From Verrucomicrobium spinosum DSM 4136 = JCM 18804 (GTDB lineage: Bacteria > Verrucomicrobiota > Verrucomicrobiia > Verrucomicrobiales > Verrucomicrobiaceae): DNA of 64,000 nt. Shown piece by piece: positions 1 through 64,000 of this stretch. The translations under genes were made by a program, and so were the position numbers. Below the pieces are notes generated by a model. That model was not told where the DNA came from, ran no database searches, and was given only the letters and a program-made list of their open reading frames with translations. The stretch is from assembly GCF_000172155.1 (NCBI RefSeq), contig NZ_ABIZ01000001.1:2575105-2639104 (forward strand), given 5' to 3'. The first letter of the stretch is position 1. Every line of letters begins with the position of its first letter.

Positions 1-114
1 AGCCTGGGCGGTCCAGTCTTTCGCCAGCAGGGGGCTCAACTGGGAGAGAGGAAATAGAGCCGCAGCCAGCGCCAGCTGGGTCAGACCATGAAGTGAGTGT
101 GTGAGGTGTTTCAT
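1..114 (-). CDS. N-terminal start of a secreted protein, cut by the left edge
   Basis: An ATG on the minus strand at 114 opens 38 codons that run off the window without a stop. The peptide starts MKHLTHSLHGLTQLALAAAL and continues with a hydrophobic core, a polar stretch and LLAKDWTAQA. That is a plausible Sec signal peptide with cleavage near the alanine around residue 31. Only the leader is visible, so the function of the mature protein cannot be read. No Shine-Dalgarno motif precedes the ATG. It is divergent from the gene at 477, and the gap between them holds a dispersed hairpin repeat. Confidence 0.6.
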   Translation of the reverse strand, partial: MKHLTHSLHGLTQLALAAALFPLSQLSPLLAKDWTAQA

Positions 115-476
115 GCGTCTGGCAAATACGGGGTGAGCGGCGGTTTTGCGCAGACCAAGGGGATCAATGTGGTGTTATGGTAACATGAGGCCCGCTTCGC
201 GGGAGACGGAAGACTTGAAGACAGAAGACTCAAGACCCGAGGTCTCGCGAGGCCAAACATGTCAATCTGCCTCTCACGGCCTCTCATTTCCACTTGCGCG
301 AAGCGTCTTGGAGTACGGTGGCTTGACACCGTTTTCGCCAGCCGATTGCATGCCCCTCCTCCTCCCGTTCACCGTGCTTTCGTAGGCGCCCGACACTCCT
401 GCACACACTTTCACCTTCCAGTGCCCTCCTGGTTTCGCTACGGTGGCTGAGCTTCTGTCGAAGATATCCCTGCCCC
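115..476. other. Gene-free divergent intergenic region
   Basis: No convincing coding frame. It holds a low-complexity tract of the form AGACGGAAGACTTGAAGACAG (about 201-240), repeated in variants elsewhere in the window, and the GGAGT-hairpin element at 296-339. Promoters for both flanking divergent genes should lie here, but I could not pick a clear -35/-10 pair. Confidence 0.6.
296..339 (+). repeat. REP-like hairpin element, copy 1
   Basis: These 44 bp recur without change at 58249-58292. GGAGTAC (310-316) is followed by the stem CGGTG/CACCG with a six-base loop, then GTTTTCGCC. The perfect-palindrome form is at 20693-20724, and variants with a GCGGC/GCCGC stem lie at 9421-9466 and 58139-58177. 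Confidence 0.85.
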
Positions 477-1199
477 ATGAATCGCCGCGCTCTTATCACC
501 TTGGCCAGCTCTGGGCTTGCCCCGCTCCTAGCCCCTCAGGCTACCGCAAATGATGTCGCTAACAATCCTGTGTCACCGAACCGCTTGAGCGGCCAGGCGT
601 GGCTCAAGGCCGTCTTTGAACGTGGGGACTTCATCGTCGCCTATTATTTGCGTGATCCAGAAGACAAGGACTACCGTCCACAACTTCCGGGTGGCGATCC
701 CTTCGGAAGCGGGGATGGCGGAGCGTGGGCGAATGAGAGGGGCGCCGCATCACCGGAGAAACCTTCGCCGACAGAGACTTCCCGGAGCCTGACGCATAGG
801 ATCCTGAACACTTCAAACTCGCAACACCCTGTGACGGTTGATGTTGCTGCGCTGATCAGCCGCAAAATAAAAGAAGTTCGCGTGCCTGAGGCTGACGCAG
901 CACCTCTGGTGGCCGCTCTTCTGGACAGCAAGGAGCTTCTCAATCTGAAGGATTGCTATTTGCCACGGCACCTCGTCCTTTTCTATGATCCCTATGGCCG
1001 GGTGAAAGCGGGGCTGGAGATATGCTTCCAGTGCGAGAGCCTTCGGGTTGCTCCCGCTTTCAGGGAGGGGGCGGCGGTAACGGGTGACCTCCTTGCGGTG
1101 GCGAACCTGTTCGACAAGTTGGGGCTGCCCATTGGGAAGGGGATTTCCTCGCTCAGAGAGTATGAGAAGATGAAGAAATCGGCAGCCGAGAAGGAATGA
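477..1199 (+). CDS. Secreted protein of unknown function with a CxxC motif
   Basis: 240 residues. The N-terminus MNRRALITLASSG has a twin-arginine pair and a short hydrophobic core, suggesting export by Tat or Sec. Residues 70-115 are low-complexity (Gly, Ser, Pro). The conserved part is residues 120-232: a helix-rich stretch, PRHLVLFYDPYG (163-174), the CxxC pair C183/C186 in EICFQC, and GDLLAVANLFDKLGLPIGKG (203-222). The same blocks occur in the broken paralogue just downstream, which supports this as a real, tandemly duplicated family. The CxxC could bind metal or be a redox pair; I do not recognise the family. No clear Shine-Dalgarno sequence. Confidence 0.7.
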   Translation: MNRRALITLASSGLAPLLAPQATANDVANNPVSPNRLSGQAWLKAVFERGDFIVAYYLRDPEDKDYRPQLPGGDPFGSGDGGAWANERGAASPEKPSPTETSRSLTHRILNTSNSQHPVTVDVAALISRKIKEVRVPEADAAPLVAALLDSKELLNLKDCYLPRHLVLFYDPYGRVKAGLEICFQCESLRVAPAFREGAAVTGDLLAVANLFDKLGLPIGKGISSLREYEKMKKSAAEKE

Positions 1200-1388
1200 T
1201 GGAGGCAACCTCCATGGTGGTAAAATCGTCGCATCCTTTGTCCTGCCTGCTTGCTGCCGCAGCTGGTAGCGGGCTGGTGTTACTTGCCGCCTTTCTATCT
1301 CCATCCTCCATCTCCCTTTCGCCGTTCCAGGCGGCGCGGGCGGCCTGATTTGCCCGAAACAGCAACGCGCGACTGGGGGTGGGATCGG

Positions 1389-1830
1389 ATGCCAGATTAT
1401 TCGATTCGCATTTCGAAGACCAACGAGGACGACCTCGGCGTACTGGTAAGTCGGGTTACTCATCAATGTCGTGTGCCGGGTGCCGTCGCGAGAGGGCTTG
1501 TGAGGGAACTCTTGGACAATCAGGTGATCCTCGATGTCGCCAGTTGTTTCACGCCTCGACACCTCATTGTTTTTCATGATCCCTATGGTTCGCCCGTCAG
1601 CGTGTTGGAAATCTGCTCTGCCTGCCGCCAGTATGCCATCATTCAGCTGGGCGGGGGATCTTCTGGCGGTCGCGAAAGTGTTCGCCGGGGCAGGCCTGCC
1701 ACTTGGCCCGGGAATAAGCAGCCTGGAACAGTTTGCAGAGGAGCTGCGGCAGGGCCGGGAGGATCGAGTTCGGTATCAAGACGAACAGTTGGCCGGAGAC
1801 GACGTTAGTGGAGTGTCTGGTTGGCGGTGA
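1389..1830 (+). pseudogene. Frameshifted paralogue of the upstream CxxC protein
   Basis: From the ATG at 1389 one frame encodes MPDYSIRISK, then LLDNQVILDVASCFTPRHL, FHDPYG and EICSAC, matching the upstream gene block by block, including the CxxC pair. Near 1651-1658 (a run of five G) the match moves to another frame, which continues AGDLLAVAKVFAGAGLPLG and GISSLEQFAEEL to a stop at 1830. A one-base indel at the G run joins both halves into one protein of about 147 residues. The copy has no signal peptide. It may be a true pseudogene, a sequencing error in the homopolymer, or a slippage site. About 180 bp of unassigned sequence follow before the lipoprotein gene. Confidence 0.7.
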
Positions 1831-2014
1831 GTCTTATAATGGGCCGCTCGTGTACGTTTTGAACCATCTATCCGGACGCTTGACCGCACAAGATATAGTG
1901 AACTTTATGATTGAAGGCGGATAGCATTTTATCGTCCAATCCTCGCGTGCCTGATTCACTTCTGTCTTGAGGCCCATTCTTTAAAACACCCACCTTAAAC
2001 CTCTGAACCCTCTT

Positions 2015-2314
2015 ATGAAAACAGCCCTTTACTCTTTGCTGGCCGTTCTCACGGTCGGCCTCGCCTCCTGCAGCAGCGGCCCCAATGCCCAGACCGGTAC
2101 GGTGCTCGGTGCTCTTGGCGGTGCCGCTGCGGGCGGCATCATCGGACACCAGAGCGGCCGTGGCCTGGAAGGTGCTGCCATTGGTGCCGGCCTCGGCGGC
2201 CTTGGCGGAAACATGATTGGCGGCGCGCAGGATCAGCGCAACTATGAGCGTCGTGAGTACTACCGCCGCGGCGATGGCTACGGCGGCTATGGTGGCGGCT
2301 ACGGCGGGTACTAA
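2015..2314 (+). CDS. Small glycine-zipper lipoprotein
   Basis: 99 residues. MKTALYSLLAVLTVGLASC ends in a lipobox (LASC) with the lipidated Cys at residue 19. A glycine-zipper segment follows (about 29-70) with GxxxG-spaced glycines, for example LGALGGAAAGGIIGH and GAGLGGLGGNMIGG, as in the glycine-zipper outer-membrane lipoprotein families. The C-terminus is Arg/Tyr-rich and ends in a GGYGGY tail. Likely a small envelope lipoprotein whose zipper inserts into or oligomerises at the membrane. Monocistronic. The exact role is unknown. Confidence 0.75.
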   Translation: MKTALYSLLAVLTVGLASCSSGPNAQTGTVLGALGGAAAGGIIGHQSGRGLEGAAIGAGLGGLGGNMIGGAQDQRNYERREYYRRGDGYGGYGGGYGGY

Positions 2315-2593
2315 GCCGACGCGGCTTCCCGGCCGATTGGATTCGATTCCAGCTTGGCCTATCGACCAAGTCCTTCCGTGGCCGTCCCTCTTTGGGGTGG
2401 CCACGTTTGTATTTGCGGCCAGATCGAGGTCGCCTCACTCCCCGCGAGGGTGGCGAACGCCCAGTGACGTGGCATTGGTCTGAGTTCCCTTGGCAGTGTC
2501 ATGATCCCTCTCCCGGTAAAGGTGAATTTTCCGCTTCCAGATGGCCTTCCGACAGGGGCGTCGTCGGGAGGGCCTTCGGACGCCGTTGAAGAA

Positions 2594-3601
2594 ATGGCTC
2601 CGGTGCTTGTCTTCCGCCAGCTGCGCCTCTTCGCGGCGGAAAACCCCATGCGCGCCCGGTTCCCTCGCACTTTCATGCAGACGGTTCCCCGCGAGCCCGG
2701 GGTGTATTATTTCCGCGATGCCAGCGGCAAGCTTCTCTATGTCGGCCAGTCGCATGAGTTGAGAAAGCGCGTGGGCAGCTACCGTCACGTGCATCCTGAT
2801 CGTCACCCGCGGCGGCTGGTCCGTCTGGTGCATCAGGTGCGGCAGATTGAGTGGGAAATCTGTGAGAGCCCGGAGGCAGCCATTGAGCGTGAGCGCGTGC
2901 TTCTTCTGGAACTGCGTCCTGGATTCAACCGGGCGGGTGTTTGGAGGCCTCCACCGTGGTGGCTGAGGGTGTGGGTGGGGGCGGCGATGGAAGATTCAGG
3001 AAACCACCAGGCGATGCTCCGGATTGAGCTTCGGGCGGATGCTGTCCTGCATGGTGGTGTGGGCAAGGGAAATTCAGAGGCAGTAGACCTTGTGGGAGCT
3101 GTGCGGGATATCCCGCAGGCAGAGCCAGGGCCGGTCACTGCCACGCTTTTAGGGCCGTTCCCGTCGTCCTTCCGCTGGGTGCACGCGGCACTGTTGCGGT
3201 GTTTGTACCGCTGGTTGTTTCCAGAAAACCCGCTGCATGCCCTGCCTGCTGGCCTGATGGGAGAAAAAGCCCCTCGGGAAATCTCGTGGGCGCTCCCGGA
3301 TGACATGTCGGCGGTGGAGGTGGCCCGGCAGATCTGTGAAAGCTTGCAGGCACCGTCCAATGGCGGGGAATCCGTCCCTATCCCAATGCTCGGTGCCTTT
3401 GCCGCGATCGTCCACGATGAACTCCCTCCTATGGAGAAGGAATTCTGGCAGGCCCAGGTGGAGGCTGTGTTGAAGTTCGTTGAGAAGCATGGCTGTGGAG
3501 TGATGGAGGGAGGGGCCCCATACGAGGGCCGTAGCGAGGGGCTCACGCCTCAAAAGAAGGGGAGTGTAAAAATCTTCAAAAAAAGAGCCTCAACTTGTTG
3601 A
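2594..3601 (+). CDS. GIY-YIG nuclease domain protein (UvrC/Cho N-domain-like)
   Basis: 335 residues from the ATG at 2594. An in-frame start at 2501 would add 31 residues of unlikely sequence, so the later start is preferred. Residues 36-112 fit the UvrC-type GIY-YIG fold: GVYYF (36-40), LLYVGQS (47-53), the conserved Arg region LRKRVGSY and the terminal block ending LRPGFNRA, with acidic residues in ERERVLLLEL. By family this would nick DNA, possibly in excision repair. The 220 residues after the domain match nothing I recognise and lack the UvrB-binding and RNase H-like parts of UvrC. The stop codon overlaps the -35 box of the predicted rRNA promoter. Confidence 0.75.
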   Translation: MAPVLVFRQLRLFAAENPMRARFPRTFMQTVPREPGVYYFRDASGKLLYVGQSHELRKRVGSYRHVHPDRHPRRLVRLVHQVRQIEWEICESPEAAIERERVLLLELRPGFNRAGVWRPPPWWLRVWVGAAMEDSGNHQAMLRIELRADAVLHGGVGKGNSEAVDLVGAVRDIPQAEPGPVTATLLGPFPSSFRWVHAALLRCLYRWLFPENPLHALPAGLMGEKAPREISWALPDDMSAVEVARQICESLQAPSNGGESVPIPMLGAFAAIVHDELPPMEKEFWQAQVEAVLKFVEKHGCGVMEGGAPYEGRSEGLTPQKKGSVKIFKKRASTC

Positions 3602-3625
3602 CGAAAAGAGGATGTGGGGTAGTAT
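3598..3625 (+). promoter_or_regulatory. Predicted rRNA operon promoter
   Basis: TTGACG (3598-3603), 16 bases, then TAGTAT (3620-3625). The spacing is near-optimal but the -10 matches only 4 of 6. It lies about 265 bp before the 16S 5' end, leaving a transcribed leader. The -35 overlaps the stop of the nuclease gene. Confidence 0.45.
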
Positions 3626-3684
3626 CAACACCCGCACCGAAAACGAGCGGCTGAGACAAAAAGAGCGACGCGGGCAACTGCGGC

Positions 3685-3696
3685 ATTCTTTGAGAA
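3685..3696 (+). promoter_or_regulatory. Possible boxA-like antitermination site in the rRNA leader
   Basis: ATTCTTTGAGAA in the leader closely resembles GTTCTTTGAAAAC at 5845-5857 in the 16S-23S spacer. TTCTTTGA motifs at these two places match known rRNA antiterminator positions. The rest of 3602-3890 holds no gene. Confidence 0.4.
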
Positions 3697-3890
3697 TCAG
3701 AATACGATCTTTGGCAGCATTAATCAGACTAAACGGCCCGCAAGGGTTGGAGTTTAGTTTGAACCAAGAAAAAGCTAAGTTGTGTACTACGCGTGTGTGA
3801 GAAACAGCGCGTGGTTGTCATAACAAACAACCAGTCAATTTAGTTCAATGCTTTGCATTGGACCGTTCATTCAGAGATGGATGGACAAAT

Positions 3891-5431
<1,541 letters not shown>

Positions 5432-5596
5432 TGGAGTATTCCAGGAGCCCTCACGGCTTACTGGATAGGTCGAGACCAGAGTGCCCGGTTCGCCGGAACA
5501 CCTGGTCTGCTAAAAGGCTCAAATATTTGCGTGAGTTACCTCACGTGTAGTGCACGACTTAGCTTTTGCTTGGGACAATACACACGCATCACCAAA

Positions 5597-5672
5597 GGGG
5601 GTATAGCTCAGCTGGTAGAGCGCCAGCTTTGCAAGCTGGATGTCTGGGGTTCGAGTCCCCATGCCTCCACCA
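5597..5672 (+). tRNA. tRNA-Ala (TGC anticodon)
   Basis: 76 nt including encoded CCA. The acceptor stem GGGGGTA/TGCCTCC pairs with one G-T. The D arm is AGCTCAGCTGGTAGAGC, the anticodon arm CCAGC-TTTGCAA-GCTGG and the T arm GGGGTTCGAGTCCCC. It lies in the 16S-23S spacer. Confidence 0.97.
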
Positions 5673-5716
5673 TGTGACTTGCTGAGTGCTTTTAAAGCAG
5701 AGGACCGGTGAAAACC

Positions 5717-5793
5717 GGGCCTGTAGCTCAGTTGGTTAGAGCACCGCCTTGATAAGGCGGGGGTCAATGGTTCAAGTCCATTCAGGCCCACCA
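5717..5793 (+). tRNA. tRNA-Ile (GAT anticodon)
   Basis: 77 nt including encoded CCA. The acceptor stem is GGGCCTG/CAGGCCC, the anticodon arm CCGCC-TTGATAA-GGCGG and the T arm contains GGTTCAAGTCC. It follows tRNA-Ala in the spacer, the reverse of the common Ile-Ala order. Confidence 0.97.
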
Positions 5794-5844
5794 TCTGGTG
5801 ACCAATGGGTGTGTAGAATTGATTAATGCCACTGGACCGGAGAG

Positions 5845-5857
5845 GTTCTTTGAAAAC
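5845..5857 (+). promoter_or_regulatory. boxA-like sequence before 23S
   Basis: GTTCTTTGAAAAC, the typical spacer boxA-like string that recruits the Nus antitermination complex in other bacteria. It partners the leader site at 3685. Confidence 0.5.
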
Positions 5858-5929
5858 TGGACAAGACAGATTAAGAGCGAAAAAGAGATAAATTTTTATT
5901 TGAAGCTGGCGCAAGCCAGCGGCTACAGG

Positions 5930-8779
<2,850 letters not shown>

Positions 8780-8941
8780 TTGATTCTTTTTCAACCACTC
8801 TTAATTTGTCCTTGTTCAGTTTTCAGGGAACCCTGCTCCGGCAGGGCCGCCAGCCCAACCTATAACTGCAACCGCTGAAGCGCTGAAGTCTTCAGACAGG
8901 CTGTTTCACATGGAGCTTGAAGCTCTCAACCGAAACAGAAG

Positions 8942-9056
8942 TCTGGTGACCACAGCGAGGTGGCCCCACCCGTTCCCATCCCGAACACGGAAGTGAAACA
9001 CCTCAGCGTCGATGATAGTATGGCGACAGGCCATGTGAAAGTAGATCGTTGCCAGA
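8942..9056 (+). rRNA. rrf: 5S ribosomal RNA
   Basis: About 115 nt. The ends come from pairing TCTGGTGA (8942) with TTGCCAGA (9049-9056). The internal CCCGTTCCCATCCCGAACACG block is the conserved loop region of 5S rRNA. It sits about 160 bp after 23S. Confidence 0.93.
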
Positions 9057-9061
9057 GTTAA

Positions 9062-9100
9062 TCCCCGCCTTCTGCGACCCAGAGGGCGGGGACTTTTTTT
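9062..9100 (+). terminator. Rho-independent terminator of the rRNA operon
   Basis: The stem TCCCCGCC/GGGCGGGGA with a short loop is followed by a run of seven T, directly after 5S. Confidence 0.9.
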
Positions 9101-9257
9101 GTCTGCGACCCGTGAGGCGGGAGAGAACGCAGACACCAGACATCAGACTGCCAGACGCCAGACATCAGACCTGAGGTCAGGGGTGGGGCGAGAGCGCTGG
9201 AGTGGGTGACATCGGAAGGCTGTTTGGATCCTCAAGCTACTACCGTACCCACAACAT

Positions 9258-9304
9258 CTGGATGCGAAGCATCTCTGGAGTGCGGCGGGAACTGCCGCTT
9301 TGGT
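9258..9304 (+). repeat. Dispersed element: GATGCGAAGCATC plus GGAGT-hairpin
   Basis: CTGGATGCGAAGCATCTCTGG followed by GGAGTGCGGC...GCCGCTTTGG. The same layout recurs at 63561-63616, where the stem is GCGGTGA/TCACCGC, so the stem changed in both arms while pairing was kept. Another partial copy abuts the right edge. Confidence 0.75.
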
Positions 9305-9420
9305 GCCCTATGTGTGAGTTTCTCGCACCCGAGAATGGGAGCAGGGCGGGCGTGCCCGTAACGGCCGCCGCTTGGCCGCATCATCAGCAGGCTACCCGCC
9401 ACATTCGTTGTCCCTGTCAT

Positions 9421-9466
9421 CCGCCGGCGAAAGCGGCGTCGAGCCGCACGCACTCCAAGACGCTTC
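9421..9466 (-). repeat. REP-like hairpin element, GCGGC-stem variant
   Basis: Read on the minus strand: CGCGAAGCGTCTTGGAGTGC, then GCGGC-TCGAC-GCCGC and TTTCGCC. It is the same frame as the 296-339 element but with a different, still paired stem. Confidence 0.75.
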
Positions 9467-9749
9467 GCGACGATGCCCGCGCGGGAGCCATGTCCGCAGC
9501 ATGAAGGAGGGTCATTTTTTGTTGGTTCATCCATCTTCGCGCCAGCGTCCTGGAGTGTCGGTGGCTCGACCCCGCTTTGACGGCGCTTGTGATGGGGTAG
9601 AAGAGCCGTCCCGGCTCTCGGGTACATTGGGAGGATGCGAGAACAACTTCCGAGAAGGCTGTTCGACCTCTTCGGCGACCAGGCTTTCCCAGGCTCCCTC
9701 AGCAAACAACAGCTCTGGGATTGGCCTTCTTTCTGCCAGTCTCAATGCC

Positions 9750-10270
9750 GGTGTAGTTGTGGACGTAAGGAGAACAGACCAAATGGCGCGCGTTTTGGGG
9801 TGGATGCCAAGGAACCACCTTGAGGCGGCCGCCCCAGATCGAAGCTGATCCCCAGCGGGGATCTCTAACACAGCCCAACGTTGGGTCCCCCCGCAGAGGA
9901 CGATCAGGTGGGAAGGCCGACAGCATCTGCTTTCTTCCCACCGCCATCAACACCCCCACGTCAGTTGGACCTGATGTCATGCGCTGACTGACGTTCGCGG
10001 CAAGATGCCGCAAACAGCACGCAGGATGCGTGCGCTCCCCGAGCTTCCCGGGCACAGGCCATCTGAAGCCTGTCAGGCCATGCTTCACCACCCCAGGTTC
10101 CTTGGCTGGCACAAATTTCACGGTCTTTGGTGATGTGGCTGGGAAAGGGGCAAGGGTCCAAGATGTCCGCTCGGCCGGTTGGGGGCGGAGCACTGGGTGG
10201 TTGGTGTTCGAAGGCGAGAATCATGCCGCAGACGCTTCAGTTAGTGCCTCCTTACGTCGACAACTACACC
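9750..10270. repeat. Inverted pair of 23-bp repeats
   Basis: 9750-9772 (GGTGTAGTTGTGGACGTAAG then GAG) matches the reverse complement of 10248-10270 at 22 of 23 positions. A GTTTTGGGGTGG string follows the first copy (9792) and the second (10274) in direct orientation. No gene lies between them. Confidence 0.65.
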
Positions 10271-10577
10271 GCTGTTTTGGGGTGGTTGGAAAGTGGGGGG
10301 CGTCGCGACGGATGAATGTCCAGGCAGGCTGGAATGCGTGGCCAAGATGCTGGACATTCGATGTCGAAAGCCGTGGGAGCTTTCAAAAGAACCCAAGGCT
10401 TCCAGCACCTGGATGCGAAGCACCTCGGGGAATACTCGCTCGGGTGTGCACGCGAAAACCGCCGCTCGATGCCCTGCCGCGTTGTTCTCACCGCACCGAA
10501 GGCACCTACAGCCGGACTGTTCCCCAATGCCTTCGCTTGACCCGTCAGCCAGCCCTGTTTAGGGAGGAGCCCAACTC

Positions 10578-11504
10578 ATGAGCTCCCCCATCAGCCCATC
10601 CGCCGCCTCTGCCTCCGAGTCCACCATGCCCGCCATCGGCATCATCGGTGGGAGCGGACTGTATGACATCGAGGGTCTCACGGACCGGGAGGAGATCCGG
10701 GTGACGACGCCGTTTGGCGATCCTTCCGATGCTATTGTCACCGGCATGCTCGCGGGTCGGCGTGTGTACTTCCTGCCCCGCCATGGTCGTGGACACCGCC
10801 TTCTCCCCACGGAGCTGCCGCACCGGGCCAACATCTACGCGCTGCGTTCGTTAGGGGTGCGTTTCATCATCGCGGTTACCGCCGTGGGCAGCTTGAGGCA
10901 GGAGTATCGGCCGCGGGACATCGTCCTGCCTCATCAGTTTTTTGACCGCCTTTCCCGACGGGATCAGCACACTTTCTTTGGTCGGGGCATCGTGGCGCAC
11001 ATCGCCTTTGCCGATCCGATCAGTACTGGACTGCGTCAGCTCCTGGCTGAGGCGGCCCGCGAGGAGGGGGCAACCGTCCATGATGGCGGAACTTATGTCT
11101 GCATGGACGGTCCCGCCTTCTCCACCCGGGCGGAATCCAACGCAAACCGCCAGCTTGGGTTTGACGTCATCGGAATGACCAACCTTCCCGAGGCCAAGCT
11201 CGCCCGTGAGGCGGAGATCGCCCTGGCTACGCTGGCCATGGTGACCGACTATGACTGCTGGAAGATCGAGGAGGAACCTGTGACTGCAGAGACCGTGGTC
11301 GGCCACCTGCATGCAAATGCGGCCCGGGCCAAGAATATTGTCGCCCGCGTCATCCCCCGCATCCCCACCTTGGCCAACTGGCCAGAGCACGCGGCTCTCA
11401 CGGGGGCCATGCTCACGCCCCGCAGCTTCTGGCCGGAGGAGACGGTGGCCTCTCTAGGGGCGATTCTGGGTCCCTATCTGGCAGAGGCTAAAAGTGGCGA
11501 GTAA
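10578..11504 (+). CDS. mtnP: S-methyl-5'-thioadenosine phosphorylase
   Basis: 308 residues. Phosphorolysis of methylthioadenosine to adenine and methylthioribose 1-phosphate, the purine and methionine salvage step after polyamine synthesis. Visible: the phosphate-binding GIIGGSGLYD (21-30), LPRHGRGH, the PNP/MTAP signature around VTAVGSLRQEY, CMDGPAFSTRAES, and MTNLPEAKLAREAE followed by TDYDCW, whose Asp pair distinguishes adenine-type MTAP from guanine-type PNP. GGAGG sits ten bases before the ATG, one of the few clear ribosome sites here. An internal ATG at 10626 (MPAIGIIGG) is closer to the usual family start. Single gene; other mtn genes are not in the window. Confidence 0.93.
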   Translation: MSSPISPSAASASESTMPAIGIIGGSGLYDIEGLTDREEIRVTTPFGDPSDAIVTGMLAGRRVYFLPRHGRGHRLLPTELPHRANIYALRSLGVRFIIAVTAVGSLRQEYRPRDIVLPHQFFDRLSRRDQHTFFGRGIVAHIAFADPISTGLRQLLAEAAREEGATVHDGGTYVCMDGPAFSTRAESNANRQLGFDVIGMTNLPEAKLAREAEIALATLAMVTDYDCWKIEEEPVTAETVVGHLHANAARAKNIVARVIPRIPTLANWPEHAALTGAMLTPRSFWPEETVASLGAILGPYLAEAKSGE

Positions 11505-11643
11505 AATGTAAGAAAACGAGACTTTGACGCCTGCCAAACACGAAGTACGTGGCAAAATTCCAGCTTTTCAACCCGGTGGGATCGTTTACGGTACTTAATC
11601 AATCCAGCCCCTGTTGTTCACCATAAAAAAATCTCTCCATCCA

Positions 11644-12642
11644 GTGACCAAATCTCGCATGCTTTTCTCCCTCTGGCTCAGTGTCGTCCTCGCAGGTGGG
11701 CAAACGGGTTGCTCGATGCTGAAGAAGGAACCGCAGGTGGTCGCGCCTGCTCCCATCCAGAGCCGGCCCATGCTGCCGCCGAATGCGGGAGGGGGGCTCA
11801 AGCGGGGTCTGCAGAATCCGGATTTCTACCAGATCCCCAAGGTTCCGCCTCCTGGTGCCCGCTACTCGTACTCCTCTGTACGTGTCAACGGCCCGTACAT
11901 CGCCATGACCTTTGACGACGGTCCGCATCCTACGAACACCCCGCGGCTGTTGAACATGCTCAAGGAACGCAACATCAAGGCGACGTTCTACGTGGTGGGG
12001 CAGCTGGCACGGGAGTATCCCAACATCATCCGCCGCATCCTTGCGGAAGGTCATGAGATCGGGAACCACACTTACACCCATCCCATTCTCACCAAGGTGT
12101 CTGATGATCGCATTCGCAAGGAGCTGGGGGACACCCACAAGGCCCTTGTGGACATTGCCGGGTATCATCCCCGGACGATGCGCCCCCCTGGCGGCGGCAC
12201 GAATGCCCGCCTGAAGCAATGGTTCCATGACGAGTACGGCTACAGCACCATCATGTGGAGTGTGGATCCCATGGACTGGAAGCGCCCCGGTGTGAGTGTT
12301 GTCACCAGCCGACTGGTGAATGGTGCCCATCCTGGCGCCATCCTCCTGGCACACGATCTGCACGCCCCCACTATTGATGCCATGCCCAATACCCTGGATG
12401 GCCTCCTCTCCAAAGGTTATCGCTTCGTTACCGTGAGCCAGCTCATCAACATGGAAGTGGCAGCACCTGTCGGCGGTCCCGCAGTGGCTGGAAATGCTGC
12501 TTCTGCTCCCGGTGCCCCGGCCCCGTTGCCCGGCCTCGGGGCTCCCCTGACTGCTCCGGCATCCGCTGGCGCTCCTGGGGTGGGATTCCCGCAGCAAGTG
12601 CCCTCAGAGGCTCCCCTGAGCCCGGCTCCCGGTGGTTTCTAA
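11644..12642 (+). CDS. Polysaccharide deacetylase (NodB homology) lipoprotein
   Basis: About 332 residues from GTG 11644. TTG 11614 and ATG 11659 are alternatives; GTG is preferred because it gives the leader a basic start (MTKSR) before LFSLWLSVVLAGGQTGC, a probable lipoprotein signal. The NodB domain has all five motifs: TFDDG with the catalytic and metal Asp pair, NHTYTHP (metal His), RPPGGG, a DPMDWKRPG block and ILLAHD. This family de-N-acetylates peptidoglycan or chitin-type sugars with a metal ion. The C-terminal 60 residues are an Ala/Pro/Gly-rich tail, possibly disordered or surface-exposed. Likely envelope-anchored cell-wall modification; the substrate cannot be told. Confidence 0.88.
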   Translation: MTKSRMLFSLWLSVVLAGGQTGCSMLKKEPQVVAPAPIQSRPMLPPNAGGGLKRGLQNPDFYQIPKVPPPGARYSYSSVRVNGPYIAMTFDDGPHPTNTPRLLNMLKERNIKATFYVVGQLAREYPNIIRRILAEGHEIGNHTYTHPILTKVSDDRIRKELGDTHKALVDIAGYHPRTMRPPGGGTNARLKQWFHDEYGYSTIMWSVDPMDWKRPGVSVVTSRLVNGAHPGAILLAHDLHAPTIDAMPNTLDGLLSKGYRFVTVSQLINMEVAAPVGGPAVAGNAASAPGAPAPLPGLGAPLTAPASAGAPGVGFPQQVPSEAPLSPAPGGF

Positions 12643-12752
12643 TAAGCGAAGTGATTTCTCCACCATTAGAGCCGTCCCGCCTCCGCTTCAGTTTCAACCT
12701 CACCCTCCCATCCCCAGAGGCCGCATTTAGAAAGGAGACGCAACGGACCAGG

Positions 12753-14495
12753 ATGATAGGTGAGGAGTATTTCGATCTGCGTTCCCGCCTCGGTACCGCC
12801 CTCTATTCGCTCAAGGCCCTCGTGCCGGAGCTCGGGGCGGGGCCGGAGGAGGGGGGCATCCTGGAAAACCTGGTCAACAGCCTCAAGGACCCGTTCGTCT
12901 TCGTGGTGGTGGGCGAGGTGAATGTGGGCAAGTCCACTTTCCTCAATGCTCTTTTCGGCACTGATCTAACAAAGACCGGCATTGTCCCCACCACGGACAA
13001 GATCTTTTTTTTCAAGCATGGCCCGCAACTGCGCCACGTGCCGGTGAGCCGCACGCTGGAGGAGGTGTATGCCCCGGTGGAGTTCCTCAAGGACTTCCAC
13101 ATCGTGGACACTCCAGGAACGAACTCGATCGAAAACGAGCATCAGGAAATAACGGAACGGTTTGTCCCCCTGGCGGACATGGTCATTTTCGTGTTCTCGG
13201 CCATGAATCCGTGGGGGGCCTCCACATGGCAGTTTCTGGACAAGGTCCACCGCCAGTGGATGCGGCACGTCATCTTCGTGCTCCAGCAGGCGGATCTCCG
13301 AACGCCGGAGGAGATCGTCTCCATCCAGCAGTACATGCTCCAGCTTTGCCGCCAGCGTTTCGGGCGGGAGTTTCCGGTGTTCCCCGTCTCTGCCAAGCGC
13401 GCCTATCTGGCCCGGAGTTCCGGGCTGGACCGGGAGAAGCTCATGGAGGAGAGCGGCTATCCGCGCCTGGAGCAGCACATTTCCGACTGCATCGGCGGTA
13501 GTGGCCCGCGCTTGGGGAAGCTGGCCAACGCTCTTCGCATTGCCCAGACCATGGTGGGCAAGCTGGCCGCCCAGTCTGCGACCCGGATCGCTGCACGTGA
13601 GCGCAAACAGGCCGGGCTGGCCATGATCGAGGGGGAACTGGCCACCCGACAGGAGCGCACTCTCACCAAACTCAGCGCCGCCGTGGATGCTACCGAGCAC
13701 GACTTTACGTGGCTGGCGGAAGAATTGTTGAAACACCTCGAGGTCCTCTTCGACCAGAAACTTGCGTTTAAGTGCGCATTCAAGGAACGCCGCTCAGTGG
13801 CGGGAGTGGAAAAAGTCCTGCGTGACAAGCTGGATGTCCCCTCCAGCCAGCGCTGGGAGCAAAGTGCCTCCATTCTGGAGGATGACCTCAATGAGGCCGC
13901 CGACCACCTTGCCCGGCACATGACAGAGGAGCTCCGCGTGCAGCTTCACGAAGACCTGCGCCAGTCACCTGCGTTCTGGAAGAAGTACAAATCCACCTTT
14001 GCCGCCAACACGGGCGCCCTGGTGAACCGCGTCATCAAGGCCGTAGGCATTGAGGCGGAACTCGCGCCCGCCCTGGCGAACTCCCGCCAGATGATGAGCT
14101 GGATGGTGCTCGTAGGGGTTGTTTCCACGATCTCCGCAGGCATCTTTTCCGGGCTCGGCCACTGGGGGGTGGGGCTGGGGACCCTCGGTGGAGGGGCTCT
14201 CATGGCATGGCTTCTCTGGCTGGGCTGTGGACGCGTCTTTGCCACCACGCGGAAAGCGGCGACCTTCAAACTCAACGCCGCCCGCCCCGAGCTGCGCCAC
14301 CAGCTTCATCTCCACACACAGGAAGAGGTGCGCAATCTCTACGCTGCCCTCCATCGCATCCTCGCTCCCACGCGGGAGAAGCTCTCCGACCAGTTGAAGC
14401 GCCAGACCTTCCAACACGAAAGCCTTGGCAAACTCGATGTGAATTTCAGAGAACTTGACGCCAAGATGGCAGGGCTGGTTGCGCGCGGAGTTTGA
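12753..14495 (+). CDS. Dynamin-like GTPase with C-terminal membrane hairpin
   Basis: 580 residues from ATG 12753 (AAGGAG lies about 16 bases upstream). A GTG at 12651 would add 34 residues. G1/P-loop GEVNVGKST (54-62), switch I TT near 80, G3 DTPGT (119-123), and a G4-like LQQADL in place of NKxD. The GTPase domain is followed by long helices and a hydrophobic pair near residues 480-525 (WMVLVGVVSTISAGIFSGLG and LGGGALMAWLLWLGCG). This layout is that of bacterial dynamin-like proteins that remodel or sense membranes. The family often occurs in tandem pairs, but here it is alone. The departure at G4 is common among dynamins. Confidence 0.85.
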   Translation: MIGEEYFDLRSRLGTALYSLKALVPELGAGPEEGGILENLVNSLKDPFVFVVVGEVNVGKSTFLNALFGTDLTKTGIVPTTDKIFFFKHGPQLRHVPVSRTLEEVYAPVEFLKDFHIVDTPGTNSIENEHQEITERFVPLADMVIFVFSAMNPWGASTWQFLDKVHRQWMRHVIFVLQQADLRTPEEIVSIQQYMLQLCRQRFGREFPVFPVSAKRAYLARSSGLDREKLMEESGYPRLEQHISDCIGGSGPRLGKLANALRIAQTMVGKLAAQSATRIAARERKQAGLAMIEGELATRQERTLTKLSAAVDATEHDFTWLAEELLKHLEVLFDQKLAFKCAFKERRSVAGVEKVLRDKLDVPSSQRWEQSASILEDDLNEAADHLARHMTEELRVQLHEDLRQSPAFWKKYKSTFAANTGALVNRVIKAVGIEAELAPALANSRQMMSWMVLVGVVSTISAGIFSGLGHWGVGLGTLGGGALMAWLLWLGCGRVFATTRKAATFKLNAARPELRHQLHLHTQEEVRNLYAALHRILAPTREKLSDQLKRQTFQHESLGKLDVNFRELDAKMAGLVARGV

Positions 14496-14660
14496 ACGGG
14501 CGTTTCGGTCAGGCGTGCTGGGTGTTTGGTGGTTGTTTGCTCCGGATTCCAGTGCGTCAGTGGTCAGTGCGTCAAGGCGCTGGATGCGCAATGATAGGGA
14601 GGAGGTGCTCCGGGCCTGCGGTTGTCGGGAGTTGGTTCCTTTATTTTGAACCTGCCTCTT

Positions 14661-14696
14661 CTGTTAATCTTTTCCCAATCTTGTTAATCCTGTCTC
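14661..14696 (-). repeat. Dispersed GACAGGATTAACAAGATT repeat overlapping a gene end
   Basis: Read on the minus strand: AGACAGGATTAACAAGATT, then GGGAAAAGATTAACAG. It supplies the last codons and stop of the antiporter. Relatives: 23845-23884, 19535-19572 and 53903-53938. Confidence 0.75.
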
Positions 14697-16456
14697 TCCG
14701 GGCGTCCATCCTCTCCTGATCCGCTCTCAAGCTCATGGTAGATGCCCTCTGCGTACCGGAGCATCGAGGTTGCGGCTTCGGACTCATCTTGAACCACGGC
14801 TGTGGCTCCGCGATCCAGCAATCGTCCGCGGTCAGAGGCAAAGCGGCTACGCGCCAGGATGGGCACCTCAGCATTGAACTCTTTTACCAGTTGTATGGCT
14901 TCGAAGGCAATGCGTGCGTCGGGGAAGGTGAAGGCCACCAGGCTCGCGTCATGGAGCCGTGCCAGTTCCCAGGTCTCGCGCTGGGCGGCGTCAGCATAGA
15001 GCACGGAAATGCCCTGGCGCTTCAGCGTGCGGACCGTGTCCACGTTTAGCTCGATCACCAGCACCTCGATTCCATACTTCGCCAGGGACTTGTGCAAGGC
15101 TGCACCCACATGGCCGTATCCGCACAGCACCGCGTGGCCGCGCAGGGACTTGATCTTCTGTTTATAATCCGCATTTACCGCCGCCGTCTTTTTGGTTTTC
15201 GCGTAGCCTTTGCGTTCCAACCAGTCAGCGATGTTGGGCACCGCCCGCATCAGCGTCGGCACCAGTGCCATGGAGATGGCCCCAGAGGTGTTGAAGACCT
15301 GCACAAAGACTTCGTCCCATGGCATCTGCGCTTTGGAGCGGGTCATGAGAATGAGGGAGAACTCTCCCGCGGAGGCCAGCGCTGCTGTGGTCATGAGCCC
15401 CGCCCGCCAGGTGAGATGAAGCGCGCGGCATGCCAGCGCCACAACCGCCGCCTTCACCAGGATGAGCGCAAGGGTGAATGCCACCACTGAGGGCAGATTC
15501 TGGGAAAGAATGCCCACATCGATGGTCAGGCCGATCGAGACAAAGAACAGGGTCAGGAACAGATCCTTGAAGGGGAGGATGTCCGCCATCACCCGGTGGC
15601 TGTAGATGGAGCCACTGGCCACCAGTCCCGCCACGAAGGCACCCAGCGCCGGGCTCAACCCTAGAGCCGCAGCCAGACAGGTCACGCCGGCGCATAGTGC
15701 GACCACCATGAGGGTAAAGAGCTCCCGGCTCCGCGTGTTGGAAACCGCCAGCATCACCCGCGGCACCACATACCGGCCCAGCAGCCAGACCGCCACAGCG
15801 AAGATCGCCCCATTTCCCATCGTGCCTGCCAGGGAGCCCCACAGGTGCGAGTCCTCCCCAGCGCCAGTCGCAGACTTGCTCAGCGCGGGCAGCATCACCA
15901 TGAAAAAGATCACCAGCAGATCCTGGAAAAGGGCGATTCCCAGCGTCGCCCGGCTGGATGGTCCGGCGGGGATGCCCAGACTCTGGAAGGTCTTCATACT
16001 CACCGCCGTGGAGCTCACGGCCACCGCCACGGCCGCCACCAGACCCTGTACGACGCTGAACCCGCACAGCTTGAACACCACGAACGCCAGCAGCATCGTT
16101 AAGCCGCACTGGATCCCTCCACCCACGAAGGCTGTGTGCCGGAGATGCTTCAACTCCGCCAGGGAGAACTCAATGCCGATGGTAAACATCAGCAGCACCA
16201 CACCCACTTCTGCGAAGCCGGCCATGCTGTGGTGAAACTCCGGTCCTGCCAGCTTCAGCAACCCCGAATTCGCCACTGCCACCCCACACAGGAAATACCC
16301 AATGAGCAGGGACTGCTGAAACCGCACCAGAGCGAGCGACACCAGCACCAGCGAGGTGAGCAGCAGAGCCAGGATGATCAGCATGGGGGACACCCCCTCC
16401 GCGATCGCCAGCAGGCCCCCGTTCATGAGTTGAGCAAGCGAATTGAGAAACTCCAT
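14684..16456 (-). CDS. CPA2-family cation:proton antiporter with TrkA-N domain (Kef/YbaL type)
   Basis: 590 residues from ATG 16456 (an upstream TTG would add 7). The first 400 residues form about 12 membrane helices typical of CPA2 antiporters, with FTIGIEFSLAEL, FQDLLVIFFM and SPALGAFVAGL blocks. A cytosolic TrkA-N (RCK) Rossmann domain follows with GYGHVGAAL, acidic VIELNVD and YADAAQRETWELA, ending DESEAATSMLRYAEG. The family exports K+ or Na+ in exchange for H+; the RCK domain would sense nucleotide or thiol ligand. No KefF/KefG partner is nearby. The final three residues RQD and the stop lie inside a dispersed repeat, so the C-terminus may have been reset by it. Confidence 0.88.
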   Translation of the reverse strand: MEFLNSLAQLMNGGLLAIAEGVSPMLIILALLLTSLVLVSLALVRFQQSLLIGYFLCGVAVANSGLLKLAGPEFHHSMAGFAEVGVVLLMFTIGIEFSLAELKHLRHTAFVGGGIQCGLTMLLAFVVFKLCGFSVVQGLVAAVAVAVSSTAVSMKTFQSLGIPAGPSSRATLGIALFQDLLVIFFMVMLPALSKSATGAGEDSHLWGSLAGTMGNGAIFAVAVWLLGRYVVPRVMLAVSNTRSRELFTLMVVALCAGVTCLAAALGLSPALGAFVAGLVASGSIYSHRVMADILPFKDLFLTLFFVSIGLTIDVGILSQNLPSVVAFTLALILVKAAVVALACRALHLTWRAGLMTTAALASAGEFSLILMTRSKAQMPWDEVFVQVFNTSGAISMALVPTLMRAVPNIADWLERKGYAKTKKTAAVNADYKQKIKSLRGHAVLCGYGHVGAALHKSLAKYGIEVLVIELNVDTVRTLKRQGISVLYADAAQRETWELARLHDASLVAFTFPDARIAFEAIQLVKEFNAEVPILARSRFASDRGRLLDRGATAVVQDESEAATSMLRYAEGIYHELESGSGEDGRPERQD

Positions 16457-16545
16457 GGTACGTCCCAGCACAAACAACGGAAAACGGAGAGGCGCAAGTT
16501 GGAGGTTGAGACGGCTGCGCCTGGTTGAGGGGTCGCAAGCGGCCT

Positions 16546-16821
16546 GTTGAGGCGCTGCGCTGGTTGAGACGCTGAGCTGGTTGAGACGCTGAGCTGGTTG
16601 AGGCGCTGAGCTGGTTGAGACGCTGAGCTGGTTGAGACGCTGAGCTGGTTGAGACGCTGCGCTGGTTGAGACGCTGCGCTGGTTGAGACGCTGCGCTGGT
16701 TGAGACGCTGCGCTGGTTGAGGCGCTGCGGTGGTTGGGACGCTGAGCTGGTTGAGACGCTGAGCTGGTTGAGACGCTGCGGTGGTTGAAACGCTGCGGTG
16801 GTTGGGACGCTGCGCCTGGTT
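16546..16821 (+). repeat. 18-bp tandem array (about 15 copies)
   Basis: Unit GCTGGTTGAGACGCTGMG, with variants in the A/G and G/C positions. Because 18 is divisible by three it stays open in several frames, but I see no gene. Inverted relatives (CTCAACCAGCGCAGCGTCTC) lie at 16866-16950, and a short copy is at 45583-45626. It separates the divergent antiporter and cdsA genes, so it lies in or near both promoters. Confidence 0.85.
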
Positions 16822-16987
16822 CATGCGCCGACGCTTTCTTCCCTGAATTCCTCCCAATCCAGCGAAGCGCCTCAACAGGCCGCTTGCGGCCCCCTCAACC
16901 AGCGCAGCGTCTCAACCAGGCGCTTGCGCCGTCTCATCTCAAAAAAGGGTTGTTCGAGCGCCCTGTTTCAGCTTGGTTTAGGCTTCA

Positions 16988-17887
16988 ATGCCCGCTTCCT
17001 CTTCTGCCCCCGATTCTGCCAGCCCAGCCCCCAGCAAAGCTCAGGTGTTTCGGGTCCGGCTCACCAGCACACTTATCCTGTGGGCGCTTATCAGCGTGGC
17101 CCTCTGGTTGCAGTTGGATTCTGTGCTGGTTGGCATCGTGGGGCTGCTGGGCATTCTGGGCACTTGGGAGTACTTCCGGCTGCAGAATGCTGATGCCCAG
17201 TCCCGGGACTTCACCCGTCTGGCCGTTTCCATTTCGTTTGTTTACTGGGTCGCGACGGGTCTGCTCACGGTCCCTGGGCACCAGGAGCCTCCGTGGTGGC
17301 TGGACGCGGCGATGCTGGTCATTACTCTGCACGGCGCGTTTTACCTGAGCTTCCGCACCGCACTGGATGGGGCCAATACCCTCCGCCGTATTCAGAACCT
17401 CGTATTTGGCATGGTGTACACCACCTTCCTGGCGGGGTTCATGACCCGTTTGCTGTTCTTTGAAGGGGCAGCCAGCGGACGCCATCTGCTGTTGCTCTTT
17501 GTCATGACCACCAAGTTTGGGGATATGGGGGCCTACGCCATTGGCTCCTGGCTGGGCAAGCACAAGATGATCCCGCACATCAGCCCGGCCAAGACCTGGC
17601 AGGGCTTTGGTGGTGCCATTGTGGGCAGTTACCTTGCCATGGTGGCCATGATGCTGATCGTGCCGGAGAAGCTGGCTCCGCTCACCTGGGGGCACGCCCT
17701 CATTCTCGCACCACTCCTTAGCATTTCTGGTGTGGCAGGTGACCTTGCCGAGTCGGTGTTGAAACGCTGCCACTCCATCAAAGATTCCGGCCACAAGCTT
17801 CCGGGTATCGGCGGGATCCTGGATCTCACGGACAGCCTCATCTTTACTGCTCCAGTGGCCTACTGCTACCTGAAGTCCATCTCCTAG
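16988..17887 (+). CDS. cdsA: Phosphatidate cytidylyltransferase
   Basis: 299 residues, an integral membrane enzyme making CDP-diacylglycerol from phosphatidate and CTP, the branch point of phospholipid synthesis. Multiple hydrophobic helices. The C-terminus has the family signature region: GDLAESVLKR, KDSGHKLPG, GGILDLTDSLIF. It deviates from the usual pattern PGHGGxxDRxD: His is Ile and Arg is Leu here. The KFGDMGAYAIGSWLGKHK block fits CdsA. The next gene is dxr, 69 bp on; cdsA next to dxr is a widespread bacterial arrangement, here without the usual rseP or frr/uppS partners. Confidence 0.87.
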   Translation: MPASSSAPDSASPAPSKAQVFRVRLTSTLILWALISVALWLQLDSVLVGIVGLLGILGTWEYFRLQNADAQSRDFTRLAVSISFVYWVATGLLTVPGHQEPPWWLDAAMLVITLHGAFYLSFRTALDGANTLRRIQNLVFGMVYTTFLAGFMTRLLFFEGAASGRHLLLLFVMTTKFGDMGAYAIGSWLGKHKMIPHISPAKTWQGFGGAIVGSYLAMVAMMLIVPEKLAPLTWGHALILAPLLSISGVAGDLAESVLKRCHSIKDSGHKLPGIGGILDLTDSLIFTAPVAYCYLKSIS

Positions 17888-17956
17888 CGCCGAACGAATC
17901 CAGATATCCGATCCTGCCTCAGCACCAGTCATCTGCTCCCGTTTCCTGTCTCCTGC

Positions 17957-19159
17957 ATGACGATTTCCAGCGCCTCCACTGCCTCTGTTCTGGCTCCTGC
18001 CCGTCCTCGTCCCCGCCGTCGCAAGGTGCTCGTTCTGGGCTCCACGGGCTCCATCGGGCACAGTGCGTTGAAGGTGGCCCAGGACATCCCGGATCGCATG
18101 GAGATCGTGGGTCTCGCTGCGCAACGTAGCGTGGAAGCCCTCGCCCGCCAAGTCGCGGAGACGGGAGTGAAGCAAGTGGCCGTCACGGATGCGCAGGCGG
18201 CTGAGCAGGCCCGCCAGATCCTCCCTGCAGAGGTGGAGATTTTCGACGGCAGTCGTGGCTTGGTGGACCTTGTGAAAGCCACGGAGGCTGACCTTGTCCT
18301 CGTCGCCATCGTCGGTACTGCTGGACTCGAACCTGCGCTTGAAGCCATCAGACTGGGCAAAGACCTTGCTGTCGCCAGCAAGGAGATCCTCGTCATGGCT
18401 GGCGAAGCGGTCATGGGCGCAGCCAAGGCCCAGGGAGTATGGGTGCTGCCCGTGGACAGTGAGCACAACGCTATTTACCAGTGCCTGGAGGGGCGCGACC
18501 CTTCCCATGTGCGTCGCCTGCTTCTCACCGCCAGCGGCGGACCCTTTCGCAAGGCGGATGCCGCCGAGCTGGAACATGTGACGGTGGCCCAAGCTCTGAA
18601 ACACCCCACCTGGAACATGGGGCGAAAGATCACGATTGATTCCGCCACGCTCTTCAACAAAGGCTTGGAGATGATCGAAGCTCGCTGGCTCTTCGACGTG
18701 CCGATGAGCCGCGTCGATGTGGTCGTACACCCCCAGAGCATCGTGCATAGCATGGTAGAGTTTGTGGACAGTTCCGTGTTGGCCCAGCTCAGCCACTCGG
18801 ACATGTGCTTCCCGATCCAGTACGCCGTCACCTGGCCAGACCGCGTGTCCAATACGCTGCCGCCTCTGGACTTTGCCCGTCTGGCAGCTCTGCATTTTGA
18901 AGCTCCGCGGGTGGACGTCTTTCCCGCCCTCCGGCTCGCTCGTGAGGCGGGCGAAGCGGGCGGTACATTGCCTGCCGTGTTGAATGCCGCCAACGAGGTG
19001 GCTGTGGAGGCCTTCCTCAATGAGCGTCTCAAGTTCCCTGCCATCTGGGCCACCGTGGAGAAGGTGATGCAGAAGCACTCCAATGTGGAGCATCCATCTC
19101 TGGAAGCGATCATTGAAGCGGATGCGTGGGCAAGAAGGGTGGCGGAAGAGCTGCTGTAG
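17957..19159 (+). CDS. dxr: 1-deoxy-D-xylulose-5-phosphate reductoisomerase
   Basis: 400 residues. The second, committed step of the MEP isoprenoid pathway: DXP to MEP with NADPH and a divalent metal. Visible: the NADPH-binding LGSTGSIGHSAL near residue 30, ASKEILVMAGE, the metal and substrate-binding PVDSEHNAIYQCLEG, LTASGGPFR, HPTWNMGRKITIDSATLFNK, and VLNAANEVAVEAFL in the C-terminal helical domain. Full length with an N-terminal extension of about 25 residues rich in Ala, Pro and Arg; the true start may be a little later. Probably co-transcribed with cdsA. Confidence 0.95.
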   Translation: MTISSASTASVLAPARPRPRRRKVLVLGSTGSIGHSALKVAQDIPDRMEIVGLAAQRSVEALARQVAETGVKQVAVTDAQAAEQARQILPAEVEIFDGSRGLVDLVKATEADLVLVAIVGTAGLEPALEAIRLGKDLAVASKEILVMAGEAVMGAAKAQGVWVLPVDSEHNAIYQCLEGRDPSHVRRLLLTASGGPFRKADAAELEHVTVAQALKHPTWNMGRKITIDSATLFNKGLEMIEARWLFDVPMSRVDVVVHPQSIVHSMVEFVDSSVLAQLSHSDMCFPIQYAVTWPDRVSNTLPPLDFARLAALHFEAPRVDVFPALRLAREAGEAGGTLPAVLNAANEVAVEAFLNERLKFPAIWATVEKVMQKHSNVEHPSLEAIIEADAWARRVAEELL

Positions 19160-19604
19160 TTAGCACTGCGCCGCTGAGGATACTGCACCATGCCGTTCTC
19201 TCCTCCCAGGTTCCTCGAACCTGCTGGCAACGCTTTTCCTCACTCGCACCTGTCTGTCAGCAGGCGAAAACGGCGTCGAGCGGCCAGCACCAAGACACTG
19301 TCGTGCGTTTGCGCAGGCCTTCCCGAGTCGCCACCTTCGCATCCCTACATCGACTTTTTCGGTGCGACACAAAGTCATGAATCGTTGCAAATGGCACCGA
19401 TCCCAAGCTGGGCAGGAGAAGCCGGTAACAGAACTCGCGCGGGAAGAGGTGTTGCAATTTCCCCTGAAAGCCCTCCCAAGGCTTTTTGACCCAGGCTGAT
19501 CCTGTTCCCGCTATTTCCTAAATGCTTGTCGTATTCTGTTAACCCATCAAGATCTTGTAAATCCTGTCAGAAAAGCGGTTTGCCATCGGTCACGACATGT
19601 TCTC
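19160..19604. other. Intergenic region without a supported gene
   Basis: Contains a degenerate GGCGAAAACGGCGTCGAG element (near 19262), related to the GGAGT-hairpin family, and an inverted GACAGGATTTACAAGATC repeat (19535-19572). No protein is recognised. Confidence 0.55.
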
Positions 19605-19799
19605 TCACATGCCGTACACTTCGCGGTCATCATAGAATACCTTCTTCTCGCCTTTTGTCGTGGCGGTCTGACTGGCACCCGTCGGGCACGGATTGGGCAC
19701 GGCGGTTTGGGTTGAGAAAACGGCGGTGGTGTGATCCACTGCACTGGACTGGTCCGCGGGGGAAGCGTCCGCCTTATCTGAGACTGGCTGCGCATTCAT
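19605..19799 (-). CDS. Possible small acidic/polar protein
   Basis: 64 residues, starting MNAQPVSDKADASPADQSSA and ending KKVFYDDREVYGM. It has no cysteine pair, signal or membrane helix and looks disordered. Third codon positions are GC-rich like the neighbours, which favours coding. No Shine-Dalgarno sequence and no recognised family. It lies between repeats, so it could also be chance. Confidence 0.35.
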   Translation of the reverse strand: MNAQPVSDKADASPADQSSAVDHTTAVFSTQTAVPNPCPTGASQTATTKGEKKVFYDDREVYGM

Positions 19800-19937
19800 G
19801 CCGAAATCATACCTTTTTCATTCAGCAGAAGACAGGGTTATTCCATCGAAGAGAAAGAGCGGTTCGTTGATAATTATGGTGAGCACAGTAAATATGCGAT
19901 TTTAATTTAGAGGTGTTGATGGTTAGGCGGAATAATC

Positions 19938-20357
19938 CTATTTGGCGGCCCCGGGCTCGACTTGCTGCTCCTTGGCTGGTGCCCGATCCTTGTCGCTCTC
20001 CATTTCCATCGGGTCTATTCTCAGCTGATATTGCCAATGCCCGTCGTGCCACCCCAGGTAGTTGTCGCCCACTTTCAAATTTTGTACGACAGGCCAGCTT
20101 TCTTGAAAAGCCCGCCTGGCTTTGTAGAGGGTCACGTCTCCAAGTTGGATCATTGACGTGTCTGTATCAAGAAAACCAAGCCCGACACTCTCTATCATTT
20201 GCAGGCGCTTCAACGTTCCCAGAGGGAAAGATACGCTCTCTTCCCTTAACACCTCCAACTTGTAGCCGTTTCGCAGATCCTGGTATGCCCGACCACAAAA
20301 GAAGCTGATGATGGAAAGCGCAATGGTGGCTCAGGACCAGATGAGAAACGATTTCAT
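19938..20357 (-). pseudogene. Small membrane-anchored protein gene with an in-frame TGA
   Basis: The ATG at 20357 opens MKSFLIWS, then TGA (20333-20331), and the same frame runs on without break: ATIALSIISFFCGRAYQDL, followed by 106 more residues to the stop at 19938. The interrupted N-terminus reads as one hydrophobic anchor, and the TGA sits where TGG (Trp) would fit. Downstream sequence includes LGDVTLYKARRAFQES and KVGDNYLGWHDGHWQYQLRI, ending in a charged tail. Either a nonsense mutation, a sequence error, or a shorter protein from TTG 20258 that lacks the anchor. The family is unknown. Confidence 0.5.
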
Positions 20358-20435
20358 GCCGGGTGGATTTTCGTCTTCAGCCCAATGTGACCGAGTAGAC
20401 GATAATCCGTGAAAGTTGGGTTGATCCGAAGGGAT

Positions 20436-20570
20436 CTAAGGCTTCTTCTTTGGGGAGGGTTTCTTGGGCTCCATCCGCTCCGGCACCAAGGGGTAGGGCG
20501 AGGGCTCGATAATCATGCGACCATTGACCTCATCCATGTTCAACTCCCGAAGTTCCAGGGGAGGGGGCAT
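20436..20570 (-). CDS. Possible 44-residue protein or 3' gene fragment
   Basis: MPPPLELRELNMDEVNGRM continues to a Pro/Lys-rich end (KKPSPKKKP). Its upstream side abuts a low-complexity AGACACAAGACTGCAGAC tract. It may be the surviving tail of a longer gene on the same strand as the broken gene that follows. No family is recognised. Confidence 0.3.
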   Translation of the reverse strand: MPPPLELRELNMDEVNGRMIIEPSPYPLVPERMEPKKPSPKKKP

Positions 20571-20692
20571 CAGACACAAGACTGCAGACGTCAGAATTGA
20601 GATAGGTTGGCTTGGGATGGTTGGGGGAAGGCGACGATGGGCGATGATCTGGGGGCTGGCGTGTGATTGCATCGAACCGGATGCCGTGACCA

Positions 20693-20724
20693 GGCGAAAA
20701 CGGTGGCTCGACACCGTTTTCGCC
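20693..20724. repeat. Perfect 13-bp inverted repeat (REP-like core)
   Basis: GGCGAAAACGGTG, six-base loop GCTCGA, CACCGTTTTCGCC. This is the symmetrical form of the element at 296-339 and 58249-58292. Confidence 0.85.
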
Positions 20725-20793
20725 AGTCGTAGCGCGAGCTTCTGTCTCCGGACATTCGCCGGTTGTATCTCTTTGACCCGCCACACGGGGCAC

Positions 20794-20826
20794 AAAAAAG
20801 CGGCCGATCCTCCAAGACCGGCCGCA
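20794..20826 (-). terminator. Rho-independent terminator of the VOC-like gene
   Basis: On the minus strand: GCGGCCG, loop, CGGCCGC, then six T. It lies 17 bp past the stop codon of the gene at 20843-21286. Confidence 0.88.
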
Positions 20827-20842
20827 CTCAATTTTCCCAGAT

Positions 20843-21286
20843 TCAATCGATCACGTTGTTCTGCACATTCACCATCCAATGGATGCCAAACCGGTCGGTG
20901 AGGCTGCCGTAGTAAGCGCCCCAGAACATGTCCTGTAGCGGCATTTCAATCGTGCCGCCTTCGCTCAGGGCGTTGAAGAGGCGATCGGCATCTTCGCGCG
21001 TATCGGGCTCGAGATTGAGGTGCACATTGTTGCCCGGATTCACTTTGAAGCCCATGGACTCCGGAGCATCCGTGCCCATGAGCACGTGTTCACCCAGAGT
21101 GGGCAGCTCCACGTGCATGATCAGGTTCTGGTCCTCTTCCGCGAGGGGCGGCTGGCCGGGCTGCGGGGGGATGTCCTTGAACCGCGCAATGTTGCAGGAG
21201 TACTCCGTGCCAAACACGGTTTTGTAGAATGCAAAGGCTTCCTCCGTGTTGCGGGGGAAGTTCAGGTAAGTGCTGACGCGTGCCAT
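20843..21286 (-). CDS. VOC-superfamily protein (PhnB / glyoxalase-like)
   Basis: 147 residues from ATG 21286 (MARVSTYLNFPRNTEEAFAF). The pattern matches the PhnB-like group: FYKTVFGTEY, IMHVELPTLGEHVLMGTDA, NVHLNLEPDTREDADRLFNA, a FWGAYYGSLTDRFGIHWMVN ending. These are small paired beta-alpha-beta-beta-beta proteins; members are often annotated as 3-demethylubiquinone methyltransferase-like, but a real substrate is seldom known. The His and Glu metal ligands of true glyoxalase I are only partly present, so catalysis is uncertain. Monocistronic with its own terminator. Confidence 0.85.
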   Translation of the reverse strand: MARVSTYLNFPRNTEEAFAFYKTVFGTEYSCNIARFKDIPPQPGQPPLAEEDQNLIMHVELPTLGEHVLMGTDAPESMGFKVNPGNNVHLNLEPDTREDADRLFNALSEGGTIEMPLQDMFWGAYYGSLTDRFGIHWMVNVQNNVID

Positions 21287-21572
21287 ACGATGCGATGTTG
21301 GGTGGTTTGGTTTGGAGCATCCGCCATTTCCTGCGGAACAGCCGCAGGGTTCAGGAACGACCAATGCTATCGTTGTGTCCCCGCGCTGCCAAGACGCAAT
21401 ACGCAACCTATTTGTGCGATCAATTCCACGCCGTCTGGTGGGGCGGCTTCGCCTGAGAAGCCTGTGCCGATCTTCGTTTTGCCGTTCTGCGATCAGGTGT
21501 GTGTTTGCCTCGACGAGCGGTGCCGATTGCCAATCTGCGCTACGGTGTACCTGGGGCTCGGCGACGCCGGTT

Positions 21573-21773
21573 CTAGCCCCCCGCGGTAATTTGCACCACC
21601 TCGAGCGCATCCCCGTCATGCAGAGCGGTTTCTCCCAGCTCCCGAGGGAACAGCGCCTTATGGTTCAGCTCCACCACCACCGGCTTGCCCTCAAACCCGA
21701 GAACGTCCAGCAGGGCCTGCACGGTAAGCGGCTCCACATGTTCCTGGGCAATTCCGTTGATGGTGAGTTTCAT
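21573..21773 (-). CDS. thiS: Sulfur carrier protein ThiS
   Basis: 66 residues, beta-grasp ubiquitin-like fold, ending ITAGG. The C-terminal Gly-Gly is adenylated and thiocarboxylated to donate sulfur for the thiazole ring of thiamine. MKLTINGI and ALHDGDALEVVQ match the family, and the length is normal. It follows hflX by 76 bp on the same strand. The usual partner thiG is not in the window and no TPP riboswitch is seen, so it is probably expressed from the hflX transcript or a weak promoter in the gap. Confidence 0.9.
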   Translation of the reverse strand: MKLTINGIAQEHVEPLTVQALLDVLGFEGKPVVVELNHKALFPRELGETALHDGDALEVVQITAGG

Positions 21774-21849
21774 GTCAAAAAGCTGATCTAAATTAACATC
21801 CCTTCCCGGCTCTGGATTCTGAAGATTGAGGTTTGAACCTTGGTCGCGG

Positions 21850-23145
21850 TTAGTTCTTCGCCGCAAATTTCTCGAACCTCGACGCCAGCCGCTTGGGCAC
21901 CACGCACTGCACCACTGCGATGTCGTCCTCGTATTCCTCGCTCAGCACCTTGCCTTCTTCATGGGCCAGGGCCAGCAGGTCGAGGCGGTTCATCGGCAGG
22001 CGTAGCGTGAGTCGCAGCACGCGGTCAAAGACCATCTCGTGCAGTTTGTGCAGGAGATCATCGATACCCTGACCTGTTTGCACAGAGATTTGCACTGCGT
22101 CCGGGAACTGGTTCTTCAGCTCATGCAGGCGGGATTCCTCAGTCACGAGGTCCATCTTGTTCAGCACCAGAATGACACGCTTGTCACCAGCGCCGATCTC
22201 CTTGAGTACCTCGGTGGTGGTTTCATAGAACGTATGGGCGCTGGGATGGCTGGCATCCACCACATGGATGAGGAAGTCCGCCAAGGTTGTCTCCTCCAGC
22301 GTGGCGCGGAAGCTCTGCACCAGATCGTGCGGCAGACGGCGCACAAAGCCCACCGTGTCCGTCAGCAAGAGTTGCTGACCGTCTGGTAGCTCCATGCGGC
22401 GGGTGCTGGTGTCCAGCGTGGCAAAGAGCTTGTCCTCTGCCAGTACTTCGCTCTGGGTCAGCTTGTTGAGAAGGGAGGACTTGCCCGCGTTGGTATAGCC
22501 CACGATCGCGCCATGCGGCACGGGCACGCGGCTGCGTTCCTTGCGCTGTGTGTCGCGTTGCTTGCGCACCTCAATGAGGTCCGCTTTTAACTTGTCGATT
22601 CGTTTGTTGGCAAGCCTGCGGTCAATTTCGAGCTGCAGTTCCCCTTCGCCACGGGCGGAGCCGCCTGCGCCACCACCACCCGCACCGCGCTGTCGGTCTA
22701 GGTGCGCCCACATACGGGTCAGGCGCGGCATGGAGTACTCCATTCTCGCCAGTGCCACCTGGAGGCGGGCCTCCCGGGTGCGCGCGCGCAGATTGAAGAT
22801 GTCCAGAATCACTTCCTGGCGGTCAATCACGCACAGCCCCGACTCCTCTTCCCATGCCCTTTGCTGGGCAGGGGAGAGTTCGTTGTCAAAAATGATGCTG
22901 TCACAGCCCAGTTCTTTGGCCCGGGCCATGAGCTCGGCGGCCTTGCCGCTGCCGGTCAGGTACCTCGGAGTGATTTCCCGCACGTGCACGCAAAGTGCTT
23001 CACCGATGCCGATGCCCAAAGAGCTCACCAACTCTTTGAGTTCGTCGAGCAGGTCCTTGGATTCCGCTGCTTCTTCTTTGCGGAAATAAACACTGATCAG
23101 CAGGGCGCTCTCGACCAGATTGGGTTTTTCACGAATATCGAACAT
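21850..23145 (-). CDS. hflX: GTPase HflX
   Basis: 431 residues from ATG 23145. Ribosome-associated GTPase that splits stalled or 100S ribosomes. N-terminal HflX domain: GSGKAAELMARAKELG, IFDNELSPAQQRAWEE, VIDRQEVILDIFNLRARTRE. Then the glycine-rich linker and the G domain: GYTNAGKSSLLN (G1), DTSTRRM region (G2), LTDTVGFVRRLPHDLVQSF (G3), NKMDL (G4). The linker reads RQRGAGGGGAGGSARGEGE, longer than the canonical form and with RGEGE for RGPGE. A further in-frame upstream extension exists but the ATG at 23145 gives the usual family start (MFDIREKP). Confidence 0.93.
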   Translation of the reverse strand: MFDIREKPNLVESALLISVYFRKEEAAESKDLLDELKELVSSLGIGIGEALCVHVREITPRYLTGSGKAAELMARAKELGCDSIIFDNELSPAQQRAWEEESGLCVIDRQEVILDIFNLRARTREARLQVALARMEYSMPRLTRMWAHLDRQRGAGGGGAGGSARGEGELQLEIDRRLANKRIDKLKADLIEVRKQRDTQRKERSRVPVPHGAIVGYTNAGKSSLLNKLTQSEVLAEDKLFATLDTSTRRMELPDGQQLLLTDTVGFVRRLPHDLVQSFRATLEETTLADFLIHVVDASHPSAHTFYETTTEVLKEIGAGDKRVILVLNKMDLVTEESRLHELKNQFPDAVQISVQTGQGIDDLLHKLHEMVFDRVLRLTLRLPMNRLDLLALAHEEGKVLSEEYEDDIAVVQCVVPKRLASRFEKFAAKN

Positions 23146-23395
23146 GGAGCTAAGCGGAGGAGCAGGGGGCCGGAGGCTGTGCAGGGCGGAAGGAAAACTG
23201 AAGGGTGCCCAATTTGCCACAGATGAGCGGGGAAGCAAGCCGGGCGGGAATTTGCAAGCTTCTCCAGCAGGTTCTTACGCCTGAAAGCGCCCGGCCGAGC
23301 TGACGGGTTGAGTCTGCCTGTGCGGTTGACACGGCGCTGCTTTGCCGGGAAGAACTCAATGCCTCATTCATCTCCCAGCGCTCATTTCCCCCCGA

Positions 23396-23857
23396 ATGAT
23401 CCTCCCAGCAGCCCTTGTTCAGCTTCCGGAACTCCTGGCCTCGACGGCTGCTGGAGCGGCCTTGGCTGCCGCGCCTGTGACTTTCAAGGTCACGGCGGCC
23501 TCCGTGTTGAACTTCCTCACCCAAACCGTCCTGGTGGTCGCGGCGGGGATTGCCGTCTATCGCTGGCGTTGGTCTGCTTTGGGGCTGGTGCTCTTTCTCT
23601 TCAAGCCGTATCTGCCCATTGTGCTGGACTACTGGGTGGATGCCTTTTTCCCGATCCAGGGGAATGCGGCCCTGGAGCGCTGGCATCTGTTCATCCAGAT
23701 CTCCAACCTCATCACGGCGATCGCCCTGCTCATCAGTCTGCGGTTCATCGTCAGGCGGGAGATGCTGGGTGGATTCCTTGAACCCAAGGCCCGGACAAAG
23801 GCGGTGAAAAAGCGGACGGGGCTCAGGAGGAGGCGGACACAGACTAGACAGGATTGA
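23396..23857 (+). CDS. Small membrane protein of unknown function
   Basis: 153 residues from ATG 23396 (MILPAALVQLPELL). Three hydrophobic segments, roughly 5-25, 38-75 (FLTQTVLVVAAGIAVYRWRW and LGLVLFLFKPYLPIV) and 100-120 (ISNLITAIALLISLRFIV), then a basic Arg/Lys-rich tail. It faces away from hflX. The last residues RQD and the TGA stop are encoded by the dispersed GACAGGATTGACAAGATT repeat, exactly as in the antiporter at 14684, so the native C-terminus may have been lost or extended. No family recognised. Confidence 0.6.
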   Translation: MILPAALVQLPELLASTAAGAALAAAPVTFKVTAASVLNFLTQTVLVVAAGIAVYRWRWSALGLVLFLFKPYLPIVLDYWVDAFFPIQGNAALERWHLFIQISNLITAIALLISLRFIVRREMLGGFLEPKARTKAVKKRTGLRRRRTQTRQD

Positions 23858-24001
23858 CAAGATTTTGGGGAAGATTAACAAGATGGGATCTCGTTATTTG
23901 CGACAACCGCTCGTGCCTTGTCGCAAGAGGTGTCTGGATCGCTCCGGGACAAGTCTCCCACCAGTTCCTCAATCAGGGTTGGAGTACCGCGTTTACGCGG
24001 C

Positions 24002-24460
24002 TCAGTGAGTGGTAGCTGTATCTGCGCGTGTCGCAATCGGAGCGATGCCAAGCTCATTGAACATCACATTGACTAGACCCAGAAGAATGGGATTGCACTC
24101 CGGTTGAAGTCTGGCAATCGCGGCCTCAAGCCCGGGTCTGCTTTTTGCGGTCTGTATCATATGCTCCGAACGAATTCGCGGATCGAACGTGATGCCATTC
24201 TTGCCGTGGAGCGCGCCGCAATAGAAAGCAACTCGATGTGTGGCCTCAAGAGAAAGTTGGTGGTCTGTATCGAATACAAAGTCCAAGAGCAGCTCGCTGT
24301 GCCAGTTGCCTTTCTTCGGTTCAACGGAATAAATCACACAATTGCGCCAGAGCGCTGGCCTATTGGGAATCATCTCTCTAAGCTGGTCCCATTCCTCGGG
24401 GCTAAATTTATCCAGCATTTCTTGGGCGATCTCGTAGTCACCTCCGTCATTCCAATCCAT
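24002..24460 (-). CDS. Unknown acidic cytosolic protein
   Basis: 152 residues from the ATG at 24460 (MDWNDGGDYEIAQEMLDKF). No signal or membrane helix. Visible blocks: SPEEWDQLREMIPNR, VIYSVEPKKGNWHSELLLDF, HQLSLEATHRVAFYCGALHG and a C-terminal helix LLGLVNVMFNELGIA. Codon use is less GC-rich than neighbouring housekeeping genes, hinting at recent acquisition. The size and acidic, Trp-containing character recall toxin-immunity proteins, but no toxin gene is adjacent and I do not assign a family. An upstream in-frame extension overlaps the esterase-like gene and is unlikely. Confidence 0.55.
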   Translation of the reverse strand: MDWNDGGDYEIAQEMLDKFSPEEWDQLREMIPNRPALWRNCVIYSVEPKKGNWHSELLLDFVFDTDHQLSLEATHRVAFYCGALHGKNGITFDPRIRSEHMIQTAKSRPGLEAAIARLQPECNPILLGLVNVMFNELGIAPIATRADTATTH

Positions 24461-24548
24461 GGAATCGGAATCGGACTGAGAAAGGAAGCTATCGAACTTA
24501 GAAAGAATGGAATCCAAGGCAGACGGGAATGATGATCTCCACACTGGG

Positions 24549-25859
24549 CTACCGCGCTGCCTGTTCACTCTGCGGCTTTGCCGGATTCGCAGGAGCATTC
24601 ATGGTGACGGCCGGAGGGCTTGCGGCGTGGACGGGAGCCTGTTTTTTTGGATGGAGGCGAACTTCGGTCACCCCTGAATGCATGATGTGGCCCAGGTAAA
24701 ACGCATCGCCGAGCGGTAGGGCCACACTCGGTGCGTGCGTATCCCCATCGAGGTCCTTCAGCCACTCCGCGTCGTGCCTGAGTTTGAGCTGTCCAGCGTC
24801 CCAGTGCAGCTTCGCCACACCGCCGCGTGAGGGAAGTCTGGCACCGCTGAGGAGGTGGAGGAAGGTGGGCACGGGCGAGCGCTGTCCCGTGCACCAGAGC
24901 TCACCGTTGGGCGGACATTTGAGGTTGTCTGGCCGGAAGGGAAGGCCGCGGTACACGACGCCGTGGTACTTTTTCAGCCCTCCTCCCGGCTGCTCGTTGC
25001 GTTCAAATGCCAGGATCTGCTGGCCGTGGTAGGCGTTGCAATAGAGCAGCGTTTGTCCGGGGCTCAGTGCCAGGCCGTTGGCTCCATTGATTCCAGATGC
25101 CACCACACCCCAAGAGCCCTTGGTTGCGTCGTCCTTGTTGGGCGTGAAGCAGACGATCGAGTTGATCGTTCGCTTCTGGCCCGCGGGGGAGGTGGGTTCG
25201 ATGAGCAGCGTTTCCCCGGATCTGGAAGGGAACGTGCCAAACGTGGTGGCGTACACGGTGCCATCCCGGCTGGCGGTGATGCCGTTGATCTTGTGAAGCA
25301 ACTCGCTGCGTCCATCGCATTCCTCGTGCCTCATGCCCAGGGTGCCGAGATGCTTCACCAGCCCGGCTTCGTCATCCACCTCAAACACCTCCACTGATCC
25401 ACCCTTGGCCAGGAGGCCCTGGCCGGGATAGGCGTTCGTCACATAAGCCAGTTGCTTGCCCTCCAGTCCCGGTGCCTGAGAGTTGCGCACTACGCTTAGT
25501 CCCACCGGGGCAAAATGCTCCAAAGGCAGTGCGGCCATGGGTGCAGGTTTGAATCGATCCTCGCCGGGGAGATGGATCTCCAGTGCGCCGACCCGCGGTT
25601 TTGGGTGTGGCTCTTTCGGAAACCGGGCTCGGGAATAGGTGGCCGCGAGCAGGGCGGTGCGCCCCTTCCATTCGATGAGATCCAGATCCTCCGGACCTGG
25701 GCCGGAAGCCAGCGTGCGCAACGTGGGAGTTGTCATGAGCGGGTGGGGTGCAGGTTCGGCGGCACCAGGCATCTGCCCCATCCCTGCAATGAGACACGCC
25801 ATGCCGGATAGGATGCTGGGCCATCTGCCGGGTTGGTGCATGCGGTAAGGGAACGCCAT
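24549..25859 (-). CDS. Secreted beta-propeller protein, SMP-30/paraoxonase-like
   Basis: 436 residues. AGGAGAGG sits just before the ATG at 25859. An N-terminal signal peptide (LSGMACLIAGMGQMPGAAEP) is followed by a single large domain with propeller-type blocks: GPEDLDLIEW, HFAPVGLSVV, KINGITASRDGTVYATTFG, NGANGLALSPGQTLLYCNAY, RPDNLKCPPNGELWCTG, FYLGHIMHSGVTEVRL. The N-G and D-N pairs at these places are the calcium-binding and active-site positions of the arylesterase/paraoxonase and SMP-30 families. Probable periplasmic lactonase or esterase. The C-terminus is an Ala/Pro-rich tail of 30 residues. Substrate unknown. Confidence 0.75.
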   Translation of the reverse strand: MAFPYRMHQPGRWPSILSGMACLIAGMGQMPGAAEPAPHPLMTTPTLRTLASGPGPEDLDLIEWKGRTALLAATYSRARFPKEPHPKPRVGALEIHLPGEDRFKPAPMAALPLEHFAPVGLSVVRNSQAPGLEGKQLAYVTNAYPGQGLLAKGGSVEVFEVDDEAGLVKHLGTLGMRHEECDGRSELLHKINGITASRDGTVYATTFGTFPSRSGETLLIEPTSPAGQKRTINSIVCFTPNKDDATKGSWGVVASGINGANGLALSPGQTLLYCNAYHGQQILAFERNEQPGGGLKKYHGVVYRGLPFRPDNLKCPPNGELWCTGQRSPVPTFLHLLSGARLPSRGGVAKLHWDAGQLKLRHDAEWLKDLDGDTHAPSVALPLGDAFYLGHIMHSGVTEVRLHPKKQAPVHAASPPAVTMNAPANPAKPQSEQAAR

Positions 25860-26264
25860 GCCACCTCTCCTGGCAAGAGTTTTGCGGCATGGATTGAAGG
25901 ATTGCTTGAAAGGGGGCTATTCCAAACCGGCCTCCTTATCTCTCCAGCCATGCCGGACAGCTGGACTCAATGCGTTCGGTGCACCCACTTGCGGGCCATG
26001 GAAAAGCGCAGGAGAAGGGCTCGCACTTCTGTTGGTTCTAGGAAATGACAAAGTGCTGATGAGGGGCATCGCTTTTTCTTGCGGTGAGGAGGTCTTTCCT
26101 TGGTAGCAGCCGGCACAACCACCTTTCTGGTCGAGGCGAATGCCACACTCAAAGAGCCCTTCCGATTCTTGTGCCAGGATTCAAGGATTGCGTTTGGGGG
26201 GCTGCCTTTGCCTCATCCTGCATCCTCGGATCTCCCTTCTTGCAGGATCATCGCCGTCACATGT
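25860..26264. other. Gene-free region between the esterase-like gene and tRNA-Pro
   Basis: No supported coding frame, no repeat of the families above and no clear promoter pair. The esterase-like gene should have its promoter in the first 150 bp. Confidence 0.5.
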
Positions 26265-26266
26265 CA

Positions 26267-26293
26267 CAAAAAAAGGAGCCCTGATGGGCTCCT
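26267..26293 (-). terminator. Rho-independent terminator of tRNA-Pro
   Basis: On the minus strand: GGAGCCC-ATCA-GGGCTCC followed by seven T. It lies 28 bp past the tRNA 3' end. Confidence 0.9.
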
Positions 26294-26320
26294 GGCTTTC
26301 CGCTTTCACTTACCTGAATC

Positions 26321-26397
<77 letters not shown>

Positions 26398-26782
26398 CGA
26401 TCAGATTCGGTTTGTTTGGCGGGACGGCAGTGTGGCGCGTTGTGAAAAGATTTCAAGTGCCAGATGCATTTTTTCCAAAACATTCTGCCGGAACCTCTTG
26501 GAACCGGGTGGGGGAGGGCATCGTCCCTGCTCTCCGACGGGTGCACCAGGCCTGGCCATAGGCAGTTCTCAGCCTTTCTCAAATACCTCTCCGATCCGCC
26601 ACCACCGTATTCCATATCCCGCCCCCGACTTTCACACCGCATTTCCGGGCCAAAAAGCACCTTTCACCCAGGAACTAAACACGAAGCACCAAGCACTTGT
26701 TAACTACCTTCCCATAATCTCACGAAAAGCATCTTGCACCCCGGACGATGCGAACCATCTTCCGCCCTTCCCCTCATGACTC
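26398..26782. other. Intergenic region upstream of argC
   Basis: Holds promoters for tRNA-Pro (minus) and argC (plus) that I cannot place with confidence. A short ACACGAAGCACCAAGCACTT string near 26689 is low-complexity. No gene seen and no arginine-box palindrome recognised. Confidence 0.45.
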
Positions 26783-27832
26783 ATGTCCCAGAAAGTTAAA
26801 GTCGCAGTCGTTGGCGCCAGTGGTTATTCCGGCAGGGAACTGTTGCGCCTGCTCCTCCTGCACCCGCACGCCGAGCTCACCGCGGTGACCTCCCGTGCGC
26901 TGGCTGGCAAGCCGCTGACTTCTGAGTTCCCGCGATTCCGAGGCATCGCCCAGGCGGATGCCATTTCTTTCATGGCCCCGGACATCGACGCCATTGCCGC
27001 TACTGGGGCGGAGGTTGCCTTCCTCGCCCTCCCGCATGGGGTGGCGCACCAGTTTGCCGTCGGTCTCCTCGCCGCCGGGTTGCGGGTCATTGACCTGAGC
27101 GCAGACTTCCGTCTGCGCAGCGCCGAGGTCTATGCGGATCACTACGGCCACGCCCATCCCTCGCCAGAGTTGCTGGCCGAGGCCGTGTATGCGCTTCCGG
27201 AGATGCGCGTTGCGGAGATCCGGGACGCCCGACTCATTGCCTGCCCGGGCTGCTATCCCACGAGCGTGCTCGTTCCGCTGCTGCCGTTGCTCAAGGCGGG
27301 GCTGCTTGATGAATCGCCCATTGCCGTCTCCAGCATGAGCGGCGTGAGTGGTGCCGGACGCGAGGCCAAGACCGCTTTTCTCTTCTGCGAGTGCAACGAG
27401 AGCGTGCGCAGCTACGGCGTCCCACGCCACCGGCATGTCAGTGAGATCGGCCAGGAGCTGGATCTCGCCGCAGGCCGGCCCGTGAAGTTCACCTTTGTGC
27501 CCCATCTCATTCCGGTGAATCAGGGCATCTGCACCACCATCTTTGCCGGACTCCGGGAGGGAGTCACTCTGGAGGAAGTGGAGGCCGCATACGCCACCGC
27601 TTACGCCGGACGCCCCTTCGTGCGACTGCTCGGTCGCAACCAGAGTCCGGACACGAAGAACGTCACCGGCACCAACTTCATCGACCTGGGCTGGGCCTAC
27701 GACGCTGGCGCGGGTCGCCTCCTGCTGCTGAGCGCTGAGGACAATCTCGTCAAAGGCGCCTCTGGCCAGGCTGTGCAGAATTTCAATATCGCCTTTGGCT
27801 TCGCGGAAAACGCGGGTCTCCAGGTGGTGTGA
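26783..27832 (+). CDS. argC: N-acetyl-gamma-glutamyl-phosphate reductase
   Basis: 349 residues. Third step of arginine synthesis: NADPH-dependent reduction of N-acetylglutamyl phosphate to the semialdehyde. Rossmann VAVVGASGYSGRELLRLLL at residues 5-23, FLALPHGVAHQF, the active-site Cys in CPGCYPTS near residue 155, SGVSGAGREAK, HRHVSEIGQEL (catalytic His), and FVPHLIPVNQGI. Length is that of the long-form enzyme. First gene of the arginine cluster; argJ follows after 266 bp on the same strand. Confidence 0.95.
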   Translation: MSQKVKVAVVGASGYSGRELLRLLLLHPHAELTAVTSRALAGKPLTSEFPRFRGIAQADAISFMAPDIDAIAATGAEVAFLALPHGVAHQFAVGLLAAGLRVIDLSADFRLRSAEVYADHYGHAHPSPELLAEAVYALPEMRVAEIRDARLIACPGCYPTSVLVPLLPLLKAGLLDESPIAVSSMSGVSGAGREAKTAFLFCECNESVRSYGVPRHRHVSEIGQELDLAAGRPVKFTFVPHLIPVNQGICTTIFAGLREGVTLEEVEAAYATAYAGRPFVRLLGRNQSPDTKNVTGTNFIDLGWAYDAGAGRLLLLSAEDNLVKGASGQAVQNFNIAFGFAENAGLQVV

Positions 27833-28098
27833 TTTCTGCGTCCCCAGCCGGGAAAGTTTTTCTTCTCTAGTGAAACAAGCACCTCCATTCTTCGGTTCTC
27901 CCTTTTGACCCGTCCGTTCCACCATGAATCAGATGCTCCCAGGCAGCCGACTCCCACGACGACAGGGCAACGCCCCGTCCGATGGCTGCCCTGATTCCTC
28001 CGCCGTCGGCACCAGCATTCGTTTCTGCCTTGCGGCGACGACTGCCGCCCCGGCCTTCGCATCCGCATCGATCCCTTTCACAAATCTCCGCTACTCTC

Positions 28099-29376
28099 AT
28101 GACCTCGCCTGACACCGCCAACGACTTCGTCTTCAAGGAAATCCCCGGAGGAGTCACCGCTCCCAAGGGATTCCGTGCCGGAGCCATTTCCTGCGGGATC
28201 AAGAACCCCACGGCCACTCGTCTGGACTTGGCGCTGATCGCCTCCGACCTGCCCACGGCCACGGAGGCATGCTTCACCACGAGCCGGGTGAAGGCGGGCT
28301 GCGTTCGCGTATCCCAGCAGCATGTGAAGGTGGGCGACGTGCGCGCCATCATTGCCAACAGTGGCAATGCCAACGCCTGCACCGGTCCGCAGGGCATCCG
28401 CGACGCCAAAGCAATGACCAAGGCCACGGCCGAAAAGCTGGGAGTGAAAATGCGCCAGGTGCTGGTGTGCTCCACCGGCATCATCGGCATGCCCATGCCC
28501 ATGGAGCGCATCGTGCCCAGGGTGGGGGACCTTGTTGCATCCTTGAACCTCGAGGGTTCTGAGCAGGCCGAGCAGGCCATCATGACCAGCGATACCAAGC
28601 CCAAGACTGTGGCCATTGAGGTGGAATGCGAGGGTCAGACCTTCCGCGTGGGCGGCATCGCCAAGGGGGCTGGCATGATCTGCCCCAACATGGCCACCAT
28701 GCTCGCCTTCATCACGACGGATGCGAAGGTGGACCAGTCCGAGCTCAAGCGCGCCACCCAGGCCGCCGTGGAGCAGACCTTCAACCGCATCACCATCGAC
28801 GGCGACACCAGCACGAATGACACCGTCATTGTCATGAGCAATGGCGCCAGCGATGTGCCTCTTATCAAGAGCAAGTCCCCGTGCACCGAGATCTTCCGTG
28901 CGGCCCTGCGTCACGTGATGATGCAGCTCGCCAAGATGATCGTCAGTGACGGCGAGCGCGTGACGAAGTTCGTGGAAATTCGCGTGCAGGGCGCCCGCAC
29001 CTACCAGGATGCCAAGGCCGTGGCCGAGACGGTGGCCAAGTCCATGCTGGTGAAATGCTCCTGGCATGGGGGCGACCCCAACTGGGGCCGCGTCATGCAT
29101 GCCGTGGGTTATGCGAAGGCCCGCATCCGTGAGGAGCTGGTGGACATCTACTTCGGCGGTCTTTGCGCTACCAAGGGCGGTCTGGCCACGAATACCCCGG
29201 TCAAGGAGTTGGAGAAAGTCACCGCCAAGCCCAAGTTCACGGTCACCATCGACCTGAACCTCGGCGATGCGTCCTACAACGTCTTCACCACCGACCTGAG
29301 CGAAGAGTACGTGGACTTCAACTCCAGCGAATACTCCGCGGCCATCCACGCCAAGCGACAGACCGGCCTCGCCTGA
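28099..29376 (+). CDS. argJ: Bifunctional ornithine acetyltransferase / N-acetylglutamate synthase
   Basis: 425 residues from ATG 28099; an in-frame upstream start would add 39 unlikely residues. It transfers the acetyl group from N-acetylornithine to glutamate, recycling it. The autocleavage site lies in KGAGMICPNMATMLAFI, where the Thr after Ala becomes the nucleophile of the beta chain. Also NSGNANACTG, CSTGIIGMPMPM (oxyanion region), DGDTSTNDT and GDPNWGRVMHAVGYA. Its presence means the linear pathway enzyme ArgE is not required. Whether it also uses acetyl-CoA cannot be told from sequence alone. Confidence 0.95.
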   Translation: MTSPDTANDFVFKEIPGGVTAPKGFRAGAISCGIKNPTATRLDLALIASDLPTATEACFTTSRVKAGCVRVSQQHVKVGDVRAIIANSGNANACTGPQGIRDAKAMTKATAEKLGVKMRQVLVCSTGIIGMPMPMERIVPRVGDLVASLNLEGSEQAEQAIMTSDTKPKTVAIEVECEGQTFRVGGIAKGAGMICPNMATMLAFITTDAKVDQSELKRATQAAVEQTFNRITIDGDTSTNDTVIVMSNGASDVPLIKSKSPCTEIFRAALRHVMMQLAKMIVSDGERVTKFVEIRVQGARTYQDAKAVAETVAKSMLVKCSWHGGDPNWGRVMHAVGYAKARIREELVDIYFGGLCATKGGLATNTPVKELEKVTAKPKFTVTIDLNLGDASYNVFTTDLSEEYVDFNSSEYSAAIHAKRQTGLA

Positions 29377-29492
29377 TCCCTCCTTTCCTCAGAGGAGATC
29401 TCAGGACTCGCCAGCCCCTTTGGGTTTCTCCACTGGCTGGCAACTGTATTTCCTTCTCCCTCTTCCCTTACCCCTTTTTCCCTCTCCCACCC

Positions 29493-30377
29493 ATGAGCCA
29501 GTCCGCTGATTCCATCCGCCAGGCCGCCGTGCTGCTGGAGGCCCTGCCTTACATTCAGAATTTCCGCGGTCAGACCTTCCTTATCAAGGTGGGGGGCAGC
29601 GCCATGGAGGAGCAGTCTCTGGTGGACAGCCTCCTGCGGGACATCGTCTTCCTCGAAGCGGTGGGCATCAACCCCGTGCTGGTCCACGGTGGTGGCAAGG
29701 CCATCAACAAGGCCATGAAGGACGCTGGACTGGAGGCTCGTTTCGTGGGCGGTCTGCGCGTCACGGATGATGCCACCATCAGCATCGTGGAAGAGACCCT
29801 CGCCCGCGTCATCAACCCCGATCTGGTGGAGCGCATCAAGTCCGCCGGTGGCAAGGCCATTGGCCTGGCTGGCACCACCGTCTTCCGCGGCCAGCGCATG
29901 AAGGGCACCGACCCCGCCACGGGCGAGGCTGTGGACATTGGCTATGTAGGGGAGGTCGTGGAATGCGACACCTCCATTGTGGATCTCGCTGTTGCGGGTG
30001 AGGTCGTGCCCGTTGTCTCCCCTGTGGCCCGCGAGATTGGCTCCCGCGCCACGCTCAATGTGAACGCCGACATCGCCGCCTGTGCCCTGGCCAAGAAACT
30101 CAAGGCCACCAAGCTCATCTTCCTGAGCGATGTTCTAGGCGTGATGCGTGACCCCAAAGACAACAGCACCCTCATTCCTTCCTTGAACCCGGACGCCATC
30201 GACCAGCTCAAAAAGGAAGGCATCATCTCCGGCGGCATGATCCCCAAGGTGGACAGCGCCGTGGACTCCCTGCGCGGCGGCGTGGGCAAAGTGCACATGA
30301 TCGACGGCCGCATCCCACACTCCGTCATCCTTGAGTGCTTCACCGACACCGGCATTGGCACGGAGATTGTCCTATAA
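29493..30377 (+). CDS. argB: N-acetylglutamate kinase
   Basis: 294 residues from ATG 29493. Amino-acid-kinase fold phosphorylating N-acetylglutamate. ATP-site KVGGSAME (from K32), NPVLVHGGGKAIN, FVGGLRVTD, VSPVARE, NVNADIAACALAKKLKA, FLSDVLGVMRD and GGMIPKVDSAVDSLRGGV. The N-terminal extension of about 25 residues before the kinase core (ADSIRQAAVLLEALPYIQNF) corresponds to the helix that, in hexameric arginine-inhibited kinases, joins dimers and carries feedback control; its presence suggests arginine inhibition here. argB is 116 bp after argJ; an AGACAGAAGACTGGAAGAC tract follows the stop. Confidence 0.95.
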   Translation: MSQSADSIRQAAVLLEALPYIQNFRGQTFLIKVGGSAMEEQSLVDSLLRDIVFLEAVGINPVLVHGGGKAINKAMKDAGLEARFVGGLRVTDDATISIVEETLARVINPDLVERIKSAGGKAIGLAGTTVFRGQRMKGTDPATGEAVDIGYVGEVVECDTSIVDLAVAGEVVPVVSPVAREIGSRATLNVNADIAACALAKKLKATKLIFLSDVLGVMRDPKDNSTLIPSLNPDAIDQLKKEGIISGGMIPKVDSAVDSLRGGVGKVHMIDGRIPHSVILECFTDTGIGTEIVL

Positions 30378-30537
30378 AGACAGAAGACTGGAAGACAAAA
30401 GACAGAAGACCTGATTCAAGCAACAAACGACGAACCTGACGCACCGATGCACTGCCTACTGACGCACTGCATCGGAGCTCCCTGATCCTCAAACCACCCA
30501 CCCACTCCCAACCCACCCCCCACACCTCCAAACGAAG

Positions 30538-31815
30538 ATGTCCCAGACCCTGATCGAGAAATACGTCATGCCCAACTACGGCCGCTACGACTTCTGGCCG
30601 GAGCGAGGTCTGGGCACGTATGTTTGGGATCGGGATGGTCGCAAGTATCTGGACTTTGCTGGTGGCGTGGCGGTGTGCCCGGTGGGGCACTGCCATCCAG
30701 AGGTGGTGGAGGCCATTCAGACCCAGGCCGCCACGCTGATCCATATTTCCAACTGGTACTGCATCCGCCAGCAGGGCGAGCTTGCCGAAATGCTGGTGGA
30801 GAAAGTCATGGGCATCCCCGGAAAGTGCTTCTTCAGCAACAGCGGGGCGGAGGCCAATGAGGGGCTCATCAAGCTGGCCCGTCGCTTCGGCACCACCCGG
30901 CCGAAGGCGGACGGCAGCCCCCGGTTCGAGATCATTACCTGCACCGGCAGCTTCCATGGGCGGACCTTCGCCACCATGACGGCTACGGCGCAGGAAAAGA
31001 TCCACGGCGGTTTCGGCCCGCTCCTGCCGGGGTTCAAGTACATCCCGTTCAATGATGTGGAGGCTCTCAAGGCTGCAGTGAATGAGAACACCGTGGGCAT
31101 TCTCTTCGAGCCTGTTCAGGGTGAGAGCGGTGTGAATGTGGCCACGCCTGAGTTCCTCCGCGCTGCCGCGGCCCTCCGGGATCAGCACGATCTGCTGCTC
31201 CTGTTGGATGAGGTGCAGTGCGGCCTGGGCCGGACCGGTGAACCCGGCGGCTGGCGCAGCATCATCCCCGGTGATGAGATTCTGCCCGACGCCATCAGCT
31301 GGGCCAAGTCCATCGGCTCTGGGTATGCCCTTGGCAGCTTCTGGACGCGTGACCGCGCCATTGGCCCGGAGCCGGATGCGGTGCGCCTTTGCAACCTGCT
31401 GGGTGCCGGCAGCCATGGCACCACCTACGGCGGCTCCCCGCTGGCCTGTGCCACGGCCATGGCTACGCTCAAGGTCATCCTTCGCGATGGCCTCATCGCC
31501 AGGTCCAAGGAGATGGGCGAACGCATCGTGAAGGAGGTTGCCTCCTGGAATCTGCCTGCCATCACTGCAACCCGTGGCTTCGGCTTCATGCTCGGGTTCG
31601 AGCTGAATACCCACCTCATCGAGGCTCGCGAGGATTTCAAGGCATCCGGCAAGCTTCCATCGATCTGGGTGACCCAACTCCTCATGGATGCTGGACTGCT
31701 GGTCGTGCCTGCGGGTCCCAAGGTCATCCGCTGGCTTGCCCCCATGAACACCTCCGACGCCGAGGCAGAGGAGGGCCTCGGCATCATGAAATCCGTCCTC
31801 TCGGCTCTCGCCTAG
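30538..31815 (+). CDS. argD: Acetylornithine aminotransferase
   Basis: 425 residues, class III PLP aminotransferase. YLDFAGGVAVCPVGHCHPEV, FFSNSGAEANEGLIKLAR (phosphate-binding), CTGSFHGRTFATM, EPVQGESGVN, LLLDEVQCGLGRTG (PLP Asp), the Schiff-base Lys in SWAKSIGSGYALGSF, and GTTYGGSPLACA. It converts N-acetylglutamate semialdehyde to N-acetylornithine and may also act in lysine synthesis. About 20 residues longer than the E. coli enzyme, with an insert after the Lys (DRAIGPEPDAVRLCNLLGAG). Fourth gene of the arginine cluster. Confidence 0.93.
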   Translation: MSQTLIEKYVMPNYGRYDFWPERGLGTYVWDRDGRKYLDFAGGVAVCPVGHCHPEVVEAIQTQAATLIHISNWYCIRQQGELAEMLVEKVMGIPGKCFFSNSGAEANEGLIKLARRFGTTRPKADGSPRFEIITCTGSFHGRTFATMTATAQEKIHGGFGPLLPGFKYIPFNDVEALKAAVNENTVGILFEPVQGESGVNVATPEFLRAAAALRDQHDLLLLLDEVQCGLGRTGEPGGWRSIIPGDEILPDAISWAKSIGSGYALGSFWTRDRAIGPEPDAVRLCNLLGAGSHGTTYGGSPLACATAMATLKVILRDGLIARSKEMGERIVKEVASWNLPAITATRGFGFMLGFELNTHLIEAREDFKASGKLPSIWVTQLLMDAGLLVVPAGPKVIRWLAPMNTSDAEAEEGLGIMKSVLSALA

Positions 31816-31889
31816 ATCCCACTTCGGCGCGGGATGTGCTCGCACTCCCGCTCCGCATTCACTTTACCCTTTTCAGCCCACATCGTACC

Positions 31890-32795
31890 ATGAAGAACCT
31901 GTTGTCCATCGAGGCTCTCACTGCCCAGGAGATCGCAGCCATTGTCGAGCTCGGTGCCGACCTTCGCAAGAACCGCGCCGCCACTCCCCAGGTGCTGACC
32001 GGTCAGACGTGGGCTCTCATTTTCAACAAGTCCTCCACCCGCACACGTGTCAGCTTTGAGGTGGGCATTCGCGAACTCGGTGGCAGCGTCATGTTCCTTA
32101 GTGGTGCAGATACACAGCTTGGCCGTGGCGAACCTGTCAAGGACACCGCGCGTGTCCTCGGTCGCATGGTGCATGGGGCGGTCATCCGCACCTATGCCCA
32201 GGCGGATGTTGAGCAGTTCGCTGAGTACAGCCATCTGCCCACCATCAACGCTCTTACCGACGAAGAGCACCCGTGCCAGATCCTGGCCGACCTCCAGGTC
32301 ATGCACGAGCGTCTCGGAGGTTGGCAGGGGAAGAAGGTCTGCTTTCTGGGTGACGGCGACTGCAACGTAGCCCGCTCATGGATGTGGGCCGCAGCGCGTC
32401 TCGGCTTTGATCTCACCATCGGCGCGCCCAAGAGCTTCCAGCCGCCGACAGAGTTCATGGAGAAACTCGGCAGCAACAAGGTGGTGCTTGAGGAAGACCC
32501 CGCCAAGGCCATTGCCGGTGCCGATGTGGTGTACACTGACGTCTGGGTAAGCATGGGCAAAGAAGAGGAAAGCGCCCAGCGCATTGAGATCCTCAAGCCC
32601 TATCAGATCAATGCCGGCCTCATGCAGCACGCTGCCAAGGACGCCATCGTCATGCACTGCCTCCCGGCCTATCGGGAGAAGGAGATCACTGACGAAGTCC
32701 TTGAGCAACACGCCGACGTGATCTTTCACGAGGCGGAGAACCGCCTGCATGTGCAAAAGGCGATTATCTGCTGGATGGTAGGGAGAGAGGTATAA
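31890..32795 (+). CDS. argF: Ornithine carbamoyltransferase
   Basis: 301 residues from ATG 31890. Makes citrulline from ornithine and carbamoyl phosphate. Carbamoyl-phosphate site STRTR (in NKSSTRTRVSFE), HPCQ, GDGDCNVARSW, the ornithine-binding block DVWVSMGKEEE, and HCLPAYR with Tyr where His is usual (HCLPAHR). A 74-bp gap separates it from argD. Last gene of the cluster; argG and argH are not in the window. Immediately downstream begins the 469-bp repeat array. Confidence 0.95.
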   Translation: MKNLLSIEALTAQEIAAIVELGADLRKNRAATPQVLTGQTWALIFNKSSTRTRVSFEVGIRELGGSVMFLSGADTQLGRGEPVKDTARVLGRMVHGAVIRTYAQADVEQFAEYSHLPTINALTDEEHPCQILADLQVMHERLGGWQGKKVCFLGDGDCNVARSWMWAAARLGFDLTIGAPKSFQPPTEFMEKLGSNKVVLEEDPAKAIAGADVVYTDVWVSMGKEEESAQRIEILKPYQINAGLMQHAAKDAIVMHCLPAYREKEITDEVLEQHADVIFHEAENRLHVQKAIICWMVGREV

Positions 32796-32857
32796 GGGGA
32801 AAGGGAAGAGGGATGAGGGGGGATGTGGGGCTGGGCCCCTGAGGGAATTGCGCGTGC

Positions 32858-34172
32858 GTCAGTAAAGGGAGCGAGGGACATTCTTGTCCCGGTGCGAGCC
32901 AAGCGTCCCATGAGGTCGCTTTCCGGCTGGATGACCGCCACCCCCTCCGGCTTCTCCCCGACGGGCCCGATCCAATCACACCCCCGCTCCGCAGCAAGGT
33001 TGGAGTACGGCTTTTAAGCGGAATCACGCCCCGAACGGCTCATGACGTGCGCCCTCATCCCACCGGCCGGACGCGTTCCACCGCGAGCAACCTCAAGGGC
33101 CCCGCGCATCCTGATTCCGCTTGAAAGCGGTACTCCAACCCCGGCGCGGACCTCTATCGACCAGAGGGGGGCACACCGCCCTGCTGGGGATCTCGAGACA
33201 CCTCCGCCATACCCCCCCACTTCCAAGCCACCCCAATCTGACGTACTGACGCACTGACGCACTGGGCTCAGGAGTGGGCGAATACCCCACCACCCAGCAC
33301 CCCCCAAACCGCTCTCCCACATCCATCTACCCCTGACCATCGAGGGGCATTCTTGTCCCGGTGCGAGCCAAGCGTCCCATGAGGTCGTTTTCCGACTGGA
33401 TGACCGCCACCCCCTCCGGCTTCTCCCCGACGGGCCCGACCCAATCACATCCCCGCTCCGCAGCAGGGTTAGAGTACCGCTTTTAAGCGGAATCACGCCT
33501 CGAACGGCTCATGACGTGCGCCCTCATCCCGCCGGCCGGACGCGTTCCACCGCGAGCAACCTCAAGGGTCCCGCGCATCCTGATTCCGCTTAAAAGCGGT
33601 ACTCCAACCCCGGCGCGGACCTCTATCGACCAGAGGGGGGGCACACCGCCCTGCTGGGGATCTCGAGACACCTCCGCCATACCCCCTCACTTCCAAGCCA
33701 TCCCAATCTGACGCACTGCCCACTGACGCACTGGGCTCCGGAGCGGGCGAATACCCCACCACCCAGCACCCCCCAAACCGCTCTCCCACATCCATCTACC
33801 CCTGACCATCGAGGGGCATTCTTGTCCCCGTGCGAGCCAAGCGTCCCATGAAGTCGCTTTCCGGCTGGATGACCGCCACCCCCTCCGGCTTCTCCCCGAC
33901 GGGCCCGATCCAATCACATCCCCGCTCCGCAGCAGGGTTGGAGTACCGCTTTCAAGCGGAATCACGCCCCGAACGGCTCATCACGTGCACCCTCATCCCA
34001 CTGGCCGGACGCGTTCCACCGCGAGCAACCTCAAGGGTCCCGCGCATCCTGATTCCGCTTAAAAGCGGTACTCCAACCCCGGCGCGGACCTCTACCGACC
34101 AGAGGGGGGCACACCGCCCTGGTGGGGATCTCGAGACACCTCCGCCATACCCCCCTCACTTCCAAGCCACCC
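32858..34172 (+). repeat. 469-bp tandem repeat, 2.8 copies
   Basis: Copies start at about 32881, 33350 and 33819 (period 469 both times), the third truncated at about 34172. Each unit contains GGTTGGAGTACCGCTTTTAA with GCGGAATCA, then about 85 bp, then the same 29-mer inverted (TGATTCCGCTTAAAAGCGG plus TACTCCAACC), so each could fold into a long stem-loop. Units also carry ACTGACGCACTG strings. Open frames across the units repeat with the period and match no known protein. It lies between argF and the ceramidase-like gene. Confidence 0.92.
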
Positions 34173-34186
34173 CAATACAAGCCAAG

Positions 34187-35723
34187 CTATTGCTTCTTCG
34201 TGCTGCCGGTTTCGGCGGCCCCCACGGGAACCGGTGTCGGCCACATATCTCGAATTGCCTCCACCGTGCGGTCCACAAGAATCTGGCCGCCCTCGGGTCC
34301 CACCTTGTTCGTGTGAGGCAGGCCGCTGTAGCTGCCGCCTTCAATAGCCTCGGGTGTGGGCAGGTACAATCCTGAACCGCAGGCCAGTTGGATCAAGAAA
34401 GTCTGCAAGGCCGGGCTACGGGACTTCATCTGGATACCGTAGTTCAAATACAGCTCGAAGGGATTGGTGGCGATCGCGACATCGCCCAGGCGGAGGGTGT
34501 GCAGTTCCATCTCGTAGTTTGGTGCCTTGTCGCCGACCTCGGCCCGTCGCACCACGTCACGCTCCCTCTCCAGCATGTTCAGCAAATAGGGGTTCAAGGT
34601 CCCCATGTTCTCGTACTGCGTGATCTGCATTTGGGCCTGCTCCTTCTCCCGCGGCAGGATGCGCCGCGGGGGCAGGGAGAGCGTTTCCACCCGATGTTGG
34701 AAGGGTAGGCTGGTGGTTATTTCCTGGCGTGCGATCTCCACGGTGTCCATCACGGCGGCCGTCAACCGGCGTGCGATCTCCTCCTTGCTGGTCAGGCCGC
34801 GGAGCTTGCGCATGCGCTCCTCCGCCTTTTTGCGGAACATGAGGTGCGGGCTCTGATCTCCCGCAGCGCTGATCCAGCCGAGGATGGTGAGGTTGGGCAC
34901 CCGCAATTCCCTGCGCAACTGCTCGCGGGTCTCATGCCAGAAGTCGGCATTGATCGCTTTGCGGCTCTCCACCTCCTGTGCCGGGCAGGCCAGATTCACC
35001 GCCAGTGCCTGCAGTTCCTGTTTCGCATTCCAGAAGAAGAGCATTTCCACGCCGTGGTCTTCTCCTCCCTCCATGCCGCGGAATCGGGCGTCATTCGTGT
35101 TGCCGTACATCTGTGCGCGTCCGTCAGCATACACTGCGCGACGATTCTGGCCCACTACGGCATGTCCGAGCGTCCAGCTTACTCCACCAGGTTGTCGGTT
35201 GTTCCAGGCTTGCTCTGCCACCTCCACCAGCCGGCTCAGCAGGAAAGCTGTGTACTCGTCCGGTTGCATCACCCCTTCCTTCGGTATCTCGTAGCGATTT
35301 GGGGTTTTCTCCAGTTCCAGTGTGTGTCACCGGGGCCGTGTGTGTATGAGTGGCATTCAGAAAGAGCTTCTTCAGATCCAGTCCCGGAAGCCTGCCTGCC
35401 AGATTCATGCGCAGGCGGTCCTGCAAGCCGTCGCGAATGGCCACCAGATCACAGGTGATCATGAGAGCCTGATCCACCGGCTGGTCGCCTTCCTTGGACT
35501 CAATAGCCAGGGCTGCTGCCACGATGGGTGTCTCGGCTTTGGTCGAAATCCTCGTGTTGAACTGCCCTGCAAGTGCCACGGGCCGGTCGGGGGTGATGGC
35601 CACCGTGGCGTGGCCAATGTGCAACTCTGCGGCGTGGAGGGCTCCGGGAAGCAATGAGATGCCCGTCAGGCCTAGCGTCAGCGACAGACGAAGAAGAGAG
35701 CGAAGAAGCGGGGTGGGGGACAT
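34187..35723 (-). pseudogene. Frameshifted neutral/alkaline ceramidase-like protein
   Basis: The ATG at 35723 gives a signal peptide (LSLTLGLTGISLLPGALHAA), then IGHATVAITPDRPVALAGQF and the active-site-type NATHTHTAP. Near 35300-35335, at TGTGTG runs, the match shifts frame; the other frame continues NRYEIPKEGVMQPDEYTAFL, GNTNDARFRGMEGGEDHGVE and MLFFWN to the stop at 34187. Joined, it would be about 512 residues, the usual length of this PVC-type ceramidase-like family (periplasmic amide hydrolases). LACPAQ stands where NxxCHP-type residues are common. It lies just downstream of the giant fusion that carries the same domain, so it may be its decayed paralogue. A dinucleotide-run indel could be real, phase-variable or a sequence error. 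Confidence 0.75.
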
Positions 35724-35757
35724 GGCGTAGAGCGTGAGTGAGGGGGGATTCGAGGCG

Positions 35758-38700
35758 TTACTTCGGCACTTTCAAATAGGCGATGAGGTCGGCGAGAGAC
35801 TGCGGAGTCAGCAGGGCCTCCAGGCCGTCAGGCATGAGGGAGACATTGGCGCTCTGCAGGCGTTTCAGACCACTCCGCAGCAAGGTGCGGGCGCTGCCAT
35901 CGGCAAGGCGCAGGGTCAGGCTGTCGCCTGCTTCGATCGTGATCGCCCCGTACAGCTGGGTGCCGTCGTTTAGTTCACAGAAATAAGCCGTGAACCCGGG
36001 CTCAATGTTCGCGCTTGGATCCAGGATGGAGGTGAACAGCTTGTCAGCTGGATGCTGCACGACGGTGCGCAAGTCTGGTCCCACGGCCAATCCCGTGCCC
36101 TCCAGCTGATGGCAGGCCACGCAGGCCTGCGCAAAGACCTGACGACCACGCGTGGCGTCCCCTGGCAGGGTCAAGGCTGGGCGGAAACTGTCCAGCACCT
36201 TTTGGCGGGAGGAGGGTGCTCCCAGCAGCATGGATGTGCGTTCTCTCAGCAGCTTGTCCGGATGCTTGAGAAGACGGGACTGCCGCTGGATGTCCAGGCT
36301 GGCGGGCAACACCTGCCGCGTCTGAAGAGCGTCAAGCAGCCGGCGGGTTGCCTCAGGTTTCTCCAACACAAGATCCAGCACGACCTCCCGCTGGGCCGGG
36401 CTGTATTGCGCCCAACGTTCCAGCAGAGGCACGGCTATTTCATCACTCCCACTGGACCTCAGCGCTGCGGCGGCTGTCTTGAAATCGGCAATTCCGGTCC
36501 CGGGCTGCATCGTCTCCAGCAGCACGGTCACGGGCCCGGATGGCTTGTCATCGTAGGCCAGCAGCGCCGCAGCGGCAGCAATGCGCACCCTCAGGGGAGT
36601 GCTGGCGGCGTCTGCCATCCGGCGCAGCTTCTCCGCCAATGCCGTCTCAGTGGCGACAAGAGACTGCCAATCTGCAGTGCCAGTTTGGGTTGCGGCCAGG
36701 GCTGCCAGCCGGGCACCCTTCCGCTGGAGTGCCTGCCATGCTGAGCCCACTGCGGTCGTGTGTTTGACAGTGGTTTCGACGTCTGCGTCCGCCATCGCGC
36801 GATCCAGCAGAGGGGCCATCAGAAGGGAGAGGGCCTCAGCATTCCCTGCCCCTGCGGCGGTTTGCAGCAGGCCATCGGTCATGGCATCGGGCATTTTCGC
36901 CTTTTCTGAAGCTTTGGCCAGGGCTGTGAGGTGGGGCAGGGCGGAGCTCAAAACAGCAGCTCTTATCATCTCGATGTGGCCGGATGCCTGAGCGAGATGG
37001 ATCAGCGCCCTGGATGCCACGGGATCCTGCCAGCCCCACAACGTCGTGGCAAGCTGAAGCCGGACTTTGGCATTGGGGTCATTTGCCAGAAGGCATGCGG
37101 CGGCAATCACCTCCTGCTCCGGTCTGCCTTCTGCCATTTGCAGGCTATTCTCGCGCACCTCGTCTGCGGCATCCTGGAGTGACTTCACCAGCAGCCCAGG
37201 TTCTAGAGCCCTTTTTGCATGGAGGATCCAAAGCGCATGTGCCCGCGCCAGCGGAGACTTGGATTCACTCGCCAACTGCCCCAGTGACGGCAGCACAGAA
37301 CGATCCGTGCTCCACGCCAGGAGCATGTGCGCCTTGTCCCGCCGCCAGGCGTTGTCGCTCTCCAGCGTGGCGACAAGGTCCTTGGGAGATGCCTTGTCCA
37401 GAGCCACCTTGTCCGTTGAGGCGCGATCCTTCGCAAACACCCGGTAGATGCGACCTTTGTCATCTCCTTTGCGATAGTGAGGCAGGAGGGCGTTCTTTCC
37501 TGAATCCGGCAGCCACTGCGGGTGCTCGATCATGTAGCGGTACATGTCCGCCACCCAGAGCGCCCCGTCCGGCCCAGTGCGAACCATGACCGGGCGGCAC
37601 CAGCGGTCTTCACTGGCAAAGAAGTCGTGCTTGCCCGCCATGACCTGACGAGCTTTGAAGGAGGGGCCCTCCGGTGCGAGTTCGAGATGTTGCACGAGGT
37701 TGTGGAACGGTTCGCACACCATCGCCTGCTCCACCCCGGGGGCGGAGGCACCCATCAGCCGGGCATCTCCCACAATTGTGGCCGAGCACGCGGAGGTAAA
37801 ACGTCCTGCTTGATCGAAGCTGTGAAACCTCTGCTCCGGAGAGCTCACAGGGTACACGCGGGCGTTGGGCTCCGTCAGCAGCACCTTGGGCGAAGGCGGG
37901 GCGACATGAGGATTGCGCTGTAGGTGCCGGTCTTCCAAGGCGTAGTGCCAGATGGGGTTGCTGTTTTGGACGCCGAACCACCGGCCCCATTCATCGCGAT
38001 TGCGTCCGAATTGGGCAGGGCCGCTCAAGGGTTCCAGTTCGCCGGTGTCGGGCTTGAACCGGAAGTCGCGACTGCCCAAGGCGATGCGTCTGCCGGTCAG
38101 TGACGACGTGATTTGCACCTCCTTGCCATAGGCCGGGGTGTGTCCGCCATTGGCGCAATACACCCAGCCGTCCAGGCCCCAGCGCAGCCCGTTGACCCGC
38201 AGTTGCTGGTTGCCCTCCTGAAACCCGGAGAGCAACACGGTGCGCCCGCCGTCGTCCAACCTGCCGTCACCGTTCTCATCCCGTAGGAACAGCACTTCTG
38301 GAGCCGCTGTGATGAGGCAGCCATCCCGCCAGGTGAGAATACCGGTGGGGAAGCGCAGGCCGTCGGCAAAGAGCGTGGCCTTGTCATAGCGCAAGTCGCC
38401 ATCCGTATCCTCCAGGATGCGGACCCGCCCGCCCGGCTGGCCCTTGCCGTCCATGCCCAGCGGGTAGTCGGCCATCTCCACCACCCACAGCCTGCCTCTG
38501 GCGTCCCAGTCAAAGGCGACCGGATCCAGCACCAGGGGGTCCGCTGCGGCCAACGCCACCGTGAACCCCTCTGGCACGTGGATGCGCTTCAGGGACTCCT
38601 CCGGGTTCAGAGGGGGCGTCGCTTCTGCCGCCTTGGTCGTGTTTGGGGGTGTCGGGGCGGGGACTGGCTCGTTTGCCGTCACTGCGGGTGGCGGGGTCTG

Positions 38701-40845
38701 TCCTGAAAGCTTGTACCGGCTGGCTATTTCCTCGCCCGTGAGAGCCCGTGCATACACCGCGGCCTCGTCCACCTTGCCTTCCAGCGTGGCAAAGCGGTCG
38801 CAACGGCCTCCCAAAAACAGCTCGCTGGGGCCATCCGGAAGAGTGGAGGGCAGCTCGCCTTCCATCTCTGGATTCAAATTCCCGTTCAGGTACACACGCA
38901 CGCGATCTCCGTCCCGCGCCATCACAACATGGTGCCAGGCCCGGAGTGCCAGCCGGGTGGTGCCCCGCAGGAGTTGTTTCCTCTGGTTTCCATTGTAAAT
39001 GATCAACCGGCCTGTCGATTCCTTGTCCGCTGTGCCGCCGATCCCTACATGATCTCCGGCGCACTGGGCGTCTCCATCCTTTCCGCGGGAGAACAGGTAG
39101 CCCGTCACAGGGCGGGCATCGTCCGGCAGACCATTCCAGAACCACATCTCCACCGAGTAGGCCTTCGGCAAGGGTGGCAGCAGCGCCCGCACCCGTCCGC
39201 CCGCGAGGTGGATGGACCGGTTGATCTCTCCCTCTGAGAGTCCCGCTCCCTCGGGGCCGGGTAGATAGAGGGCCACGCCGTTCTCCATGGTGGCATCCAG
39301 TTCCACCTTGCCTTGCTCCTCCCGGGCATCAGGGAGTTGGGCCTCCTCCATGCGCCAGTAGCCCACCGGTCCGGCTGCCAGCACGGCCTTGGCGTAGGTG
39401 CCCGCGGGATGTTTCATCGAACGCCTTTTGCCCCCGCCCGCCTGCTCCAGGGCACCCAGCAGCTTCTCCACAATCCGCGGCTCGGCCTGCACCTCCAATC
39501 CCGCGGTGCGGGCGGGCCATGTGGTGTAGCCCCCTAGAAAGTGTTGCTCTGGCGGCGGGATGTAGCCTTCCGCGCCATTGGCCAGGCTGATGTTGAAGTG
39601 AGCCTTCAGGGGTGCCTGTGATTTGAGCTTCAGTCCGGTGAGGGCAAAAACCTCATTGGGAAAGGCCGCCACGGTCAGGTCGCCGATCCGCCAGGCCTGC
39701 AGGATGAGCTCGGTCCTTTGTTTCTCGTGCAGATGGAGCGCCTCCTTCGCATAGATCTCCGGCTTGCTCTGAGGGAGACGATTGCCCAGTGAAGCCACCA
39801 CCTGGCGCGCCCAGGCCAGCCGGTCGCCATCCGGTGTGCGGTAGTGCAGCGGCAGGTGGGTTTCCACGACGTTCAGGGGCACATGATTTACGTACTTCAC
39901 CTTGGCCAGGGCCTCGGCGGCGCGACCTGCCACCTCTTCCGCGTATTGGGTCATGCTCACGTTTTTCGCGGGCTTGGCGTAGTCCCTCCACATCAGGTCG
40001 CCGCTAGTGCCCTGGGTCATCATGGCTACGAAGGGGCCTTCGCCCGAAGTCTGGCCCAGACGTTTTGCCACCTCCCGGCAAAACACACCGTAGTAGTCGG
40101 CAGATACCGCCGTGGCTCCAAAGTAATGCTGCGAGTAGTTGGCTAGTACCGCCAGAGGTTTGCCCTCCGGCGTCTGCACGGACACCACGCTTAACTGGGG
40201 GTCCACCGGGCCGGAGGGGCCGACATGTTGGGGACTTTGATGCCCAGGGTGCATCATGGCCCGCACCGTGGGTTGGCCAAACGGATCGGCCGGAACCTTG
40301 TCGGGACGGTAGATCCAGCGCCTGTTATGGGTGTGATCCCAGTCATCTACGGCGGACCAGCCTATCCTTGCGGGTTGGAGGGCTTTTACCGCCGCCGTCA
40401 GGGCTTCGCTAATCTTACCTGGCAACCACGCGGCGTACTCGGGATCCTCACGGCTGCCCAGGCACCCCAAGGCGGAGGGAGCGCTGTGCGTGTGGGTGGC
40501 ACTGACCAGCATGCGGCTCAGGGGGATGCCGGTCTCCATGGAGGCCTGCGCCTTCGCCTTGTCGATCAACTCCCGCGACATCATGCAGGTGTCCACCACG
40601 CAGAGGATGGCTGTCACCTTTCCATCATCCAAGGCCAGCGCCCGGGCATGTAGCCGATCATTGGCTTGTTGGGCCAGGCGTTCTGTGAAGTTGCCGTTCA
40701 CTCGCACGGGGAACTTCAGGGGCGTGACATCCACCGCCACCGCCCCAGCCCTGAAGACGGGGGTGGGCTCCGGGGGAGCGGCAGCCCAGACGGTCGAACA
40801 CGCCAGTAGTGTCGCCAGGGGCAGGGAGAGAGGGGACGGATTCAT
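35758..40845 (-). CDS. 1695-residue fusion: ceramidase-like, LamG, PVC dehydrogenase, HEAT, cytochrome c
   Basis: Signal peptide 1-22. Residues 30-470: neutral/alkaline ceramidase-like domain with VSATHTHSAP (114-123) and LANYSQHYFGATAVSADYYG. Residues 483-713: LamG-type concanavalin-fold domain (AGPVGYWRMEE, YSVEMWFWNG, AWHHVVMARDGDRVRVYLNG, KVDEAAVYARALTGEEI). A Pro/Thr linker (715-747). Residues 748-1138: PVC-type membrane-bound dehydrogenase beta-propeller (FDWDARGRLWVVEMADYP, LEDTDGDLRYDKA, RVNGLRWGLDGWVYCANGG, MVRTGPDGALWVADMYRY). Residues 1152-1545: HEAT-like helical repeats. Residues 1565-1695: cytochrome c with CVACH at 1575-1579. The last three parts are a known PVC combination, thought to oxidise sugars in the periplasm; the ceramidase plus LamG front end is the unusual part. 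Neighbours: a FadR-type regulator upstream and a broken ceramidase-like gene downstream. Confidence 0.85.
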   Translation of the reverse strand: MNPSPLSLPLATLLACSTVWAAAPPEPTPVFRAGAVAVDVTPLKFPVRVNGNFTERLAQQANDRLHARALALDDGKVTAILCVVDTCMMSRELIDKAKAQASMETGIPLSRMLVSATHTHSAPSALGCLGSREDPEYAAWLPGKISEALTAAVKALQPARIGWSAVDDWDHTHNRRWIYRPDKVPADPFGQPTVRAMMHPGHQSPQHVGPSGPVDPQLSVVSVQTPEGKPLAVLANYSQHYFGATAVSADYYGVFCREVAKRLGQTSGEGPFVAMMTQGTSGDLMWRDYAKPAKNVSMTQYAEEVAGRAAEALAKVKYVNHVPLNVVETHLPLHYRTPDGDRLAWARQVVASLGNRLPQSKPEIYAKEALHLHEKQRTELILQAWRIGDLTVAAFPNEVFALTGLKLKSQAPLKAHFNISLANGAEGYIPPPEQHFLGGYTTWPARTAGLEVQAEPRIVEKLLGALEQAGGGKRRSMKHPAGTYAKAVLAAGPVGYWRMEEAQLPDAREEQGKVELDATMENGVALYLPGPEGAGLSEGEINRSIHLAGGRVRALLPPLPKAYSVEMWFWNGLPDDARPVTGYLFSRGKDGDAQCAGDHVGIGGTADKESTGRLIIYNGNQRKQLLRGTTRLALRAWHHVVMARDGDRVRVYLNGNLNPEMEGELPSTLPDGPSELFLGGRCDRFATLEGKVDEAAVYARALTGEEIASRYKLSGQTPPPAVTANEPVPAPTPPNTTKAAEATPPLNPEESLKRIHVPEGFTVALAAADPLVLDPVAFDWDARGRLWVVEMADYPLGMDGKGQPGGRVRILEDTDGDLRYDKATLFADGLRFPTGILTWRDGCLITAAPEVLFLRDENGDGRLDDGGRTVLLSGFQEGNQQLRVNGLRWGLDGWVYCANGGHTPAYGKEVQITSSLTGRRIALGSRDFRFKPDTGELEPLSGPAQFGRNRDEWGRWFGVQNSNPIWHYALEDRHLQRNPHVAPPSPKVLLTEPNARVYPVSSPEQRFHSFDQAGRFTSACSATIVGDARLMGASAPGVEQAMVCEPFHNLVQHLELAPEGPSFKARQVMAGKHDFFASEDRWCRPVMVRTGPDGALWVADMYRYMIEHPQWLPDSGKNALLPHYRKGDDKGRIYRVFAKDRASTDKVALDKASPKDLVATLESDNAWRRDKAHMLLAWSTDRSVLPSLGQLASESKSPLARAHALWILHAKRALEPGLLVKSLQDAADEVRENSLQMAEGRPEQEVIAAACLLANDPNAKVRLQLATTLWGWQDPVASRALIHLAQASGHIEMIRAAVLSSALPHLTALAKASEKAKMPDAMTDGLLQTAAGAGNAEALSLLMAPLLDRAMADADVETTVKHTTAVGSAWQALQRKGARLAALAATQTGTADWQSLVATETALAEKLRRMADAASTPLRVRIAAAAALLAYDDKPSGPVTVLLETMQPGTGIADFKTAAAALRSSGSDEIAVPLLERWAQYSPAQREVVLDLVLEKPEATRRLLDALQTRQVLPASLDIQRQSRLLKHPDKLLRERTSMLLGAPSSRQKVLDSFRPALTLPGDATRGRQVFAQACVACHQLEGTGLAVGPDLRTVVQHPADKLFTSILDPSANIEPGFTAYFCELNDGTQLYGAITIEAGDSLTLRLADGSARTLLRSGLKRLQSANVSLMPDGLEALLTPQSLADLIAYLKVPK

Positions 40846-40884
40846 GCGGAAGAGGGAAGACTGTCTGGAGGAGGTGGGGAGTGA

Positions 40885-41610
40885 TCAGTTGCCAGCGGAT
40901 CTCTTGCGCGCTGCCCGCTTCTTCGGCGGTAGAGCCAGTTCATCCAGGGTGGTGTCCAGATGCTGTCGCATCGCGGACTCTGCACCCGCTGCATCACCTC
41001 CCAGTACAGCCTTCAGAATGATGCCGTGCTCGACGATGGCGGACTCGGTGGTTACCCGGCTGTAGCCGCGGGACAGGCTGGCTTTGAGAAGGTCTGTGAG
41101 CGACAGGAGCATCATGGCCGAGACTTGATTCCCTGAGGCCGAGGCCAGCGCATGGTGAAAGGCCATGTCCGCCTCAATGGCGGCCTTCAGGGTGTCGGCC
41201 GCCGCGAGACGGTCATACACTTCCTGCAAGTGGGTGCGCTGTTCTTGAGTGGCGTTCAGCGCCGCCAGACGCGCGTGTTCCGGCTCCAGCATCAGACGCA
41301 CCTGCACGAGCTGGCGCAAGCGTTCCTGCGCATCCGGCACCAGGAGTTCCACCGCCTGGGTCAGAGGCTTGTGCAGATTGTCTGTGGAACGCATGCCCAC
41401 CCCTTGACGCACCTCCAGCAAACCTTGCGTCTCCAGGCGCTTTACCGCCTCCCGTACCACGCTGCGACTGACACCAAGCTGTTCCGAGAGGGCCTGCACC
41501 GCTGGCAAGCGACGTCCTCCCTCTGCATCCTCCCCGCGCGTCAACTCCGCCAGGCGGGCGGCAACTTTCTCCACCAGCGACGGCGACCGGGAAATGGCGG
41601 TGATTTTCAT
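40885..41610 (-). CDS. GntR-family regulator, FadR subfamily (FCD domain)
   Basis: 241 residues from ATG 41610. Winged helix 10-75: LVEKVAARLAELTRGE, RLPAVQALSEQLGVSRSVVREAVKRL, ETQGLLEVRQGVGMR. FCD ligand domain 85-225 with the metal-site acidic and His residues (EADMAFHHALASASGN, IVEHGIILKAVLGGDAAGAESAMRQHLD). Basic tail KKRAARKRS. A TGGTC-T-GACCA palindrome 46 bp before the start fits the FadR-subfamily operator, so it probably represses itself and, through co-transcription, the 1695-residue fusion 40 bp downstream. Ligand likely a small carboxylate or sugar acid by family. Confidence 0.88.
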   Translation of the reverse strand: MKITAISRSPSLVEKVAARLAELTRGEDAEGGRRLPAVQALSEQLGVSRSVVREAVKRLETQGLLEVRQGVGMRSTDNLHKPLTQAVELLVPDAQERLRQLVQVRLMLEPEHARLAALNATQEQRTHLQEVYDRLAAADTLKAAIEADMAFHHALASASGNQVSAMMLLSLTDLLKASLSRGYSRVTTESAIVEHGIILKAVLGGDAAGAESAMRQHLDTTLDELALPPKKRAARKRSAGN

Positions 41611-41899
41611 GAGAGAGGGAGCGGTAATAGGAAGGGAATGGGGGTGATCATCTGATGGTCTGACCAGTTGAGGAGGCTTAGAGTACGGAGAGGTGGAGGG
41701 GCGTCTTTCAGCCCTTGGGTGGGAGACGCCAGACTGCCAGACGCCAAACATCAGACTTGAGGCCCGTTGTGCGAGGCAGACACAAGACTGGAAGACCCAA
41801 GATATAAGACTTGAGCTCGCGCGCTGCCGGAGCGTCGGGGTTCGAAGTGGCTGGGAGGTCAATTCTAGAACCCCCATCAACTGATGGCTGGATGTTCTC
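41611..41899. other. Promoter and low-complexity region upstream of the FadR-type gene
   Basis: Holds the operator at 41656-41666 and a tract of AGACGCCAGACTGCCAGACG, ACACAAGACTGGAAGAC type (41728-41816). No gene. Confidence 0.5.
41656..41666. promoter_or_regulatory. FadR-subfamily operator TGGTC-T-GACCA
   Basis: A perfect 5+1+5 palindrome matching the family pattern TGGTnnnACCA seen for FadR, PdhR and LldR-type regulators. It sits 46 bp upstream of the FadR-type gene on its promoter side. The extended form on the minus strand is AACTGGTCAGACCATCA. Confidence 0.65.
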
Positions 41900-42290
41900 C
41901 AGTGCGTCAGTGCGTCAGAGTGGGGCGGCTTGGAAGTGGCGGGGGTTTGGCGGATGTGTGTCAATATCCCCAGCAGGGCGATCCGGCCCCCTCTGGTCGG
42001 TTGATGTCCGCGCCAGGTGGAGTACCGCTTTTAAGCGGAATCAGGATGCGCTGAGCCCTTGAGGTTGCCCGCAGTAAAACGCGTCCGGCCAGCGGGATGA
42101 GGGGGCGCGTCATGGGCCGTTCGGGGCGTGATTCCGCTTAAAAGCGGTACTCCAACCCTGCTGCGGAGCGGGGATGTGGGTTGGTCGGGCCCGTCGGGGA
42201 GGAGCCTGAGGGGTTGACGGTCATCAAGCCGGGAAACGACCTCATGGGACCCTTGGCACGGACCGGGACACGAATGTCCCTCGCTCCTCT
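41900..42290 (-). repeat. Inverted copy of the 469-bp repeat unit
   Basis: The reverse complement matches the array at 32858-34172 over about 390 bp, including both inverted 29-mers (GGAGTACCGCTTTTAAGCGG at about 42019 and its complement at about 42131) and the GGGACATTC...TCCCGG start. At its outer end are CAGTGCGTCAGTGCGTCAG strings. With the array it brackets the 34187-41610 segment. Confidence 0.88.
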
Positions 42291-42303
42291 TACTGATTCC
42301 GGG

Positions 42304-43188
42304 TCAGCCCCAATGCGCTGCGATCTTCTTTTTCAAGAACGCGACACTGCGCTCCAGTTGATCCATCCCTTCGATGCCGTCTTCGATGCTGATCCAGCCA
42401 TCGAATCCTTTGCTCTTCAGTTCGGTGAAGATCGCATCATAGTCGTTCAAGCCTTTGCCGATCTCGCCATGGCGCAGGCGTTTGGCGTAGCCGGCGGAGC
42501 CGCCTTCCTCTTTGCGCAGATCTTCAATGGTTCCTTCAATCAGGTAGCGATCACTGGCGTGCATGGTGACCACGCGGTGGGACACGCGGCGCAGGAGTTC
42601 CAGCGGATCTTCTCCAGCCAGATAGGTGTTGCTGGGATCATAGTTCACGCCAAAGGCCGGGTGGTCGATGCGGTCCACCAGTTTGCAGAAGACATCCATT
42701 TTCTGGGCAAACTCCGGGTAGTCCCAGAAGTCGTCCTTGTAGTGGTTCTCGATGATGAGCGTGATGTCTCGTTCCTGCGCATAGGGCAGACAGGCTTCGA
42801 TGCATTCCGCCGCCAGGCTTACGCCCTGATCCATGGTCAACTCCGGGCGACGCTGCCCGGAGAGCACCCGGCAATACGAGCCGCCCAGAGCGTGGGTCAT
42901 GTCGATCCAGCCCTTCTGCTTCGCAATTTGTGCCTCACGGAACGCCGCGTCCGGGTGCGTAAAGTCGGGTGAGCAGCACATCATGGGGATCACGAGACCG
43001 AGATCCTCCACTTGCTTGCGAAAGCCCGCCCAGTTGCGCTCGTTCGCCATCTCCAGAAACCCGGCGTACCATTCCAGACCCTGTACGTCAAGCTTGGACG
43101 CAAGGCCGATCCACTCAGACAGTTTCATCGATCCGTCTTTGCAGAGCGCCTGCATGAAGGCTTTGGGGAATGCGGCAAGTTTGGGCAT
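42304..43188 (-). CDS. Sugar phosphate isomerase/epimerase-like TIM-barrel protein
   Basis: 294 residues from ATG 43188 (MPKLAAFPKAFMQALCKDGS). AP-endonuclease-2-type TIM barrel used by xylose-isomerase-like, hydroxypyruvate-isomerase and tagatose/ribulose epimerase families. Metal-ligand candidates: E in LIIENHYKDD, D and N in FGVNYDPSNTYLAG, H in VVTMHASDRYL, E in GWISIEDG. The substrate cannot be told. Last gene of the catabolic run that begins at 48168, 69 bp after the SDR gene; an AT-rich string (GAATGATGAATGATGAATG) fills the gap. Confidence 0.82.
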   Translation of the reverse strand: MPKLAAFPKAFMQALCKDGSMKLSEWIGLASKLDVQGLEWYAGFLEMANERNWAGFRKQVEDLGLVIPMMCCSPDFTHPDAAFREAQIAKQKGWIDMTHALGGSYCRVLSGQRRPELTMDQGVSLAAECIEACLPYAQERDITLIIENHYKDDFWDYPEFAQKMDVFCKLVDRIDHPAFGVNYDPSNTYLAGEDPLELLRRVSHRVVTMHASDRYLIEGTIEDLRKEEGGSAGYAKRLRHGEIGKGLNDYDAIFTELKSKGFDGWISIEDGIEGMDQLERSVAFLKKKIAAHWG

Positions 43189-43257
43189 GGGAGAAAAATT
43201 AGGAATGATGAATGATGAATGAGGAATTAGGAATGAGCTGAAACCAACGCCCACCTC

Positions 43258-44064
43258 TTACTGCTTATCGCTCACCGGGATGGTTGTGGCGTCCTTGGGC
43301 GGGTTGCGGCCGATGAAGGGATGCTGCTCCAGATCCACGACCTGACCGCTGATGGGTCCGCTTTCGTCCGCCAGCCAGTACACCGCCGCGACTGCGATTT
43401 CGTCCGGCCAGAGGATGCGTCCCGCAGGAGCGTAAACACGTGGTACGTGAGTGTACCAGTCCTCAGGCAGGCCGTGTTCCTTCTTGCGCTGGGCTTCGTT
43501 TTCGGTGAGCACCCAGCCGGGGTTGATCTGGTTCACTCGCACATGATCTTCGCGCATGAGAGTGTCTCCGAGGTTGCGGGTGAGCGTCATGAGCGCGCCC
43601 TTGGAAATGCTGTACGGCAGCAGATTGGGCTCACCGCTCCAGGCATTCACAGAGCCGATGTTCAATACCGCACCGCGGTTCTCCCTGAGCTGGGGCAGTG
43701 CGGCCTTGATCAAAGCAAAGGGGGCCACCGTGTTGACCTCCATCATTTTGCGGAAGAAGGCGAGATCCGTGGTGTGGAGGTTGGATGCCACCACCATGGC
43801 GGCGTTGTTCACGACCGCGTCCAGCTTGGCAAAGCTCTTTACGGCCAATTCCACGAGGCGTTCGGGTGCGCCTTCTGCCGTGAGATCCTCGATGTGCAGC
43901 GTCGCATTCTCCGCTCCCAATTCCTCGATCACCTGCGCCCCCAGATCCGCCTCCAGTCCGTGGATTACGACCTTGGCTCCTTCAGCGACGAAACGCTTGG
44001 CCATGGCCTTGCCAATGCCGGTGCAGCTTCCTGTGACGATGATGACTTTGTCTTTGAGGCGCAT
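43258..44064 (-). CDS. SDR-family oxidoreductase
   Basis: 268 residues, classical short-chain dehydrogenase. Cofactor motif TGSCTGIGKAMAKRF near residue 11, NNAAMV (90s), catalytic Ser in NIGSVNAW, YSISK (Tyr and Lys), and NQINPGWVLT. His or Gly at the end of beta2 (VVIHGLEADL) leaves NAD versus NADP preference open. In this operon it probably oxidises a hydroxyl of the sugar acid or polyol. Followed by the TIM-barrel isomerase; a 103-bp gap with an AT-rich repeat separates it from the FAD oxidoreductase. Confidence 0.88.
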   Translation of the reverse strand: MRLKDKVIIVTGSCTGIGKAMAKRFVAEGAKVVIHGLEADLGAQVIEELGAENATLHIEDLTAEGAPERLVELAVKSFAKLDAVVNNAAMVVASNLHTTDLAFFRKMMEVNTVAPFALIKAALPQLRENRGAVLNIGSVNAWSGEPNLLPYSISKGALMTLTRNLGDTLMREDHVRVNQINPGWVLTENEAQRKKEHGLPEDWYTHVPRVYAPAGRILWPDEIAVAAVYWLADESGPISGQVVDLEQHPFIGRNPPKDATTIPVSDKQ

Positions 44065-44078
44065 AGGTTGAATGCAGT

Positions 44079-44108
44079 GAAAAGTTAAGAGTAAAAAGTG
44101 ATAAGTGG
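44079..44108. repeat. AT-rich repeat GTGAAAAGTTAAGAGTAAAA, copy A
   Basis: GCAGTGAAAAGTTAAGAGTA then AAAAGTGATAAGTGGG; nearly the same as 47412-47452. Both are in gaps of the same operon and are far less GC-rich than the genes. Confidence 0.7.
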
Positions 44109-44167
44109 GATCCGAAGCAGAGAAGTTGCTCGAGTGCCACCTTTTGGCGGAACACTACAGAAGGCGA

Positions 44168-45544
44168 CTATGCCGCATCAGTAAACGGCCCTGCATTTAC
44201 GGTGGTGAGAACCTCCCGCACTTTTTGGCCATCCAGTTCGGCCACATTGGTGCTGTTCTTCAAGCTAAGGGCCGCGGCGCAGCCGGCGGCTTCGCCGAGG
44301 GCCATGGCGGTAACGGTGACTCGTGTGGAGGCATGAGCGCCGCGGGTGGCGGAGTGGCAACGGCCAGCCACGAGGAGATTCTCGATCTTCTGCGGGACCA
44401 AGGAGCGATAGGGGATGTCGTAGGGGCCGGGTTGGACCTTCTCGGGCTTGAAGTCGTTGGCACTGCCCAGAGTGGTCTTGTTGGGGTGAAGGTCCAGATA
44501 CCAGCAACCAGTGGCGATGGCGTCCGGGAAGCGACGACCTCCCATGATTTCCTTTTCATTCAGCACGTGCTGGCCAATGAGCCGCCGGGATTCACGCACG
44601 CCTATCCAGGGATAGGCTTCGAGGAAATAGGAATCTGCAAAGGCTGGGATGTCGCGCTTCCAGGCCTTGTGCATGGCCAGGGCGTCGGCGCGCCCCTGCA
44701 TTTCCGCGCGGGAGAGGTCGGCGGCGTCGGTGGGGTTGGCTGGCACACGGATGCCGTGCACATACACCTCATCCTTGCCGAAGAGGAACATCACTCCGGG
44801 GCCGTAGAAGTAAGGCAATTCTCCAAGCGCCTGAGCTTTCACCAGAGACTCGCGGCAGAGTCCGCCGATGCCCTTGGCGGGCTTCACGCCGCCGATGCGG
44901 AAGTGGAGGGTCAACGGCTGCACCTCGGCGCTTTGTTCAGTGGGTGTGCCGGCCCAGGCCGCGACATCGGCATCGCCGGTGCAGTCAATCACGACCTTGG
45001 GGCGCACGGTTACCAGGCCGTCTTTGTTTGCGATGGTGACATTGCGGATCCGGCCGTTGGACGACTCCGCCTCGCAGGCAAAGGAGTTGTACAACACTGT
45101 GAGCCGGTCTTTTTGCGCCTGCAGCTCCCGGTCCAGTAGTACCTTGAACTCAAACGTGTTGGGGATCGTCGGGTTGTGTGGTTTGATCACCTGCGCGTCA
45201 GGCGCGCACACTCCGGTCTTGGACAAGAGTTCCAGGGCGATGCCCTTCACCACCACGCGGTGGTCGCCAATGTTGGAGATGCCATCGAAATAGGGCAACC
45301 CCACGCTGGTGATGATCCCGCCTGCAAAGGGGGCCTTTTCCACCAGCAGGGTTCGTGCGCCATGTCGTGCAGCGCTCAGTGCCGCGGCGGTGCCCGCACA
45401 GCCACCGCCACAAACCAGCACGTCTGTTTCAATGGTTTTGCGACCGGTGCCTGCGCTGGTTCCTGCCGCACCCTCCGCCGCCAGCAAAGGCCCTGCCATT
45501 GTCGCCGCCACGGAGGAAGCTACAAATGTCCGTCGTGTGTTCAT
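44168..45544 (-). CDS. FAD-dependent oxidoreductase with Tat signal
   Basis: 458 residues from ATG 45544. MNTRRTFVASSVAATMAGPL has the twin-arginine pattern, so the folded flavoprotein is probably exported. Rossmann FAD site VLVCGGGCAGTAAALSAARHG, EKAPFAGG, and a C-terminal LLVAGRCHSATRGAHASTRV block; internal PKVVIDCTGDADVAAWAG. This matches the FAD_oxidored family common in PVC bacteria, often near sugar-catabolic genes. Cytosolic SDR and ADH partners are in the same operon, so one oxidation may occur in the periplasm. An in-frame upstream start is less likely because it hides the Tat motif. Confidence 0.85.
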   Translation of the reverse strand: MNTRRTFVASSVAATMAGPLLAAEGAAGTSAGTGRKTIETDVLVCGGGCAGTAAALSAARHGARTLLVEKAPFAGGIITSVGLPYFDGISNIGDHRVVVKGIALELLSKTGVCAPDAQVIKPHNPTIPNTFEFKVLLDRELQAQKDRLTVLYNSFACEAESSNGRIRNVTIANKDGLVTVRPKVVIDCTGDADVAAWAGTPTEQSAEVQPLTLHFRIGGVKPAKGIGGLCRESLVKAQALGELPYFYGPGVMFLFGKDEVYVHGIRVPANPTDAADLSRAEMQGRADALAMHKAWKRDIPAFADSYFLEAYPWIGVRESRRLIGQHVLNEKEIMGGRRFPDAIATGCWYLDLHPNKTTLGSANDFKPEKVQPGPYDIPYRSLVPQKIENLLVAGRCHSATRGAHASTRVTVTAMALGEAAGCAAALSLKNSTNVAELDGQKVREVLTTVNAGPFTDAA

Positions 45545-45582
45545 GGAGAAGTGTGTATTCCTAAACCAGCCGCACAGCGGCA

Positions 45583-45626
45583 TCTCAACCAACGAAGTGT
45601 CTCAACAGCGAAGCGTCTCAACTTCC
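45583..45626 (-). repeat. Short copy of the GGTTGAGACGCT repeat
   Basis: Minus-strand reading gives GTTGAGACGCTTCGCTGTTG and AGACACTTCGTTGGTTGAG, related to the 18-bp array near 16.6 kb. It lies between the ADH and FAD oxidoreductase genes. Confidence 0.6.
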
Positions 45627-46658
45627 TTACACCGGCTTAAGTACAGATTTCACGACCTCGCCGCTGTGCATCTTCTCGAAGGCCTCGTGCCACTCGGTCA
45701 CCGCCCAGACGCCGCCGATGATGGGTTTGACGTCCAGTTGACCGCCTGCCAGCAGGGCGATCACTCGCTCCCACACTGGCCAGTTGTGGCTGAAGCTGCC
45801 TTGCAGGGTCACGTTCTTCTGCACGAGGGGGTCGATGGAGAAGCCCAGTGGCTGCGGGCCCCAGCCCACCTTGGTGATCCAGCCGTTGGGGCGGACGAGC
45901 TGCAGTGCAATCTTCAGTGTGATGCTGGAGCCGGCGGCATCGATGACGCAATCGGCACCCAGGCCATCTCGCCGCTTGGCCCATTCCGTCGCGTCGCCGA
46001 TGATGCCTTCGCAGCCATACAATTTGGCGATCTCCAGACGCTGACGATCATTCTCCAAGCCCACCAGGGCGACCTCAGCCCCACACAGGCGGGCCACGGC
46101 CGCGCACAGAATGCCTATGGTGCCGGGGCCCAGTACGATCACGCGATCCCCCGGCTTTAGACGGCTGTTCTCCACCACGGCATTGTAAGCCACACAGCAA
46201 GGTTCCGTAAGGCAGGCTTGTTCAAAGGCCAGCTTGTCCGGCACTCGGTGGAGGCAGCGGGAGGGTACACGCACGTAGCGGGTCATGGCACCGTTCACAC
46301 CGTAGCCGAAACCCTTGCGTGTGGGGTCCAGGTTGTAGAGCCCCTGGCGACTCATGGGATTGTTGATGTCGATGACCGCTGCGGTCTCGCTCACCACGCG
46401 GTCACCTTCCTTCCAGTTGATCACGTTCTTGCCGGTCTCCACAATGTGGCCGCCAAACTCATGACCCAGTACCACCGGGTAGTTCACCGGCCAGCTATGG
46501 TCGGCTGTCCATTGATGGAGGTCACTGCCACAGACGCCCACATTGGCGACCTCCAGCAGCACATCGTCGTCCCCAATCTCCGGGGCGAGGATCTCACGAA
46601 TCTCAACGGACCCCTTCTCCGGGGCATAGTTCACAACAGCAGCGGAAGCGGTCTTCAT
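45627..46658 (-). CDS. Zinc-dependent medium-chain alcohol dehydrogenase
   Basis: 343 residues from ATG 46658 (MKTASAAVVNYAPEKGS). Catalytic-zinc motifs GVCGSDLH and GHEFGGHIVE, NAD-site VLGPGTIGILCAAVARLCGA with Glu in VGLENDRQR. The region that normally carries four structural-zinc cysteines (about 85-115) reads VIDINNPMSRQGLYNLDPTR and has none, so only the catalytic zinc is expected. Related to threonine/sorbitol/galactitol-type dehydrogenases. Likely oxidises a polyol or sugar acid in the pathway. 46 bp downstream of the HPS-like gene. Confidence 0.87.
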   Translation of the reverse strand: MKTASAAVVNYAPEKGSVEIREILAPEIGDDDVLLEVANVGVCGSDLHQWTADHSWPVNYPVVLGHEFGGHIVETGKNVINWKEGDRVVSETAAVIDINNPMSRQGLYNLDPTRKGFGYGVNGAMTRYVRVPSRCLHRVPDKLAFEQACLTEPCCVAYNAVVENSRLKPGDRVIVLGPGTIGILCAAVARLCGAEVALVGLENDRQRLEIAKLYGCEGIIGDATEWAKRRDGLGADCVIDAAGSSITLKIALQLVRPNGWITKVGWGPQPLGFSIDPLVQKNVTLQGSFSHNWPVWERVIALLAGGQLDVKPIIGGVWAVTEWHEAFEKMHSGEVVKSVLKPV

Positions 46659-46704
46659 AAATGCGGAATGAGGAATTCTGAATGTGATGATCTGATGGCA
46701 AGCG

Positions 46705-47409
46705 TTATGCGCTAAACCCGGGAACCACCTGGGAGTGCACGGCCTCACAGATCAGGCGGAGTGATCCTTCGAGGTCGCCATCTGCCGTCTTGAAGGCGTC
46801 TGCGTCCACCGTGAGGGGTGCGCCCAGCACCACGAGCGGCGCACCGTACTGGGGACACTGGATGGCCTGTTCCAGAGTGAGTCCGCCCACGGCCTGAACG
46901 GGAATCTTTACGGCCTGCACGACCTCGCGCAGCTGATCGAGCGGGCTGGGCATGCGTTGACCGGCGGCGGCGAGGCCACGGCGTTCGTCATAGCCGATGT
47001 GGTGGATCACATAGTCGCAGCCCAGATCCTCCAGCATCTTGGCGCCTGCCACCATGTCCGGGCAGCCAAGGTTATCACCCATAACTTTGACATTGTGATC
47101 CCTGCCGGCCTTCACCACACACTTGATCGTCTCTTCATGAGCACGGGCCATGACCACCACGTGGGTGGCTCCGGCTTGCGCCATCATTTCCGCTTCCAGA
47201 TAGCCACCGTCCATCGTCTTGAGGTCGGCCACGATCGGGATGCCGGGGAACGAGGCTCGCAGAGCGCGCACGCCGTGCAGACCTTCCGCCAGAATCAGCG
47301 GCGTGCCAGCCTCCAGCCAGTCCACGCCAGCCCGGATCGCCAGGGCTGCGGTTTTGAGCGCTTCGTCAATATTGGTGAGGTCCAGTGAGATTTGAACGAT
47401 GGGTTTCAT
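46705..47409 (-). CDS. HPS / OMP-decarboxylase family enzyme
   Basis: 234 residues. The beta-barrel pattern is that of 3-hexulose-6-phosphate synthase and 3-keto-L-gulonate-6-phosphate decarboxylase: ISLDLTNIDEALKTA, WLEAGTPLILAEGLHGVRAL, the signature VADLKTMDGG (Asp-x-Lys-x-x-Asp), HVVVMARAHEETIK, VIHHIGYDERRG and QAVGGLTLEQA. Members either condense formaldehyde with ribulose 5-phosphate or decarboxylate a 3-keto sugar-acid phosphate. No 6-phospho-3-hexuloisomerase is adjacent, while dehydrogenases and an isomerase are, which favours sugar-acid decarboxylation (inference). Confidence 0.8.
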   Translation of the reverse strand: MKPIVQISLDLTNIDEALKTAALAIRAGVDWLEAGTPLILAEGLHGVRALRASFPGIPIVADLKTMDGGYLEAEMMAQAGATHVVVMARAHEETIKCVVKAGRDHNVKVMGDNLGCPDMVAGAKMLEDLGCDYVIHHIGYDERRGLAAAGQRMPSPLDQLREVVQAVKIPVQAVGGLTLEQAIQCPQYGAPLVVLGAPLTVDADAFKTADGDLEGSLRLICEAVHSQVVPGFSA

Positions 47410-47411
47410 TG

Positions 47412-47452
47412 GTGAGCAGTGAAAAATTAAGAGTAAAAAGTGAAAAGTGGGG
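47412..47452. repeat. AT-rich repeat GTGAAAAATTAAGAGTAAAA, copy B
   Basis: GAGCAGTGAAAAATTAAGAG then TAAAAAGTGAAAAGTGGGG, the partner of 44079-44108. It fills the gap between the GntR gene and the HPS-like gene. Confidence 0.7.
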
Positions 47453-47466
47453 AAGGGGGCGATAGT

Positions 47467-48168
47467 TCAGGCCTCTGAGTCCATTCCCAGTTTGTAGTTG
47501 AGCTCGCCCCAGTCTTCGATGTGCTGGCGCATGGCCTGTCCGGCCTTGTCAGCATCGCGGGCCAGGATGGCAGTGAGGATGGGGCGGTGACCACGCAGGG
47601 CGTGATCGGTCACGGGAATGTCGTGTGCTTGTTGCCAGCGATGAGCTTTGGCCAGCAGGAGCTCAAACTGGGCGCGCACAGTCCGCCAGCAGGTGAGGAG
47701 TCGTGAGTGGCCCGCAGCCTGCATGATCAGGTCGTGGAAGGCGACATCCAGCCGGCTGATGTTGGTCACATCCGTCTCCTGCTCCAGAGCCTGCACGTTC
47801 TCTTGCAGGGACGCAGCGGTATCTGCGGTCAGTTTCTGGGCCGCCAACCGGGCGCTCATGACCTCCAGTGTCTGGCGGAGGGTCACGATTTCCCGCACAT
47901 CTTCGGCGCTGAACTGGCGCACTTGGCAGCGTCCACGGTGGTCGAACTCCACGACCCCGTCGTGCTCAAGCTCCACCAAGGCTTCCCGCACGGGCACGCG
48001 GCTCACAGCCAGTTGGGCGGCCAGCTTAGGTTCGCTGATGGCACTGCCCTCGGCAATCTGACCAGAAATGATCGCCCGGCGTACCTGGTCCGCCACCTCC
48101 TCCGCCAGGGTGAAGCGGCGGACGGGTTGCAGGCCTTGTTCGGGAGCGCTGGCGTCGAGGGAAATCAT
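47467..48168 (-). CDS. GntR-family regulator, FadR subfamily (FCD domain)
   Basis: 233 residues from ATG 48168. Winged helix: LAEEVADQVRRAIISGQIAE, ISEPKLAAQLAVSRVPVREAL, ELEHDGVVEFDHRGRCQVR. FCD domain with RLDVAFHDLIMQAAGHSRLL, HALRGHRPILTAILARDADKA and MRQHIEDW, giving the metal-binding Asp/His set. First gene of the catabolic run, so probably its local regulator. The perfect palindrome ACTGTATACAGT lies 18 bp before its ATG. Ligand by family: a sugar acid or other small carboxylate. Confidence 0.88.
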   Translation of the reverse strand: MISLDASAPEQGLQPVRRFTLAEEVADQVRRAIISGQIAEGSAISEPKLAAQLAVSRVPVREALVELEHDGVVEFDHRGRCQVRQFSAEDVREIVTLRQTLEVMSARLAAQKLTADTAASLQENVQALEQETDVTNISRLDVAFHDLIMQAAGHSRLLTCWRTVRAQFELLLAKAHRWQQAHDIPVTDHALRGHRPILTAILARDADKAGQAMRQHIEDWGELNYKLGMDSEA

Positions 48169-48186
48169 CACAACGGGAATTTCAAA

Positions 48187-48198
48187 ACTGTATACAGT
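48187..48198. promoter_or_regulatory. 12-bp perfect palindrome ACTGTATACAGT, probable operator
   Basis: Lies 18 bp upstream of the GntR-type gene. Its TATACA/TGTATA also reads as a -10-like box, with TTGTAC (about 48215 on the minus strand) 19 bp away, so binding would block the promoter. GntR-type operators often have a TGTATACA core. Confidence 0.55.
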
Positions 48199-48403
48199 AT
48201 ATCTGAGTGGAGTGTACAACGATCGTCAAGCTCTTTTCTATCGGAGAGAGTGGGGGGCGGGCTCCAAGCATCCACAACATTTGGGCCAAGCGATTCAGCC
48301 TGTGACGGACAGAAACACTTCAAACCCAGGTGAGTATTTTCGCCCACATTCCCGTCTCACTGGCTGGCACTCTTGGTGACCCTATACTTTTCCCGTCCAT
48401 CCT

Positions 48404-49255
48404 ATGAAACCCTCTTACTCGACTCTGGTGCGCAGTCTCTATGGTGCGCTGGCGGCCCTCATGATCTTTCCGGCCCTGCCTGCGCAGGCCGAAGGGCCGA
48501 TTGATCACCTGAAGAAGCGCCGTCGTCAGATTCACGAAAAAATCGGTGAGATATTCTTCGGTCTTGGCCGGAAGATCGAAGACGCGGCTGACCGTGTGGA
48601 TGGACATATGGAACCAGTCCCACCGCCGCCGGGCTATCGTGGGGCGCCCCCACCGTATCGTGATGATCCCTATTGGGAAGAGGAGGATCCAAACTGGGAG
48701 CTGGAGTTGCGGTACGAGCAGCGCCGCCAGCCCCGCGGTCCTGGTCTGACATATCCGGATGGTGTGCCCTACCCAGATACTGGCCTCCGCCGCCCGACCT
48801 ATCGTGATCGGGATCTTGAGCGCGAACGGGCCCCCCGGGATGCCTACACGCCTTCTCCCCACGACGACAGCGCCCCTCGCAGCGACGACCGTGCTCCCTC
48901 GGACCGACGTTCAGATGACTCCAGCAACCGCCCGGCTCCCTTGCCTTCCGAGAGCCCGTTTGGGGATGAGCCCAAGTCCGGTGTCCCCTCCAGTTCGGGT
49001 TCGATGAAGAAACCCGGGAATGTCAACCCGACGACTCCGGCCCCCATGCCGGAGCGCAAAGCCGGTGATGCAGGCACCGCCTTAAACAGTAGCAACGGTG
49101 GACTTCGCTATGGTCGCCCGGTTCCCGGCAAGCAGGGCTTCGTGTACCCGCCTGGAGTGAAGGAAGAAACGAAGAACATGATCGACGTTCGTGACTTCCG
49201 TCCTGGCCAGAAGGTCAAGGACCCTCGCACGGGTGAGATCTTCTTGGTGCCGTAG
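48404..49255 (+). CDS. Secreted proline/arginine/aspartate-rich protein of unknown function
   Basis: 283 residues. Signal peptide (LYGALAALMIFPALPAQAEG, cleavage near residue 29). A short helix with basic and acidic residues (DHLKKRRRQIHEKIGEIFFG), then a long low-complexity middle (60-235) rich in Pro, Arg, Asp and Ser with PPPPGYRGAPPPY. The C-terminal 40 residues look ordered and conserved in style: YGRPVPGKQGFVYPPGV, then MIDVRDFRPGQKVKDPRTGE. That end (FVYPPG... DVRDFRPGQKVKDP.TG) may be a small envelope-binding module. A terminator follows. Monocistronic and divergent from the GntR operon. Confidence 0.7.
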   Translation: MKPSYSTLVRSLYGALAALMIFPALPAQAEGPIDHLKKRRRQIHEKIGEIFFGLGRKIEDAADRVDGHMEPVPPPPGYRGAPPPYRDDPYWEEEDPNWELELRYEQRRQPRGPGLTYPDGVPYPDTGLRRPTYRDRDLERERAPRDAYTPSPHDDSAPRSDDRAPSDRRSDDSSNRPAPLPSESPFGDEPKSGVPSSSGSMKKPGNVNPTTPAPMPERKAGDAGTALNSSNGGLRYGRPVPGKQGFVYPPGVKEETKNMIDVRDFRPGQKVKDPRTGEIFLVP

Positions 49256-49291
49256 CCCGCTGCGCGGGGGACAGAAGACTTGAGAAGTTGA

Positions 49292-49334
49292 AGACGCAGG
49301 CGGGAGTGTTGCTCCGCTTGCGTCTTTCTTTTTA
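49292..49334 (+). terminator. Rho-independent terminator
   Basis: AGACGCAGGCGG pairs with CCGCTTGCGTCT (one G-T) across a 10-base loop, followed by TTCTTTTT. It lies 37 bp after the stop of the gene at 48404-49255. Confidence 0.8.
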
Positions 49335-49335
49335 G

Positions 49336-49453
49336 CCAAAGCAGTCACAGTCCCGGATGCGGGACTGTTCAGTCGAGTTACCCATATCAATCGAAGCCAA
49401 GCTGAAGCATGGCGCTACTTTGCACCTTCTGCCGCCTCCCTCACCACAGGTCC
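49336..49453 (+). repeat. Dispersed repeat with GTCCCG-GATG-CGGGAC hairpin, copy 1
   Basis: Related to 59096-59278: AAAGCAGTCAC, the hairpin, GGGACTGTTCA, GCCAAGCTGAAGCATG, CGCCTCCCTC and GGTCC in the same order. The second copy has about 60 extra bases. No gene is in it. Confidence 0.75.
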
Positions 49454-49498
49454 TTGGTTGCTCAAAATCCAATCGTGTAAAACGAGTTCTGAGAGACT

Positions 49499-49726
49499 TT
49501 ACTCCTGGTCCACCATGCTGAGGGCGCTGAGGGGCAGCGTCATGGTGCGCCCGTCTTCCCGTACAATCGTCACTTGATCACCCGCCACTGCCGAAAACCG
49601 TGCTTTGAGGGTGCTGCCCTGCTTGCTGGTGAAGACTCTCAATTCAGGCTGCGGAGCGGCACCCGTCCCACTGGTTGAGGCCATCAGAAGTGCAAGAGCC
49701 AGGGCACCGGAAACGGTTTTTTTCAT
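49499..49726 (-). CDS. Small secreted SHD1-like domain protein
   Basis: 75 residues from ATG 49726. Signal peptide MKKTVSGALALALLMAST, then one domain: LRVFTSKQGSTLKARFSAVA, GDQVTIVREDGRTMTLPLSA, LSMVDQE. This matches the short beta-sandwich pattern of the SHD1 (SLA1 homology domain 1) repeats that are abundant in Verrucomicrobia and Planctomycetes envelope proteins. Probably a stand-alone periplasmic binding module; partner unknown. Monocistronic on the minus strand. Confidence 0.75.
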   Translation of the reverse strand: MKKTVSGALALALLMASTSGTGAAPQPELRVFTSKQGSTLKARFSAVAGDQVTIVREDGRTMTLPLSALSMVDQE

Positions 49727-49879
49727 GGGTTCGTAAATTACTGGAAATCCATCCAATATGCAAGATTACGCCCGTCCAACACCTGCCCAGGTCTTCTCAC
49801 CTTGCGTAATCAATCTTCACAAAAAGCGCAATGGTGCTCTGGTCGGGGCCGGTTGATTCAGGGCCTGAAGAGCTTGCCC

Positions 49880-50449
49880 CTACTTGAAATTAGGCCCTGT
49901 AATTCTGCCGTTGGAATCCCGGTAAGTGACATTGCCAGCCGGGCTTACGTACCTGGTTCCCAGTATCCTCCCACTGCCATCACGATAAGTTGTCGTTTCT
50001 GAGTCGACTGCCTTCGTGGAACTGGATGTCACTGCAATGCGGCCTTTGGAATCCCGTGTCACTTCCGTGCCGGAGGCCATCTTCTGGGTGTTGCCAGTGA
50101 TCCGCCCTTTGTTGTCGCGATGGGTCACGGTACCGGTGTAAGGATCCTCGCTGGAGGTGGAGACAATTCTCCCAGATCCGTCCCGGGTGGTGACAGTGCC
50201 CGTCGGGGACACGTCCGACGTCCGTGCGATGCGCCCGGATCCATCCCGAATCGTTTCCCTGATTCGTGAGAGGGTGGCGGTGCTGATCTGGATATCCAGA
50301 TTGCCTTCTTGGAGAGAGGGCTTGGAGGGCAGCTTGGTTGGCTCCGAGCTGGCTTTCAGTTTGGGGGGGGCGGCACTGACTGGGGGAATGGGGGCCAGGA
50401 TGACGGCACTGGCAAGAGCCGCAATGAAGGGGGCAAATGAGGTTTTCAT
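49880..50449 (-). CDS. Secreted RDxxGRI-repeat protein
   Basis: 189 residues. Signal peptide (FIAALASAVILAPIPPVSAA), a Lys/Pro/Ser-rich linker, then six copies of a 21-24-residue repeat built on RDGSGRI, RDNKGRI, RDSKGRI and RDSNGRI, each followed by a variable Thr/Ser-rich strand with TGTVT or GNVT. The regular Asp/Gly turns suggest a stacked beta structure, perhaps calcium-binding or sugar-binding. The family name is not known to me. Divergent from the chromate transporter with about 70 bp between starts. Confidence 0.75.
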   Translation of the reverse strand: MKTSFAPFIAALASAVILAPIPPVSAAPPKLKASSEPTKLPSKPSLQEGNLDIQISTATLSRIRETIRDGSGRIARTSDVSPTGTVTTRDGSGRIVSTSSEDPYTGTVTHRDNKGRITGNTQKMASGTEVTRDSKGRIAVTSSSTKAVDSETTTYRDGSGRILGTRYVSPAGNVTYRDSNGRITGPNFK

Positions 50450-50519
50450 GCCACAAATGGATCTGGCGAAATTGTCGCTCGCATGGGATGTAAACTCCAG
50501 CCAATTTATTCATTTCCCC

Positions 50520-51908
50520 GTGCCTGTTTCATCATCGATCGCTCTCCTGGCGCAAACTTCTGAGACGCCATCCCCTGCGCCGTCCTTCCGCGAAGCGCTT
50601 CGGTTCTGGGTTAAGCTGGGTTTCATTAGCTTTGGCGGTCCGGCCGGGCAGATCGCCATCATGCACACCGAGCTGGTGGATCGCAAAAAGTGGATCAGCG
50701 AGCCGCTCTTTCTGCATGCGCTGAATTTCTGCATGTTACTGCCGGGCCCAGAGGCTCAGCAGCTTGCCACCTATCTTGGCTGGCGTCTCCATGGAGTGAG
50801 AGGTGGCATCGTGGCGGGCGCTTTGTTCGTTCTGCCTGCGGTCGTCATCCTCTGGGCTCTGAGTTGGCTGTACATCAGCCTGGGCCATGTGGAGTGGGTG
50901 GCGGCCATCTTCTACGGCCTGCAGCCCGCCGTCATGGCCATCGTTGCTGCGGCCGTCCTGCGGGTGGGGAGGAAGGCTCTCCGCAACAGTGTCATGTGGG
51001 GATTGGCAGTGGCCGCATTCGTGGCCCTATTTATTTTCAAGGCCCCCTTCGCCGCGGTCATGCTGGGAGCAGGAATATTGGGGTGGATTGGCAGTCAGAT
51101 CGCCCCCCGATACTTTGGAGGGGGAAAGGATCAGGCAGAGAGTCGTGGAGCACCGGTTGTTGACTGTGGTGATTCCTTGAACCCCGCAGTCGAGGATCTG
51201 GGGGAGGAGGCTGCCGGATACCGCTCCGGATGGTCCCATGCGCTTCGCGTAGTGGGCTGCGGCACCCTGCTCTGGTGGGGGCCAATCCTTCTCGCCGGGT
51301 GGGTGGCGGGTTGGCAGAGCGTCTGGTTCAAGCTGGGCTTCTTCTTCAGCAAGGCGGCCCTGATCACTTTCGGCGGAGCCTATGCGGTGCTGCCGTATGT
51401 CGCCCAGCAGGCGGTGGATCAACACCACTGGCTCACGACTCCTCAAATGATGAGTGGTCTGGCTCTGGCCGAGACCACCCCGGGGCCGCTCATCATGGTG
51501 CTGCAGTTCGTCGGTTTCGTCGGGGCCTGGCAGAGTCCCGGCCCACTCCCGCCCCTGCTTGCTGCAACTCTGGGAGCAGCCATCACCACATGGGCCACGT
51601 TTCTCCCCTCCTTTATCTTTGTGCTTGCCGGCGCTCCTTTCATCGAGCGACTACGCCGCGTACGCGGCCTCACGGCCACGCTCTCAGCCATCACTGCGGC
51701 GGTGGTGGGGGTCATCCTCAATCTCGCTGTCTGGTTTGGCATTCACACCCTCTGGCCGGGAGGTGGTCCTATCGATCTCTTCGCCCTTGTGCTCGGGACT
51801 GTCCTTTTCGCGGGAATGCACTGGCGGAAGTGGGGTGTCATCCCCATAGTTATGGTGGGTGGGGGGCTCGGTTTGGTGTGGCGGCTGCTGATGGTCGGTG
51901 GGGCGTAG
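50520..51908 (+). CDS. chrA: Chromate transporter, two-domain ChrA type
   Basis: 462 residues from GTG 50520. ATG starts at 50448 and 50457 are in frame but would overlap the start region of the divergent gene, so the start is uncertain. Two homologous CHR halves, each with about six helices: first FGGPAGQIAIMHTELVD and LLPGPEAQQLATYLGW; second ITFGGAYAVLPYVAQQAVDQ and ALAETTPGPLIMVLQFVGF. The GGP and PGP motifs are characteristic. Efflux of chromate driven by membrane potential is the known role of characterised members; others may move sulfate-like anions. No chrB regulator is nearby. Confidence 0.92.
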   Translation: MPVSSSIALLAQTSETPSPAPSFREALRFWVKLGFISFGGPAGQIAIMHTELVDRKKWISEPLFLHALNFCMLLPGPEAQQLATYLGWRLHGVRGGIVAGALFVLPAVVILWALSWLYISLGHVEWVAAIFYGLQPAVMAIVAAAVLRVGRKALRNSVMWGLAVAAFVALFIFKAPFAAVMLGAGILGWIGSQIAPRYFGGGKDQAESRGAPVVDCGDSLNPAVEDLGEEAAGYRSGWSHALRVVGCGTLLWWGPILLAGWVAGWQSVWFKLGFFFSKAALITFGGAYAVLPYVAQQAVDQHHWLTTPQMMSGLALAETTPGPLIMVLQFVGFVGAWQSPGPLPPLLAATLGAAITTWATFLPSFIFVLAGAPFIERLRRVRGLTATLSAITAAVVGVILNLAVWFGIHTLWPGGGPIDLFALVLGTVLFAGMHWRKWGVIPIVMVGGGLGLVWRLLMVGGA

Positions 51909-52352
51909 TCGCCAGAGTTTCGCTCGCCCCCAAATGGGTGTAAGGGTGTCAAGAGGGGGTGTCTTTTTTCCATGTCGCCCCCCTCTGCTCAAACACTGTC
52001 TGGCGACCAAAGCCGACGTCCCCTGGTCAAGATCATTCGAGGCTGTCGTGGTGGCTGAGCCGCTGTCGTCCGGCGTGTCTCTCCCCAGGCAATCCGCCGG
52101 GAGCCGGCCGGGGTGAGCATCTGGCTCGCTCGCGCGTCTGGGGGATGTGCGCTTTTTAGCAAGAGGGGGACATTCTTTTTCGCTGGTTTGGAGGGATGGG
52201 GGTGATTGTCGTTGTGTATTGGGGGCGGCACTGCGTCGGACGGCAGACCCTTCGGAATCATCGCACAAAGGTGTCTCGACATAGCATCCAAAACTCCTGG
52301 CGGAAATGAGATCGGTCCGTCCTGTAGATCCTGGGGCGGGCGCATTTTGCAG
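51909..52352. other. Gene-free region between chrA and the purine cluster
   Basis: No supported coding frame. GC-rich, with a G-run/T-run near 51950 (AGAGGGGGTGTCTTTTTTCC) that could act as a weak chrA terminator. No named repeat. Confidence 0.5.
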
Positions 52353-52363
52353 GATCATTAGAG

Positions 52364-52369
52364 TATAAT
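52364..52369 (+). promoter_or_regulatory. Probable -10 box of the purine cluster
   Basis: A perfect TATAAT in AGAGTATAATTCAG, about 184 bp before purC. The -35 region (GCATTT near 52342) is poor, so an activator or another sigma contact may be needed. Confidence 0.45.
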
Positions 52370-52401
52370 TCAGATGTCGTCGCTCAATGGCGGGTGGAGC
52401 G

Positions 52402-52491
52402 GGGAGATTACGTCTCCCGCGCGCTATACGTGTGAGCCGTGCACGGACCGGGGGCGGTCCCGGAGAGGAGGGGGGCGAGCCCCTCGCCCCC
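52402..52491 (+). other. Three consecutive hairpins in the purC leader
   Basis: GGGAGA-TTACG-TCTCCC (52402-52418), GGACCG-GGGG-CGGTCC (52445-52460) and GGGGGCGA-GCCCC-TCGCCCCC (52471-52491), all perfect stems. They lie between the predicted start of transcription and the purC ATG at 52553. No T run follows, so they are not simple terminators. Confidence 0.6.
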
Positions 52492-52552
52492 GGAAATCCC
52501 TTGCGTCCCGGAATCCCCCTGCTAAAGCAAATTGCTCCTTTATCTAGCGAGC

Positions 52553-53875
52553 ATGTCCACTACTACTGACCTTCCGGTGGTTCGTCCGTCTGATCTCGGC
52601 CCACCCATTTACGTGGGTTCCGTGCAGCGGCTTTACGCGGTTCCGGGCCGCGATGACCTCATGGTGTGCGAGACCACCAATGCGGGCTCTGTATTCGATG
52701 TCGGCAGCATTTTCGACATCCCTGGCAGTGATGTGGCCCGTGCCACCTTCCGCCACGCCCTCTACACCCGCATGGCCCAGCCCAAAACCTGGATAAAGGT
52801 TAGAGAAGCCATCCAGAAGGAGATTGCCAAGCCAGAAGCTTCCGCTGAGGCGAGGGCCTTCCTGGAAGACCTCCTGGTGGGACCGCTGGAAAAGATGGTG
52901 GTGAGCGGGGCCAATACCCACCACACCGGCATGCTCGACTCCGTGACCGGCGAGATTACCGCAGGGATGCCTGAGAATCCGAGCACCTTCAACGTGGTGC
53001 GCCGTTTCCCGGTCATGAAGCCGGTGCAGAAGCCCATCCTGGGCTCCTTCGTTTACGACTATTCCATGTTCTACCAGGCGGCCACGTACGTGATCCCGCT
53101 GGAGTACATCGTGCGTTTCGGCATCACCGGCGGGTCCTCCGTGCTGCGCAAGTACGCCAGCCTGAGCGATGCTGACAAGAAGACGTACGAAAACGAGCTG
53201 GGCCTCTCCCAGGCCATGCAGGCCTGGCAGTTCCTGCCCCGCCCGATTTTTGACCTCACCAGCAAGCACGAGCCGGAAGACCGAAACGTGACCAAGCAGG
53301 AAGCCGCTCTGATGAGCGGCATGGAGGCAGACGCCTTCGTCAGCACCATCAAGCTCAGCCTCCTGGGTGCCTGGGCCGTGCGCCAGCTTCTCGATGAGAT
53401 CGGCCTCCTCCTCTGGGACATCAAGTGGGAGTTCGCCGTGGACGAGGGCGAGTTCTTCTTCGTCGATACCATCGATACCGACAGCTTCCGCGCCACTGCC
53501 TTCCTTGAGACCGAAGGCAAGAAGATCGTGCTGCACTACAACAAGCAGTCCATGCGCGACTACTACAAGATCGCCGAGGCGACCTGGTTCGCGGGCGTGA
53601 ACGACGCCAAGAAGATTGCCAGCAAGACGGGCACCCCCTTCACGAAGGTGCTCAAGGAAGGCCAGGCTGAAGGCAAGTGGCCGCACACCCCGGTGGTGCA
53701 CCCCGACTTCCTCGCCCTGCAGGCGAAGAAGATGGACATCATCCGCCAGCACGTGCTGGGCAACACAGAGCCGGAAGCCTCCAAGGCAGCCCTGCGCGAA
53801 GTGGGAGAAGCCGAAGTGGACTTCTACCGCCAGCGTGGCCTCTTCGAAGAGTATTGCAAGGCCAACGCCATCTAA
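52553..53875 (+). CDS. purC: Phosphoribosylaminoimidazole-succinocarboxamide synthase, long form
   Basis: 440 residues from ATG 52553 (MSTTTDLPVVRPSDLG). SAICAR synthase: ATP-dependent joining of CAIR and aspartate. Motifs, in long-form spelling: YVGSVQRLYAVPGRDDLMVC (usual GSVKDLY), NAGSVFDVGSIFDIPG, VIPLEYIVRFGITGGSSVLR, LLLWDIKWEFAVDEGEFFFV, and VDTIDTDSFRA in place of the common DEVLTPDSSRF. It is nearly twice the size of the 240-residue bacterial enzyme and divergent, but its position ahead of purS-like, purL and purQ supports the call. A 188-bp gap with GAATTAACGGAATTAACAG strings follows. Confidence 0.82.
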   Translation: MSTTTDLPVVRPSDLGPPIYVGSVQRLYAVPGRDDLMVCETTNAGSVFDVGSIFDIPGSDVARATFRHALYTRMAQPKTWIKVREAIQKEIAKPEASAEARAFLEDLLVGPLEKMVVSGANTHHTGMLDSVTGEITAGMPENPSTFNVVRRFPVMKPVQKPILGSFVYDYSMFYQAATYVIPLEYIVRFGITGGSSVLRKYASLSDADKKTYENELGLSQAMQAWQFLPRPIFDLTSKHEPEDRNVTKQEAALMSGMEADAFVSTIKLSLLGAWAVRQLLDEIGLLLWDIKWEFAVDEGEFFFVDTIDTDSFRATAFLETEGKKIVLHYNKQSMRDYYKIAEATWFAGVNDAKKIASKTGTPFTKVLKEGQAEGKWPHTPVVHPDFLALQAKKMDIIRQHVLGNTEPEASKAALREVGEAEVDFYRQRGLFEEYCKANAI

Positions 53876-54063
53876 TCTTCCGGCGGAGTCCTGATGATTA
53901 AACCAGACAGAATTAACGGAATTAACAGAATTGGAATGACGCCCATGATCTTGCGAATGTCCCTCGTGGCTCGCTGCTGTGGAAGTTTGAATCTAGTTTC
54001 GTAAATTCTGTTCATTCTGTCTAAAAAATCCCCCCATTTCCTGTCCCTCCCTCCCGCTTTTTC

Positions 54064-54516
54064 ATGACCAAAACCTACGAAATCACCGGCAAGTTTGAGA
54101 GCGAGGGCAATGCCCAGTCGCTGCTCTACGCTCCGCCTGCCCATCCGCTCACCTTCCGTCGTACCACGCGGTACCTCTTTGAGTATGATGGCAGTGAGAC
54201 GGCGCTGGACGCCTTTGTGCAGAAGGTGCTGGTGGACCCCATCAGCCAGGAGTACCACAACGACGGCCTGCCGCTCTGGGACAACACCTCCTTCATCCTC
54301 GACTACGGGATGAAGGGCGGCGCTCTGGACCTGGAGAAGGAGACAATCCTCAACTACTACCGCAAACTCGCGGAACCCGGGTTCGAGCTCAAGAAACTCA
54401 CGCTCAAGACCCGCATCTACGTGTTCGGTGAAGGCGCGGACTCCTCCGTGTTCGTTCGCGATATCGTGAACCCGGCCATCCACACCTGGGAAGTCGTCCT
54501 GAAGACGGCGGCTTGA
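54064..54516 (+). CDS. purS: PurS-like small subunit of FGAM synthase (extended)
   Basis: 150 residues. PurS bridges the PurL synthetase and PurQ glutaminase in the three-subunit FGAM synthase. Here TALDAFVQKVLVDPISQEYH corresponds to the C-terminal helix and strand of PurS (pattern: helix, LL-x-NPVIEDY). The N-terminal 50 residues and the C-terminal 70 residues are extra relative to the usual 80-85. It directly precedes purL (24 bp) and is the only candidate for the missing PurS, which the 811-residue PurL requires. The assignment is inference from position plus one motif. Confidence 0.6.
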   Translation: MTKTYEITGKFESEGNAQSLLYAPPAHPLTFRRTTRYLFEYDGSETALDAFVQKVLVDPISQEYHNDGLPLWDNTSFILDYGMKGGALDLEKETILNYYRKLAEPGFELKKLTLKTRIYVFGEGADSSVFVRDIVNPAIHTWEVVLKTAA

Positions 54517-54540
54517 TTTTTATTTCCTCCTCCCTTTCAC

Positions 54541-56976
54541 ATGCCCGACCCCACTCCCAAAGCTGTTTACCGACACGTTCCCATCTCCGGGTTGTCGGGT
54601 GATGAATTGCTCGCTCTCAGCCAGCGCTCCAAGCTCTCGCTCTCCCGCGAGGACATGCTGGCCGTGCAGGCGATTTTCAAAGCGGAAAACCGCGAGCCCA
54701 CCGATGTCGAGCTGGAAGTCATCGCCCAGACCTGGAGCGAGCACTGCAAGCACCGCATCTTCGGCTCCCGCATTGAGCACACCGTTGATGGCCAGTCGGA
54801 AGTGGTGGACGGCCTCTTCAAGACCTACATCAAGCAAGTTACAGAGCGCATCATCGCCAAGAAGCCCGACTTCGTGCTTAGCGCCTTCACGGACAACGCG
54901 GGTTTTGTGAAGCTGGATGATGAGCTGGCCGTGTGCCTGAAGGTGGAGACGCACAACCACCCCAGCGCCATCGAGCCGTACGCCGGCGCCAACACGGGCC
55001 TGGGCGGCGTGATCCGCGATATCTTGGGAGCAGGGAAGGGGGCCAAGCCCGTCGCTTCGCTCGACGTGTTCTGCTTCGGTCCGCCGGACACCCAGCAGGA
55101 GGACATCCTGGCCAAGGACGTGATCCACCCCCTCGGCGTCATGCGTGGCGTGGTGCGCGGGGTGCGTGACTACGGCAACCGCATGGGCATCCCCACCACC
55201 AGCGGGGCCATCCAGTTCGACGACACTTACATTTACAATCCCCTGGTGTTTTGCGGCACCATGGGCGTGATCCCGATCAAGGACATCCAGAAGGAAGTGA
55301 AGCCCGGGCACGTGCTCATTGCCGCCGGCGGTCGCACGGGTCGCGACGGCTTGAAGGGGGCGACGTTCTCCAGCGTGTCCCTCACCACTGCCAGCCACGA
55401 GGAAGACCAAACGGCGGTGCAGATCGGCAACCCTATTGAAGAGAAGAAAGTCGCCGACTTCATTCTCGCTGCCCGTGCCAAGGGCCTGATCCAGTTCGTC
55501 ACCGATTGCGGTGCCGGCGGCTTCAGCAGCGCGGCAGGTGAGATGCTCAGCGAGACCGGCGGTGAAGTGTGGCTGGAAAATGCCCCGCTCAAGGCTCCCG
55601 ATCTCGAGAGCTGGCAGGTGTTTATCAGCGAGTCCCAGGAGCGCATGGTCATCGCGATCGAGGAGCAAGATCTCCCAGAGATGCAGAAGCTTGCCGATAT
55701 CTACGAAACGGAACTCTGCGTGCTGGCCAAGGCCGATGGCACCGGCATTCTCAAGGTGAAGCACCATGGCGAAATGGTGTGCGAGCTCGACTGCCGCAAG
55801 CTGCACGAAGCACCCCGCCGCCACTTCAAGACCGAGTGGCAAAATGTGGATGCCGATGAAGAAGGTTGCTACATCTCCTTTGAAGAGCCGGAGGCAGGCA
55901 ATGAGATGCTCAAGGCCGTGCTTTCGGACTTCGCCATCGTCTCCCGTGAACCTATCATCCGCGAGTATGACCACGAGGTGCAGGGGAATACTTTCCTGAA
56001 ACCTCTGGCCGGTGCCAGCGGTGACGCCCCGCAGGACGGCTCCGTCATCCGCGTGGATGGCAGCAACCAACTCGTGGCCCTGGGCCTCTCGCTCCTCCCT
56101 GAACTGGGCAAGACCCACCCGCACCTCATGGGCCGCGCCTGTGTGGACGAGTGCATCCGCCAGCTTGTGGCCATGGGGGCCAACCCGGAACGCATTGCCA
56201 TTCTGGACAACTTCTGCCTAGGCAACCCCGACGACGCCTATGAACTGGGCGCACTCGTGGAAACGACCAAGGGCATGGCCCAGTCCGCCGAGATCTACGG
56301 TGCCCCGTTTGTCTCCGGGAAGGACTCTTTCTACAACTACTTCAAGACCGACGAAGGTCCGATTTCCATCCCGTGCACCCTGCTCGTCAGCGGCTTCGGC
56401 GTGGTGGAGGAGGCCTCGCACGTCGTCGGCTCCAGCCTGCGCAAGGTGGGCAGCAAGCTCTTCCTGCTCGGTCAGCTGGCCAGCGGTCTCGCTGGCAGTG
56501 TCTTCGCCCGCATGGTTATGCAGGGCTCCGAAGATCCTGAAGAAGACGGACTTGTCTTCCCGAATGCGCCGGAGTTCGATGAGCAGACTTCTTTCGCCTC
56601 CTACAAGCAGTACAACGAACTGGTGAAGAAGGGCGCAGTGCTCTCCGCTCACGACATCAGCGAAGGCGGCCTGGCCGTGACGCTGGCAGAGATGGCCTTC
56701 TCCGGCAAGGCCGGCATCAAGGTCAATCTGGGCGACATTCCCACCACGGTGGAGCTCCAGCCTGCCGAGTACCTCTTCGGCGAAACGCCGGGCTGCATCG
56801 TCTTCGAGGTGGCTCCCGAGCACGCCGCTCTGGCCGAGTCTCTCGGCTTCACCGCCATCGGTGAAACCACCGCTGACGGCCAGCTCGTCATCATCGACGA
56901 CGAAAACACCTTCATCAACGCCTCCATTTCCGAACTCAAACCGCTATGGCAAAACGGCCTCACGCCCTACTACTGA
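54541..56976 (+). CDS. purL: Phosphoribosylformylglycinamidine synthase, synthetase subunit PurL
   Basis: 811 residues, small-form PurL. Makes FGAM from FGAR using ammonia channelled from PurQ. Signature AQTWSEHCKHRIF near 66, VETHNHPSAIEPYAGANTGL, GGVIRDILGAGKGAKPVA, IAAGGRTGRDGLKGATFSS, FVTDCGAGGFSSAAGEM, and second-half repeats ACVDECIRQLVAMGANPERI and SAHDISEGGLAVTLAEM. Two AIR-synthase-type N and C domain pairs. It overlaps purQ by 31 bp, so translation is probably coupled. Confidence 0.96.
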   Translation: MPDPTPKAVYRHVPISGLSGDELLALSQRSKLSLSREDMLAVQAIFKAENREPTDVELEVIAQTWSEHCKHRIFGSRIEHTVDGQSEVVDGLFKTYIKQVTERIIAKKPDFVLSAFTDNAGFVKLDDELAVCLKVETHNHPSAIEPYAGANTGLGGVIRDILGAGKGAKPVASLDVFCFGPPDTQQEDILAKDVIHPLGVMRGVVRGVRDYGNRMGIPTTSGAIQFDDTYIYNPLVFCGTMGVIPIKDIQKEVKPGHVLIAAGGRTGRDGLKGATFSSVSLTTASHEEDQTAVQIGNPIEEKKVADFILAARAKGLIQFVTDCGAGGFSSAAGEMLSETGGEVWLENAPLKAPDLESWQVFISESQERMVIAIEEQDLPEMQKLADIYETELCVLAKADGTGILKVKHHGEMVCELDCRKLHEAPRRHFKTEWQNVDADEEGCYISFEEPEAGNEMLKAVLSDFAIVSREPIIREYDHEVQGNTFLKPLAGASGDAPQDGSVIRVDGSNQLVALGLSLLPELGKTHPHLMGRACVDECIRQLVAMGANPERIAILDNFCLGNPDDAYELGALVETTKGMAQSAEIYGAPFVSGKDSFYNYFKTDEGPISIPCTLLVSGFGVVEEASHVVGSSLRKVGSKLFLLGQLASGLAGSVFARMVMQGSEDPEEDGLVFPNAPEFDEQTSFASYKQYNELVKKGAVLSAHDISEGGLAVTLAEMAFSGKAGIKVNLGDIPTTVELQPAEYLFGETPGCIVFEVAPEHAALAESLGFTAIGETTADGQLVIIDDENTFINASISELKPLWQNGLTPYY

Positions 56977-57656
56977 AATACCCCGGCACGAACTGTGACG
57001 CCGAGACCTCCCGCGCCCTTGAGGCGGTGGGTTTTGAGACCCAGGTGCTGCCCATCGCCCTCCTCGAACCCCATGCGCTGGACAATACCCAGCTTGTGGT
57101 GTTCTCCGGTGGCTTCAGCTACGGGGACTACGTGATGTCCGGCCGCTTTGCCAAGTTGAACACACTGGCCAAGGTGGGAGACGGACTGCAGCAGTTCGTG
57201 TCCCGTGGCGGCCACGTGCTGGGCATCTGCAACGGCTTCCAGATCCTCACGCAGCTTCACCTCCTTCCGGAAGGCAGTCTCATTCACAACACCAGCGGCC
57301 GCTTCATCTGCCGCTGGGCGGGCCTGAAGAAGAACGCCTCCAGCCCCTATCTCCAGGGTCTGCCGGATGAGTTCGAGCTTCCCGTGGCTCACGCGGAAGG
57401 TCGCTTCGTCGGCATCGATGACGCCGCCGGCCAGTACGTGCAGAACGGCCGCGCCGCCCTGCTCTACACCAGCGACGTGAACGGCAGCAGCCAGCAGATC
57501 GCCGGTCTTCAGGATGAAACTGGGCGAGTGTTTGGTTTGATGCCGCACCCCGAGCGTTTCCTGTTCAAGAAACATCACTACGATCCAGACTGGAACGGCG
57601 ATGCCGACCACGGCTGGGGGTACTACATGTTCAAGAGCGTCCGCGAGGCGGTGTAG
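56946..57656 (+). CDS. purQ: Phosphoribosylformylglycinamidine synthase, glutaminase subunit PurQ
   Basis: 236 residues. Class I glutamine amidotransferase giving ammonia to PurL. KYPGTNCDAETSRALEAVG, VVFSGGFSYGDYV, nucleophile Cys in GHVLGICNGFQILTQ, and the His-Glu pair in LMPHPERF. Its start lies inside the end of purL. A strong terminator follows at 57714. Last gene of the purine cluster. Confidence 0.96.
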   Translation: MAKRPHALLLKYPGTNCDAETSRALEAVGFETQVLPIALLEPHALDNTQLVVFSGGFSYGDYVMSGRFAKLNTLAKVGDGLQQFVSRGGHVLGICNGFQILTQLHLLPEGSLIHNTSGRFICRWAGLKKNASSPYLQGLPDEFELPVAHAEGRFVGIDDAAGQYVQNGRAALLYTSDVNGSSQQIAGLQDETGRVFGLMPHPERFLFKKHHYDPDWNGDADHGWGYYMFKSVREAV

Positions 57657-57713
57657 GGATTGCTGATTTTTGAATTTGGAATTGTGATTTTGGATCGGGA
57701 TGACTGATCCGGG

Positions 57714-57749
57714 AGCGCGGGCCGCAGAGATGCGGTCCGCGCTTTTTTT
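57714..57749 (+). terminator. Rho-independent terminator of the purine cluster
   Basis: AGCGCGGGCCGC, short loop, GCGGTCCGCGCT (one G-T) and then seven T. Confidence 0.9.
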
Positions 57750-58417
57750 GGGAGGGCTGTCGGCGGAGGGCGGAACAGGGCAACTTTGTTCGTTGCCCGC
57801 GGTATTGTGAGCGCGCTATCATTCGGTGGTTCCGATTCACTCGCCAATTGGTCGTGCTATCTGTATTGTCCGTGGGAGAGGACCGTTCTTAACCGTTGGG
57901 AGGGGGAGTTGTTGGATTTCTGGACGGATAGTGACCTCAAGGAGGAGGGGGTGAAGATGCTCCCGAAAGAGCTTTAGATAGATGAAATAACTTATAGTTG
58001 AGGTTTTGAGTTTGAAGCGGTGCCCCCCCGGTGTCTTCCTGTGAAGAGGATTGGGAGGGGGGACGATGTGCTCCTGAGTTCAAGATGGTTGTCTTGCCTG
58101 CAGGCGATTGATCGGGGTGTCTGATTGCCACATAGCTGGCGAAAGCGGCGTCGAGCCGCACGCACTCCAAGACGCTGCCGCGTCTTGCCATGTGCCATGG
58201 CAAGCTGTACATCTACTCTTGATGTGTGCTTTGGCTCTACTCTCAACCGCGCGAAGCGTCTTGGAGTACGGTGGCTTGACACCGTTTTCGCCTGCTCATT
58301 CGGCTTGTTCCTCACCTTAGCCCTTCCGCCAGATGGTAGGATGAAACATCCAACTCGCGGCACTCAGTCTTGCCAACTTCCAGCGTCGGTGAGAAGCTTT
58401 CGCCAGTTCCACCCAGC
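57750..58417. other. Gene-free region with a paired REP-like element
   Basis: A 63-residue open frame at 57786-57977 has no recognisable feature and is not called. The second half holds the inverted pair of GGAGT-hairpin elements at 58139-58292. Confidence 0.5.
58139..58292. repeat. BIME-like pair of inverted hairpin elements
   Basis: 58139-58177 is the minus-strand form with the GCGGC/GCCGC stem; 58249-58292 is the plus-strand form, identical over 44 bp to 296-339, with the CGGTG/CACCG stem. About 70 bp apart and convergent in layout, as in bacterial interspersed mosaic elements. Confidence 0.75.
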
Positions 58418-59017
58418 ATGTACCTCATTCGAACCAAGGCGCCACCCGGCGGGTTATACATGAAGACCTCGGTTGGCCTGGTGATGATTGCGTTTGCCAC
58501 GGAGGAGCTTGCTTTTCGCTGCCTGAAGGCGATGCAGATGGACACGGACTACGTGACAATGTCCCCGGAGGAGGTGCTCCAATCCAAGTCGGACGACATG
58601 AACGATGGACAGAAAATTTTGCTGTTCCCATCTGTGGAGGTGGTTCGAGACTATTTGCGAGATCGGAGTGGATTCCCGTACCGGGATTTTGTCATGACTT
58701 GGCAACGGCCCATGCCTCCCTGTCCGGAGAAGATCGAGGGGGCCACCGTGGTGCTGGCGGCCTCGATCAAAAACTCAAAAGATCCATGCTTTGCATTTTC
58801 ACGGCTGACCGAAGGGAGAGCCGTGACTGCGAGATTTCGAGGACTTGCCATTGCCCGTTTTGACCTTTGTTCAACGGAAGAGGGGGTGCTTCTATTCGCT
58901 CGTGACGCAGGATGGAATGTCGTGAATCGATGGAGTCTCTTGGCGATTGATGATGCAATGACTGAGGGGGCTCGATCCTTCGGCGTGGATCTGTCGGACT
59001 GGCGTCCGGTCGCGTAA
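58418..59017 (+). CDS. Unknown protein (199 residues)
   Basis: From ATG 58418 (MYLIRTKAPPGGLYMKTSVG); ATG 58460 is an alternative. No signal peptide, at most one weak hydrophobic stretch (SVGLVMIAFATEELAF). Features include EEVLQSKSDDMNDGQKILLF, FVMTWQRPMPPCPEKI, RAVTARFRGLAIARFDLC and a C-terminal DLSDWRPVA. Moderately GC-rich codons support coding. Not recognised as any family; no operon partner. Confidence 0.55.
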   Translation: MYLIRTKAPPGGLYMKTSVGLVMIAFATEELAFRCLKAMQMDTDYVTMSPEEVLQSKSDDMNDGQKILLFPSVEVVRDYLRDRSGFPYRDFVMTWQRPMPPCPEKIEGATVVLAASIKNSKDPCFAFSRLTEGRAVTARFRGLAIARFDLCSTEEGVLLFARDAGWNVVNRWSLLAIDDAMTEGARSFGVDLSDWRPVA

Positions 59018-59095
59018 GTTTTCCGGGATGGATTTGTTCAAAGCGTGTCGATTGATGATCGCCGCCTCCTTGTGGAGGGTGAACTCAGGTGTCAG

Positions 59096-59278
59096 GCAAA
59101 GTAGTCACTGTCCCGCATGCGGGACTGTTCATTTGAGGTGCGCAAGTCAGTAGCCGCCAAGCTAAAGCATGACACTACATTTTGCTCTCTCAGTCGCCTA
59201 AGCAGGAGGGGCGAGGGATTTTCCTGTCCTGGATGCAGGTTTATTGCCAATGCGCCGCCTCTCCCTCCTCACGGGTCC
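59096..59278 (+). repeat. Dispersed repeat with GTCCCGCATGCGGGAC palindrome, copy 2
   Basis: Partner of 49336-49453 with a perfect 16-bp palindrome (59110-59125) and about 60 additional bases. Its right end overlaps the last two codons and stop of the membrane-protein gene at 59269. Confidence 0.75.
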
Positions 59279-59688
59279 ACCTGTAGCGGCACCATCACGG
59301 TCCCTTTACTGACCAGCGGCATCGCAATCGCCAGCAGCATCAGCACCAGATACATCAGCGACAACGCGGGACCGATGAAACAAAGGAAGGCGTGCACGAG
59401 GCGATCCGACCCATGTCCGGAGTCGGGGTCTCGCAGAGACTGAATGCCCAGCACGGCCATGACCATGGCAAAAGCTGTTGCACAGATCGCTGGTGCATAT
59501 GAGCCAGACTGATTTGACACCAAAATCTGCGTGAGCGCGGGCATGGGGCGACCACCGTGATAGGCAACAAACCCTTGAGATGCCACCCGGGCAATACCGC
59601 CAGCCAGCAGGGCGGTTAGGGGCAGGCTCACAGCGCTGAGCAATATCATGGCGCTGAAGATCAAATGGCGGACGCGAGGATTTTTCAT
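59269..59688 (-). CDS. Small three-helix membrane protein, unknown
   Basis: 139 residues. Hydrophobic segments at about 8-30 (HLIFSAMILLSAVSLPLTAL), 64-83 (APAICATAFAMVMAVLGIQS) and 97-125 (HAFLCFIGPALSLMYLVLML). Short loops between, one with PDSGHGSDRL. No family assigned. The C-terminal residues QVDP and the stop lie within the end of a dispersed repeat, so the tail may not be original. No partner on the same strand. Confidence 0.55.
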   Translation of the reverse strand: MKNPRVRHLIFSAMILLSAVSLPLTALLAGGIARVASQGFVAYHGGRPMPALTQILVSNQSGSYAPAICATAFAMVMAVLGIQSLRDPDSGHGSDRLVHAFLCFIGPALSLMYLVLMLLAIAMPLVSKGTVMVPLQVDP

Positions 59689-60160
59689 GTCATCGCCATC
59701 CTCACCAAGGTCCTCCAGTCGGGCAAGTCCTATCGAGCGGCCTGCACCAGGCGGAGTTGGGGCCTGGGGGCGGCGTGAGCCACGGTTTCTCTTAAGAAGG
59801 CATTCTCACCCAGATGGCAGTGGGACGCATGCGTTCCACGGTCTTGACAATCAAAAAATCAACGGCTACTGTTTCTAACGAGACTGACTCCACGTCCTCC
59901 GGGCGTTCTCCATCAAATCACCACTGAACGACAGGCGACATCCAGCGCCACCTGAGAACAACCCGTTTTTCATCACACTGGTCACCGCGTAGGATCTCAC
60001 CACGGTAGCTGGGCGCGGTAGAGATGGGAGTCTTCACGCACCGGGATTCATTCCATGGTGGTGTGGGCTCTCTTTCGCCGTTCTTCTGGCCGTGGTCCCT
60101 GCTGCGGGGGCCTTGCACCAAGCTGGGGTACCCTGTGTTCCGGCTCGCACCGCCTGAGTC
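59689..60160. other. Divergent intergenic region
   Basis: No supported gene or named repeat. Promoters for the small membrane protein (minus) and the large membrane protein (plus) should be here; none is clear. Confidence 0.45.
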
Positions 60161-63100
60161 ATGCCTCAAGAATCCAACCGCCTCTGGCTGCTCGGCACCC
60201 AGATTTTTGCCATCATTGCTGTGTTGCTGGGAGTGGTGGGTCAGGAGACCCGGCTCCGCAGTTCCCGCCCGCCTTCCTCCAATGTCGTGGCAGAGTCTGC
60301 GGGCACGGCCGGGGATGGATCGATTTCCAAACGGCTTTGGGAGGATCCTTTGGAAGGGCTTTCCGAAGAAGAATCCGTGAAATCGGATCCTCCCAAAGCC
60401 GATGAACCCGCTGCTCCTGCCAGGACCGATGTACCGAATGCACCGGGCGTTTCCGCCAGAGAAGCGCCCGCTCCCTTGCACGAGGACTCACAGGCCAAGA
60501 CCGTTTCCCGCGACGAGTCCGGGCAGAGGATGAGCACGCTCATCCTCACAGTGGCAATCGACGGCGATCTCTCTCCGGAAGCCAAGGAGGTGCGCCTGCG
60601 CAGCCGCTATGCCATCTCCTCGGCTCTCTCGGCAGCCGGTTACTGGTCCAAAACCCAGAGAATGCAGAACTTCATGCTGGTGTCGGCGGAGCATGGTCGA
60701 GACCCGGGCGGCACTCCCAAACCCGCTCAAGGAGAAGTCATCGGCCGGTCGGAACGGTTCGAGTTTCTCGGCACGGGGAGTCCGCGTGGGGACGTGGTAA
60801 CCCGTCGTGGAGACCGGACCACCAAGTCCGCCTGTGTTGTCTGGCTCGATAAATCCAAGATCGCTGCCGACAAGGTGAAGCCCTCTCGGATCAAGGATTC
60901 CCTGGAAGCCGCTTTCTACAGCAAAGGCCACGTTCACTCGGACCAGCCTGGAGCGCTGAGACGGGTCTTTTTCCATTTGGGGGACAGCGATGACTACGTC
61001 GATTTTGCTTACAGCCCGACTTCGGAATGGCGGTCAAGACCCGCCGAGGCAGCCGCGTTCGAGACCCATTTCCTGCGCGCCACCATTCCCGATGAGGCCG
61101 CCCGGCAGTTTGCGCGCCGGCTCTACGGCAGCACAGAGGATCCGGGCTACTGGTTGAGACTCTGGCGGCCCACCCTGAGTGATGCGGATACCGCCAAGGC
61201 GACCGTGAACGAGCTCTGCCTGCGGGTTCCGCGACTCAATGCAGAGCGTCGGGAGGGCGAGCCTCGCCCACGTGTGGTGATTCTCATCGAGTCCGACACG
61301 CTCTACAGCCGTGCGATCACTGAGGAGTTGCAGAAGCTCTTTGCGCTCAAGAAAGTGGATCTGGAGTGCCGCACCTACCTGCGCGGGCTGGATGGCAGCC
61401 AGGCGGACCAGAGACGCAATGCCGATCAAGGGGGTGCCGCAAGCAGCGGAGGTCCTCGGTATGAGGCGCCCACCTTTGCCATCAGCGAGCCCTCCCAAGG
61501 CACTTCTCAGCTGGACTACTTGCGGCTCATGGCCCAGCATCTGGCCCGGGAGGAGTCGGAGCCCGGGAAGCCGAAGATCGCTGCGGTGGGTGTGTTGGGA
61601 AGTGATCGCTGGGACAAGATGCTCGTTCTTCAGGCAGTGCGGCCAGAGCTGCCATCGGCCGTGTTCTTTACCACCGATCTGGACAGCCTCTACTTCCAGA
61701 GAGACTTCCAGAACTTCACTCGAAATCTCGTCGTGGCCAGTGCCGCAGGCCTCGTGCCCCGGGTGCCAGCGGGGATGCCGGAGATTACCTGGCGCCTCCC
61801 CCCCTTGCGGGACTGCTACCAGACGATCCTGGTGGAGCAGACCTGGCACGCTCTGCGCGGGCCTCGCACAGAGCACCCGCTGGATACCGGTGATCGATCT
61901 GCCAGGGTGTATGAAATCGCTGCTGGCCAGGAGGTGGAGCAGCAGCCGTCGCCTGGAGACCTGCCGTTCATGCGCTGGCTCAATGATACCATGACGGCAT
62001 GGTCTAGGGAGCTTTATTTCCTCGCTACCTTTGTCGGGCTCGGCCTGCTGGGTTGCATCATGGTCGTAGAGCGGCAGCGACGCCGTCTCTTGGAAAGGGG
62101 CGAACCAGAAGAGGGGGTGCCCCCTGCGCCGACCCCGCGGAGGGGGAGAAGCGAGCGTGCCGGCACTGAAAAGGCGGGCCGGAAAGAGTGGTGTTTGAAG
62201 CTGGTGGATGAGTTGCTCAACAACACCCGCCTGCCCTCCCTGGCGAACGCCGTACTGGTCACGGTCAAGGTGTTAGGAGTTACGAGCCTGATGCTGCTCC
62301 TCGCCGCGTTCCTTTTTGACTGGAACCTCGGTCTGGAAGATGTGGCCTGGGCCTCCGGCACCAGCATCTGGCCCAGCATCCTCATTCGGCTGGTGGCTTT
62401 CATGTTGGCGGTCAGTTTGCTCAAGACGGCCTTGAGAGACCAGGAAACCCGTCGGCGGGAGCTCGATTCCGCCCTGGCCAAGCATTTGGAGAAAGCCTAC
62501 GACAAGGTGGATGTGCCCATAGCCATCAGTTGCTGGGAGCTGCTCCGCCAGTCCGTGGGGCTGCCTCCCTATCGGATAGGCACCCATTTACCCGATGGAG
62601 AGCCGCCGCGGCCCATGAAGAAGATCTTCCTGCTTGTGCGGTCCCAGCGCACCCGGCTCTGCCGTGTGGCCATCTTCGCGGTGGTGTATCTCTTTCTCTG
62701 TGGCTGGCTCTTTGTGCGCTGGCCCACGGTCGTCCCGGCCCGCGGCGACTTTGCCTTCGTGGTGGAGCGATTCATCCTTCTGCTTGGAGTCGCCATGTAC
62801 ATCGTGCATCTGGTGTTTTGCATCGATCTCCATCTCTCTGCGCTGCACCTCATCCGGGCGCTCAAAAAACTTGCGCGCCTTGATCGCAGTCCGGAATTTC
62901 CTCCCACCTTGAACTGGGCTTGCATTCTCGCCATCGTGGCAGATTTCACGTCCTCCGTGGGCCGTACGCTCCTCTATCCCCTGATGGTGCTGCTGCTCAT
63001 GATTGTCTCCCGCTTCCGCATTTTTGACAACTGGTCCATGCATCCCAGTCTCATGATCACGTTTGGTTTGGGGGCGGTATTGCTTCTCAGCATCTCGCTG

Positions 63101-63358
63101 GTACTCGTGTTTGCCGCGCGGGAACTGCGGCAGCTCTGTCTTTCTGTGGTGAAGGAGAAGCGCCAGCACTTTGCCCTACGTGATGCTGCTGCCGCCAAGT
63201 CGCACGAGGATGAGCTGGCTGAAATCGAAAAACTCAGTGCCGGAGCCTTTGCCCGGTGGTATGAACAGCCCGTTGTCGTCGCCCTCGTTTCCTTTATCGG
63301 GGTCTTCGGCAGTACGGCTGTCGCCGAGCCCCTGGTTCGTTTGCTTGTGGGAGGGTGA
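60161..63358 (+). CDS. Large polytopic membrane protein with possible periplasmic ligand-binding domain
   Basis: 1065 residues. Helix 1 at 8-27 (WLLGTQIFAIIAVLLGVVGQ), then a 590-residue soluble part. Its first 90 residues are low-complexity (Ala/Pro/Glu); 125-350 is unrecognised. Residues 370-530 recall type-1 periplasmic-binding or receptor-ligand folds: RVVILIESDTLYSRAITEEL, IAAVGVLGSDRWDKMLVLQA, PSAVFFTTDLDSLYFQRDF, NLVVASAAG. Helix 2 is at 617-637, followed by a basic loop (VERQRRRLLERG) and about seven more helices (692-719, 737-757, 834-854, 866-890, 934-950, 965-986, about 1042-1062). Positive loops suggest the soluble part faces the periplasm. Could be a ligand-sensing membrane protein or channel; function unknown and no operon partner. 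Confidence 0.75.
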   Translation: MPQESNRLWLLGTQIFAIIAVLLGVVGQETRLRSSRPPSSNVVAESAGTAGDGSISKRLWEDPLEGLSEEESVKSDPPKADEPAAPARTDVPNAPGVSAREAPAPLHEDSQAKTVSRDESGQRMSTLILTVAIDGDLSPEAKEVRLRSRYAISSALSAAGYWSKTQRMQNFMLVSAEHGRDPGGTPKPAQGEVIGRSERFEFLGTGSPRGDVVTRRGDRTTKSACVVWLDKSKIAADKVKPSRIKDSLEAAFYSKGHVHSDQPGALRRVFFHLGDSDDYVDFAYSPTSEWRSRPAEAAAFETHFLRATIPDEAARQFARRLYGSTEDPGYWLRLWRPTLSDADTAKATVNELCLRVPRLNAERREGEPRPRVVILIESDTLYSRAITEELQKLFALKKVDLECRTYLRGLDGSQADQRRNADQGGAASSGGPRYEAPTFAISEPSQGTSQLDYLRLMAQHLAREESEPGKPKIAAVGVLGSDRWDKMLVLQAVRPELPSAVFFTTDLDSLYFQRDFQNFTRNLVVASAAGLVPRVPAGMPEITWRLPPLRDCYQTILVEQTWHALRGPRTEHPLDTGDRSARVYEIAAGQEVEQQPSPGDLPFMRWLNDTMTAWSRELYFLATFVGLGLLGCIMVVERQRRRLLERGEPEEGVPPAPTPRRGRSERAGTEKAGRKEWCLKLVDELLNNTRLPSLANAVLVTVKVLGVTSLMLLLAAFLFDWNLGLEDVAWASGTSIWPSILIRLVAFMLAVSLLKTALRDQETRRRELDSALAKHLEKAYDKVDVPIAISCWELLRQSVGLPPYRIGTHLPDGEPPRPMKKIFLLVRSQRTRLCRVAIFAVVYLFLCGWLFVRWPTVVPARGDFAFVVERFILLLGVAMYIVHLVFCIDLHLSALHLIRALKKLARLDRSPEFPPTLNWACILAIVADFTSSVGRTLLYPLMVLLLMIVSRFRIFDNWSMHPSLMITFGLGAVLLLSISLVLVFAARELRQLCLSVVKEKRQHFALRDAAAAKSHEDELAEIEKLSAGAFARWYEQPVVVALVSFIGVFGSTAVAEPLVRLLVGG

Positions 63359-63362
63359 GCTG

Positions 63363-63468
63363 GTGCGTCAGTGCGTCAGTGCGTCAGTGCGTCAGTGCGT
63401 CAGTGCGTCAGTGCGTCAGTGCGTCAGTGCGTCAGTGCGTCAGTGCGTCAGTGCGTCAGTGCGTCAGT
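63363..63468 (+). repeat. 8-bp tandem repeat GTGCGTCA, 13.25 copies
   Basis: 106 bp of uninterrupted perfect GTGCGTCA units starting four bases after the stop of the large membrane protein. Shorter runs of the same unit occur at 14551-14576, 30441-30471, 33240-33262 (inverted), 33710-33741 and 41901-41916. Confidence 0.95.
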
Positions 63469-63560
63469 TGGGGTTCGAGGTAATTGTGAGGTCCGATTGC
63501 TTTTGTATGAGCTCTGTCTGCGACGTCTCGAGTCGATCCTGTCTGAGAACTGCCCCAGCC

Positions 63561-63616
63561 AACCAACACCTGGATGCGAAGCATCTTTGGGACTGCGGTG
63601 AGAATCACCGCTTTGG
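63561..63616 (+). repeat. Dispersed element: CACCTGGATGCGAAGCATC plus GCGGTGA hairpin
   Basis: Related to 9258-9304. Contains GATGC-GAA-GCATC and GCGGTGA-GAA-TCACCGC, both perfect. Confidence 0.75.
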
Positions 63617-63766
63617 GGAGATCTGTGTGAAGCTAACTACCCAGAACCTTGCCGGAGTCCATATTGTGCTCGTAGCGGGTATCGAGAGGTTAGAACCGCC
63701 ACCTTGGAGACTCCACCAGTTACTCGCTGCGAGACGGTCGTCTCCAGGTAATCTGGACGGTTTGTA

Positions 63767-63864
63767 GAACTCCGTTGGAGTTCCATCGCTTCACCGTTCA
63801 AACCCGGGGTGGCGACCGCTTCGCGGTCTGACCCCGGGCTGTTTTGTATCACGCCGTTGGCGTG
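63767..63864. repeat. Three adjacent perfect hairpins
   Basis: GAACTCC-GTT-GGAGTTC (63767-63783); CCCGGGGT...GACCGC-TTC-GCGGTC...ACCCCGGG (63803-63838); CACGCC-GTT-GGCGTG (63850-63864). Two share a GTT loop. No gene overlaps. Confidence 0.85.
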
Positions 63865-63976
63865 GAGCTTCCGTCATGAAATCACGCAGTACGGGATCGA
63901 TCGCAGGCAGCACTGTAACGAGGGAGGTATTTCCTGCATTCGATGGCTCAAGCCATTTTCCTGTTCTTGTTTCCCA

Positions 63977-64000
63977 AACCAACCAACACCTGGATGCGAA
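63977..64000 (+). repeat. Partial copy of the CACCTGGATGCGAA element at the right edge
   Basis: AACCAACCAACACCTGGATG then CGAA, as at 63555-63577; the element continues beyond the window. Confidence 0.65.

Follow-up and report, generated by a model that had tools for sequence, protein, structure and literature searches.

A secreted protein of Verrucomicrobium spinosum joining a ceramidase-fold head and a LamG domain to a PVC-type propeller, HEAT and cytochrome c module

Introduction

A single open reading frame in the genome of Verrucomicrobium spinosum DSM 4136 (assembly GCF_000172155.1; one contig, NZ_ABIZ01000001.1, of 8,220,857 bases) encodes a protein of 1695 amino acids in which a neutral-ceramidase-fold head and a LamG domain are followed by a propeller, a HEAT-repeat region and a PVC-type cytochrome c domain. 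This combination is found in many Verrucomicrobia and Planctomycetes, and comparison of the sequences suggests that these bacteria may deacylate and oxidize a carbohydrate-like substrate on one protein. The reading put forward here, that of an extracytoplasmic zinc deacylase coupled to the oxidation of one carbohydrate-containing substrate, is a tentative one to which we give a little short of an even chance. The anatomy and conservation of the protein are firm; the labels "amide hydrolase" for the head and "dehydrogenase" for the propeller are inferred. For the terms searched in open-licence PubMed Central papers, no title or abstract opening among those listed describes the fusion.

Architecture of the fusion protein

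All coordinates refer to the window, the 64,000-nucleotide stretch of the contig that was analyzed. The fusion gene occupies 35758..40845 on the (-) strand, as do all of its features listed below, and reads in one frame from an ATG, a frame that recurs in relatives. A preliminary description of this DNA had proposed five parts in a continuous frame of 1695 codons, and the open reading frame together with the Pfam and NCBIfam scans agrees with that proposal and with the order of the parts. Specifically, a signal peptide of the Sec type, judged by eye (aa 1-23; 40777..40845), precedes the head (aa 24-475; 39421..40776), which is matched by Ceramidase_alk (PF04734) over aa 56-283 at 25.1 bits, below the Pfam cut-off of 32.1. 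The LamG or concanavalin-fold domain (aa 480-715; 38701..39408) is matched by Laminin_G_3 (PF13385) over aa 560-708 at 59.4 bits, over the cut-off of 27.6, and is followed by a Pro/Thr-rich linker (aa 716-745; 38611..38700) with pLDDT below 50 at model residues 700-719. The propeller (aa 748-1140; 37426..38604) is recognized by DUF7133 over its whole length (481.9 bits, over cut-off) and by TIGR02604 over aa 760-1139 (257.8 bits, cut-off 122.2). The HEAT-repeat region (aa 1141-1555; 36181..37425) yields a HEAT_2 match at aa 1219-1298 of 20.7 bits, below the cut-off of 27.7, and the cytochrome c domain (aa 1562-1692; 35770..36162) is matched by Cytochrom_C over aa 1565-1690 in the Pfam scan and by TIGR02603 over aa 1562-1692 at 125.8 bits, over its cut-off of 68.15. 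The full-protein domain search thus recovers every part, two of them (Ceramidase_alk and HEAT_2) below cut-off. Both motifs named in the earlier reading, THTHSAP at aa 117-123 (40477..40497) and CVACH at aa 1575-1579 (36109..36123), were located in the translation as described.

The ceramidase-fold head

When a profile of 19 head sequences was searched against PDB sequences up to E 1, two matches were returned and both are neutral ceramidases: 2zws (E 1.6e-26) and 4wgk (E 2.5e-22). Structural comparison gave the same two proteins, a model of aa 24-1145 (pLDDT 76.6, pTM 0.59) aligning over the head with 2zws at VIA Z 36.0 across 386 residues (3.6 A, 17% identity) and with 4wgk at Z 33. The zinc ligands of human neutral ceramidase, which we take to be His194, His303, Glu540 and Tyr579, align with H118, H240, E398 and Y428 of the head, positions that by this alignment are invariant in 81 of 81 rows. 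Residue numbers in the head were counted by hand from the profile alignment, in which THTHSAP aligns with the ceramidase HTH and places H118 at a zinc-ligand position and H120 at a catalytic position. According to a review (PMC6952831), human His196, Arg257, Tyr579 and Tyr591 are critical for neutral ceramidase catalysis; H120, R175, Y428 and Y440 align with these residues and are likewise invariant in 81/81 rows. The loop carrying Y428 and Y440 is of low confidence in the model (pLDDT below 50, model residues 406-425), and the zinc site therefore rests on alignment. On the question raised in the preliminary description of whether a structural model would hold the zinc ligands, the ligand positions are accordingly present by alignment, and the loop with the two active-site tyrosines is modeled with low confidence.

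A further position separates the head from its homologs. The hexapeptide serine, Ser354 in the human enzyme, is M285 here; across the 81 rows this position varies among M, Q, A, W, L and H and is in no case S. Among four relatives scanned with Ceramidase_alk, L073 (54.7) and L059 (41.7) pass, L098 (30.7) falls below the cut-off, and L086 scores 70.7 over two stretches, the better of which lies in a C-terminal extra copy. Taken together, these comparisons support the head as a distant homolog of neutral ceramidase with zinc-site and catalytic positions kept, and likely a zinc hydrolase. That it is a true ceramidase acting on sphingolipids would agree with the fold and the active-site positions, but it is very improbable, given that the hexapeptide serine is absent, that identity to 2zws is 17% and that both the fusion and its sister proteins bear domains of carbohydrate type. 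Somewhat better placed, and still rather unlikely, is a zinc esterase (O-deacetylase) in place of an amidase: loss of the amidase hexapeptide serine, the SASA esterase that lies beside the fusion gene of L063 and the GDSL domains of some sisters would all suit such an activity, but the catalytic positions named from the amidase are invariant. The reading preferred here is of a zinc deacylase for which an N-acyl substrate is more probable than an O-acyl one.

The LamG domain and the domain junctions

The nearest solved fold to the LamG domain is that of AbnA (VIA Z about 22; 21.8-22.3, the highest value being 22.3), and lower structure matches include domains with the widespread lectin fold from sialidases and from clostridial neurotoxins. 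Domain 4 of AbnA (5hon), solved with arabino-oligosaccharide, shares the concanavalin fold at Z 21.8 over 195 residues (2.4 A); because identity is 20% and the fold is common, sugar binding by LamG is a possibility suggested by this likeness. Some relatives carry an extra 250-320 aa between head and LamG, and L073 and L098 have two Laminin_G_3 stretches each.

Structure prediction of the two junctions, proposed in the earlier description, gave different outcomes for each: the first (aa 470-490) is modeled with confidence, in blocks of 86-95, and the second, Pro/Thr-rich, is predicted to be disordered at aa 723-742. From this pairing it follows that head and LamG may form one unit, flexibly tethered to the back of the protein.

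The HEAT region and the cytochrome c domain

In a model of aa 740-1695 (pLDDT 86.4, pTM 0.88) the HEAT region is helical, and its profile matches alphaRep repeats. The cytochrome profile matches Kustd1711 (7zs0) at E 2.3e-20. For structure prediction and column counts two sets served, each with the window added: A1, with 31 of the 33 plain fusion loci, and A2, with 40 of the 50 complete backs. Both cysteines and the histidine of CxxCH, as well as Met1671 (35833..35835), are invariant in 41/41 rows. Met1671 aligns with M292 of Kustd1711, counted by hand; PMC11791136 identifies the Met as distal heme ligand and describes a calcium beside the heme, coordinated by backbone carbonyl groups, water and a heme propionate. 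These alignments support a c-type heme site in the back, with CxxCH and a putative distal Met.

Distribution and selective constraint

The front half is present in 46 of 57 relative genomes, this genome counted, and in at least 28 of those it lies within a frame of at least 1500 aa; frame length alone does not establish a propeller, which was found in the same frame in 18 of 20 short loci fetched from relatives. From the scan of genome contigs 80 loci were kept and searched in all frames with five protein pieces. With the window included, 56 of 81 head rows join head and propeller in a single frame, 16 have head and LamG without a back, one (L027) is split over two frames, and eight are undecidable, seven of these stopping at a contig end and one (L102) having been assigned by hand. 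The head rows span three phyla, namely Verrucomicrobiota, Planctomycetota and, by one bin, Hydrogenedentota, and among named relatives Verrucomicrobium sp. BvORR034 (94% in the head) and BvORR106 (90%) stand nearest.

These counts bear on whether two genes were joined here by chance or by an artefact. A frame break does occur nearby, in the second ceramidase-fold gene downstream, but the fusion is present in 56/81 rows from many assemblies and three phyla, which leaves artefact or chance with a negligible share of the probability; an assembly artefact in particular is ruled out by recurrence of the same frame in relatives. The concern voiced in the preliminary description, that the front half might be confined to separate genes and joined here by a sequence error, is not borne out by this count of front and back in one gene.

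Since head and LamG stand alone in 16/81 rows, the head can evidently do without the back. On a head tree of 81 rows (the window and 80 loci) with two paralogs as outgroup, the label "head-LamG only" requires 13 changes, at least nine of them forced by well-supported branches, and the rows concerned are scattered among fused ones. The label "fused" requires 18 changes (at least 12 forced), compared with 22.9 for shuffled labels, seven of 500 shuffles being as low; rows cut by a contig end were counted as not fused, which inflates the change number for that label. Gain or loss of the back has happened repeatedly. In even draws of genomes, scored over the first eight candidates per genome so that counts are lower bounds, the front half was found at E 1e-100 in at least 4 of 194 Verrucomicrobiota, the one long frame among them being that of this genome, and in at least 12 of 199 Planctomycetota, where five frames were long and one of the five belongs to the centre genome. 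The fusion is widespread, not general.

Strong purifying selection acts on four of the parts: when the three Verrucomicrobium copies are compared, dN/dS comes to 0.07-0.13 in head and LamG, 0.05-0.06 in the propeller and 0.04-0.05 in the cytochrome. In the HEAT region it is 0.29-0.32. Identity between the window and L025 is 54.5% in HEAT and 92.2% in the propeller.

Neighboring genes

Downstream of the fusion lies a second ceramidase-fold gene (34187..35723, (-)), detected by tblastn with the L025 copy at 79% and 92% identity. In the window it is broken into two frames, 35124-35723 and 34187-35272, with an overlap at about 35325-35344, and it is one frame in L024 and L025; the break represents either a recent pseudogene or a sequence error. 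In L024 and L025 the second gene likewise sits next to the fusion, a relative with 58% identity adjoins the split gene pair in L027, and another, more distant ceramidase-fold gene stands beside the fusion in L028. Additionally, L048, L054 and L086 carry a C-terminal extension 22-24% identical to the second gene, and the one that was scanned (L086) matches Ceramidase_alk. Active-site positions vary in these proteins: the second protein of L024, L025 and L027 is without the His240 position and has Ser at the hexapeptide position, and in the extensions of L048, L054 and L086 the Arg175 position is Ser. The repeated company of different ceramidase-fold domains with the redox module strengthens the functional link between them.

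Upstream, a GntR/FCD regulator (40885..41964, (-); Pfam FCD and GntR) ends 39 bases from the fusion, and a relative of it is directly upstream of the fusion in L024 and L025. Across 40885-48219 (-), two such regulators flank genes for an SDR, a xylose-isomerase-like barrel, an FAD oxidoreductase, a zinc alcohol dehydrogenase and an OMPdecase-family protein, resembling, by their predicted families, sugar or sugar-acid catabolism. No neighbor is constant among the loci compared, and a constant operon partner was rejected. The commonest neighbor cluster (DUF1501 by its scanned member, L031) occurs at 13 of 80 loci, many of which have short flanks. In L031, L039, L045 and L070 a frame of this cluster lies 15-56 bases downstream of the fusion on the same strand. 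At three loci (L063, L064 and L078) the fusion frame ends inside the start of another open frame's overlap with it, and the one scanned, that of L063, is a SASA carbohydrate esterase. Promoter and terminator scans returned nothing above shuffles.

The propeller and the question of its cofactor

The best structural matches of the propeller are carbohydrate dehydrogenases, led by AA12 (6h7t; VIA Z 27.2 over 298 residues, 3.9 A). At the level of sequence the picture is different. A propeller profile searched against PDB sequences up to E 10 matched no PQQ dehydrogenase, PF07995 is absent among the Pfam matches of the fusion up to E 0.1, and profile-profile alignment of the propeller with GSDH (hhalign) reached a probability of 1.8% in local and 0.3% in global mode, lending no support; the multiple alignment of propeller and GSDH hence rests on a short shared motif.

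That alignment, in which eight fusions and 12 GSDH proteins stand with 20 sisters from this genome, is remote and places the His of most TIGR02604 rows one column from the His of GSDH. The latter corresponds to the catalytic His of soluble glucose dehydrogenase; it is present in 12/12 GSDH rows, and in 8/8 fusions there is no His in that column or adjacent to it. The preceding column holds Gln881 of the fusion, invariant in 41/41 rows (40 complete backs and the window), and among the sisters it is His in 12 of 20, Asp within His-Asp-His in five and Gln in three. Of the sisters with Gln, L170 carries a His one column further on, at the GSDH position, and L164 has a 3-keto-disaccharide hydrolase domain. 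R948-N949 had been considered as the GSDH Arg-Asn pair and was dropped, as column counts do not bear it out.

Canonical PqqC was found in none of 57 relatives and none of 20 carriers, many carriers being metagenome bins and possibly overlapping with the relatives. Control queries matched nowhere in those searches, and the working control is a survey of 288 genomes of the phylum, in which the PqqC model scored over cut-off in six, all of one other family, and below cut-off in two more. GSDH (PF07995) matches occur in 35 of 38 genomes (this genome and relatives), and 11 aligned proteins keep the catalytic His. Because such homologs occur in relatives where PqqC was not found, its absence is indecisive; the cells may import PQQ or rely on a different cofactor. 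The missing His and the failure to find PqqC nonetheless lower the case for a plain PQQ dehydrogenase, and PQQ as cofactor of the propeller is doubtful.

The same observations invite the view that the propeller of this lineage is no dehydrogenase, serving instead in ligand or metal binding or as a lactonase or other hydrolase, with the heme serving another partner. It would account for Gln881 in all 41 rows with no neighboring His, for the 20 carriers in which PqqC was not found, for the lack of a PQQ dehydrogenase in the profile search and for the beta-propeller lactonase RPA3624 and DFPase, which come next among the structural matches at Z 22. However, AA12 and the soluble sugar dehydrogenases (6h7t, 1c9u, 2g8s) score higher at Z 23-27, the heme site is kept in every row examined, and PF07995 homologs with His exist where PqqC was not found. 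This view is unlikely, the strongest of the alternatives though it is, and a redox role of the back remains the likely one.

Sister proteins on the same module

This genome contains 52 TIGR02604 match segments, in places several per protein, of which 27, the fusion included, are over cut-off singly, indicating some thirty proteins with an unexplained redox chassis. The sisters examined are the proteins of the 20 best TIGR02604 matches besides the fusion, not a random draw. ThuA, 3-keto-disaccharide hydrolase or GDSL domains are present in eight of them, together with NPCBM in one case, and the fusion thereby appears as one of a set of head-swapped proteins. Another of the 20 has FG-GAP repeats, and in L164 and L175 PF06439 (DUF1080) is fused to DUF7133. 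At L174:529-4677 (+), ThuA, GDSL and DUF7133 are joined to a plastocyanin-like copper domain in a sister protein that lacks CxxCH, a hint that the domain accepting the electrons can be exchanged as well.

A study of the Caulobacter lactose 3-dehydrogenase LacABC (PMC9007349) proposes that a periplasmic DUF1080 (PF06439) hydrolase works with that enzyme. The hydrolase-bearing sisters, among them L164 with its Gln, fit a possible periplasmic sugar-oxidizing role of this kind. A broader proposal is that DUF7133-HEAT-cytochrome c constitutes a general PVC extracytoplasmic redox chassis with swapped hydrolase heads, that it permits oxidative glycan disassembly on a single polypeptide with no self-made PQQ, and that the Gln branch, the fusion among it, uses another cofactor; taken as a whole this is speculative and on balance improbable, if far from negligible. 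A recognizable hydrolase tied to the chassis offers a way to learn which substrates the chassis acts upon, and its cofactor becomes a testable question through the Gln/His split and the missing PqqC.

Proposed function

From the fold matches and from the heme and active-site positions that are kept, we infer two activities, a class of substrate and a coupling between them. The protein would be a secreted, probably periplasmic, multi-domain enzyme whose LamG domain would hold a carbohydrate-containing substrate while the head, as an active zinc hydrolase, would remove an acyl group. The propeller would then, or beforehand, oxidize the sugar moiety, perhaps yielding a 3-keto compound or a lactone, and electrons would pass from the propeller to the covalent heme, carried by the HEAT region, and on to the respiratory chain. 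Within this genome the protein would be one of several in which a hydrolase head sits on the DUF7133-HEAT-cytochrome chassis. Also in favor of this reading are the strong selection on head and propeller, the hydrolase domains of eight sisters and the SASA esterase frame of L063; against it stand the sub-cut-off Ceramidase_alk score, the low-confidence tyrosine loop, the heads that occur with LamG but no back and the want of a constant neighbor. The preliminary description had the protein deacylate a substrate and then oxidize the product; the ceramidase-homologous head and the c-type heme site uphold that idea in part, and Met at the hexapeptide Ser position, the missing catalytic His and the PqqC result weigh against it.

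Comparison with known proteins

The fusion resembles several characterized systems and departs from each. Firstly, the head shares with neutral ceramidase (PF04734; 2zws, 4wgk) its fold and the aligned zinc-ligand and catalytic positions, and unlike that enzyme it is without the hexapeptide serine, has a sub-cut-off Pfam score and is fused to LamG and a redox module. Secondly, LamG and domain 4 of AbnA have a common fold at low identity. Thirdly, the propeller fold is shared with the PQQ sugar dehydrogenases, AA12 and soluble, a shared fold that shows no function; in contrast to them, the fusion has neither the catalytic His nor a match at the sequence level, and PqqC was not found in carriers. 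Fourthly, CxxCH and the distal Met are shared with the C-terminal domain of the diheme cytochrome c Kustd1711, whereas the fusion has one heme domain, not two. Finally, the fusion belongs with the PVC-type heme-binding CxxCH proteins defined by TIGR02604 and TIGR02603, for which, as for DUF7133, it scores over cut-off and whose CxxCH it possesses; unlike other such proteins, it bears a ceramidase-fold and LamG front, and it has the Gln-for-His replacement common to only three of the 20 sisters.
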